DNA of 35,423 nucleotides from a virus. A program made the translations under genes and the position numbers. The stretch is from IMG/VR virus record IMGVR_UViG_3300020438_000123, positions 1 to 35,423 of that record. One strand, given 5' to 3'. The notes under the pieces are model-generated. The model was given only the letters and a program-made list of their open reading frames with translations, did no database searches and was not told the origin of the DNA. Below are positions 1-35,423 of the stretch, piece by piece; position 1 is the first letter of the stretch; the number at the start of each line of letters is the position of its first letter.

Positions 1-2
1 CC

Positions 3-713
3 GGTAAGAAGAACGAAGAAGTCGAACAGGTTGATGAAGTTATCCAGCAATATGATCACGATAATACTGGACAAAAAGTTGGTTACACCAATACAAAATT
101 ATCCGGTGATCAGGTTTCCAAATTAAGAAAGAAATACCCGCAAGGTAGTGTTGAAAAAGATCATGATGGCAACCATGTTGTATATACAGGTCAATATAAA
201 AAGAAGAACGAAGAAGTTGAGCAGGTTGATGAGAGAACAATGGGATCTATGCAAAACCCAGATCAAGAAACCTACGTTGCAAAGAAGAGAAACAAGCGAA
301 ACTCAGCAAGAGACATGAGAAAAGCACCAGACGGATCACCCACAGACGGATATTACTCTAAGGGTGATGGTTCGTTTGCACCCAGAAAACCAAACAAATA
401 TTCTGCTGCTGGTAGACGATATGGAGTTGGTGAAGAAAAAGTTGAAGAACAGAAAAACTGCGGATGCGGACAAGATCCTTGTATCACTTACGGTAAAGAT
501 GTAAGTGAAAACGGAGATGACTTCAAACCTCACATCATGTATGATCCTAAGACTGGTAAAGGTTATAAAGCCGAAACAAAGAAGGATCATGAGGAGATGG
601 AGAAAAAGGGATACAGTCACGACGATCCTAAGACAAAGAAAGTAGAAGAGTCAGTATCCGAGATTCAAAACGTAGCAAACTGGCTTACTTTTATGAAAAG
701 AAACGCCAAGTAA
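3..713 (+). CDS. Modular Lys/Glu-rich virion-type protein (5' partial)
   Basis: The frame is open from the first bases of the window, so the start lies upstream; the internal ATG at 240 is not the start. At least 236 residues are present. The protein is highly charged and modular. The segment KKNEEVEQVDE occurs twice (codons at 6-38 and 201-233). A later block with HIMYDPKTGKGYKAE resembles a module seen in proteins of marine T4-like phages. Cysteines cluster in CGCGQDPC in the middle. No enzyme motif is visible. The next gene also carries an EQVDE linker, so the two are probably functionally related. A structural or prohead role is inferred only from resemblance to modular phage proteins. 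Confidence 0.7.
   Translation, partial: GKKNEEVEQVDEVIQQYDHDNTGQKVGYTNTKLSGDQVSKLRKKYPQGSVEKDHDGNHVVYTGQYKKKNEEVEQVDERTMGSMQNPDQETYVAKKRNKRNSARDMRKAPDGSPTDGYYSKGDGSFAPRKPNKYSAAGRRYGVGEEKVEEQKNCGCGQDPCITYGKDVSENGDDFKPHIMYDPKTGKGYKAETKKDHEEMEKKGYSHDDPKTKKVEESVSEIQNVANWLTFMKRNAK
6..233 (+). repeat. Direct repeat pair encoding KKNEEVEQVDE
   Basis: Copies of 33 bases lie at 6-38 and 201-233, in the same frame, and differ at three third-codon positions. A shorter relative (EDVEQVDEL) is encoded near 980-1006 in the next gene. The segment looks like a linker between modules. Confidence 0.75.
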
Positions 714-715
714 AT

Positions 716-723
716 TATACATA
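716..723 (+). promoter_or_regulatory. Candidate promoter motif TATACATA
   Basis: TATACATA lies 28 bases before the ATG at 752, directly after the stop of the preceding gene. The same octamer precedes the genes at 4878 and 7329. It differs by one base from the T4 late promoter core TATAAATA. Its role is inferred from recurrence only. Confidence 0.35.
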
Positions 724-751
724 TAGTGATAAACCTCTAAAGGAGATACAA

Positions 752-1498
752 ATGTCATTCGATAAAAACATGTTTTTAGGTTGGGTTCAGAACAAAATGG
801 ACAACGACCAAGCACACAAAGAAGCCAGAAACAGTTCTTACCTTGAACAACAAAAGATTCAAGGAGAAATGTATAACGCCCTGCACCGAGAACCTGCTCC
901 GGGACTTTTTGATGCAATTGCTCGCGTTACCGATAACGAGAGTGAAAAAAAAAATCTGAGTGATGACGTAGAACTCTCTGAAGATGTAGAACAGGTAGAT
1001 GAACTTAAGAAGTCTACTATCATGAACTACAAAGACAAAGCGAAAGCACAGCGAAACGACATCGCAAGAAGAAATCAGTCTGTCAAAGGCCCGCTCATCG
1101 GTAAAGATGCTGATCAAATGATCAAGCGTGGTAAGGGTGTCGATAAGGCAACCAAGAAACTAGTTGCCCGTGAATATGAAAAGGAAGATGTCGATGAAGG
1201 TTTGATGGGAACTATCGGTAAGGCTGCTCTTGCTGGTGGTGCTGCATACGCCGCACATAAACTATCGAAACCAGAAAACCGTAAGAAAGTCGGAGATGCT
1301 GTCAAGAGTGCTGCTAGTAAACTAGTAACTCCCGAAAGAAAAGAAAAGATTAAGTCTGGATTGAAGTCTGTTGCTAAAGACGTTGCCGCGACGGCAGCAG
1401 AAAAATTGAAGCAAAAAGCAGCGGATAAAGTTGCTGAGTATGGAAAACCAGAGAAGAAAGACGGCGTGCAGCCAGGTAAACTCAGAATGGCTCAATAG
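752..1498 (+). CDS. Modular Lys-rich phage protein with EQVDEL linker
   Basis: 248 residues. The ATG has a good ribosome site (AAGGAG near 740). The N-terminal part (about 1-65) is a non-repetitive charged domain. An acidic linker ending in EDVEQVDELKKSTI follows, then a basic segment, a short Ala/Gly-rich stretch with GLMGTIGKAALAGGAAYA (about 150-168), and a long Lys/Ala-rich helical tail. The VDEL-KKST pattern resembles the repeated linkers of modular head or neck-associated proteins in marine T4-like phages. It shares this linker with the preceding gene and ends just before a strong terminator at 1522-1544, so it closes the + strand unit. A virion or scaffold role is inferred. Confidence 0.6.
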   Translation: MSFDKNMFLGWVQNKMDNDQAHKEARNSSYLEQQKIQGEMYNALHREPAPGLFDAIARVTDNESEKKNLSDDVELSEDVEQVDELKKSTIMNYKDKAKAQRNDIARRNQSVKGPLIGKDADQMIKRGKGVDKATKKLVAREYEKEDVDEGLMGTIGKAALAGGAAYAAHKLSKPENRKKVGDAVKSAASKLVTPERKEKIKSGLKSVAKDVAATAAEKLKQKAADKVAEYGKPEKKDGVQPGKLRMAQ

Positions 1499-1521
1499 CA
1501 TCCTAACCCTATGCGAAGTGT

Positions 1522-1544
1522 AACCCCCGCAAGGGGGTTTTTTT
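1522..1544 (+). terminator. Rho-independent terminator
   Basis: AACCCCC, a GCAA loop and GGGGGTT form a perfect 7 bp stem, followed by a run of seven T including the stem end. It lies 24 bases after the stop at 1498. Its T tract meets the stop codon of the convergent gene at 1543. Confidence 0.9.
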
Positions 1545-2256
1545 ATAACCTAATTTTGAATGCATCTCTTGGCATACTATCAACAACCATAATTCTTCTT
1601 CCTTGTGTAATCATAGGAAGTCCACGTTTATCTTTTCCACCTGTGTCAGTTTCAATTAAGAATTTTCTATCCTGTCTTCTTCTTCTTAAACGGAAAATCA
1701 ATTTGTATTGTTTTGCAAAAATACTAGAAGAAGTCAATTTACCATTTACCGTTAATATGCCAGTGTTTTTATTAAACTTCGAGGTAACATCCATCGGACC
1801 TTGATACATGTAATGAATAGGTCCTCCCATTGCAGCAGTTCCCACTACTATTTTACTAGTTAAATTAGAAGGTACAGTTGCATATGCATCGGGTAGATCA
1901 TCTCCACGTTTAAATCCTTTATTGATATATGCTCTGTAAGCAGCCTTTAAAAACTTTCCACCAATACCGGGAACGATTAGTTCTAACCCCTCAAGTCCTC
2001 CACCTGCAAGAGAAGGTGCAGATTCCCCTTTCATTGAAAGGTTCCATCTCCTTCCACCCTGAGAATGAAGAATTACATCCGTATATGGTTCAGTTCCGGC
2101 AGATGATCTACCTTCGTACTTTTGAGCCTTAACTATGTTTGTCAAAGAGGCTCCGGGAGTTTGGATTTTTACACCCTTTCCACCGTTACTTTTTACTGCT
2201 TTGTTGATAGCATTAACGAATCCAGTTTCCTGACGTTCTGCTCCTGATCCTGCCAT
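1543..2256 (-). CDS. Conserved phage protein, unknown function
   Basis: 237 residues, the only reverse gene in the first 10.9 kb. It starts with MAGSGAERQE, with a GGGAG ribosome site upstream. The N-terminal half has EPYTDVILHSQGG and LSMKGESAPSLAGGG. The Asp and Lys spacing faintly recalls a PD-(D/E)XK nuclease core, but the acidic residue next to Lys is replaced by Ser, so I do not call a nuclease. A Gly-rich middle and a basic stretch with RLRRRRQDRK near residues 195-204 follow. It is convergent with the modular protein operon and divergent from the gene at 2334. Confidence 0.6.
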   Translation of the reverse strand: MAGSGAERQETGFVNAINKAVKSNGGKGVKIQTPGASLTNIVKAQKYEGRSSAGTEPYTDVILHSQGGRRWNLSMKGESAPSLAGGGLEGLELIVPGIGGKFLKAAYRAYINKGFKRGDDLPDAYATVPSNLTSKIVVGTAAMGGPIHYMYQGPMDVTSKFNKNTGILTVNGKLTSSSIFAKQYKLIFRLRRRRQDRKFLIETDTGGKDKRGLPMITQGRRIMVVDSMPRDAFKIRL

Positions 2257-2304
2257 TGTGGTAATCTCCCGTCTGTTGAGTTGACTATATAGTATGTAGT
2301 TTAG

Positions 2305-2333
2305 TTGACATTTTTAATGATTGGAGTTATAAT
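2305..2333 (+). promoter_or_regulatory. Perfect-consensus sigma70-type promoter
   Basis: TTGACA at 2305-2310, a 17 base spacer and TATAAT at 2328-2333 match the bacterial consensus exactly. The -10 hexamer touches the ATG at 2334. Transcription should begin near 2340, where an in-frame ATG (codon 3) lies. The GGAG ribosome site for the ATG at 2334 falls inside the spacer and would be absent from this transcript. Confidence 0.7.
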
Positions 2334-3005
2334 ATGAACATGAAAGTATTTAAGCATATCACACTAGAAGATATTGAGTTTGACAATATCCCTACCGTTA
2401 ATATAAACGGAAAACGCCACTATAAAACCCCCACCGGATCTAAACTTCCCAGTGTTACAACTGTTGTTGGATGGGAAAAGAATCAGTTCTTTGCAGAATG
2501 GCGAAAAAAGAATCCAAAAGAAGCGAAAAGAGTTACATCAAGGGGAAATAAACTTCACAGTTTGATTGAAAAATATCTATTGAACGAATTTAATCCTCAA
2601 ACAGACTATGTTCCATTGAATATAATGGAACTGTTTCTACAATTAAAACCCGAATTAGATAAAATTGATAACGTACATGCTCTCGAAGTTCCTCTTTGGA
2701 GTGAAAAGATAGGGCTGGCTGGTAGGGTAGATTGTGTTGCTGAACATGATGGAACTCTGTGTATCATAGACTTCAAAGGAAGCACTAGAGAGAAAAAATC
2801 AAGTGGTATTGAACAGTACTATCTCCAAGCAACAGCATATGCTTTGATGTGGCAAGAAAAAACAAACATTCCAGTTGATAAGTTTAAGATACTGGTTGGT
2901 TGTGAACAAACCTGTGCATGTCAGGTTTTCGAGGGTAAACCCATCACATATGTTGCAAGATTAAAAGAAGTTATAGATTCTTACGGTTCTCTAATTCATA
3001 CATAA
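2334..3005 (+). CDS. PD-(D/E)XK exonuclease, RecB/Cas4-like
   Basis: 223 residues. The family signature is visible in order: a GNKLH motif with His75, Glu118 in LEVPLW, AGRVD with Asp133, DFK at 146-148 (the metal-binding Asp and the catalytic Lys), and QATAYA (about 165-170). This is the nuclease core of RecB, Cas4, AddB and MGME1-like exonucleases, which cut DNA ends or flaps with Mg2+. No Fe-S cluster cysteines of the Cas4 type are apparent. It probably processes recombination or replication intermediates. The start is either ATG 2334 (GGAG at 2323) or ATG 2340; the consensus promoter that touches 2334 would make 2340 the first codon of a leaderless message. Confidence 0.85.
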   Translation: MNMKVFKHITLEDIEFDNIPTVNINGKRHYKTPTGSKLPSVTTVVGWEKNQFFAEWRKKNPKEAKRVTSRGNKLHSLIEKYLLNEFNPQTDYVPLNIMELFLQLKPELDKIDNVHALEVPLWSEKIGLAGRVDCVAEHDGTLCIIDFKGSTREKKSSGIEQYYLQATAYALMWQEKTNIPVDKFKILVGCEQTCACQVFEGKPITYVARLKEVIDSYGSLIHT

Positions 3006-3023
3006 AGTATGGATGGGAGAACT

Positions 3024-4226
3024 ATGATTGAACAATTTTCAGAATTCGACTTGAGTGAAAGCAAGAACCTACACCTTACCCATATAGAAGATTTAGTCTT
3101 TGATGGGGTAAAGGAAGTGGAGTCTGCCATAGAGTTTCTCAAAGAACTCACAAACATGCTCTCTAGTTCAGGATCTTCTAAGGTGAATGCCACCGTAAAG
3201 TGGGATGGCGCTCCCGCTATATTTTGTGGTACTGATCCTGAAACTGGTGACTTTTTTGTAGGAACAAAAAGTGTTTTCAATAAGACACCAAAGGTAAACT
3301 TTACTCAAGCAGATATTAAAAAGAATCACAAGGGTGGTCTTGCTGAAAAACTATCTGTTGCACTGAGATACCTATCCAAACTTAATATCAAAGGCGTTCT
3401 TCAGGGAGACATGATGTATGGTCCCGGAGATATAAAAACAGAAACTGTGAATGGTGAAAGTTGTTATACATTTACCCCTAACACAATTACATATGCTGTG
3501 CCGGTAGATAGCGATCTAGGTAAACGAATAAAAAGATCTAAAATAGGGGTAGTTTTTCACACTACTTATTCTGGTAGAACTCTCCAAACGATGAAAGCAA
3601 ACTTTGGAGCAAATGTATCCCGACTCAAAAAGACAACTAGTGTTTGGTTTGACAATGCAGATTTTAAAGATGTTAGTGGAACCGCCTCTCTGAGTTCAGG
3701 TGAAACTGCACGCATGAATGCGTTTATTTCTGATATTGAAAGTAATTTCCGAGAGGCAAAGAAAGCATTCTCCTCTCTTGATGCGTTACCAAATACGAGA
3801 GATTTACTCAATATCTACACTAACGCTATGGTGCGTCAGGGTAGTGACAAATTAACAAGTTCCGGTTTTATTTCCTTCTTAAATGATAGATTTGATAAAG
3901 CAATTGATGGTCTTAAATCAGATGCTGGTAAAAAGAAAAAGAAAACAGAAAAAGAAAATAACCTAGCAAACATAAAGACTATCTCATCCAACTTGGATGC
4001 AATATTTGCAATTCATTTTAAGGTTCAGGCTGCTAAGACTGTTCTTATACGGAAGATGGAAAATATAAAAGGTATAGGAACTTTCATACGAACTGATAGT
4101 GGGTTCAAAACAACAAAACCAGAAGGATTTGTTGGTATCGATAGATATAAAAAAGGTGCAGTTAAATTAGTGGACAGACTAGAGTTTAGTAAGGCTAACT
4201 TCTCAGTCGCAAAAAATTGGGGTTAA
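3024..4226 (+). CDS. KWDG nucleotidyltransferase-like (ligase-fold) phage protein
   Basis: 400 residues from ATG 3024, chosen because GGGAGA at 3015 precedes it; an ATG at 3009 is upstream in frame. KWDGAPA near residues 59-65 matches motif I (KxDG) of ATP-dependent DNA/RNA ligases and capping enzymes, where the Lys is adenylated. LQGDMMYG further on resembles motif III, and IGVVFH could stand where motif IV is expected. The C-terminal half is helical with a Lys-rich patch (GKKKKKTEKE). Families of this kind occur in marine T4-like phages with unknown substrate. It could be a polynucleotide ligase or a non-catalytic relative. It sits between the nuclease gene and the NUMOD-like gene. Confidence 0.6.
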   Translation: MIEQFSEFDLSESKNLHLTHIEDLVFDGVKEVESAIEFLKELTNMLSSSGSSKVNATVKWDGAPAIFCGTDPETGDFFVGTKSVFNKTPKVNFTQADIKKNHKGGLAEKLSVALRYLSKLNIKGVLQGDMMYGPGDIKTETVNGESCYTFTPNTITYAVPVDSDLGKRIKRSKIGVVFHTTYSGRTLQTMKANFGANVSRLKKTTSVWFDNADFKDVSGTASLSSGETARMNAFISDIESNFREAKKAFSSLDALPNTRDLLNIYTNAMVRQGSDKLTSSGFISFLNDRFDKAIDGLKSDAGKKKKKTEKENNLANIKTISSNLDAIFAIHFKVQAAKTVLIRKMENIKGIGTFIRTDSGFKTTKPEGFVGIDRYKKGAVKLVDRLEFSKANFSVAKNWG

Positions 4227-4227
4227 T

Positions 4228-4563
4228 ATGTACAACAAAGATCAAGTTAATAGAAGAAATACTAGAACATGGGTTTGGATGAACGAAGACTCCCGTGCAG
4301 CAGGACATAGACGAAAGTTTGTGGAAATGCACGGTGGAGAATTTGTTCAACAGGGTAGAAATTTCACATGGAGAGAAATTTATCAACCTATCATTAAGTC
4401 TAAATCGATGTATGTCTTTATTAGGCCTGACGGTATAAGAGATCTAGTAGAGAATTTTTCTAAATACTGTGTAGACAATGAACTTAATAAGTCCACTATG
4501 TTTGCAGTCATGCGAGGTTCAAGGCCTCATCATAAAGGTTTTACGGTAAAGAAACTATCTTAG
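4228..4563 (+). CDS. Small protein with NUMOD-like DNA-binding repeat
   Basis: 111 residues, starting one base after the preceding stop. The C-terminal half (about 67-111) has the pattern YVFIRPDG, then NFSKYCVDN, LNKSTMFAVMRGS and HHKGF. This matches the short helical DNA-binding modules (NUMOD1 or IENR type) found next to phage homing endonucleases. No nuclease domain is present. The N-terminal half is basic (RRNTRTW, RRKF) and also has a GG-FVQQGRNFTW segment. It could be a regulator, or the remnant of a homing endonuclease that has lost its catalytic part. Confidence 0.55.
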   Translation: MYNKDQVNRRNTRTWVWMNEDSRAAGHRRKFVEMHGGEFVQQGRNFTWREIYQPIIKSKSMYVFIRPDGIRDLVENFSKYCVDNELNKSTMFAVMRGSRPHHKGFTVKKLS

Positions 4564-4575
4564 AAGGAGAAAAAT

Positions 4576-4692
4576 ATGGAATCATTTTTAGGTACAATTT
4601 GGTGGAGCATTCTCGTCTTCGCGGCGGGTGCATTAGTCGGTGTTCCGGCATGGAATTGGGTTCGCGGATTTTTCCCTTGGAACAAAGACTGA
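4576..4692 (+). CDS. Small single-pass membrane peptide (38 aa)
   Basis: The ATG at 4576 has a strong ribosome site (AAGGAGA at 4564-4570). The product is 38 residues and begins MESFLGTIWW. Residues about 7-27 form one hydrophobic segment (WSILVFAAGALVGV), followed by a Trp-rich basic end and NKD. It follows the NUMOD-like gene by 12 bases. Small membrane peptides of this form occur in many phages. The role is unknown; accessory lysis or membrane exclusion is possible, with no direct evidence. Confidence 0.7.
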   Translation: MESFLGTIWWSILVFAAGALVGVPAWNWVRGFFPWNKD

Positions 4693-4714
4693 ACAATAAA
4701 CAGTAAACAAAAAA

Positions 4715-4795
4715 ATCCCACTGACTTCACAGCGATTATAGCAAGAGGTTAGGAGGTGATCAGAATAATCACATACCTGCTGGAGTCAGTGGGAT
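4715..4795 (+). ncRNA. Candidate structured RNA with extended anti-16S sequence
   Basis: The arms 4715-4729 and 4781-4795 pair over 15 bp with a single G-T wobble. The 51 base loop contains GTGAT (4756-4760) and ATCAC (4768-4772), which can form an inner hairpin. It also contains AGGAGGTGATC (4751-4761), an 11 base perfect complement of the conserved 3' tail of bacterial 16S rRNA. No ATG, GTG or TTG lies at usable spacing after it. A terminator follows at 4803-4841. This suggests a short independent RNA or a processed 3' end of the upstream message. Its function is unknown. Confidence 0.5.
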
Positions 4796-4802
4796 CAAAT
4801 TT

Positions 4803-4841
4803 GAGGCGGGAGCATTTAGCGATGCTCTCGCCTTATTTTAT
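4803..4841 (+). terminator. Rho-independent terminator
   Basis: GGCGGGAGCAT (4805-4815), a six base loop and ATGCTCTCGCC (4822-4832) form an 11 bp stem with one G-T pair, followed by TTATTTTAT. It ends the upstream unit and the candidate RNA. Confidence 0.85.
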
Positions 4842-4846
4842 ACATA
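4839..4846 (+). promoter_or_regulatory. Candidate promoter motif TATACATA
   Basis: The same octamer as at 716 and 7282. It is placed directly after the terminator and 31 bases before the ATG at 4878, a suitable position for restarting transcription. Confidence 0.35.
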
Positions 4847-4877
4847 TAATATCTATAAGTTCACGGAGACTGTGTTT

Positions 4878-6650
4878 ATGAAAACCGTTGTATTTACATT
4901 TGGAAGATTCAACCCACCCACCGTAGGTCATATAAAACTGGCTGAAAAGGTTAAGTCTGTCGCTAAATTAAATAAAGCAGACTATAAAATATATGGTAGT
5001 TCTAGTTTTGATAAGAAAAAGAACCCGCTTTCTCCAAAAATAAAAGAAAGATACATGAAAAAAATCCTTCGGGATAAAAATGCTGTAGTTGATTCTAATG
5101 TTAAAACAGCGTTTCATGCTATGAAAGTCCTATCTGACGCAGGTTACGAAAAAATTATAATGGTTGTGGGTTCGGATAGAGTTGCAGAATTTAAGAAAAG
5201 TATATCTCGTTATGTTGGACCTGGTAAAGACTACGACATAAAAGAGTTCGACGTTGTTTCTGCGGGTGAACGAGATCCTGAAGCAGAAGGTGTTAGTGGA
5301 ATGTCTGCATCTAAAATGAGACAGGCTGCTAAAGACGGAGACTTAAATTCATTTAAGATGGGACTTCCTGACTATATAAGCAAAAAAGACTCTGAAATGA
5401 TGTTCAAAACTCTACAGAAAAGTATGGGTATAAGAGAACACGTTGATCAATCTTGGTTTGTCTATGAAGAATTTGATGAATTTAGAGAAACTCTATATGA
5501 TCTCCAAGAAGCAGGAAAGATATCATATGTGAGAGATAAACATAAAATTCAAAAATCAAATTTGTTACAGCAACATAAAAGAGAACGGGAAAGAATGAAA
5601 ATTCAACACACCCGTCAAAAATCCCGTGCTAAGGTTCAGGACACTAAAGTAGATCCAACAGATCGTTTAGAAAGTGTTGAAGATACGGAACTAAATGAAT
5701 TGACTGTCCAACAAAGACTTAAGATGGGTAGAGCAGCAAGAAGAACTGCTAAAAGAAGAGCCTTGAAACGTAAGATGAAGGCTAAAAAAATGAAGGGTAA
5801 GGAAGATATCAAGAAGGCTGCAAATAGAGCGGCTATCCTTGCAGTAAAGAATAAAATTCTCAGAGGTAAGAACTGGGTAGATCTTAGTCCCAAGGACAAA
5901 GAAAGAATTGAACTGAAGGTAAAGAAAAAAACAAAAGTTGTAAAACGACTTGCAAAGAAACTTTTGCCTGGCGTGAAGAAAAAAGAAAAAGAAAGAATGA
6001 AGGCACGTCTTGCAACCGAAGCAGTAAATAAAATAAATCAGAACTCTCTGGCTAGAGAAAAACAAGTTCAATATGATAAAGGTTCTGGTGTGAGTACACC
6101 CAAAGAAAAAGATGCTGCAAGAAAAAGGGCTGAAAGAAAAGTAAATGGTTCTCCCGAAAACAATCAAACTCCAAAAGAAGAATTACCATTATCCGCTCGT
6201 CCTTTTAATAGAATTAGACCTAAAACTGATAAAGTAGTCCCATTGAAAGTTGGTGGTGGAACCACTCCAGTTATGGTTTCGGGTATAAGCACTCAAACGG
6301 TAAAAAATATAAAAACAGAGGGTGAAGATCCTGAACGAAGAGCAGCGAGACAGGCTGCTTGGAATAATAGCAAAGAACAAATTATGAGAAGAACTGCGAG
6401 AGGTGCTGCAAGAAGAGTTGCAGAAAGAAAAGGTATGGTAAAAAAAGGTGATGGTAAAGACATTCACCATAAAGATGGAAATCCACTAAATAATTCTGCA
6501 TCTAACATTTCCGTTATGAATAAATCGAAAAATAGAGGCATAGGTAATAATGAGTCAGTGAAAACACCACAAGAAACTGATTCCTCTAAAAGAGAATGGG
6601 GAAAAAAATCCCTGATCGATTTATATAAAAAGGGAACACCCGGAGAATAA
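4878..6650 (+). CDS. Nucleotidyltransferase fused to basic and HNH-like domains
   Basis: 590 residues from ATG 4878, with CGGAGA eight bases upstream; a GTG at 4872 is too close to it. Residues 1 to about 170 form a cytidylyltransferase-fold domain: FGRFNPPTVGH gives the GxFxPxxxGH nucleotide-binding motif and MSASKMRQA corresponds to the ISxTxxR motif, as in NMN or pantetheine adenylyltransferases. The middle (about 210-400) is very Lys/Arg-rich, with TVQQRLKMGRAARRTAKRRA, and resembles a segment common in modular proteins of marine T4-like phages. Near 530-555, DIHHKDGNPLNNSASNIS followed by NKSKNR matches the HNH (His-Asn-His) pattern. This may be a large modular virion-associated enzyme; the substrate is unknown. 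Confidence 0.65.
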   Translation: MKTVVFTFGRFNPPTVGHIKLAEKVKSVAKLNKADYKIYGSSSFDKKKNPLSPKIKERYMKKILRDKNAVVDSNVKTAFHAMKVLSDAGYEKIIMVVGSDRVAEFKKSISRYVGPGKDYDIKEFDVVSAGERDPEAEGVSGMSASKMRQAAKDGDLNSFKMGLPDYISKKDSEMMFKTLQKSMGIREHVDQSWFVYEEFDEFRETLYDLQEAGKISYVRDKHKIQKSNLLQQHKRERERMKIQHTRQKSRAKVQDTKVDPTDRLESVEDTELNELTVQQRLKMGRAARRTAKRRALKRKMKAKKMKGKEDIKKAANRAAILAVKNKILRGKNWVDLSPKDKERIELKVKKKTKVVKRLAKKLLPGVKKKEKERMKARLATEAVNKINQNSLAREKQVQYDKGSGVSTPKEKDAARKRAERKVNGSPENNQTPKEELPLSARPFNRIRPKTDKVVPLKVGGGTTPVMVSGISTQTVKNIKTEGEDPERRAARQAAWNNSKEQIMRRTARGAARRVAERKGMVKKGDGKDIHHKDGNPLNNSASNISVMNKSKNRGIGNNESVKTPQETDSSKREWGKKSLIDLYKKGTPGE

Positions 6651-6656
6651 TGCTAC

Positions 6657-7271
6657 ATGTTTGATGGAAAGATTAGTAATTCTGAATTGTTGGTTTGGTT
6701 TGAGGTTGGACTAGCGGGAGCCGCTATTCTGGGTGGAATCCTATTGGGTACATTTAAGTGGCTTCGCAAGAGTAAAAAACCAAATTACTATACCGCACAC
6801 AATAGAATATATGAAATACTCACAGAACTTAGGATTACTTCTGACTGTGCAAGGGTTCAGGTAGTGCAGTTTCATAATGGTGAGTATTTTATGGATGGTA
6901 TATCCATGAGAAGGAAATCACTCACACACGAATCACTAAATCCTGCTGTTTCCGGTGAAGCGGACAAAAAACAAAATCTCCAATTGTCTCTATTCATCCC
7001 CCTCATGAATATTATCGTGGATGAAAAATGTGATCTTGAAATAATTAGCCAGAAAGAGGACAGTTATTGCAAAAAATACATGGAGAGTAGTCAGGTAGTG
7101 GCTTTTATGGCTCTCCCACTCAAACACAAAAATAACGTATCTGGATATCTAATGCTTCAGTGGTGTAGTTTAGGTAAACTGGATGATGTCAATGAATCAG
7201 TATCCTCAGATACACTTAAAAAATCAAGAGACTTGATAGAGGTCGAATTAACCCGTTTACCTAAGAAGTAG
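6657..7271 (+). CDS. Membrane-anchored GAF-like sensor domain protein
   Basis: 204 residues. One membrane segment lies near residues 13-34 (VGLAGAAILGGILLG), followed by a basic RKSKKP stop. The rest looks like a cytoplasmic GAF-type domain: RVQVVQFHNGEYFMDG, then SLTHESLNPAVSGEA, a central region, and ALPLKHKNNVSGYLML, which is typical of a GAF beta strand. GAF domains bind small ligands or mediate dimer contacts. No output domain is attached, so it may act by binding a partner. It follows the large modular protein by six bases, with GGAG upstream. Confidence 0.55.
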   Translation: MFDGKISNSELLVWFEVGLAGAAILGGILLGTFKWLRKSKKPNYYTAHNRIYEILTELRITSDCARVQVVQFHNGEYFMDGISMRRKSLTHESLNPAVSGEADKKQNLQLSLFIPLMNIIVDEKCDLEIISQKEDSYCKKYMESSQVVAFMALPLKHKNNVSGYLMLQWCSLGKLDDVNESVSSDTLKKSRDLIEVELTRLPKK

Positions 7272-7281
7272 GCTCAATTTT

Positions 7282-7289
7282 TATACATA
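7282..7289 (+). promoter_or_regulatory. Candidate promoter motif TATACATA
   Basis: Third copy of the octamer, 39 bases before the ATG at 7329, in a short gap after the GAF-like gene. Confidence 0.35.
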
Positions 7290-7328
7290 ATGCATAGGTA
7301 ACTGTATTTTAACAGACTGGAGAAACAA

Positions 7329-8012
7329 ATGAAATCATTCAACGAATTAACACATACGATTATGGAATTCGCATCATGGGAACGCGACATGATGGAATAT
7401 ACCATGAATCAAAATGCCATTATGGAAGCAGAAGACACACCGGCTGGTGGTTACTCAAGATCTGCCCATAGTCATCACGGCACACACCGCGTAGAAGATC
7501 AGGAAATGTTAGGTAGAGTAAACTCCTTCATCCACAACTACCTCCAAACTGAAGTACAAGATAAGAAGGCTGCTCTCGTTGGTTTACGTCAGAAGTTAAA
7601 TCAGGTTGGCTTAGACTTCCAGTTCACTGGAAAGGAAACCCTACCAGTTGGTGAAGACTTCAGAATTCCTGTAACTCGATATGGCGGAACTTTCGGTACA
7701 AGTCCAACTCACGATCTGAGAAATGGATTTGAAGTAACTGATGGTTTAGAATCCCCACTCACTCTTAACGTAAATTGCGAGTATCTTGAGAACGGTCTTT
7801 ATAACATCAACGCTAAGGTTGCTCCTTTAGCCGAGGGTGTTGAAGATCCAGAACATGAATACGACGAAGAGTTGAACGGAACAAACATCGGTGAGCAAAA
7901 GAAAGAAGACAAGAAGAAGGAAGTTCCTCTCGTCAAAACTGGACAGGGTTCGTATAGCAAAGAATACTACGGAGATAAGGCTGGTAAAATCCGTCTTCGA
8001 GGAAAAAAGTAG
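7329..8012 (+). CDS. Conserved phage protein, unknown, probably virion-associated
   Basis: 227 residues, with CTGGAG before the ATG. The N-terminus is Met/Glu-rich and helical. A His-rich stretch (SAHSHHGTHR) follows, then a folded domain with LVGLRQKLNQVGLDFQF and a beta-rich part (LTLNVNCEYLENGLYNINAKV). The C-terminus is charged, ending KIRLRGKK. The layout resembles conserved proteins of marine T4-like phages. No catalytic motif is recognised. It starts a tight run of seven small genes (7329-9960) that are probably co-expressed from the motif at 7282. Confidence 0.6.
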   Translation: MKSFNELTHTIMEFASWERDMMEYTMNQNAIMEAEDTPAGGYSRSAHSHHGTHRVEDQEMLGRVNSFIHNYLQTEVQDKKAALVGLRQKLNQVGLDFQFTGKETLPVGEDFRIPVTRYGGTFGTSPTHDLRNGFEVTDGLESPLTLNVNCEYLENGLYNINAKVAPLAEGVEDPEHEYDEELNGTNIGEQKKEDKKKEVPLVKTGQGSYSKEYYGDKAGKIRLRGKK

Positions 8013-8024
8013 GATAACGAACTG

Positions 8025-8417
8025 ATGCACTTAATGATGAAAAAAGAGAAACTCACAAAAAATAATTTTCTCCTCTACGCGATGAAGCATTATAACAATC
8101 CCGGATGCACTGGGATTGACGAGTTTCATGAAGACTTAAATAGAATTAAGTATATAAAGAGATTGTTGGGGAGATATGATAGTAAAGGCTCTCTTAAATA
8201 TAGATTACTACTCAATCACATTATAATTCTACAAAATACATTTGGTGCATACCACATTTCTCGGATACTGTTTTTCAAGTTAGAATCAAAATATCACAGT
8301 TACCTAAAAACATTTTTGATTTATTTACAATACTTACCAGAAGAGATAGCAGAAGTAGATCTAGAAGAAATACCAATAGATCATAAAATATTAGGAATGC
8401 TAGGAGAATTAGAATGA
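8025..8417 (+). CDS. Conserved small T4-like phage protein
   Basis: 130 residues, all-helical in appearance. The pattern FLLYAMKHYNNPGC, then EFHEDLNRIKYIKRLLGRY and LLLNHIIILQNTFG is one I associate with a conserved family in marine T4-like phages that has no known function. The start is taken at 8025, but the ATGs at 8034 and 8037 are also possible because AGGA at 8010 is distant. It overlaps the next gene by four bases (ATGA), which suggests coupled translation. Confidence 0.6.
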   Translation: MHLMMKKEKLTKNNFLLYAMKHYNNPGCTGIDEFHEDLNRIKYIKRLLGRYDSKGSLKYRLLLNHIIILQNTFGAYHISRILFFKLESKYHSYLKTFLIYLQYLPEEIAEVDLEEIPIDHKILGMLGELE

Positions 8418-8824
8418 GTACTTCTTCAGATTTAGGAAAAGTAGTAAACGCCTTTACGGTATACAAATTCATCAAAGCATTCACAACTCCATTCAAAAAT
8501 ATGCCTGCCTACAAGTTAGGTATCATAGACAAGGATGGAAATTTTATAAAGAAGTCAACTGAATTTACTACCCCAAAAGAAAAAGAAGCGGGTAGTGTTT
8601 TCAATAGATTGATTATAAACCTTAAAAAAATTACCAACAAGATACCTGATGGTGGTTTGAAGGCAAGACTACAATCCTTTGCTACCGCTCTTCTTTTGAT
8701 TAAAGAAGATGTGGATAGAATTGGTGGTGATGGTGAATTGGTAATCACCGAAATAAAAGAGTATCTTCTAGAAAATGATATAGACTTAGATCAGTTAATC
8801 TCAGAGGAGAATTCAGATGTCTGA
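8414..8824 (+). CDS. Conserved T4-like phage protein
   Basis: 136 residues. AYKLGIIDKDGNFIKK, followed by an EKEAGSVFNRLIINLKK segment and a LQSFATALLLIKED segment, matches the pattern of a conserved marine T4-like phage family of unknown function. The C-terminus is acidic. It overlaps the gene before by four bases and the gene after by eight, so it is part of one translationally linked run. No enzyme motif is seen. Confidence 0.6.
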   Translation: MSTSSDLGKVVNAFTVYKFIKAFTTPFKNMPAYKLGIIDKDGNFIKKSTEFTTPKEKEAGSVFNRLIINLKKITNKIPDGGLKARLQSFATALLLIKEDVDRIGGDGELVITEIKEYLLENDIDLDQLISEENSDV

Positions 8825-9191
8825 TAAAGAACCTAAGTTAGAAGAATTTGATAATTTTGATTTCGGGTTTACTGCCGCTGATGAAGACGAATTAAATTCT
8901 CTTATCAAGATCGATGATGAGACAACACCCGACGAAATTAAAGAGATGCAAGAAAAACTAGATCTCATTCTTCAAATGAATTCAACTTGCGAAGGTGCGG
9001 GTGCAGTAAAAGAACAGTATGATGAATTACTGACAGCAAAAATGACAGAACTGGAAAAGGTAGTTCTTCCTCTATTAGTAAACTTAAAGAAGAATAACGA
9101 AAAAGACTATTTGTACTGGCCTGGTCTACAAAGAAAAACACAATGTGATTTACAGATAGAAAAAGTTCTTAGTATAACGAGGAGTAAGTAA
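8817..9191 (+). CDS. Conserved acidic phage protein
   Basis: 124 residues. It has an acidic N-terminus (EFDNFDFGFTAADEDEL), a helical middle and a C-terminal motif LEKVVLPLLVNLKKN with YLYWPG and ITRSK. It resembles a small family seen beside the two preceding genes in marine T4-like phages. A GAGGAG ribosome site lies inside the end of the previous gene. The N-terminal acidic peptide could bind a partner protein. Function unknown. Confidence 0.6.
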   Translation: MSDKEPKLEEFDNFDFGFTAADEDELNSLIKIDDETTPDEIKEMQEKLDLILQMNSTCEGAGAVKEQYDELLTAKMTELEKVVLPLLVNLKKNNEKDYLYWPGLQRKTQCDLQIEKVLSITRSK

Positions 9192-9577
9192 TGGGTTGTA
9201 ACTGCGGATCTGGAAAAAATAAAAAGATAGATGAAAATAGCAATGATGATCTATATCGAGACATGATTGCAAATAATAGCAGGGTTCCATATAAAGCGGG
9301 ACTAAATAAATCTATACTACAAAAAACAGAAGAAGAACAACAAGCGTTAATAAAAAAGGCTAAAAGTAAATTACAAGAAAATCCATCCAGACAAGATATA
9401 AGATATCGATGGAAAATGGATGCACTTGAAAAAGGCGCCATCCACGACTATCAGAATATGGTAGATAAAGAATTAAAAGAACAAGAAGATGCTTTACGAG
9501 CAAGAGTTCTAACCATTGGTGGTCCAGAGGAAGAAAGGGACTTGAAAGAATTCCTAGAACGAAAGAAGAACCTATGA
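9191..9577 (+). CDS. Hypothetical phage protein with MGCNCG start
   Basis: 128 residues, overlapping the previous stop by one base, with GAGGAG at 9179. The N-terminus MGCNCGSGKNKK holds two cysteines and a Gly/Lys patch. The rest is charged and probably forms long helices (EEEQQALIKKAKSKLQEN; EDALRARVL). No known domain is recognised. The short Cys motif is too small for a confident metal site. Confidence 0.5.
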   Translation: MGCNCGSGKNKKIDENSNDDLYRDMIANNSRVPYKAGLNKSILQKTEEEQQALIKKAKSKLQENPSRQDIRYRWKMDALEKGAIHDYQNMVDKELKEQEDALRARVLTIGGPEEERDLKEFLERKKNL

Positions 9578-9960
9578 AACACCTAAATCACTTTTTATAT
9601 GAAATGATGACTTCTGGTAGCGGAGGTGTTGCTGGAATGCACCAAAATGTAATTCCTACAGATGGACTACCACAAATTGGAGGAAGGGAAGCAGATCGTC
9701 TAGCAATTTCTCCACGGAAGAAGAAAAAAATCCGAGAAACATTCGCAGGTTGTCCCGTGTTTGAATTATCAAGCGACGAATATAATAAGTGCATGAAAGG
9801 TCGAGAAAAATATGAGAGATGGAATAAGAAATTAAATATGGAAGAAATGGGAAATCAAGATATCAGATCTTTTGCACATAAAAACCCCGGAAAGCCTATT
9901 GTAGTTAAAGATAGCACAACGGGTATTATGTCATACTTAATTCCACCAAAAACAGTATGA
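9574..9960 (+). CDS. Hypothetical phage protein
   Basis: 128 residues, overlapping the previous gene by four bases (ATGA). The sequence has a Gly/Met-rich start, a basic stretch (SPRKKKKIRET), one CPVFELS segment, a charged helical part, and a beta-like end with KPIVVKDSTTGIMSYLIPP. I do not recognise the family. It ends in an ATGA overlap with the short signal-peptide frame at 9957. Confidence 0.5.
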   Translation: MKHLNHFLYEMMTSGSGGVAGMHQNVIPTDGLPQIGGREADRLAISPRKKKKIRETFAGCPVFELSSDEYNKCMKGREKYERWNKKLNMEEMGNQDIRSFAHKNPGKPIVVKDSTTGIMSYLIPPKTV

Positions 9961-10454
9961 TTAAAATTATAACTATACTATGCTTGGCAGTTAGTAGTTC
10001 TGCCTTCGCAATGGAGGATCCCCCGAATGAGAGAGATAGTAATAGGCACATTGCTGCTAATGATGATAGGATGCGAAAGTTTACAGGAAACAGGATTGTC
10101 CCCAGAGAACGCTTCGTCAACTGTGGTAGACACTGTACGAGAACAGAGAGAGCAGACAGAAGAGATCACAGACGCTTCAGGAGCGATCACAGGGACGCTG
10201 GAGAGCATCAACGAGGAAGCGGACTCTATTTTAAATGGAATAGCACTCTCCCCAAACCAAAACAATCCCTTGCTGGACAGCATCGAAAACAACGCAGAAT
10301 CGATCAAAGAACATGTGGACGATGCGGAGAAAGAACAAATAAGAATAGAAGAGGCTCTAGAGGATTTAGAATCCGCGAACTCAAGGGTGGCTGCGGCAAT
10401 TGGACAAATCAAGGACTTAGAAGATTTAGTCCGGGACTACGAAGAATCCGATAG
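9957..10454 (+). CDS. Overlapping frame with signal peptide, doubtful
   Basis: This frame of 165 codons opens with an ATGA overlap on the preceding gene and encodes a clear export signal (MIKIITILCLAVSSSAFA, then MED). After about residue 25 it is Arg/His/Asn-rich and runs inside the lipoprotein gene at 10027 in another frame, so most of it may be fortuitous. It may encode a real secreted peptide, a leader that couples translation into the lipoprotein gene, or the remnant of a frameshift. Both frames start with membrane-targeting signals, which recalls nested spanin genes. Confidence 0.3.
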   Translation: MIKIITILCLAVSSSAFAMEDPPNERDSNRHIAANDDRMRKFTGNRIVPRERFVNCGRHCTRTERADRRDHRRFRSDHRDAGEHQRGSGLYFKWNSTLPKPKQSLAGQHRKQRRIDQRTCGRCGERTNKNRRGSRGFRIRELKGGCGNWTNQGLRRFSPGLRRIR

Positions 10455-10908
10455 AGAAGTCCGCAAAGAGGCACTTCAAAACCTACACAGTTTTATAACT
10501 CTGTTTTTCGTAGCAGGATTTGCCATGCTTGTAGGTGGTGCTTTTCTCACGTTCTGGGTTAGTGCAAAACTAGGTGGTGTTGTTTTGGCGATTGGTGTTC
10601 TTACCGTGGGGTTTGCATCAGCGTCTCAATTCTATCTCGAAGAAATTGCTACGATTGGACTCATCGTATTGATCCTTGGTATCGTTGCTTCACTTGGTGT
10701 TGTAGCATGGATGCTTATCGACGGAAGAAACGACAAAGAAGCGATCAAGGAAATAGTCCAATTAGTCGAAGAAATGAAAATTAGACTAACACCGGAAGAA
10801 AGAAAAGAAGTATTCGGTGTCGGTGGATATGCCGGTAAAGTTACTAGTTCTCTTACCAAGAAGATTATATCTTATGTAAAAATCAAAAACGGATTCAAGA
10901 AGATTTAG
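10027..10908 (+). CDS. Lipoprotein with coiled coil and three membrane segments
   Basis: 293 residues, with strong GGAGG nine bases before the ATG. The N-terminus (MREIVIGTLLLMMIGC) is a lipoprotein signal with Cys16. Residues about 30-150 are Glu/Gln/Asp-rich with the heptad-like character of a periplasmic coiled coil. Three hydrophobic segments follow, at about 153-178, 180-203 and 207-231, then a charged tail of about 60 residues. An N-terminal lipobox plus a C-terminal membrane domain is the plan of unimolecular spanins, although those have one C-terminal segment. It could therefore be a lysis or envelope-bridging protein. It ends in a 14 base convergent overlap with the resolvase gene. 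Confidence 0.65.
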   Translation: MREIVIGTLLLMMIGCESLQETGLSPENASSTVVDTVREQREQTEEITDASGAITGTLESINEEADSILNGIALSPNQNNPLLDSIENNAESIKEHVDDAEKEQIRIEEALEDLESANSRVAAAIGQIKDLEDLVRDYEESDREVRKEALQNLHSFITLFFVAGFAMLVGGAFLTFWVSAKLGGVVLAIGVLTVGFASASQFYLEEIATIGLIVLILGIVASLGVVAWMLIDGRNDKEAIKEIVQLVEEMKIRLTPEERKEVFGVGGYAGKVTSSLTKKIISYVKIKNGFKKI

Positions 10909-11458
10909 ATCTATATTCTGAGTGTAGTTTCTTACAGACATAATAAGAGTCTACGATATCACTCACTGGGTTTCCTATCTTTGTTTGTTTACAATCTAGG
11001 AGTTCCATCAAGTCTACTTTCGTCTCATCTACAAAAGAGTTATACATGAGTTCTTTGTCTGCGTTACCCTTACCTGTAGCAAACTTCTTGATGGATGAGG
11101 GTGAATATACTTCATAGGGTGTTCCATCATTGTAAAGTTTATATTTAAGAATACCAGTATTCTCTGCTATATGAAAAACTTTACCTGTAGAATTATATGA
11201 GTATCCCTCTAATCCAACTTGTTCGACATAATTGAGAACATCAATCGCCCAATCAGAGATACTCTTAAACCTTTCAGTATCTTCATTCCATTCATTGAAG
11301 TTCTTGCCAACTACATTCTTGAATGTTCCACTGTATTTTTTTGTGTCTGTTAGAAAGTATAACTTACATTTATTAAAAGAAAAACTTTCACTCTTCTTTG
11401 AAGCGTAAACACATATACTTGGACTTGTCATGGAATAATCGATGCCTGCTATTATCAT
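10895..11458 (-). CDS. RuvC-like Holliday junction resolvase (RNase H fold)
   Basis: 187 residues from the ATG at 11458, chosen for its GAGGAG site; a longer frame to 11497 runs into the protease gene. Motifs of the RuvC/RNase H fold are in order: AGIDYSMTSPSICVY with Asp7 on strand 1, LEGYSYNSTGK with Glu84, and PVSDIVDSYYV with Asp167 and Asp170. These acidic residues would hold the two metal ions. EVYSPSSIKKFATGKGNADK is also typical of RuvC-like phage and poxvirus enzymes. It would cut four-way junctions before DNA packaging, in place of T4 endonuclease VII. It follows the protease gene, behind a late-promoter-like motif. Confidence 0.8.
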   Translation of the reverse strand: MIIAGIDYSMTSPSICVYASKKSESFSFNKCKLYFLTDTKKYSGTFKNVVGKNFNEWNEDTERFKSISDWAIDVLNYVEQVGLEGYSYNSTGKVFHIAENTGILKYKLYNDGTPYEVYSPSSIKKFATGKGNADKELMYNSFVDETKVDLMELLDCKQTKIGNPVSDIVDSYYVCKKLHSEYRSKSS

Positions 11459-11477
11459 AGTAGTTTCTCCTCTACTA

Positions 11478-11485
11478 TATTTATT
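11478..11485 (-). promoter_or_regulatory. Late-type promoter motif AATAAATA
   Basis: On the - strand GAATAAATATAGTAGAGGAG carries a T4-late-like core whose TAA is also the stop codon of the protease gene. It lies 20 bases before the resolvase ATG. The same layout is seen at 27452 and 29057. Confidence 0.45.
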
Positions 11486-12185
11486 CCAAGTTTTCATCGA
11501 TCCAATTCCTATAGTATTTTACACTTATAGCAGAATTCTCACAAATTATTCCATCATCCAAAGCAAAGTATGACATTATTCCTACGAGTTTTAGTTTTCC
11601 ATTTATATAAGTAAATACACCACCACCCGAGTCTCCAAACCAAATAGTTGCTCTTATGGGTAAAAATTTAATATGTCCGGGTTCTTCTATCAGTCTTCCA
11701 AAGTATGAAAAGGCTTTAGGATCACTATATTTTTTATATCCTCTACTAAAACCAACCGTTACTAGTGGTGTTCTCCTTTTTAAAATATCACCCGTACCAA
11801 TAAGAGTGGTTGGTTTCACCGAACTATCACAACTTAAGAATGCTATTGCGATATCATTAGTTGTGTTTATATAATTTTTATGGATCAGAACCCGTTCTAT
11901 TAATATAAGTTCATCACCTATATTAAAGTAATAGACGATATCTCGTTCTACTACATGTGCTGCGGTTAATAGTTTATCAGATTCTATTAATACACCAGAT
12001 CCGATCAAATCACCTTCTTCGGTGATAATAGATCCTACTGACGGAAATGGATCGTATTCTTCGGTGGTGTAGAAGTATTGTAGTGCAGGAGTTGTTTCAA
12101 CGAGTTCATTATGATGTACAATTCCTACTGAACAACCGCTTACACATAACGAAACTACCAGAAATAATAGGCGTCTCAGTTTCAT
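11481..12185 (-). CDS. Secreted trypsin-like serine protease lipoprotein
   Basis: 234 residues. The N-terminus (MKLRRLLFLVVSLCVSGC) is a lipoprotein signal with lipobox VSGC, lipid on Cys18. The S1 protease triad is complete: LLTAAHVV (His77), TTNDIAIAFL (Asp111) and WFGDSGGGVF (Ser186, with the oxyanion Gly). A GSGVLI strand before the His is typical. The length matches a bare trypsin-fold domain with no PDZ part, so it is not a DegP-type chaperone. It should be tethered in the periplasm or outer membrane of the host. A TATAAATA motif lies 9-16 bases before the start and the porin terminator lies upstream. Possible roles are cutting host envelope proteins, superinfection exclusion or aid to lysis. 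Confidence 0.88.
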   Translation of the reverse strand: MKLRRLLFLVVSLCVSGCSVGIVHHNELVETTPALQYFYTTEEYDPFPSVGSIITEEGDLIGSGVLIESDKLLTAAHVVERDIVYYFNIGDELILIERVLIHKNYINTTNDIAIAFLSCDSSVKPTTLIGTGDILKRRTPLVTVGFSRGYKKYSDPKAFSYFGRLIEEPGHIKFLPIRATIWFGDSGGGVFTYINGKLKLVGIMSYFALDDGIICENSAISVKYYRNWIDENLE

Positions 12186-12193
12186 CTCACCAA

Positions 12194-12201
12194 TATTTAT
12201 A
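12194..12201 (-). promoter_or_regulatory. T4-type late promoter TATAAATA
   Basis: An exact TATAAATA on the - strand between the porin terminator and the protease ATG at 12185. The distance to the start is only 8 bases, so a transcript would be nearly leaderless and would keep little of the GGTGAG ribosome site. It could instead serve a shorter product or be fortuitous. Confidence 0.45.
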
Positions 12202-12229
12202 AAAAAACAGGCTGTTTTTTTGCTTAAAT

Positions 12230-12259
12230 AAAAAAAACAACCTTCCCAAAGGAAGGCTG
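12230..12259 (-). terminator. Rho-independent terminator after the porin gene
   Basis: On the - strand CAGCCTTCC, a TTTG loop and GGAAGGTTG form a 9 bp stem with one G-T pair, followed by eight T. It lies 30 bases after the porin stop. Confidence 0.9.
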
Positions 12260-12289
12260 CTTTCTTTTCAAATTCTAATCTGTTTTATA

Positions 12290-13381
12290 TCAGAAGCGAA
12301 TTTGAATTTGAGTGCGGACTAGGTATTCACCACTATCCACGCTGGAATTCCAGCCAGTGCTTGCAGTGTCCCAACCTACACCGATACCGTTAAGTGAATA
12401 GCCTACATCAGTAGTCCACTTAACATTATCGTTGAAATGATAATTGAAACCTGCGGTAACAAGACTCAGATCTTCCTCACCGGGAAGAGAACCGTACTCA
12501 TAACGAGCGAACGGTTGAACTGCATCCGAGAGAAAGTATGATGCTTGGAACTGGGTAGCCCAGTCATTACCAGCATCTTTATTTCTTCCGACATATGCAG
12601 CGTCAAAAGCAAAGTTTCCGAACTTTAGTCCAGTATCGAACGTATAAGTCCAGAAGTCAGTAGTGTCAAGATCGTTCCATGAAATTGCACCACCAACAGT
12701 CATCCAATCAGTTACATCATAATCTGCTCTTGCATTAAGAGCATAGCCGTTCTGTACACCGGCTCCATTTGCACTATTGAATCCATCATTATAAGAGGCT
12801 CGTAGACGGAGATCTCCAAATTCTTTACCGAATTGGATACCCTGCGAGCGTCCCTGTCCAAAGGTATATGTGACAAGAGAACGATCAGCAGTCAGAGTGT
12901 CTGCTGCATAAACGTCCCAAGACTTCATGAATGGACTTACGAATTGTCCAAACTTAAAGTTAACACCGGCGATATCTGTCGATGCATATGCATCCGTGAG
13001 ATCAAACTCACCACCGTTGTTATCGTACCACTGTCCACTAACAACGTAATCGAAATCATATACGCTGCCAGAGAACTGGAGGCGGGCGCGAGGTACATCA
13101 AATCCGTGATTTGCCTCTACACTACCACCACTATTATAAGAGAATCGAGTCTGTACGAAACCAGAAACGTCAAGCGTGATGGGTGAATCCACCGCACCTA
13201 GACTGACTCGGGAATTCGCATCTGCGAGAACTTCTTCTACAAGAAGTTTCGTCTGTGTACGTCGTTCCTCTTCAATTGACCAGTTTTCGTCTGCGGTTGC
13301 TGCATCAACTGCAACACCGAATACTAGACTGACAATACCAAGAATACCGTACTTAAACCACTTTGACTTAGTGTTATTCAT
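12290..13381 (-). CDS. Outer-membrane beta-barrel porin (OprO/OprP-like)
   Basis: 363 residues. A signal peptide (about 1-27, KYGILGIVSLVFGVAVDAA) is followed by a short helix with EEVLADANSRVSL (about 48-60). The barrel then starts at LDVSGFVQTRFSYN and shows alternating hydrophobic strands and aromatic girdles to the end. The last residues VRTQIQIRF end in Phe, the outer-membrane assembly signal. The RARLQFSG and WYDNNGGEFDLTDAYAS segments recall phosphate-selective porins O/P. The helix resembles one I recall from porins of marine planctomycetes, which is a weak host clue. A porin in a T4-like phage is unusual; it could replace host uptake or alter a receptor. It lies 22 bases after the Cys-rich small gene. 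Confidence 0.85.
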   Translation of the reverse strand: MNNTKSKWFKYGILGIVSLVFGVAVDAATADENWSIEEERRTQTKLLVEEVLADANSRVSLGAVDSPITLDVSGFVQTRFSYNSGGSVEANHGFDVPRARLQFSGSVYDFDYVVSGQWYDNNGGEFDLTDAYASTDIAGVNFKFGQFVSPFMKSWDVYAADTLTADRSLVTYTFGQGRSQGIQFGKEFGDLRLRASYNDGFNSANGAGVQNGYALNARADYDVTDWMTVGGAISWNDLDTTDFWTYTFDTGLKFGNFAFDAAYVGRNKDAGNDWATQFQASYFLSDAVQPFARYEYGSLPGEEDLSLVTAGFNYHFNDNVKWTTDVGYSLNGIGVGWDTASTGWNSSVDSGEYLVRTQIQIRF

Positions 13382-13403
13382 AGTAGTTCTCCTTTATGTA
13401 AGA

Positions 13404-13613
13404 TCAGCCGAGGCCGCTTACGGTATCCCATGCCCACTGAATGGCATCTTTAAACCAAACAACACCATCCCACGCGAATGGTACTAGAGCAAGACTGATG
13501 AGGGTAGAACGAGTAACCCCTAACTTGCATAGTGTACAACGAACAAAATCTTTCTCACACGTTTCTGTAACAGGACATTCTGACTTGCTACAATTTACTT
13601 TGGTTCCACTCAT
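13404..13613 (-). CDS. Small Cys-rich protein with one membrane segment
   Basis: 69 residues from the ATG at 13613, which has AAGGAG upstream; a longer frame to 13700 would run through a terminator-like hairpin. The N-terminal half has six cysteines (CSKSEC, TCEKDFVRCTLCKLG), probably a metal-binding or disulfide knot. A hydrophobic segment (LISLALVPFAWDGVVWF) follows, with a Trp-rich end. It is the first gene of a two-gene unit with the porin. Its job is unknown; it might help porin delivery or act at the inner membrane. Confidence 0.65.
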   Translation of the reverse strand: MSGTKVNCSKSECPVTETCEKDFVRCTLCKLGVTRSTLISLALVPFAWDGVVWFKDAIQWAWDTVSGLG

Positions 13614-13636
13614 AGTTATCTCCTTGTGTTGAACCG

Positions 13637-13665
13637 AAAAAATTAAGGGGGCACTCCGCCCCCTT
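13637..13665 (-). terminator. Intrinsic terminator or leader attenuator
   Basis: On the - strand AAGGGGGC, a GGAGT loop and GCCCCCTT form a perfect 8 bp GC-rich stem, followed by AATTTTTT. It lies 24 bases before the ATG at 13613. It could end the reductase transcript, or act in the leader of a transcript started at the promoter at 13687-13714. Confidence 0.8.
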
Positions 13666-13680
13666 GTACGAAAACTGAAT

Positions 13681-13719
13681 TGTTCTATTATATAGAACAT
13701 TTTGGGTATAACAACCCAA
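13681..13719. repeat. Two palindromes in the porin-unit control region
   Basis: TGTTCTAT and ATAGAACA (13681-13688, 13692-13699) form an 8 bp inverted repeat around TAT. TTGGGT and ACCCAA (13702-13707, 13714-13719) form a second one. Together they overlay the candidate -10 and -35 boxes, as operators often do. Confidence 0.6.
13687..13714 (-). promoter_or_regulatory. Candidate sigma70 promoter for Cys-rich protein and porin
   Basis: On the - strand TTGTTA (13714-13709), a 16 base spacer and TATAAT (13692-13687). The -10 is perfect and the -35 matches four of six. Transcription would start near 13680 and meet the GC-rich hairpin within about 15 bases. Confidence 0.45.
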
Positions 13720-13745
13720 TAACTTTAATTTTTGTTGTTTTTTTA

Positions 13746-15713
13746 TCAGCCGGTAAGATCTACAATTTCACAACTGTTTCCACTACAGGCAAGTGTTTGA
13801 GTGCCTGATGTGTTGTCTTCCTTTTCATACTTACTTAGTTCTTCCCAGTTTATGCTCGTAGGCATATTCTTCAAAGACTCTTTATAATCACTTTCTGTAC
13901 AATCCTGATAAGGTGCTTGCTTGTAACTATGATCGGAGAAAGGTAGGAAAGATACACCGCAAACTTCATTGAAATTAGAGTATACCCATGCACCTACCTC
14001 AAACCACTCATCTTCCTTTACGGTAATAGTAATAGATGGCTTATGTTCACACCAATGCTTTTGATATACCAACCACAATTCCAACTGTTCAATGGCTGTC
14101 ATGTCTTTTCTACAAACAGCACCTTTCGGTGACTTCATTGGGAAAGAAAACACAGTTACATGTTCTGGTTTCATTACATCTGCTTCGTTAGGGAATCCTG
14201 CATCCTTCATAAACTGACACAGAGGATCCTTATTGTCTGCACGAACAGTACGAATATAATAGTCGTTGTGACGAGCGTGGATCCCTGATGCAGCGTCTAC
14301 GAGTTGAGATACAGTCCCAGACGGTTTTACGCATGTAATTGATACCGAAGAATTAATACCGATCTTATCCGCCTGTTTTTTATTCTCTTCAATTGAACAC
14401 TTCTTCAGGCTCTCAAGTCTAGACTCCAGATCTTTCTTGGATCCGTTTGTTAGTGGGTTGTCCATTATACCTGTCATGGATACACCAAGAAGTCTTTCGT
14501 CTTCGCAGTTCTTCGCCCACTCACTAGAAAGGTACTTGAAGTTAGTAAGTGTAGACTGCCAAGTTCCTAGTATGGTTGCTAGTCTAACCTTTCTCTGTAG
14601 ATCTTCTTCTGTGTCATCTCGACGAACTACAATTTCAGTAAGGTTACAGAATTCTCTATCCCGAAGAATAATCTCACTGCACGGATTTGTTCCAAAATCA
14701 TGATCAACTTCTCTCTGTCGATAATCATCTCCGAGAGATTTTCTGTATTCATTCGCTCTTTTAATTTGATTCTTAGCAGCATCTCTATTAAAAATGCCAC
14801 GTTCACCAGACTTACTCTTATAAAGAGAAAGCCACTCTTCCATAAAAGTTCCTACTTCTGGTTTTTCTTTATATGCAACAGAGTTGTTTGACAAGGCTCT
14901 TTGTGGATCTGACATCCACCATTGTCCCGTCTTCGCTTCCCGCATTCTTTCGTCCGTGAGCGACGAGAGGGAAATAAGGGCACTTCTTCGTACTCCCCCA
15001 ACCACGACAATTTCTGCAATCTTGCAGATGAGATCGTGACATTCAATGGAATTGAGTTTTCTTCCAGAAGCCTTCTTATAGGTATCCACCGTGAACCTAA
15101 ACAAATCATCCAAAGGATCCGGTCCGGAAGCACGACCACCGAAAGTTTTAAGTCTTGCCCCCGCAGGCCTAATTTTAGACAAGTCCCATTTTGGAGATTG
15201 ACCAGCAATAAGTAGGGATGTAAGTTCCCTGTAGGCTTTCGCCCAACCCATCTTGCTATCTTGGACAACAATCGTAGTATCACTGTCCTCAAACTCCTCT
15301 GCAATGGTTGCGAGTTTACCTAAGAAATCCCTCTCAACACTGAAACCAACACCAGTACCACACATCAATGTGTAAAGAATTTCATCAAAGGAACGAACTC
15401 TACCAGCACTGGCAAAAGAACAATTATATCCTGCGATATTATCTCTCTTGAGTGCTTCACCCGCAGTCATCAACGCTCTCATTGACGGCATAATCTCAAG
15501 ATTTATAACCGCTGTTTGGAGTTCGTCTCTTTCTTTCTTTGAGACTTTATGATTATGATTTTCACTTAGATGTTCTACGAAAAAATCAAAGTAACGGGTT
15601 ACAGTTTCTTCCCACGATTCCCTTTTACCTTTATCGTCCATCCACCTAGAATATCTTGAAAGATGAATAAAATCTTGATATAGACTGGGTAGACCAGTTC
15701 GCTCATTGTCCAT
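13746..15713 (-). CDS. nrdJ: Class II (B12-dependent) ribonucleoside-triphosphate reductase
   Basis: 655 residues. It makes dNTPs from NTPs using adenosylcobalamin, so it needs no oxygen and no R2 subunit. The active site fits the monomeric Lactobacillus type: GYNCSF with Cys98, and NPCSE with Asn343, the thiyl Cys345 and Glu347. Cys356 lies 11 residues on, where the second redox Cys is expected. The tail SGNSCEIVDL keeps a Cys pair five residues apart (643 and 648) for re-reduction. It is shorter than the about 740-residue Lactobacillus enzyme. A TAGGAG ribosome site and a TATAAATA motif lie upstream. It follows thyX, so the two complete a nucleotide supply unit. Class II enzymes are common in marine phages. 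Confidence 0.93.
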   Translation of the reverse strand: MDNERTGLPSLYQDFIHLSRYSRWMDDKGKRESWEETVTRYFDFFVEHLSENHNHKVSKKERDELQTAVINLEIMPSMRALMTAGEALKRDNIAGYNCSFASAGRVRSFDEILYTLMCGTGVGFSVERDFLGKLATIAEEFEDSDTTIVVQDSKMGWAKAYRELTSLLIAGQSPKWDLSKIRPAGARLKTFGGRASGPDPLDDLFRFTVDTYKKASGRKLNSIECHDLICKIAEIVVVGGVRRSALISLSSLTDERMREAKTGQWWMSDPQRALSNNSVAYKEKPEVGTFMEEWLSLYKSKSGERGIFNRDAAKNQIKRANEYRKSLGDDYRQREVDHDFGTNPCSEIILRDREFCNLTEIVVRRDDTEEDLQRKVRLATILGTWQSTLTNFKYLSSEWAKNCEDERLLGVSMTGIMDNPLTNGSKKDLESRLESLKKCSIEENKKQADKIGINSSVSITCVKPSGTVSQLVDAASGIHARHNDYYIRTVRADNKDPLCQFMKDAGFPNEADVMKPEHVTVFSFPMKSPKGAVCRKDMTAIEQLELWLVYQKHWCEHKPSITITVKEDEWFEVGAWVYSNFNEVCGVSFLPFSDHSYKQAPYQDCTESDYKESLKNMPTSINWEELSKYEKEDNTSGTQTLACSGNSCEIVDLTG

Positions 15714-15748
15714 TATAAAAACTCCTATTTGTGTTTACTCTTGTTCTT

Positions 15749-15756
15749 TATTTATA
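15749..15756 (-). promoter_or_regulatory. T4-type late promoter TATAAATA
   Basis: An exact TATAAATA on the - strand, 35 bases before the reductase ATG, in the 53 base gap after thyX. A late-class promoter for a dNTP gene would be unusual in timing, so chance occurrence is possible. Confidence 0.5.
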
Positions 15757-15766
15757 CAGAACTAGT

Positions 15767-16471
15767 TTACCCTGTCGTTAAATACTTCCATGATACTGGG
15801 AACAATTCAGAAATAATATCACTAACACCTTTAGCATATTCTTGTATTTCCCATTGTGCATGTTCATCTATTCTCTGACTATAAAATCTGGCATATGCAG
15901 AAAGAGAACCAGTCCAATACCATTCAGTATACATTCCTTGAGGAAGAACAAACCGTGCTTGTTCTGGTGCAACATTTGACGAAATTAAATCTTCGTATAC
16001 TCGCATTGCACTTTCGATAGTGTTTTTGTATCCTTCATATAGAGGGTGTGTTGCGAATCCCCCAGAAGTTTCTCCACCACCATCTCTACATTCTAACCAA
16101 CCATCACTTCCTTGTTTTGCATTCTTCGACGGTTTATTTCTCCATCTGGGGTGGTAGAACTCTGGTGGATGATCGACATATCTTCTACTGATTTCATTTT
16201 CCACAAATCCCTGCTTATGCTTAAAGAATTGTGTGCGGATTGAAATAGGTGCTTTGATTCGTAAAGTAATCTGAGGATGAGCAAACGGTGTCCAGTGGTT
16301 ATGTTTGGCTAGATATTTAATGAGATTTTCATCTTTATCACCGAACTCCTCCTTGTGACTAGAAAAAGAAACTCTCGCAGAATTTACGACAGTTAAGTCA
16401 TTACCCATATGATCGACATATTCAACATGTCCAGCGTCTAAAACTTTAATTCTATTCACACTTTTCTCCAT
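15767..16471 (-). CDS. thyX: FAD-dependent thymidylate synthase ThyX
   Basis: 234 residues. It makes dTMP from dUMP with FAD and methylene-tetrahydrofolate. The signature RHRx(7)S appears as KHKQGFVENEISRRY, with both Arg of the RHR replaced by Lys while Asn-Glu-x-Ser-x-Arg-Tyr is kept. HNHWTPFAHPQ upstream and the C-terminal EQARFVLPQGMYTEWYWTGS helix are typical. The ATG at 16471 lies inside the primase gene and lacks a clear ribosome site; a GTG at 16459 with GGAG before it is a good alternative. With dUTPase it forms the dUTP to dUMP to dTMP route. Confidence 0.92.
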   Translation of the reverse strand: MEKSVNRIKVLDAGHVEYVDHMGNDLTVVNSARVSFSSHKEEFGDKDENLIKYLAKHNHWTPFAHPQITLRIKAPISIRTQFFKHKQGFVENEISRRYVDHPPEFYHPRWRNKPSKNAKQGSDGWLECRDGGGETSGGFATHPLYEGYKNTIESAMRVYEDLISSNVAPEQARFVLPQGMYTEWYWTGSLSAYARFYSQRIDEHAQWEIQEYAKGVSDIISELFPVSWKYLTTG

Positions 16472-17499
16472 TCATTAAACTTAAGAGTCGCTTTCAACCC
16501 TGTGTAAGTATTTTCATCAATTATTTTTTGAATCTTTCGGGTGGACAATCTATATGCCATGTCGTTGATATCTTTCTCATCAATTTCTCTAGGCCATATA
16601 CAAACCTCTTTACCCATCTCTATGAGTTTCTCGTTGTATGCACATATCTGTCTATTGCGGGGTTCGTTGTCGAGAATATATGTCATCTTTGTATTTACAA
16701 ATCTAGCAGGAATCTCTTTCAGTGCGCCCGCTCCCACCATCGCTACTGAGTTTTGAAGGAACAACGAATCGATAGGTCCTTCGACAACATATACACGTTT
16801 CTTAGGATTCGCTCTCCATAGACCATACCACAATCTATCAATACTTTTATCTGCTTTGATCGTTATGTATTTTGCTGTTTGTCTTGCATTCTCTTCATCC
16901 TTGAAATTGATTGCTCTTCCTTGAGCAGCAACAACATCACCATGACTGTTGAAGAATGGAATTACAATTCTATTTTCTCTCCCAATAAAAACACTTGAAT
17001 CAAGACTGTTGCGAACAAACTTACCAAAGTCATCTGTGAAGTACAAAAGACCAAAGTGTTGTTTTGGAATCTGCCGCATGTCAGCGAACTGAATTGCTGG
17101 ATGATCCTTCGGTAAATCCGAAAGACATTGTAGTTTATCTAGAACTTTGTCTTTCTTTTTGAAGATCGGTTTGGAATCTCTAAACTTGAACAAATCTTTC
17201 TTCTCCTCTGACTTATTACCATTCTTTTCTTTAAACTGTTCTACGGAATATTCCTTACATAAAGAGGGAGATACTTCCTTTAAGAAATTATATATGTTAG
17301 AACCAAACCCGCAATTATGACACTTGTAGAAGAAAGAATTATTCTTTTGATAAAAGAATCCACGACACTTACTTTTGTTTTTTTGTGAATCTCCACAAAC
17401 TGGACAACGACAATTTGCTAGGTTATCTTTCTTCCAAGCAAATCTTTCTAACTGGGGAGACACGGTGTTGATATATTTTTTATCAAGAAAAATAGCCAA
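16456..17499 (-). CDS. 61: T4 gp61-like DNA primase
   Basis: 347 residues. A zinc-binding domain lies at the N-terminus: CRCPVCGDS, then KC and YKCHNCGFGS. A Toprim core follows, with YVVEGPIDSLFL (catalytic Glu) and TYILDNEPRN (metal Asp). It makes RNA primers for lagging-strand synthesis with the gp41 helicase. The start appears to be TTG at 17499, three bases after the helicase stop, with GGAAAG as a weak ribosome site. No better in-frame start exists before the zinc domain. Tight spacing with the helicase gene fits a primosome unit. Confidence 0.9.
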   Translation of the reverse strand: MAIFLDKKYINTVSPQLERFAWKKDNLANCRCPVCGDSQKNKSKCRGFFYQKNNSFFYKCHNCGFGSNIYNFLKEVSPSLCKEYSVEQFKEKNGNKSEEKKDLFKFRDSKPIFKKKDKVLDKLQCLSDLPKDHPAIQFADMRQIPKQHFGLLYFTDDFGKFVRNSLDSSVFIGRENRIVIPFFNSHGDVVAAQGRAINFKDEENARQTAKYITIKADKSIDRLWYGLWRANPKKRVYVVEGPIDSLFLQNSVAMVGAGALKEIPARFVNTKMTYILDNEPRNRQICAYNEKLIEMGKEVCIWPREIDEKDINDMAYRLSTRKIQKIIDENTYTGLKATLKFNEWRKV

Positions 17500-17502
17500 G
17501 GT

Positions 17503-18918
17503 TTACACTTTCCACTCTGTGAAATTTTTAGATTTAGCAGGGGATCTGTTGAACTTATCATCAAACGATTTACCATTGTACCCAAAACCTAGAGTCTGTT
17601 CTTCTGTTTGATTTGATTGAGACAATCCACTCTGTTCATCTTCTTTTACATCATACAACTTCATCTTCGCACGGTTTATTCCTAATAGGAATTTTCGGTT
17701 TGCAACTGTATCATTGTACCTGTTTTTCAATTGTTTTACAAGCACCTGATTGTTTTCATCCAAGTCCTCTGTGCTTATAAGGGCAACCATGAAGTCTGCG
17801 GTAGCAGGAAGTCCAAACGATTCTGATGTATCTTCTAGTCCTACATCGCTACTACTAAATCCCTGTCTGTTTACTTGTGTAGCAGACCACACGGGTACAT
17901 TGTATTCTACAGCAAGTCCTCGTAGTTCTTCAGCAATAGACTTAATCATAGTGTAAGAATTTGCATTGCTTCCTTGCTTGATTCTAGAAGAAGCACAAAT
18001 GTTCAAGTAATCAATGAATATAATATCCGGTTTGAATTGTTTTTTCAGCCACAATTCATCCAATAAAATTCTAAAATGATTTGAATGGGCAGAAGCAGTT
18101 GGATATTCCTTTACGATAAGTTTACCCGTAATTCCCGCACTTGCATTCTTGAGTTTCTTTTGATACATCTCATACGGTAACTCCTTCAGAGAATCTAGAG
18201 TGATGTCCATAAGATTAGCATCAATTCTCTCTGCGATTCTTTCCTCTGCCATTTCACATGTTATGTACAGTACGTTTTTATTTTGACTTAAACAGTTTGC
18301 TGCATGGTGACACATGAACAAAGATTTACCAACACCAGTTCCTGCCATAATAATGTTGAGTGTCTTATTCGGCGTACCTCCTGCGGTGATAGTATTGAAA
18401 AATTCTAAATCAAACGGAACACGTTGTTCTATTTTATGATAAAAATCATATCGAGAATCTGAGTCTTCAAGATAATCATGTCCAATATGTGTATCGAATG
18501 AAACCGAAAGAGCATCAGATAAGATGTTTGGAATTGCGTTTTCTGTTTTGTCGTTTGACTTTCCGTCTATAATGTGTATCGATTCCATGATCGCATTATA
18601 TACAGCCTTATCTTTGCAAAAGTTTTCTGTCTCTTCCAATAACCAAGCAGTATTAGGTTCAACTTTTTCTATCGATGAAATCAACTCTGAACCTTGTTTG
18701 TACTCTTCCTCCGTGATACTTTTTTCTTTTTCGAAAGATATTATAATAGCCTCTTTTGTGGGAAGACTATTGTATTTGATGATAAAGTCACGAACCAAAC
18801 AGAAGATTTTTCTCTCTACTCTATCTGTGAAATAATCTTCCTGTAAAAACGGTACAACCTTCCGAGAATATTCATCATTTAAAAATAAGTTGTCAATAAT
18901 AGTTTTTTCTACCGACAC
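17503..18918 (-). CDS. 41: T4 gp41-like replicative DNA helicase (DnaB family)
   Basis: 471 residues. It is a hexameric 5' to 3' helicase of the DnaB/RecA-fold class. Walker A is MAGTGVGKS, and Walker B is IIFIDYLNICAS. VPVWSATQVNRQGF matches the DnaB H3/H4 region, and the LKNRYN segment with the following basic residues could supply the arginine finger. An N-terminal helical domain of about 150 residues precedes it. The start is GTG at 18918 with GGAGG upstream, inside the end of the 96-residue gene. It belongs to the uvsX-41-61 block. Confidence 0.93.
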   Translation of the reverse strand: MSVEKTIIDNLFLNDEYSRKVVPFLQEDYFTDRVERKIFCLVRDFIIKYNSLPTKEAIIISFEKEKSITEEEYKQGSELISSIEKVEPNTAWLLEETENFCKDKAVYNAIMESIHIIDGKSNDKTENAIPNILSDALSVSFDTHIGHDYLEDSDSRYDFYHKIEQRVPFDLEFFNTITAGGTPNKTLNIIMAGTGVGKSLFMCHHAANCLSQNKNVLYITCEMAEERIAERIDANLMDITLDSLKELPYEMYQKKLKNASAGITGKLIVKEYPTASAHSNHFRILLDELWLKKQFKPDIIFIDYLNICASSRIKQGSNANSYTMIKSIAEELRGLAVEYNVPVWSATQVNRQGFSSSDVGLEDTSESFGLPATADFMVALISTEDLDENNQVLVKQLKNRYNDTVANRKFLLGINRAKMKLYDVKEDEQSGLSQSNQTEEQTLGFGYNGKSFDDKFNRSPAKSKNFTEWKV

Positions 18919-18921
18919 CGT

Positions 18922-19212
18922 TCATTCCTCCGAAAGAAAATTTCCTTCGTTGATTTCGCCCATCTCGGACTCCAGAACATCAACTAAGATGTCTCCCATT
19001 GTATCAACTAGTTCTTGATCTTCATCTACATTATTGGGATTTTCCAATATTTCATAAGCAAAATTCAACCCCATATTTTCATCGTCCTCATCTACTTCTA
19101 CGAATTTTATGGTGCCGTAAACAAATTTTAAGCCTTCGTATTTTCCCTCTTCTTTAATTGTAATTGGAACTCTTGTCTTGTAAGTTTCATTTTCTTCAAA
19201 CTGAAATTTCAT
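18922..19212 (-). CDS. Small acidic protein of the replication cluster
   Basis: 96 residues, with AAGGAG before the ATG. It is mostly acidic (VDEDDENMG, VDEDQELVD), with a beta-rich first half (YKTRVPITIKEEGKYEGLKFVYGTI). A small gene at this place, between uvsX and gene 41, is found in other marine T4-like phages. I do not recognise a known fold. It may bind a replication or recombination protein. The preceding glycosyltransferase gene overlaps its start by 17 bases. Confidence 0.6.
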   Translation of the reverse strand: MKFQFEENETYKTRVPITIKEEGKYEGLKFVYGTIKFVEVDEDDENMGLNFAYEILENPNNVDEDQELVDTMGDILVDVLESEMGEINEGNFLSEE

Positions 19213-20311
19213 TTTTGTTCTCCTTCATTTCAAAAAACCATGTGGGTAAATGTCCAGTTCCTTTTCGCGTCCACGGGTATTTCCCCGCATGTGCATCCAC
19301 TAAAGATCCATTTGTTTCATCGTAATTATTTACGTTAAATCTATTATATTCTATATCATGATACTTCGGTGTATCATTTCGATGTCTATCGATAAAATTT
19401 GTATATGTGCTTCCAGTACAACCCCAGAAACTTTTTGCATACCAGCAAACTATATTAGAAATCAATCCTAAAATTACTTCGTTATAGTTTGGTAAATTAT
19501 TTAATTCTTTAATATAGTTCATAGTTATAAACTGTTCTAAAATTATACTACTAGGATATTCTTTTCTAATATGATTTAAAATATGTGTATCTACTCTTCT
19601 CACATTAGAACAAATTACAAGTTTTTCTTGATCTATTTTATATTTCTTGATTTTTGAGTTCAACCATTCCATTCTATCATGATCTGTAATCCGTAATCCC
19701 TTTGCTCTATATGCAAAGTTTGTCCAATCACCCAATCTCATATGAACAGCATTAAAGGTTCCTAAATCTTTTGCTATCTTTTTAGCAAGTTTAGTATACG
19801 GAGATTTAATTTTAGTCTTTCTGATATAATTAAATAATTTATCAGTATCTCCATAAAAGAACCTACGATAATCTGATATTGTATCCTGCTGTTTTTCAAT
19901 ACTCTCCATAGGAAGATTAACTACGATATTATCCGTAAAATTGTCTTTGAATGTAAGAGGTCTCCCCATCGAGTTCGGATGAAACCCGATATCTGGTTCG
20001 TAATATTCTTTATCAACACAAGCAACCGAATTACTGATGTCTTGAGAATAATATGTCTTGGATCCCTCCATTTCTTTAACATTATCAAAGGAATCAAGGA
20101 CTTCGTACTTTCCGGGATAATCGAACATATCGAAAGTTGTCATACCGTCAGGTGAATTGTGGGTATATGATCCTAAATTTATAGACTTGATAGGATCTAC
20201 TATGAATAAATCTCGTTTTGTCCACTTAGAAATTCCTATTGCAATTTCCATAGACATAAACTGATTACACATTCCTCCAGTATGAAGTTTCCAGATTAGC
20301 CTCTTACTCAT
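19196..20311 (-). CDS. O-fucosyltransferase-like glycosyltransferase
   Basis: 371 residues from ATG 20311; a GTG at 20317 is an alternative. [14 protein letters not shown] near residues 11-24 matches the GG-x-NQ nucleotide-sugar motif, and AVHMRLGDW (His190, Arg192, Gly194, Asp195) is the HxRxGD motif of protein O-fucosyltransferases and related GDP-fucose enzymes. It would transfer a deoxysugar from a GDP donor to protein or glycan. It overlaps uvsX upstream by eight bases and the 96-residue gene downstream by 17, so it sits inside the replication operon. Its base composition is AT-rich. The gmd homologue at 33174 could supply the donor pathway. Confidence 0.75.
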
Positions 20312-21323
20312 CGTCACTTCCGTATTTAAATTCTTTTGCTACGGCTAGTTCTACCTTTTCCATCACATCTGGTGTGAAGTATTTTTCTGGATCATTATTG
20401 ATGGATTTCTCAAAAGCAGTCTTACCATCAGGTAATTCAATTCGAGTAGAAACTTTCTTGAAGATGTCATGCTTAATTGCAATCGGAACAAGACCATAAT
20501 AAGGATTCAGTCCGGTATCATAGTTCAACTGAACTTCAACTTCCTTGTTTTCTTTGGTGAACCTACCCTTGAACAATTTACACTTAATAATGTTACCAAC
20601 AATATCAGTGCCATCCTTATCCTTCTTCTTTGAAAGATATACAATTGTGGAAGCGGCATACTTCAAACCAGAACCACCACCCATCTCTTTCATCGGAACG
20701 TATGCACCGACAACTTGATATGTGTGGTTTGTCATGATAAGAGGAATACCTGCTTTTCCTAACTTGAGAGTAAGGACACGGAAAGTAGCCTTGATTACTT
20801 GGGCGCGTGTCATGTCGCGGGTTGACTTACCCTCTGCGGTATCGTTCATTTCTTTCTCAGTGGAAAGCATACCAAGCGAGTCAAGAACAACAAAGACAGG
20901 CTTGCTGTCCTTTGTCTCAATGTACTTGTCAACAATACTGATTGCTTGATGACGGAAAGTCTCGACTGTAGCAACTGGAAATACAGCAACTCTATCGGGA
21001 TCCATACCCCGCTCAGAAATCATGTCTGAAGTGATTGCTTGTTCCGTGTCGAAATACAAAACCACCCCGTCTGGATTATCGTCCAAAAATTTCTTACACA
21101 TACCAAGTGCGAAATAAGTTTTACCAGTAGCAGACTCTCCTGCCAACGCCATGATTTTATTGTTTGGTATACCACCATACAAAGAACCAGAGAGGAGAGC
21201 GTTGAAAGCATAAGAGCCAGTGTCAATAAACCCTGTGACATCCGAACCTTCAATCCCGTCTGAGGCAATTCCTGCATATTCATTTCCCGAATTTTTTATA
21301 ATAGTCTTTAAAAAATCACTCAT
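20304..21323 (-). CDS. uvsX: UvsX, T4-type RecA recombinase
   Basis: 339 residues from the ATG at 21323, selected because GGAG lies six bases upstream; codons before it are non-ATG. Walker A is [14 protein letters not shown], followed by [10 protein letters not shown], and Walker B is [11 protein letters not shown]. The [10 protein letters not shown] and [12 protein letters not shown] segments match the L2 loop region of UvsX/RecA. It coats single-stranded DNA and drives strand exchange and recombination-dependent replication. It lies downstream of polymerase, as in other T4-like phages, and overlaps the next gene by eight bases. Confidence 0.95.
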
Positions 21324-21325
21324 GT

Positions 21326-21535
21326 TCATCTCCAATTTTTGTTGTTCAACTCAACCAAACACATATTCAATGACTCAACATAATCTAATTTTCTTTGATA
21401 CGCTTCCGAGGAGCAATTCTTATCTTTAGAAACTTTTTTGAGTTCAGCCTGCTTACATTCTTTTTCCACCCGAAGTAAATCAACCATTGTATTGTAACTT
21501 TCGGGTGTAAGTTCAAATTTTATTTTTTCATTCAT
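21326..21535 (-). CDS. Small hypothetical protein between polymerase and uvsX
   Basis: 69 residues from the ATG at 21535, with GAGGAG upstream; a longer frame to 21595 would lie mainly inside the polymerase gene. The sequence starts [15 protein letters not shown] and is helical and charged, with two cysteines. Its stop is two bases before the uvsX ATG. A small gene in this position recurs in marine T4-like phages. No function is known. Confidence 0.65.
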
Positions 21536-21545
21536 TACTAACTCC

Positions 21546-24041
21546 TCATGTAAAAAATCCCTCAAGTGTAGATGTAGTTTCATGCTTCCAACCAACCGTA
21601 TCCAAAATAGTTCTAAGTGGATCTAGAAAACTAGTATTGAATTGCTTTTCATAGTCTATGTAGTCTTCCAGTCCAAACTCCTTGGGTATTGAATTTGGAA
21701 ATGATACGACATGATCTGTTCCATAAGCACCACCCAGTGGATTTGGTGTTTTTAAATAAATGAATTTGATCTTTTCACCTTCATTGATTGTGTGATATTT
21801 CCTATCTAAAGAATGCGTCTTGAGATAGTGATTATATATCAAAGCACCCTTCACCGCAATAGGTGTTGACTTTTTATAAATGTTACTAGAATCATAATAC
21901 CTGTCTAGTCCATTCACTCCTCGGGGAAATGCGATCTCTTCTGGATCACATTCATGGAACTTCACCTTAAACTTTTCGATAAAATCTATGATACTTTCTT
22001 CATCTGAAGTAAGAACCAACTTAATAGCCTTCTTCAATTCTTGACGAACAATATTAGGAGTCGAACTTCTAGTAGTCTCGATTCCCATGATCTTCATCTT
22101 AGGTTCTTCGTAGCGAATCCCTTCAGAGTCATGAACATTCATCATGTATCTTTTCTTAGCAGTCCATACACCTTTGTCTGCAATACACTCTCTGTCCATT
22201 ACCATCTTGTTATCATATGCATTCATTATGGATGCAAGTTCATCGTACTTATCTTTAATGAATGGAAGTATTATTTCCTCCGCTGATTTGTCCAAAAATC
22301 CAACCACTTCGGACTTGGATTTTCCATTGCATACTTTATCCACCAAATTACCAAGACGGAGATAAACACTATCTGTATCAGAAGCAACAACATAATCGTA
22401 ATCCTTCGTTCCTACTGTGTCGTTCAAGAATTCATTCAACTTGTCCGCAATCCACCGAATACTTAATTGTCCGGACAGAGTAATTGCTTCTGCCATCTCA
22501 ACATCGAAGTACCGAAAGTATTGATTACCAATCGCACCATAAGCAGAGTTCAGTTGAATCTTACGAACCATCTGGAAGTTGTTAAACTTCGAGATTTGAT
22601 TTTCTAAACCAGAATCTCCTGCTTGTTGACGCTTCTGACACTCGATCATTTTCTTCTTGTACATCTTACGTTCTTTGTACATCTTCTCCATGAGTGCAGG
22701 AAGAAATCCCTGATAGTCTTTGGTGTATCGAGTACCGTTCGCTGCAAGTGAATACTGGGTTTCGGTAGGATAAGTTCCCTTGAGGATTGTGTCTGGTGTA
22801 ATCGTATGATCTTTACCAAAATCAGTTTTCGTCTCTGGACTGATATTGTACTGCATGATCAAGTGGGGGTACAGACTGTTCAAGTCAAGAGAAATAATCC
22901 AGTCATGAATACCAGTGATAGGATCTTTTACATAAGCACCCGCATACTGTGAATCCTTTGTGGAGATCTTCTTCTGTGGAATAACTATATTGTGTTCATT
23001 TAGATAATGATAAATGATACAATCCCATGTCCGTACCTGACTGAAGACATCCATAAAGTTTACTTTAGCAGAATATGCTAGTGCTACGGAAAGTTCAAGT
23101 AGTTTTAGTTTGTCTTCCAGTCGTTGAACCAGTTCAACATCCTTAACATTGTACTCCATAAACTTTTGAAAGTCTTTCTTATAGAACTCTGCCATACTAT
23201 CGAATTCGTCATACGAAAGTTTTGTATCTCCGAGTTCAACGTGTGCAATGTGATCTAGACGATAGGATTCTTGGTTTACATAGGTAAACGTCTTGTATAG
23301 TTCGTAGTAATCCAGAGTTGCAATACCAACCAAATCATAGACAGAATGTTCTCTGTTCATCTTGGTGATCGTCTTCTCTTTTATGATCTTCCAAGGAGAT
23401 AATCTTTTTGTTTCCTTTTCACCCAAAACTCTACGCATTCGGTTTACGAGATAAGGAATATCAAAAAATCTAATGTTCCATCCAGTCATGATGTCCGGAG
23501 ATTCAAGAACCCATGTATCCAAGAAACAACGAAGAAGATCTTCTTCATTATCAAACTCCCAGTACTTAAGTCTCTCTTGTTCTAGTTTGAACTCTCCCAG
23601 ACCGAAAACATACTTCCAACCATTTACGTCTAGCGTTATTGCAATGATCTTTTCTTCTGGATCGTCAATATCAGGAAACCCATTTTCGCATGTGGTTTCG
23701 ATGTCGAAGTTAGCGACTTTAATCTCAGAGAAATCGTAATCAATTTCACCGGGACTTACCTTACCAATGAACTGATAGATGTAATCTGTGTTACCGAAAA
23801 TTCTAAACCCAGTCACATCCTTGTACTTGTTGATAAACTCTCTACAATCATTGATAGAGCCTGGTTTAATCGATTCGACATATTCACCATCCAGAGTTTT
23901 ATACTCTGTTGGTTTGTTACTGGGTAGATATAATGTTGGACTGAAATCAATCTTTTGTTGAATGGGTTTACCATCAACATGTCCACGCATTAAAATTTTG
24001 TTACCCTGTATCGAAACATTAGTGTAAAAGGTGTCACTCAT
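21546..24041 (-). CDS. 43: Family B DNA polymerase, T4 gp43-like
   Basis: 831 residues, somewhat shorter than T4 gp43. It copies the phage genome and proofreads. The exonuclease motifs are present: FDIETTCENG (Exo I), GWNIRFFDIPYL (Exo II) and EYNVKD (Exo III). The polymerase motifs follow: DLNSLYPHLIMQ (A), IQLNSAYGAIGN (B) and VASDTDSVYL (C, with both catalytic Asp). The start is ATG 24041, overlapping the Nmad-like gene by eight bases. No intein or intron interrupts the active sites. Confidence 0.96.
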   Translation of the reverse strand: MSDTFYTNVSIQGNKILMRGHVDGKPIQQKIDFSPTLYLPSNKPTEYKTLDGEYVESIKPGSINDCREFINKYKDVTGFRIFGNTDYIYQFIGKVSPGEIDYDFSEIKVANFDIETTCENGFPDIDDPEEKIIAITLDVNGWKYVFGLGEFKLEQERLKYWEFDNEEDLLRCFLDTWVLESPDIMTGWNIRFFDIPYLVNRMRRVLGEKETKRLSPWKIIKEKTITKMNREHSVYDLVGIATLDYYELYKTFTYVNQESYRLDHIAHVELGDTKLSYDEFDSMAEFYKKDFQKFMEYNVKDVELVQRLEDKLKLLELSVALAYSAKVNFMDVFSQVRTWDCIIYHYLNEHNIVIPQKKISTKDSQYAGAYVKDPITGIHDWIISLDLNSLYPHLIMQYNISPETKTDFGKDHTITPDTILKGTYPTETQYSLAANGTRYTKDYQGFLPALMEKMYKERKMYKKKMIECQKRQQAGDSGLENQISKFNNFQMVRKIQLNSAYGAIGNQYFRYFDVEMAEAITLSGQLSIRWIADKLNEFLNDTVGTKDYDYVVASDTDSVYLRLGNLVDKVCNGKSKSEVVGFLDKSAEEIILPFIKDKYDELASIMNAYDNKMVMDRECIADKGVWTAKKRYMMNVHDSEGIRYEEPKMKIMGIETTRSSTPNIVRQELKKAIKLVLTSDEESIIDFIEKFKVKFHECDPEEIAFPRGVNGLDRYYDSSNIYKKSTPIAVKGALIYNHYLKTHSLDRKYHTINEGEKIKFIYLKTPNPLGGAYGTDHVVSFPNSIPKEFGLEDYIDYEKQFNTSFLDPLRTILDTVGWKHETTSTLEGFFT

Positions 24042-24351
24042 TTTTATCCGTCAGATATGCACTAAACAAAACCATGTAATTAATTATATCAAGAATAGCA
24101 TCTTCGTATCCCTCGTTATCTACCTTCAGTTCTCCTGCGGAACAAAACGTGGAAAGACGAGAAACCTTATCGACTACTCGAACAAGAAAACCTTGTTCAG
24201 TAGAACACACCCCCATTGATTCGGTTCTTTCAAAATTTGCAAAAGGTTGATCTCCATCCTTACCTGCATAATCATGATTCTTTTTCTTCATAATAGAAAT
24301 AGCCTGCTCACATAGGGAGGCATGATGCTGTAGTAATTCTTCACGATTCAT
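24034..24351 (-). CDS. Nucleotide modification-associated domain 1 (DUF1599-like) protein
   Basis: 105 residues. HDYAGKDGDQPFANFER near the middle, followed by LVRVVDKVSRL and EDAILDIINYMVLF, matches the Nmad1/DUF1599 family. These proteins resemble all-alpha NTP pyrophosphatases (MazG type) and occur in phages beside nucleotide genes. The Glu/Asp pair in GYEDAILD could bind metal. It lies between dUTPase and polymerase, consistent with nucleotide pool work. The exact substrate is unknown. Confidence 0.75.
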   Translation of the reverse strand: MNREELLQHHASLCEQAISIMKKKNHDYAGKDGDQPFANFERTESMGVCSTEQGFLVRVVDKVSRLSTFCSAGELKVDNEGYEDAILDIINYMVLFSAYLTDKNE

Positions 24352-24372
24352 AGTATAGTCCTTTCGGTTTAA

Positions 24373-24924
24373 TTATACACCAGTGCTACCAAAGCCACCA
24401 GTTCTTTGTGTCACTTTACCCGGTTTTTCTTTGGTGATGATAATCGCCGAAGTCATGCATTCTACTACTTCACCTTGTGCAATTCTGTCACCGTGGTTCA
24501 CCACATAAGGTTTGTCCGAATTGTTGATAAGGGCAACAAAAACTTCTTCCTTGTAATCGGAATCAATTACCCCTTCGGCGTTAGCGAGTGAAATACCCTG
24601 TTTAAATGCCAGTCCAGATCTTGCATGTAATCGAACAGAAAGACCTGGTTCTAGTTCCATAATAAAACCAGTGGGAATCAAGGCTCTTCCGTGTGGTGGG
24701 ATTTCAATATCCGCCTTACAATCGTCGGAGTCGAACGTAAATCGAACTTTGGTTTCGTATACTTGATTTTCTGAGTTTACAATTTTAATAGTTCTGGCAA
24801 TAGGATACTTATCTTCAGTCACGTTAGGTCCCCTAAGATATGCATGAATATCAAAGCAAGCAGATTGTTGGGTTTGGTATGTTGGTAGGATTACGTTGGG
24901 TGCAAGTTTATATATTTCAATCAC
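24373..24924 (-). CDS. dut: dUTPase (trimeric type)
   Basis: 183 residues. It splits dUTP to dUMP and pyrophosphate, keeping uracil out of DNA and feeding ThyX. Visible family motifs are SACFDIHA (I), HARSGLAFKQG (II), GVIDSDYKEEVFVALIN (III, catalytic Asp and Tyr), DRIAQG (IV) and RTGGFGSTG (V, the P-loop-like tail). An insertion of about 25 residues between motifs I and II explains the extra length. The start is GTG with GAGGAG eight bases before. It is the first gene of the replication unit behind the promoter at 25000-25028. Confidence 0.95.
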   Translation of the reverse strand: MIEIYKLAPNVILPTYQTQQSACFDIHAYLRGPNVTEDKYPIARTIKIVNSENQVYETKVRFTFDSDDCKADIEIPPHGRALIPTGFIMELEPGLSVRLHARSGLAFKQGISLANAEGVIDSDYKEEVFVALINNSDKPYVVNHGDRIAQGEVVECMTSAIIITKEKPGKVTQRTGGFGSTGV

Positions 24925-24947
24925 TTCATTATCTCCTCAAGAAAGAC

Positions 24948-24986
24948 GGGGGCGGGGGCGCCCTATGCTAACCCCCTAGATCCCCC
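24948..24986 (-). promoter_or_regulatory. GC-rich double stem in the dUTPase leader
   Basis: Two C5 blocks (24972-24976, 24982-24986) can pair with two G5 blocks (24948-24952, 24954-24958). On the transcript these give two stacked GC stems just after the expected start of transcription and 24 bases before the GTG. It may be a 5' stabiliser, an attenuator, or the end of the fibre operon. It stands out in this AT-rich DNA. Confidence 0.5.
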
Positions 24987-24999
24987 TGATTGCTTTTAA

Positions 25000-25028
25000 A
25001 TTATAACACACACAGTGACAATACACAA
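25000..25028 (-). promoter_or_regulatory. Sigma70-type early promoter for the replication cluster
   Basis: On the - strand TTGTGT (25028-25023), a 17 base spacer and a perfect TATAAT (25005-25000). The -35 is weak. It lies 76 bases before the dUTPase GTG, at the border between fibre and replication genes, as expected for an early promoter read by host polymerase. Confidence 0.6.
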
Positions 25029-25051
25029 ATGTTATCTGTATGCTTTTGCAA

Positions 25052-25303
25052 TTACTTTGAGGAATCTCCAACACGAAGTCCTGAAGTATCATCATCTTCG
25101 GAAGTTGGATCGTATTCAATCAACTTGATAGTTTCCGCTGTTGACAAAAGATTATTTGCAGTAGCGACTAGAGCATCTATTAGTTGAGTATCTAAATCTG
25201 TTTTAGCCTGTATTTCTTTAAAATTATAGGCAATAGATTCAAGTCGTGATTGCATTTTATTGACATCTTGGATAAGTGCGGCGTAGTGTTGAATGTTAAT
25301 CAT
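25052..25303 (-). CDS. Small coiled-coil hypothetical protein
   Basis: 83 residues, with AAGGAA before the ATG. It is mainly helical, with heptad-like spacing (IQDVNKMQSRLESIAYNFKEIQ), and has an acidic tail (EYDPTSEDDDTSG). It is the last gene of the fibre unit. The size and form suggest a small structural or chaperone-like partner of the fibre proteins; that is inference from position. Confidence 0.6.
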   Translation of the reverse strand: MINIQHYAALIQDVNKMQSRLESIAYNFKEIQAKTDLDTQLIDALVATANNLLSTAETIKLIEYDPTSEDDDTSGLRVGDSSK

Positions 25304-25325
25304 TGTGATTCCTTTTTATGGTGGT

Positions 25326-25790
25326 TTAAAATGTAAGTGTCATTGTAATAGTTATATTATCCGTGTCATTAAGATTGTTACCATTCCAAAAAGTACTGGC
25401 ATCATCATTACTTGTTCCTAATCTGAATTGAGGCTTAGAGTTAGTACCACCCATAGTGATGGTTTCTGCCGTAAGAGTATTAGATCCTACAGTTATTGAA
25501 GCAGAAGTAATATTTTCTAATATCAATGCTTTAGTTCCATACAAACCAGAAGATTCATCTGAGTTATTTACTTTAAATCGAATTGAATTAGTACCAAATA
25601 AATCCCATTGTTGGTTAGATGAAAAATCAGAGAATTGATCTGCAAGATCTCCACTCTCAGATCCCGTTGAATCCTGTTTTCTTCTTCCTGCCTGTACAGT
25701 TCCACGGACAACTGCGTTATCAGTTTGAGCCGTGTAAATATACTGCGGTGCAGATGATTGCGTAGGGAAAAATAACCAGTGAGGACTCAT
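25326..25790 (-). CDS. Fibre-associated hypothetical protein
   Basis: 154 residues, overlapping the fibre gene by four bases (ATGA). It is rich in Ser, Thr, Asn and Gly, with beta-type sequence throughout, such as ASITVGSNTLTAETITMGG and DTDNITITMTLTF. It lacks cysteines and long helices. The composition is that of a receptor-binding or fibre tip protein, and the coupling to the fibre gene supports that. No family is recognised. Confidence 0.55.
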   Translation of the reverse strand: MSPHWLFFPTQSSAPQYIYTAQTDNAVVRGTVQAGRRKQDSTGSESGDLADQFSDFSSNQQWDLFGTNSIRFKVNNSDESSGLYGTKALILENITSASITVGSNTLTAETITMGGTNSKPQFRLGTSNDDASTFWNGNNLNDTDNITITMTLTF

Positions 25791-27433
25791 AGCGTTGTTG
25801 TATACTCCACGTTAAAGATAACATCAAGAGCAGATGAGTTACTAGAAGTTACGATAGTGATCACTCCATCGGCGGCAACAGAAGTGTTTGCAAGTGATGT
25901 CTGATTTCCACTCGAATCACTCACACTCGCTGCTTTAACTGTATCTGATCCGTTCTTCAGGGTAGCAGTCACCGTACCAGACGCAGACTTAATATAGAAC
26001 CCAGTAATCGTTCTTGCCGTCGCAACCTTTGGATCTAGCGTGTAAGTTTTATCTGCTGCTGTTTCAATTTGACCAGTATATGAATCAGTTCTGGTGGCAG
26101 TTACCAATCCTGTTCCATCACCAAACGTAATACCAGAAGAACTTAAAGTTATACCGCTGAGAACGGTTGTAATTCCACCAACATTCAAGGCTTCCCCGAC
26201 AGTAACTCCTTGAGCGAAGTTAGTCGTTTGACTGAATTCTGCACCCTGAAAATCGAAGTGGTGATGTGGATTCACTCGCAGATAACCAACATTCGCTATG
26301 TTCGCCATTGACAAACCAGAAGTAGTTTCTATCTGAATGTTTCCTTGTTCTCCACCGATTGTCTGGACTGCACTGACTAAGTTGGGAATAACGTAAACAT
26401 ATACAACGTCACCAACCGATGGACTAGTATCGACTTCGATACCACTAGTGTCTGTTATGGTTAAAAGAGTTCCACCAGATCCGTCACTTGATACTGATGC
26501 TTTGCTAACTTCATCTGCCTCTATAGCAGCAATCATCAACTCAGAACCATCTTCTTTCAGGATTTGAACAAAACCACCATTCGCAGCGAAAAGATCACAA
26601 ATCGTATCAATATCATTTCCGTTTGCATCCACGCAGTTAATAGCGAGAATATCAATTGCAGTTCCTGATATATTTGATGCCATCTTGACACCGCCGGGTT
26701 GTGCAAGATCCGAAAGACCTGTATGTGTTATAGTATACTTGAGTCCTGCACGGAACGCTGTTCTCTGTGTTGTTCCATCTGCGAATGTAATTCCACCTAC
26801 ACCAACTGTTATACCGTGTGCTTGAACTAATCCATTTGCGAATGAGACACCCCCTACATTTGTCCTTGTTCCGTTGGAATCCAAGAACGAATTGTCCCCA
26901 GCAAACATTTCAATGTTGTCTACAGTGAAATCGATATAGGTATCAGGATCTCCTCTATGTCGAATCTTCTGTTCAAAATCTACCACAGTTGAACTGATGT
27001 CTAGAATCCCACCACCGAAATTAAGTGTCATTGCTTCGGTGTCACCTTGGACTGAAATTGTTCCGTCTTCTTGTAGGACTAGATGATTTGCTTTTACAAT
27101 ACCATTAAATGTTGCACCACTGGCTACTACTCCACCACTTGCAGTGATACCACCAACAACCTCCAGAGCCTGTGAAGGACCTGTGGTTCCGATACCCAAT
27201 CTATTGTTTGTGTCATCCCAAAACAGAACTTCAGCAGCAGGTCCGATGGTAGATCCTTCAACTCCCTCTGGAGTATAGAATGCAACATAACCACCAGTTC
27301 CGGTTGCAATAGAGTCTACATCACCATCAGCAGAAACTTTGTCCCATGCTACACCGTTGAAGTTCCAAGACTTACCAGAGAAGGTAAACTTGTCTCCATT
27401 ATTTGGACCGGTTGGAAAATTAATCTTTGACAT
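25787..27433 (-). CDS. Tail fibre or virion appendage protein
   Basis: 548 residues, with GAGGAA before the ATG. The N-terminal part (about 1-40) has KFTFSGKSWNFNGVAWDKV, a repeat type used in phage fibre proteins. A beta-rich shaft follows, with RLGIGTTGPSQALEVVGG and the repeated GITFADGTTQ pattern (also GVSFANGLVQ and GITFGDGTG), typical of trimeric fibres. A middle domain with HTGLSDLAQPGGVKM and a C-terminal beta domain (TARTITGFYIKSASGTVTATL) complete it. No peptidase or lyase motif is visible. It probably binds the host surface, and forms a unit with the collagen-like fibre upstream. Confidence 0.75.
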   Translation of the reverse strand: MSKINFPTGPNNGDKFTFSGKSWNFNGVAWDKVSADGDVDSIATGTGGYVAFYTPEGVEGSTIGPAAEVLFWDDTNNRLGIGTTGPSQALEVVGGITASGGVVASGATFNGIVKANHLVLQEDGTISVQGDTEAMTLNFGGGILDISSTVVDFEQKIRHRGDPDTYIDFTVDNIEMFAGDNSFLDSNGTRTNVGGVSFANGLVQAHGITVGVGGITFADGTTQRTAFRAGLKYTITHTGLSDLAQPGGVKMASNISGTAIDILAINCVDANGNDIDTICDLFAANGGFVQILKEDGSELMIAAIEADEVSKASVSSDGSGGTLLTITDTSGIEVDTSPSVGDVVYVYVIPNLVSAVQTIGGEQGNIQIETTSGLSMANIANVGYLRVNPHHHFDFQGAEFSQTTNFAQGVTVGEALNVGGITTVLSGITLSSSGITFGDGTGLVTATRTDSYTGQIETAADKTYTLDPKVATARTITGFYIKSASGTVTATLKNGSDTVKAASVSDSSGNQTSLANTSVAADGVITIVTSSNSSALDVIFNVEYTTTL

Positions 27434-27451
27434 TTGTTGTTTCCTCTACCC

Positions 27452-27459
27452 TATTTATT
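27452..27459 (-). promoter_or_regulatory. Late-type promoter motif AATAAATA
   Basis: On the - strand CAATAAATAGGGTAGAGGAA. Its TAA is the stop of the collagen-like gene. It lies 18 bases before the fibre ATG. Its layout is almost the same as at 11478. Confidence 0.5.
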
Positions 27460-28477
27460 GCGGTTCTACCCAAGCACCTTCGTACCTGACATATAATTTT
27501 CCTGAAGTTTCCTTGAACCAGAAATCTCCTACTTGTGCGGCGGTTACTCCGGTTGGATCATTCTCGGATGCATATACTCTTGGTACATTATCTATAGAGA
27601 GTTCTACGTTTTTACCTTTTCTTTGAACAGTGAATTGCTGTCCCGAAAAGTTTATATCATTAACAGATTTTATAAGTTGTGCTTTATCTTTCTGGATACC
27701 AACCGCACCACCAGCCGCTGCTAACCAATCATTAACTGCTGCGTAATCTGGTGCTTGTTTTCCAGAACCCACCTGCAATAACTTATCTAAAGATTTATGA
27801 TCGAATGATATTAATCCATTCTTTTCCAACTTCAGGGGAAACTTTGCTCTGACTACTGGTGCTTTTCCTTCTTCTCCGGCATCTCCTTTAGGTCCGATTT
27901 CTCCTCGATCACCCTTTGCACCCTTTGCACCCAATTCACCCTTTGCACCCATAGGTCCAGCAATTCCTTGCTCACCCCGTTCTCCGTCTTTTCCGTTCTT
28001 TCCATCCTGTCCATCATTACCATCCTTACCATCGACACCATCTTTACCATCGATACCGTCTTTACCTTCGATGCCGTCTGTACCATCGATGCCGTCTGTA
28101 CCATCGACACCATCTTTACCATTGATACCGTCTGTACCATCGACACCATCTTTACCATTTTCTCCGGGAGTTCCTGAGATACCTCGTTCCCCCGGATCGC
28201 CTTTTTCGCCTCGCTCACCCGGATCTCCGCGTTCTCCTTGATCGCCTCGTCCACCCCTATCTCCTTTAGGTCCTCGTAGTCCGGGAAGACCATCCCTACC
28301 AATAGGACCTATAGAACCAGGCACACCCGGAGTTCCTTCTATAACATTAGTAATTTCAGTTATAACTTGTTCGGGTTGTTGTGGTGGAACTGGAGATTCA
28401 GGAACTATGACTTGTTTGTCAAATTCCTTTTCTACTTCTTTTTTTGTTGGATTAAAATAATCATTAAAGCCACGCAT
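27455..28477 (-). CDS. Collagen-like fibre protein
   Basis: 340 residues. Residues 48-204 form an unbroken Gly-X-Y series of 53 triplets (for example GERGDPGERGEKGDPGERG), with a run of GKDGVDG/GTDGIDG units in the middle. It should fold as a triple-helical rod. The N-terminal 47 residues hold an acidic helix and a Pro-rich piece, probably the anchor to the virion. The C-terminal part has a helical region with DKLLQVGSGKQAPDYAAVNDWLAAAGG and an end with GDFWFKETSGKLYVRYEGAWV, found in many fibre proteins. The DNA of the triplet region is repetitive (about 28000-28170), so length change by slippage is likely. Confidence 0.9.
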   Translation of the reverse strand: MRGFNDYFNPTKKEVEKEFDKQVIVPESPVPPQQPEQVITEITNVIEGTPGVPGSIGPIGRDGLPGLRGPKGDRGGRGDQGERGDPGERGEKGDPGERGISGTPGENGKDGVDGTDGINGKDGVDGTDGIDGTDGIEGKDGIDGKDGVDGKDGNDGQDGKNGKDGERGEQGIAGPMGAKGELGAKGAKGDRGEIGPKGDAGEEGKAPVVRAKFPLKLEKNGLISFDHKSLDKLLQVGSGKQAPDYAAVNDWLAAAGGAVGIQKDKAQLIKSVNDINFSGQQFTVQRKGKNVELSIDNVPRVYASENDPTGVTAAQVGDFWFKETSGKLYVRYEGAWVEPQ

Positions 28478-28495
28478 AGCAAATCTCCATGTTAT

Positions 28496-28624
28496 TCAGA
28501 CAAATACTATTTGAGTGACTTTTTTCTTCTGGATTTGTACAGACTCGACTTTTTGATTATTCAGAACTCGTTTTTTTGTGGGTGACTTTTTTACTAATTC
28601 ATTCGTTGTTATTTTTAGTTTCAT
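28496..28624 (-). CDS. Small basic peptide (42 aa)
   Basis: A short frame starts with an ATG that overlaps the stop of the 137-residue gene (ATGA). It encodes 42 residues beginning MKLKITTNELVKK, very Lys/Gln/Val-rich, ending QIVFV. It fills an otherwise empty 143 base gap and ends 19 bases before the collagen-like gene. AGGTG before the ATG is a modest ribosome site. Translation coupling and placement argue for a real gene. Function unknown. Confidence 0.5.
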   Translation of the reverse strand: MKLKITTNELVKKSPTKKRVLNNQKVESVQIQKKKVTQIVFV

Positions 28625-29034
28625 CTAGTCACCTCTCCATTACAATCAAACCTACCCTCTACAAGTCTAGTAACAACACCGGAAGGGTTTCTTAATTCCA
28701 AATCATATTGATGAATTCCTTCTGGAATAAGACTAGTAGAAGTCGCCCCTGCTATAACAAGAATACCTCCAGTAAGATCTCCGGTATTACCCATATTTCT
28801 ATGAAGAGATATTCCACCAGTCAATCCTGCACCTGTGTGTCCAGTATTTCCGCAGGTTATTCCGGTAGGTCCGGCAACATGTAGAAGTTTTTCTCCGGAC
28901 ATAACGGATCTTCTAACCTGCATCTCTCCAGACCAACCACGGATATCAATAGGATTACCATCCTCATCCAAATATTGAAAATGGAGGTACAGTGAAGATC
29001 CTTGATTTGCTTTAATATCGTGTTTTGCTGACAT
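28621..29034 (-). CDS. Baseplate or fibre-base beta protein (BppU-N-like)
   Basis: 137 residues, with AGGAT before the ATG. The start DIKANQGSSLYLHFQYLDEDGNPIDIRGW and the end LELRNPSGVVTRLVEGRFDCNGEVTR match a beta-sandwich family used at the base of phage fibres and baseplates (similar in pattern to the N-terminal domain of lactococcal BppU). A Gly/Thr-rich loop lies in the middle (GNTGHTGAGLTGG). It heads the fibre unit, behind a CATAAATA motif at 29057, and overlaps the next small gene. Confidence 0.6.
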   Translation of the reverse strand: MSAKHDIKANQGSSLYLHFQYLDEDGNPIDIRGWSGEMQVRRSVMSGEKLLHVAGPTGITCGNTGHTGAGLTGGISLHRNMGNTGDLTGGILVIAGATSTSLIPEGIHQYDLELRNPSGVVTRLVEGRFDCNGEVTR

Positions 29035-29056
29035 TTGTATATCCTATTCTATGGTA

Positions 29057-29064
29057 TATTTATG
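29057..29064 (-). promoter_or_regulatory. Late-type promoter motif CATAAATA
   Basis: On the - strand ACATAAATATACC. Its TAA is the stop of the glycosyltransferase gene. It lies 22 bases before the ATG at 29034 and would start the fibre unit. Confidence 0.5.
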
Positions 29065-30382
29065 TCTTTTTCTTTTTGTAGCCTGCTCTAGGAGAAATTT
29101 TTGTACTCTTCTTTGGTTGTGTTGCCCTTTGTTTTTTCTCTTCCTTTTTCTGATCTCTCTCTTTTCTCTTCATCTCTTCTTCTGCCATTTTTCTATGCAT
29201 TTCTGCTTGTGCTTCCTGCGTATGAATTTGCATGAGAACCTGATCGTATTGTTTTAGATTTTCAGATACTCGGGGGAGATGTTCGTCTGGTATCAATTTT
29301 TCTTCTACTAATTTCTTACAAGCCTGATATCCCAGATGTGGTTTACCTGCATAGAAAGCAGTAGCACCAATCTCATCTAAAACACCATACTTATATACAT
29401 CGTCCTGAACAAAAAGAATGTCCTCTTGTGGATAAGGAATATCTAATGCCATTTTTGCATACATGTATGCTAACTTAGGTCTGTTATGAATCTGACGAAG
29501 ACAACGTGCGATCTGGTACAGAGGTTCTGCTCTCTCTGGACGAGACTCATAAGAGTCTAAGAATGCTTGATGAATCTCTTCCCAAGATTTATCTAATATC
29601 GCCTTAATCATTGCGACTCTATACAAAGAATAGAATACCTCTTCTGGCCATCCACCCATCTCCGCTCTCTTCTGATATGCAACGAGAGACTTTTCATATT
29701 GCTGAGAATCGAAGTAACTTTGTGCCAGATAGAATTGATATCTAGAGTTTTCTGGTTCATCCTTTAACGCTTCTTCTAGATGTTCTGCATCCCGTGAATA
29801 CTTTTCTACCGTGGTGATGCCTACATTTCTTGCACCTTCAGTTCGTGCTTCGACTTTATACTCACCTAAAATTTTTAGTATCTTATGTTCTTCTGGTGGT
29901 TTTGGTATATTTGCATATTCATGAAGAACACCAACATAATGCCACCCCACACCAGTTTTAAATATCTGGTTTCTCCACCATGTGAAATCTTCTCCTCTAC
30001 CAATTCGTAGAGTATATGAATCTTGATCCATAACTGGTGGATATTTAAAGTTTCCAGTTATCATATCATCCGCATCGATAACCCAAGCATAGTCTGCTTT
30101 ACCGTCACAGTTTCTCAAAGACTCTGTTCGTGAACCGATCTTATCACCAGAGTCTCCGAAACCTTTCCAGTCAGAAAGATATACCTCTCCGGGAACTTTA
30201 TGTTCATCCATGAACTCTTTAATAAGTTCTGGAGTTCCGTCTGTTGATCCCGTATCTGTAATATCATACCTGTCGATGTAGGGAAGCATGGACTCTAAAC
30301 ATCTTTTGATAACGTGAGATTCGTTCTTCACAATCATGCAAAGTGTAACTGACGCGGGTTTATCTATCTTCTTAACTTTCAC
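29060..30382 (-). CDS. GT2 glycosyltransferase with TPR-like repeats
   Basis: 440 residues. The N-terminal 230 residues are a GT-A fold: VTLCMIVKNES, DITDTGSTDGT (nucleotide site) and WVIDADDMI (DxD-type metal site). The middle (about 195-340) has TPR-like helical repeats (AEHLEEALKDEPENSRYQFYL; ESRPERAEPLYQIARCLR). The C-terminus is a very basic coiled coil (MAEEEMKRKERDQKKEEKKQ). The SunS-like plan suggests modification of a protein. The start is GTG with GAGGTGATC before it, nine bases complementary to the 16S tail. It may glycosylate the fibres encoded next to it. Confidence 0.85.
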   Translation of the reverse strand: MKVKKIDKPASVTLCMIVKNESHVIKRCLESMLPYIDRYDITDTGSTDGTPELIKEFMDEHKVPGEVYLSDWKGFGDSGDKIGSRTESLRNCDGKADYAWVIDADDMITGNFKYPPVMDQDSYTLRIGRGEDFTWWRNQIFKTGVGWHYVGVLHEYANIPKPPEEHKILKILGEYKVEARTEGARNVGITTVEKYSRDAEHLEEALKDEPENSRYQFYLAQSYFDSQQYEKSLVAYQKRAEMGGWPEEVFYSLYRVAMIKAILDKSWEEIHQAFLDSYESRPERAEPLYQIARCLRQIHNRPKLAYMYAKMALDIPYPQEDILFVQDDVYKYGVLDEIGATAFYAGKPHLGYQACKKLVEEKLIPDEHLPRVSENLKQYDQVLMQIHTQEAQAEMHRKMAEEEMKRKERDQKKEEKKQRATQPKKSTKISPRAGYKKKKT

Positions 30383-30385
30383 TGA

Positions 30386-31006
30386 TCACCTCAATTTAAA
30401 TATTGCGAATCCATTACCTTCTCTACCAGAAACGATCTCTTCGTATTCTTCTTTACAGTAGTTGTATGTAATGTGATTTTTGTTTACGAAAATATCATCC
30501 AGATACACATATCTAGTGTTGTTTTCTACCTTCACAAACTCTGTCCATCCGAAAAATTCTCCACCGTCTAATATACAAAGATCATATTGACACTTTGAAA
30601 TATCTAGTCTATCACAATTAGATGCGTTTTCCTTTTCCTCTTCGATTGCGTGTTTCAAATCTTCATCTGTCCATCCCGTTTGTGCTTGTAGAAACTTTTT
30701 TAGTGACTCATCAAAGCGAATATCCTCCGGTCCCACCAGAGTTTTTCTTTGAATATCGATCCATGGGACGTTCTTGTATAGTTCTTTCGACTCTTCATAT
30801 AACCAGTCAACGGTTTCTAGGCTAAGAAAATATGCATCCTCTCTGTCCTTTAGTTCTTCATAGACGAGACGGGTTGTTCCCTGTCCATTGAAAGTTCCGG
30901 ACTCCAACACTCTTTTGATGCTGGGATCGGATAGGAGTTGTATAAGAGTGTCTCCTCTTCGGGTTCCTCTATTGATCTGTCCTTGTTTTGTAAATTCAAC
31001 TATCAT
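30386..31006 (-). CDS. Putative SAM-dependent methyltransferase-like protein
   Basis: 206 residues, overlapping the dehydrogenase gene by 11 bases. RVLESGTFNGQGTTRLVYEEL near residue 32 has the form of motif I of class I methyltransferases (E-x-G-x-x-x-G). YDLCILDGGEFFGWTEF later looks like motif IV, and RYVYLDDIFV follows. Similar proteins occur in sugar clusters. No specific substrate is evident. It could methylate a sugar or a sugar-bearing protein. The fold call rests on weak motifs. Confidence 0.5.
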   Translation of the reverse strand: MIVEFTKQGQINRGTRRGDTLIQLLSDPSIKRVLESGTFNGQGTTRLVYEELKDREDAYFLSLETVDWLYEESKELYKNVPWIDIQRKTLVGPEDIRFDESLKKFLQAQTGWTDEDLKHAIEEEKENASNCDRLDISKCQYDLCILDGGEFFGWTEFVKVENNTRYVYLDDIFVNKNHITYNYCKEEYEEIVSGREGNGFAIFKLR

Positions 31007-31907
31007 GTGATTTACTTTCTTCTAAAACTGAGGACTTCGAGTCAATCCAGTCCCACTTTTTTCTGATGTTTTTGTTCTGCTCCCATACTGACTTGAGAAC
31101 CACAGGATCAATTCCTTGAGTTTCCATAACACTTATGAGGGAGTTTATATCTTTGGGAAAACAGAAACCACCAAATCCAGGCTCACCATCATGCCCGGGT
31201 ACATTATTGAAAGACAAACCGATTCGTCCATCACTCATGACTCCCTCGGTGATAGATTCCCAGTTCAATCCCAACTTATCAACTAAGAGTTTAATCTCAT
31301 TGAAGAACATAATCTTAGTCGCAAAGAAAGTGTTGCAAACATATTTCACAGTCTCTGACTCTGTGCAATCCATAGTTATAATATTTGCTCCGGGAAATCT
31401 TTCTGAATACAAGTCAGCAACTGCATTTCCATAAACAAAAGATGCTGGGCCGTAATCGCAGTGAACTCTTGCAGATCCTCCGATGATATGCCTTGACGCG
31501 GTAATAAAATCAATATCAGCAGTCTTCGCTCTCAGGAACTCGGGGGAGTGCATGATTCTAGTTGTTCTGTATCTCTTACAGAGATTCTCAGTTGTTCCAA
31601 CTGGAACAGTTGACTTGATAATATAAATTGTTCCCTCTGGATCATTCTTAGCAAGAGGATCAATCTTATCAACTTCCTGAAAAAAGTTTTCAATGATACT
31701 CATGTTGGACTTTCCGCCCTCTGCGTCTATCATAGGAGTTGGTAAACATACAAAGACAAATCTATTCGAGATAGTGTCTTCGAACGAATCTCTTCCCTTG
31801 TTGGGATCTTTATCATAAAACTTAACTTCATAGTTTTCATTGAAGGCTCTTACAATAGCACCACCAACAAAACCATTACCAACTACACCAATACCATTTT
31901 TATTCAT
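30996..31907 (-). CDS. UDP-glucose/GDP-mannose dehydrogenase family, short form
   Basis: 303 residues from ATG 31907. The NAD-binding start GIGVVGNGFVGGA, the SPEFLR motif and the catalytic GFGGFCFPKDINSL (Cys249) show the family that oxidises a sugar nucleotide to a uronic acid. The usual length is 390-450 residues. Here the C-terminal sugar-nucleotide-binding domain is missing, as the protein ends soon after the central helix. Either the enzyme is minimal, or it is degenerate. It overlaps the methyltransferase-like gene and follows the epimerase by two bases. Confidence 0.8.
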   Translation of the reverse strand: MNKNGIGVVGNGFVGGAIVRAFNENYEVKFYDKDPNKGRDSFEDTISNRFVFVCLPTPMIDAEGGKSNMSIIENFFQEVDKIDPLAKNDPEGTIYIIKSTVPVGTTENLCKRYRTTRIMHSPEFLRAKTADIDFITASRHIIGGSARVHCDYGPASFVYGNAVADLYSERFPGANIITMDCTESETVKYVCNTFFATKIMFFNEIKLLVDKLGLNWESITEGVMSDGRIGLSFNNVPGHDGEPGFGGFCFPKDINSLISVMETQGIDPVVLKSVWEQNKNIRKKWDWIDSKSSVLEESKSHDS

Positions 31908-31909
31908 TT

Positions 31910-32818
31910 TCAAATCCAATCTTCAAGATTAATAACAGGTTCCCATTCTAACAAATCTTTTGCTTTTTTGCAATCCGAAAGTGATTCTCTTACTTCCCCG
32001 ATTCTCTCTGGAATGTAAGCAAAGTCTTTTCCTTCGATGGGTTCATCAATAAACAATTTTACTAAATCATGTATATTATAATTTTTCCCAGTTCCAATAT
32101 TAAACAATTCACCTAATACTTTTTCGCTAGTAGATAATGCTGCTTTCAGATTAGCATCAACTACATCCGATACATGAGTGAAGTCTCTTCGTTGTAGTCC
32201 ATCACCAACTATTGTCATCGGTATGTCTGCCTCGTATTGTTTTTGGAATAGTCCAATCACGGGGGCATATTGCCCCCTAGTTGGTTGTCTTTCTCCGTAT
32301 ACATTAAAGTATCTGAACATGACAGTCTCTAAACCAAACAAATTATAATACATTTCGCAAAGTTCTTCGCCTGATGTTTTGGAAACTGAGTATGGATTGA
32401 GACATTGTTTTCTCATAGTTTCTACACTCGGTATATCATTGAAACCATAGGCAGAAGAGGTAGAGGAATACACAACTCTTTTTATATTATTGACTCTTGC
32501 TGCTTGAAGAACGCTGCAAGTTCCTAGTGAGTTTGTCTTTACTGCGAGTAAAGGATTTTCAATTGCTGGTTGAATTCTTGCTTCCGCTGCTAGATGAAAA
32601 ACATAATCAACCCCTCTGAATAGAGGTTCAATTTTGCTATAGTCACATATATCATAGTCCCAATATTCAGCCTTGTCGTTGTAATAAAACTGCTCATGTG
32701 CATCTGTAGATTCATTGTCAATTACAGTGACTTCCCATCCCATCTCAATCAAACGATCTACGATGTTTGATCCAATGAAACCTGCACCGCCCGTTACGAT
32801 TGCTCTAGTACTGGACAT
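31910..32818 (-). CDS. NAD-dependent sugar epimerase/dehydratase
   Basis: 302 residues from ATG 32818, chosen for its GAGGAG site. It is an extended short-chain dehydrogenase: TGGAGFIGSNIVDRL binds NAD, VVYSSTSSAYG holds the Ser/Thr, and YSVSK the catalytic Tyr and Lys. RYFNVYGERQ and GDGLQRRDFTHVSD are typical of UDP-glucose or UDP-GlcNAc 4-epimerases. It converts one nucleotide sugar to another. It overlaps the preceding DUF6165-like gene by 14 bases. The exact sugar cannot be read from sequence. Confidence 0.85.
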   Translation of the reverse strand: MSSTRAIVTGGAGFIGSNIVDRLIEMGWEVTVIDNESTDAHEQFYYNDKAEYWDYDICDYSKIEPLFRGVDYVFHLAAEARIQPAIENPLLAVKTNSLGTCSVLQAARVNNIKRVVYSSTSSAYGFNDIPSVETMRKQCLNPYSVSKTSGEELCEMYYNLFGLETVMFRYFNVYGERQPTRGQYAPVIGLFQKQYEADIPMTIVGDGLQRRDFTHVSDVVDANLKAALSTSEKVLGELFNIGTGKNYNIHDLVKLFIDEPIEGKDFAYIPERIGEVRESLSDCKKAKDLLEWEPVINLEDWI

Positions 32819-33173
32819 AATCTTTCTCCTCAACCAGAGTACTATTCGTCTCTAGATTTATCTTCTTTTTAATCTCTGCTCTCTTATCATTTTTTATATA
32901 AACCGATCTGGCTAGATCAATAAATCTTTCATCGAACTCCTGATCCTTTTCTTTCTTTCGGATTTTGTCTTCGATCTCCCAGATAATACAGTTGATATTA
33001 TAAAGATCAGTAACGAGTTGTTCTGATACGTTCATCTTTTCTAAGATTTCCTGTAGGTATACTAACTCATTATTGATGTTAGTTAACTTACTTTCATCCT
33101 TAACTCGTTCACTCTTAATTTTAACTATAGTATACTTGTCAACCAAGTCACCGTCTGATACTTCAACTTTCAT
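32805..33173 (-). CDS. DUF6165-like small protein
   Basis: 122 residues. The start MKVEVSDGDLVDKYTIVKIKSERVKDESKL resembles a family (DUF6165) found in sugar and LPS clusters of bacteria and phages. The remainder is helical and charged, with INCIIWEIEDKIRKKEKD. A strong GGAGG site lies inside the end of the gmd gene. A helper role with glycan enzymes is inferred from position. Confidence 0.55.
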   Translation of the reverse strand: MKVEVSDGDLVDKYTIVKIKSERVKDESKLTNINNELVYLQEILEKMNVSEQLVTDLYNINCIIWEIEDKIRKKEKDQEFDERFIDLARSVYIKNDKRAEIKKKINLETNSTLVEEKDYVQY

Positions 33174-34136
33174 TCACGCCTCCATTTTCAATAATGAGTA
33201 ATCATGATTATACATTAACTTAGCCAATTTATCAACATCATACTTAGGGAACCATCCTAGTTTTTCATTTGCTTTTTTAGGATTACCCCGAACACATTTA
33301 CTTTCATTCTTTCTAACCAATGCGGTATCGACTTCAATATATTTATACGGATCATCTAACCCTGCATGAAAGAAAACTCTCTCTAGAAAATTAAATACGG
33401 AAGCAGTTTTCCCTGTGCATATAACATAATCCTCTGGTTCTTCTTGTTGAAGCATCAACCACATAGCATTGACATAATCACCAGCAAATCCCCAGTCTCT
33501 TTGGGCTTCTATGTTACCCAAGTACAACTTGTCCTGCAATCCTAATTTTATTTTTGCAACTGAAGACGTTATCTTTTTTGTAACAAAGGAAGACGGACGC
33601 CTAGGTGATTCGTGATTGAATAGTATTCCACTGGACGCTTTAAGTCCATGATGCACTCTGTATGTTTGAACCAAATTATGAGCGAATGTTTTGGCACATG
33701 CGTATGGTGACGATGGATAGAATGCACAGGATTCCGTGAACCCAGTATCTGGCATGTTTAAATTGTTTCCAAACATTTCGGAGGAGGATGCTTGATAAAA
33801 TCTTATAGTTGGATCTATCGATTTAATCGCTTCCAGTATACCCAAAGTTCCTGTACATATTCCACTCACAGTTTCTTCTGGAACAGCAAATGATAAACTA
33901 GGACTACCTTGTGCTGCTAAGTTGTAGATTTCATCTGGTTTAATATCGTGAATAATTTTCCACATCAACCCGCTGTCTCGAATATCCCCTCGAATCACTT
34001 TAAAATTTTCATGGTGATTGTATGATGAACCCGAACGACTAATACCATATACCAGATAACCTTTAGACAATAATAAATCAGACAGATAGGATCCGTCTTG
34101 TCCATTAACTCCAGTTATGATTGCAACTTTTTTCAT
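33174..34136 (-). CDS. gmd: GDP-mannose 4,6-dehydratase
   Basis: 320 residues. It converts GDP-mannose to GDP-4-keto-6-deoxymannose, precursor of GDP-fucose and other deoxysugars. Family marks: ITGVNGQDGSYLSDLLL (NADP site), YNLAAQGSPSLSF, SSSEMFGN (catalytic Ser/Thr and Glu), YACAK (Tyr and Lys), and FNHESPRRP, a Gmd-specific signature. A reductase that would finish GDP-fucose is not obvious here, so a host enzyme or one outside the window would be needed. It starts in an ATGA overlap with the preceding gene. The O-fucosyltransferase-like gene at 19196 could use its product. Confidence 0.92.
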   Translation of the reverse strand: MKKVAIITGVNGQDGSYLSDLLLSKGYLVYGISRSGSSYNHHENFKVIRGDIRDSGLMWKIIHDIKPDEIYNLAAQGSPSLSFAVPEETVSGICTGTLGILEAIKSIDPTIRFYQASSSEMFGNNLNMPDTGFTESCAFYPSSPYACAKTFAHNLVQTYRVHHGLKASSGILFNHESPRRPSSFVTKKITSSVAKIKLGLQDKLYLGNIEAQRDWGFAGDYVNAMWLMLQQEEPEDYVICTGKTASVFNFLERVFFHAGLDDPYKYIEVDTALVRKNESKCVRGNPKKANEKLGWFPKYDVDKLAKLMYNHDYSLLKMEA

Positions 34137-34915
34137 TGTTTAGTTGCGGGTTCCTTAACACCAATCCAATGTGGTTTTGGATTCTTGTCTACATTGTCAA
34201 ATTTTACTTCGTTCGTACCAATAAAATCAATTAGAAGTTTTAAGTTTGGTTGTATTTGACTAAATGGTATTTGTGGAATGATACATTTATCATAATGATA
34301 TGACCACATCTTAGACATCTCAATAGAACCACTCTTTCTCATGTCAATAAAGTTTCCCTTGTCTGCTAGTGACACATCAATCTTCGCGCCCCGGTTTCTG
34401 TGATCAGTAAAGAACTGTTGACAATTAAAATTGTCTAACCACTTATCCCAAGAAGAAAGAAGTTCTCCTGAAGTTTTATTTTCTGGATTTACAATCTTTC
34501 GTAAATAGTCAGAATTAACTACGAATTCATTTTCTCCTAGTATAAGAACTCTATCTTGTTTTACGGGATCTGTTGCATTTTTATAAAACTCTCTATTTAA
34601 TGGGAAACTATCCATAGTTGTAACCAGACATATGCTACCATCACCTATCATGGACGGAAGTAATACCTTACATGCGTTTACTATTTTGTGTAAGGGTACT
34701 TCTTGTTTCTTGGGTTTTCTGAATAAATGTATATTACCAAACTGTGTCATATGTTTCACATATGGATCACTAAAGTCTTTGTCCGTTACAAATGCTAACT
34801 CAATAGAAACTTCAGGAAACCATGTGTTCCATGCAGAAGATATAAATGGCCATATCTCTAGCGTGTCTGGATTTTCATCTGTAGTGAGAATTACTCTGTG
34901 GAATTTTATATTCAT
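34133..34915 (-). CDS. Glycan-cluster protein, possibly GT-A glycosyltransferase
   Basis: 260 residues, with AGGA before the ATG. The N-terminal sequence VILTTDENPDTLEIWPFISSAWNTWFP followed by ELAFVTDK is a pattern of glycosyltransferase-like proteins in sugar clusters. ICLVTTMDSFPLN could stand in the place of the DxD site. The C-terminal half has no clear motif. Neighbours are all sugar genes, so a transfer role is likely but unproved. Confidence 0.45.
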   Translation of the reverse strand: MNIKFHRVILTTDENPDTLEIWPFISSAWNTWFPEVSIELAFVTDKDFSDPYVKHMTQFGNIHLFRKPKKQEVPLHKIVNACKVLLPSMIGDGSICLVTTMDSFPLNREFYKNATDPVKQDRVLILGENEFVVNSDYLRKIVNPENKTSGELLSSWDKWLDNFNCQQFFTDHRNRGAKIDVSLADKGNFIDMRKSGSIEMSKMWSYHYDKCIIPQIPFSQIQPNLKLLIDFIGTNEVKFDNVDKNPKPHWIGVKEPATKQ

Positions 34916-34916
34916 T

Positions 34917-35423
34917 TCATCCTACCCATGTCGCTTGGTATAACCCAGTTGCCCGGAGGTTCGTTGAAAACTCACCATGCTTTTTGAAGTATTCAATCTG
35001 TGCTGCACCGTTCAAAATACTAGTCTTGAAATTTTTAGGATCCGGTTCCTCGATTACCATCCAACTCTTCATTGTCCCATTATCTAAACAATAAGAGTCA
35101 CGAATATATCTATGATGGAAGTGACGAGTGTTCAGCGTATCAAGTCCCTCAACCAAACATCGAATTGAACTTTCCATAAGGTGTAGTTCAGATGCTCTCT
35201 CTAGAAATAGTCCCATGTCCAACATAGGAACATTAGGATCGTTTCTAATAATTTTTAGATTGGATCTGGTAGATGCATGTCTCACTGTCTCATCAGTAAT
35301 AGAACCTCTCCAGTTACCATCCGCAATGTGCTGATTCTGTCCCGGATCATGAACAAAACAATATTCTTCATCATTAGGATTTAGTTTCTTGAAAACTTCT
35401 TCCTCTGCGTCTAGATCTCTTTC
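34917..35423 (-). CDS. Glycan-cluster protein of unknown type (5' partial)
   Basis: The frame is open to the window edge, so the start is outside; at least 168 residues are present. Reading starts ERDLDAEEEVFKK. Features include CFVHDPGQNQ, a helix with LFLERASELHLMESSIRCLVEG, and TRHFHHRYIRDSY. The A-x-E-x-H-x-x-x-SS segment resembles the C-terminal part of glycosyltransferase-like proteins in phage glycan clusters. Its stop is two bases before the next ATG. Function open. Confidence 0.5.
   Translation of the reverse strand, partial: ERDLDAEEEVFKKLNPNDEEYCFVHDPGQNQHIADGNWRGSITDETVRHASTRSNLKIIRNDPNVPMLDMGLFLERASELHLMESSIRCLVEGLDTLNTRHFHHRYIRDSYCLDNGTMKSWMVIEEPDPKNFKTSILNGAAQIEYFKKHGEFSTNLRATGLYQATWVG

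Follow-up and report, generated by a model that had tools for sequence, protein, structure and literature searches.

A porin gene pair and an independently inherited lipoprotein protease gene between nrdJ and ruvC in an uncultured lineage of T4-type phages

Why would a T4-type phage carry, between its ribonucleotide reductase and RuvC genes, three genes whose products all look directed to the envelope of the host, and do the three belong together? The question is raised by a 35.4-kb virus record (IMGVR_UViG_3300020438_000123; 35,423 nucleotides), the whole of which is referred to here as the window. On its minus strand, reading from nrdJ, the order is a Cys-rich gene, a porin gene, a trypsin-like protease gene and ruvC, and all three envelope-type genes are intact, in agreement with the original prediction. 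The upstream neighbor nrdJ (13746..15713, minus strand) encodes a class II ribonucleotide reductase (PHROG 367, E 3.5e-188), is syntenic in relatives and anchors the position of the locus. The downstream neighbor (10895..11458, minus strand) encodes a RuvC-like Holliday junction resolvase (PHROG 159, E 7.6e-29), a non-envelope product that is ordinary for such phages; the range 10895-13613, put forward as an envelope cassette, therefore takes in the three envelope genes but also this resolvase.

By its sequence the phage is a member of an uncultured, Kyanoviridae-related T4-type lineage that has mostly been seen in seawater. The window DNA polymerase is ∼53% identical to a cyanomyovirus polymerase, and a T4-like polymerase and replication genes are among the PHROG matches of the window. 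A 157-kb relative shares 58% identity in the capsid, 50% in the portal and 60% in gp55 with Pelagibacter phage Mosig EXVC030M (Kyanoviridae), and encodes gp55- and gp33-like late-transcription genes. For RuvC, Mosig ranks with the best cultured matches (44%), and its primase – nrd – ruvC order is the same; unlike the window, it holds here nrd genes of class I, one small ORF and ruvC, and none of Cys-rich gene, porin and protease lies between nrd and ruvC. At this position the window therefore has a class II gene and the cultured relative class I genes; nrdJ scores in the lineage split into two groups, of about 870 and 1200 bits. Primase and thyX overlap in the window and are separated by a 964-bp insertion in the related contig L003. 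Elsewhere in the window, ORFs at 25787-27433 (548 aa; no PHROG or Pfam match) and 28621-29034 (137 aa; no Pfam match) lie near a glycosyltransferase gene (29060-30382).

The gene following nrdJ (13404..13613, minus strand) encodes a protein of 69 aa with five Cys, in which an N-terminal Cys cluster precedes one hydrophobic segment (STLISLALVPFAWDGVVWF). In 21 relatives, two to five Cys stand ahead of a single hydrophobic segment, and the protein has no match in Pfam, PHROG or NCBIfam. It is probably anchored in the inner membrane.

The second gene (12290..13381, minus strand) encodes a 363-aa putative outer-membrane porin with a Sec signal and a C-terminal Phe, and its placement near Porin_O_P/Porin_4 is indicated by its orthologues. 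The window copy itself matches no Pfam model, so that its description as a porin in the original prediction holds through its relatives: orthologues 95 and 88% identical to it pass the curated cut-offs of Porin_4 and Porin_O_P (L002, Porin_4 5e-10, above the curated cut-off; L003, Porin_O_P 1.3e-8, 34.9 bits against a cut-off of 20.9). In the wider family, Porin_O_P is matched by 8 of 24 members at E 0.01 and Porin_4 by 2 of 24; Phe is the last residue in all 24, and a hydrophobic N-terminus with AXA, resembling a Sec signal, is present in most. Full-length cellular homologues exist, and the one tested, whose contig bears the title Phycisphaerales, gives a Porin_O_P match of 1.2e-15. AlphaFold models of the porin and the protease, made from alignments of only three and two sequences, have pLDDT values of 28 and 34, and a PDB profile search with the porin gave no match; because both models are poor, the barrel fold, a 16-strand trimer in Porin_O_P porins, is predicted from the sequence families. 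Relative to Porin_O_P (PF07396; OprO/OprP-type, phosphate-selective) and Porin_4 (PF13609), the phage proteins share cut-off-passing orthologues, the GQFK-PF motif and the C-terminal Phe; they differ in that the match to the Porin_O_P model is partial, with the window copy falling below it, and phosphate selectivity is known for the OprO/OprP type.

The third gene (11481..12185, minus strand) encodes a trypsin-like serine protease of 234 aa with a VSGC lipobox (C18, with Ser at +2) and the triad H77, D111 and S186. It matches the Pfam Trypsin model (4.2e-11; 43.5 bits against a cut-off of 20.6) and also Trypsin_2, and has the catalytic H/D/S residues with GDSGG that define a trypsin-like serine protease. 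C18, H77, D111 and S186 are invariant across 29 of 29 aligned relatives, which bears out the lipid-anchored, trypsin-like protease proposed from the window alone. PHROG 9683, annotated "protease", is matched by the window protein and, in all, by 23 of 29 proteases compared; as in that group and the phage proteases of trypsin family S1 the H/D/S triad is kept, whereas the invariant lipoprotein signal, the ruvC neighbor and a late-promoter motif set the present family apart. None of the 29 relatives has Asp at +2, which under the enterobacterial rule indicates the outer membrane, where the protease is predicted probably to sit.

The original prediction treated these genes as one combination, and this can be judged from their distribution. 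Searches with the L003 porin fragment recovered 45 viral loci and searches with RuvC recovered 80, from which gene maps were drawn with iterated profiles; after removal of near-duplicates, 52 distinct loci span nrdJ to ruvC. Of these, 12 carry the pair of Cys-rich gene and porin together with the protease, 8 the pair alone, 17 the protease alone and 15 none, so that the expected co-occurrence of all three in other viral contigs is found at 12 of the 52. The Cys-rich gene and the porin occur together at 20 of the 52 spanning loci, are both absent from 32 and are never found singly; the only exceptions over all loci are three contigs on which the end of the porin is cut off. The two genes are an obligate pair. 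The protease is present at 12 of 20 pair-bearing and 17 of 32 pair-free loci (odds ratio 1.3; Fisher p 0.78, the p-values for loci being descriptive, since related sequences are non-independent draws) and adjoins ruvC even at porin-free loci. It is thus inherited independently of the pair. L003 has no protease and still has the terminator that follows the porin and a TAAATA motif ahead of ruvC. A single three-gene cassette is ruled out by these data, as the genes are not gained and lost together and the protease has its own inheritance and, as described below, its own late-type promoter motif. In L115, a sulfotransferase gene (11923-12522, minus strand; Sulfotransfer_2, 8.5e-18) is sited between porin and protease. 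The statement that none of the three genes is normal in a T4-type phage stands for cultured phages but not for the uncultured lineage, in which porin, Cys-rich gene and protease are common and the porin is conserved in part of the lineage; porin and protease are absent from the 50,697 phage records searched, and the porin was not found in the plasmids searched.

The original prediction also raised the possibility of assembly joins. A rival explanation would be such a join or the recent capture of host genes, with no function for the phage. Porins and trypsin-like proteins have a cellular origin and cellular homologues of this porin exist, and nevertheless this explanation is exceedingly improbable: the genes recur at the same position in dozens of viral contigs, the porin is found on contigs reaching 157 and 126 kb, a fully supported branch (100/100) of a tree separates 24 phage porins from 21 distant Planctomycetota homologues, and dN/dS over all three genes is 0.04-0.14 (0.04-0.11 for the Cys-rich gene and 0.09-0.13 for the porin), which corresponds to purifying selection. 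The recurring synteny, the long contigs, the monophyly of the phage porins and the low dN/dS rule out an assembly join, and the shared location across dozens of further contigs together with purifying selection indicates that the genes are not there by chance.

The signals ahead of the genes likewise differ between pair and protease. A sigma-70-like promoter candidate for the pair, TTGTTA-N16-TATAAT, lies at 13687..13714 (minus strand); its 10/12 match is no rarer in shuffles of that region alone. Of 34 distinct loci among relatives, 24 have a near-consensus TTGACA-N16/17-TATAAT ahead of the Cys-rich gene, where mononucleotide shuffles predict 0.3. The 5′ leader of the pair (13614..13686, minus strand; fold z -1.9) contains a GC hairpin (13645-13665) followed by a T-run, an arrangement that is attenuator- or terminator-like. 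In relatives, the leader (L015:3031-3168, L026:5871-6012, L110:9132-9259 and others, ahead of the Cys-rich gene) has three hairpins with compensatory changes, amounting to 10 covarying pairs and 31 double-sided cells compared with 4.7 and 10.1 in shuffles and at most 7 and at most 12 in slid controls; a fourth stem-loop, whose loop reads (C/U)UAGCC, was selected by eye. Over 525 kb, a covariance model of the leader matched only the position ahead of the Cys-rich gene, including that of L107, L109 and the partial locus L123, all left out of model building; comparison with Rfam gave no credible match. In the window, L002 and L003 the promoter is weaker, and their leader, diverged from the family leader, is missed by the covariance model.

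Downstream of the porin is a terminator-like hairpin with a T-run (CCTTCC-TTTG-GGAAGG; 12230..12256, minus strand), which L003 has too, and the T4-type late-promoter octamer TATAAATA follows at 12194..12201 (minus strand), upstream of the protease. The octamer is found 15-26 nt ahead of the start in 21 of 47 distinct protease genes and in none of 74 Cys-rich or porin genes (p 7e-11, again descriptive). NTAAATA is also seen in the 157-kb relative, where it stands ahead of genes for the portal, the prohead core and the baseplate but ahead of no replication gene among those checked; in the window ATAAATA can be read ahead of ruvC (11478-11484, minus strand). From these motifs, the pair is probably expressed early in infection and the protease late. 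The octamer is also found at nrdJ in 12 of 53 loci, which makes late read-through into the pair possible.

Given these results, it is proposed, with a little more belief than doubt, that two independent envelope modules lie between nrdJ and ruvC, an early pair with a porin channel and a late lipoprotein protease; that these phages rebuild the host envelope in some manner is probable. The first module would be a two-gene operon for an inner-membrane Cys-rich protein and a Porin_O_P-like outer-membrane channel, probably made early by the host polymerase because a strong host-type sigma-70 promoter is present in most relatives, and the structured leader would modulate its expression. After export through Sec/BAM, the porin would supply an additional or substitute channel for small nutrients, anionic or organic, during the shut-off of host expression; its Cys-rich partner may aid porin assembly or couple the porin to the inner membrane. 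The second module would be a late lipoprotein protease that cuts back proteins of the host surface or periplasm as infection draws to a close. The weak promoter of the window itself, and the difference of its leader from that of the family, count against the proposal. An extended form of this proposal, in which porin and obligate inner-membrane partner constitute an early trans-envelope transport device, with a leader that senses solute or host state, serving the whole lineage on hosts that include Planctomycetota, is improbable.

Phage PA-2, a temperate lambdoid phage, carries the Lc (NmpC-like) outer-membrane porin, and in phage T5 the outer-membrane lipoprotein Llp is a known receptor-blocking format. 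By analogy with the role proposed for Lc, the phage porin could displace a host receptor porin, with the protease clipping leftover receptors, so that superinfection is excluded or the receptor changed; the early promoter in relatives would suit rapid exclusion and the outer-membrane lipoprotein format would be that of Llp. This reading is rather unlikely, though it deserves some weight, as the protease, besides its independent inheritance, bears a late motif that would place it too late for early protection, and porin segments resembling exposed loops are among the most conserved parts of the protein. Conservation peaks in the loop-like DGFNSANGAGVQ (mean 0.94), and GQFK-PFM-E ... FGQGRSQ gathers many of the invariant residues, which favors a functional pore over a diversifying surface; the strong conservation of loop-like segments speaks more for transport than for camouflage. 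In the GQFK-PFMKE segment, 22 of 24 rows keep a Lys and a Glu that the window and L002 have lost, and the solute selectivity of these two porins may therefore have shifted; the sequence itself points to no particular solute.

A contribution to lysis or release has also to be weighed. A gene on the plus strand at 10027-10908, convergent with ruvC and retained in many relatives, encodes a product with a lipobox, a long coiled coil and two TM segments that resembles a one-piece spanin; it is overlapped in another frame by a signal-peptide ORF (9957-10454, plus strand) that is open in L002 and L003 too. The protease, perhaps with the small TM protein, might weaken the outer envelope together with this spanin-like lipoprotein, the porin being incidental, and both the late-type promoter motif of the protease and the features of the neighboring product would fit. 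Such a role is nonetheless a doubtful candidate, given the early-type promoter of the pair in relatives and the lack of the protease at about half of the spanning loci.

The porin also bears on the identity of the host. A first genome scan with a three-row porin alignment gave no match; a pattern scan of 84,980 species with a 24-row alignment gave two confirmed relatives of the porin, each from a contig whose title names the Planctomycetota or one of its members. The porin profile is matched in 106 of 294 Planctomycetota genomes, the only phylum sampled with the profile. Dockerin-like GDxNxDG modules are found in phage proteins of the lineage (L090:12508-13098, L100:6846-7433, L106, L110:14605-16428), and such modules are common in Planctomycetota; these motifs are no marker of the porin because they are found in relatives with and without it. 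One Planctomycetota bin contains a DNA polymerase relative, which was dropped as a host clue because its gene context is different, and no T4-type phage isolate of Planctomycetota turned up in the literature searched. The chances that the host is a member of the Planctomycetota appear about evenly balanced.

Phage porins have been known from scattered cases. Like Lc of PA-2, the present protein is a phage-encoded outer-membrane porin, and unlike Lc it occurs in a T4-type lineage, is of another porin family and has an obligate Cys-rich partner. A viral OmpL porin encoded beside glnK-amtB has been described in oceanic viral contigs, with a Bacteroidetes host proposed (PMC8115048); that gene, too, is a porin gene on marine viral contigs, but the present one lies between nrdJ and ruvC and has a Cys-rich TM gene as its partner instead of nitrogen genes. 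A literature search of incomplete coverage found no description of the Cys-rich/porin pair, the protease or the leader.

In the present case a porin is conserved in part of a large uncultured T4-type lineage, and tied to it are a small membrane protein not described before and a leader RNA that covaries and has no Rfam match. The nearest cellular porin relatives detected point to the Planctomycetota as a candidate host phylum. Supplementation of the outer membrane during lytic infection becomes testable, and the promoter types give separate predictions, that the porin would be made early and the protease late.
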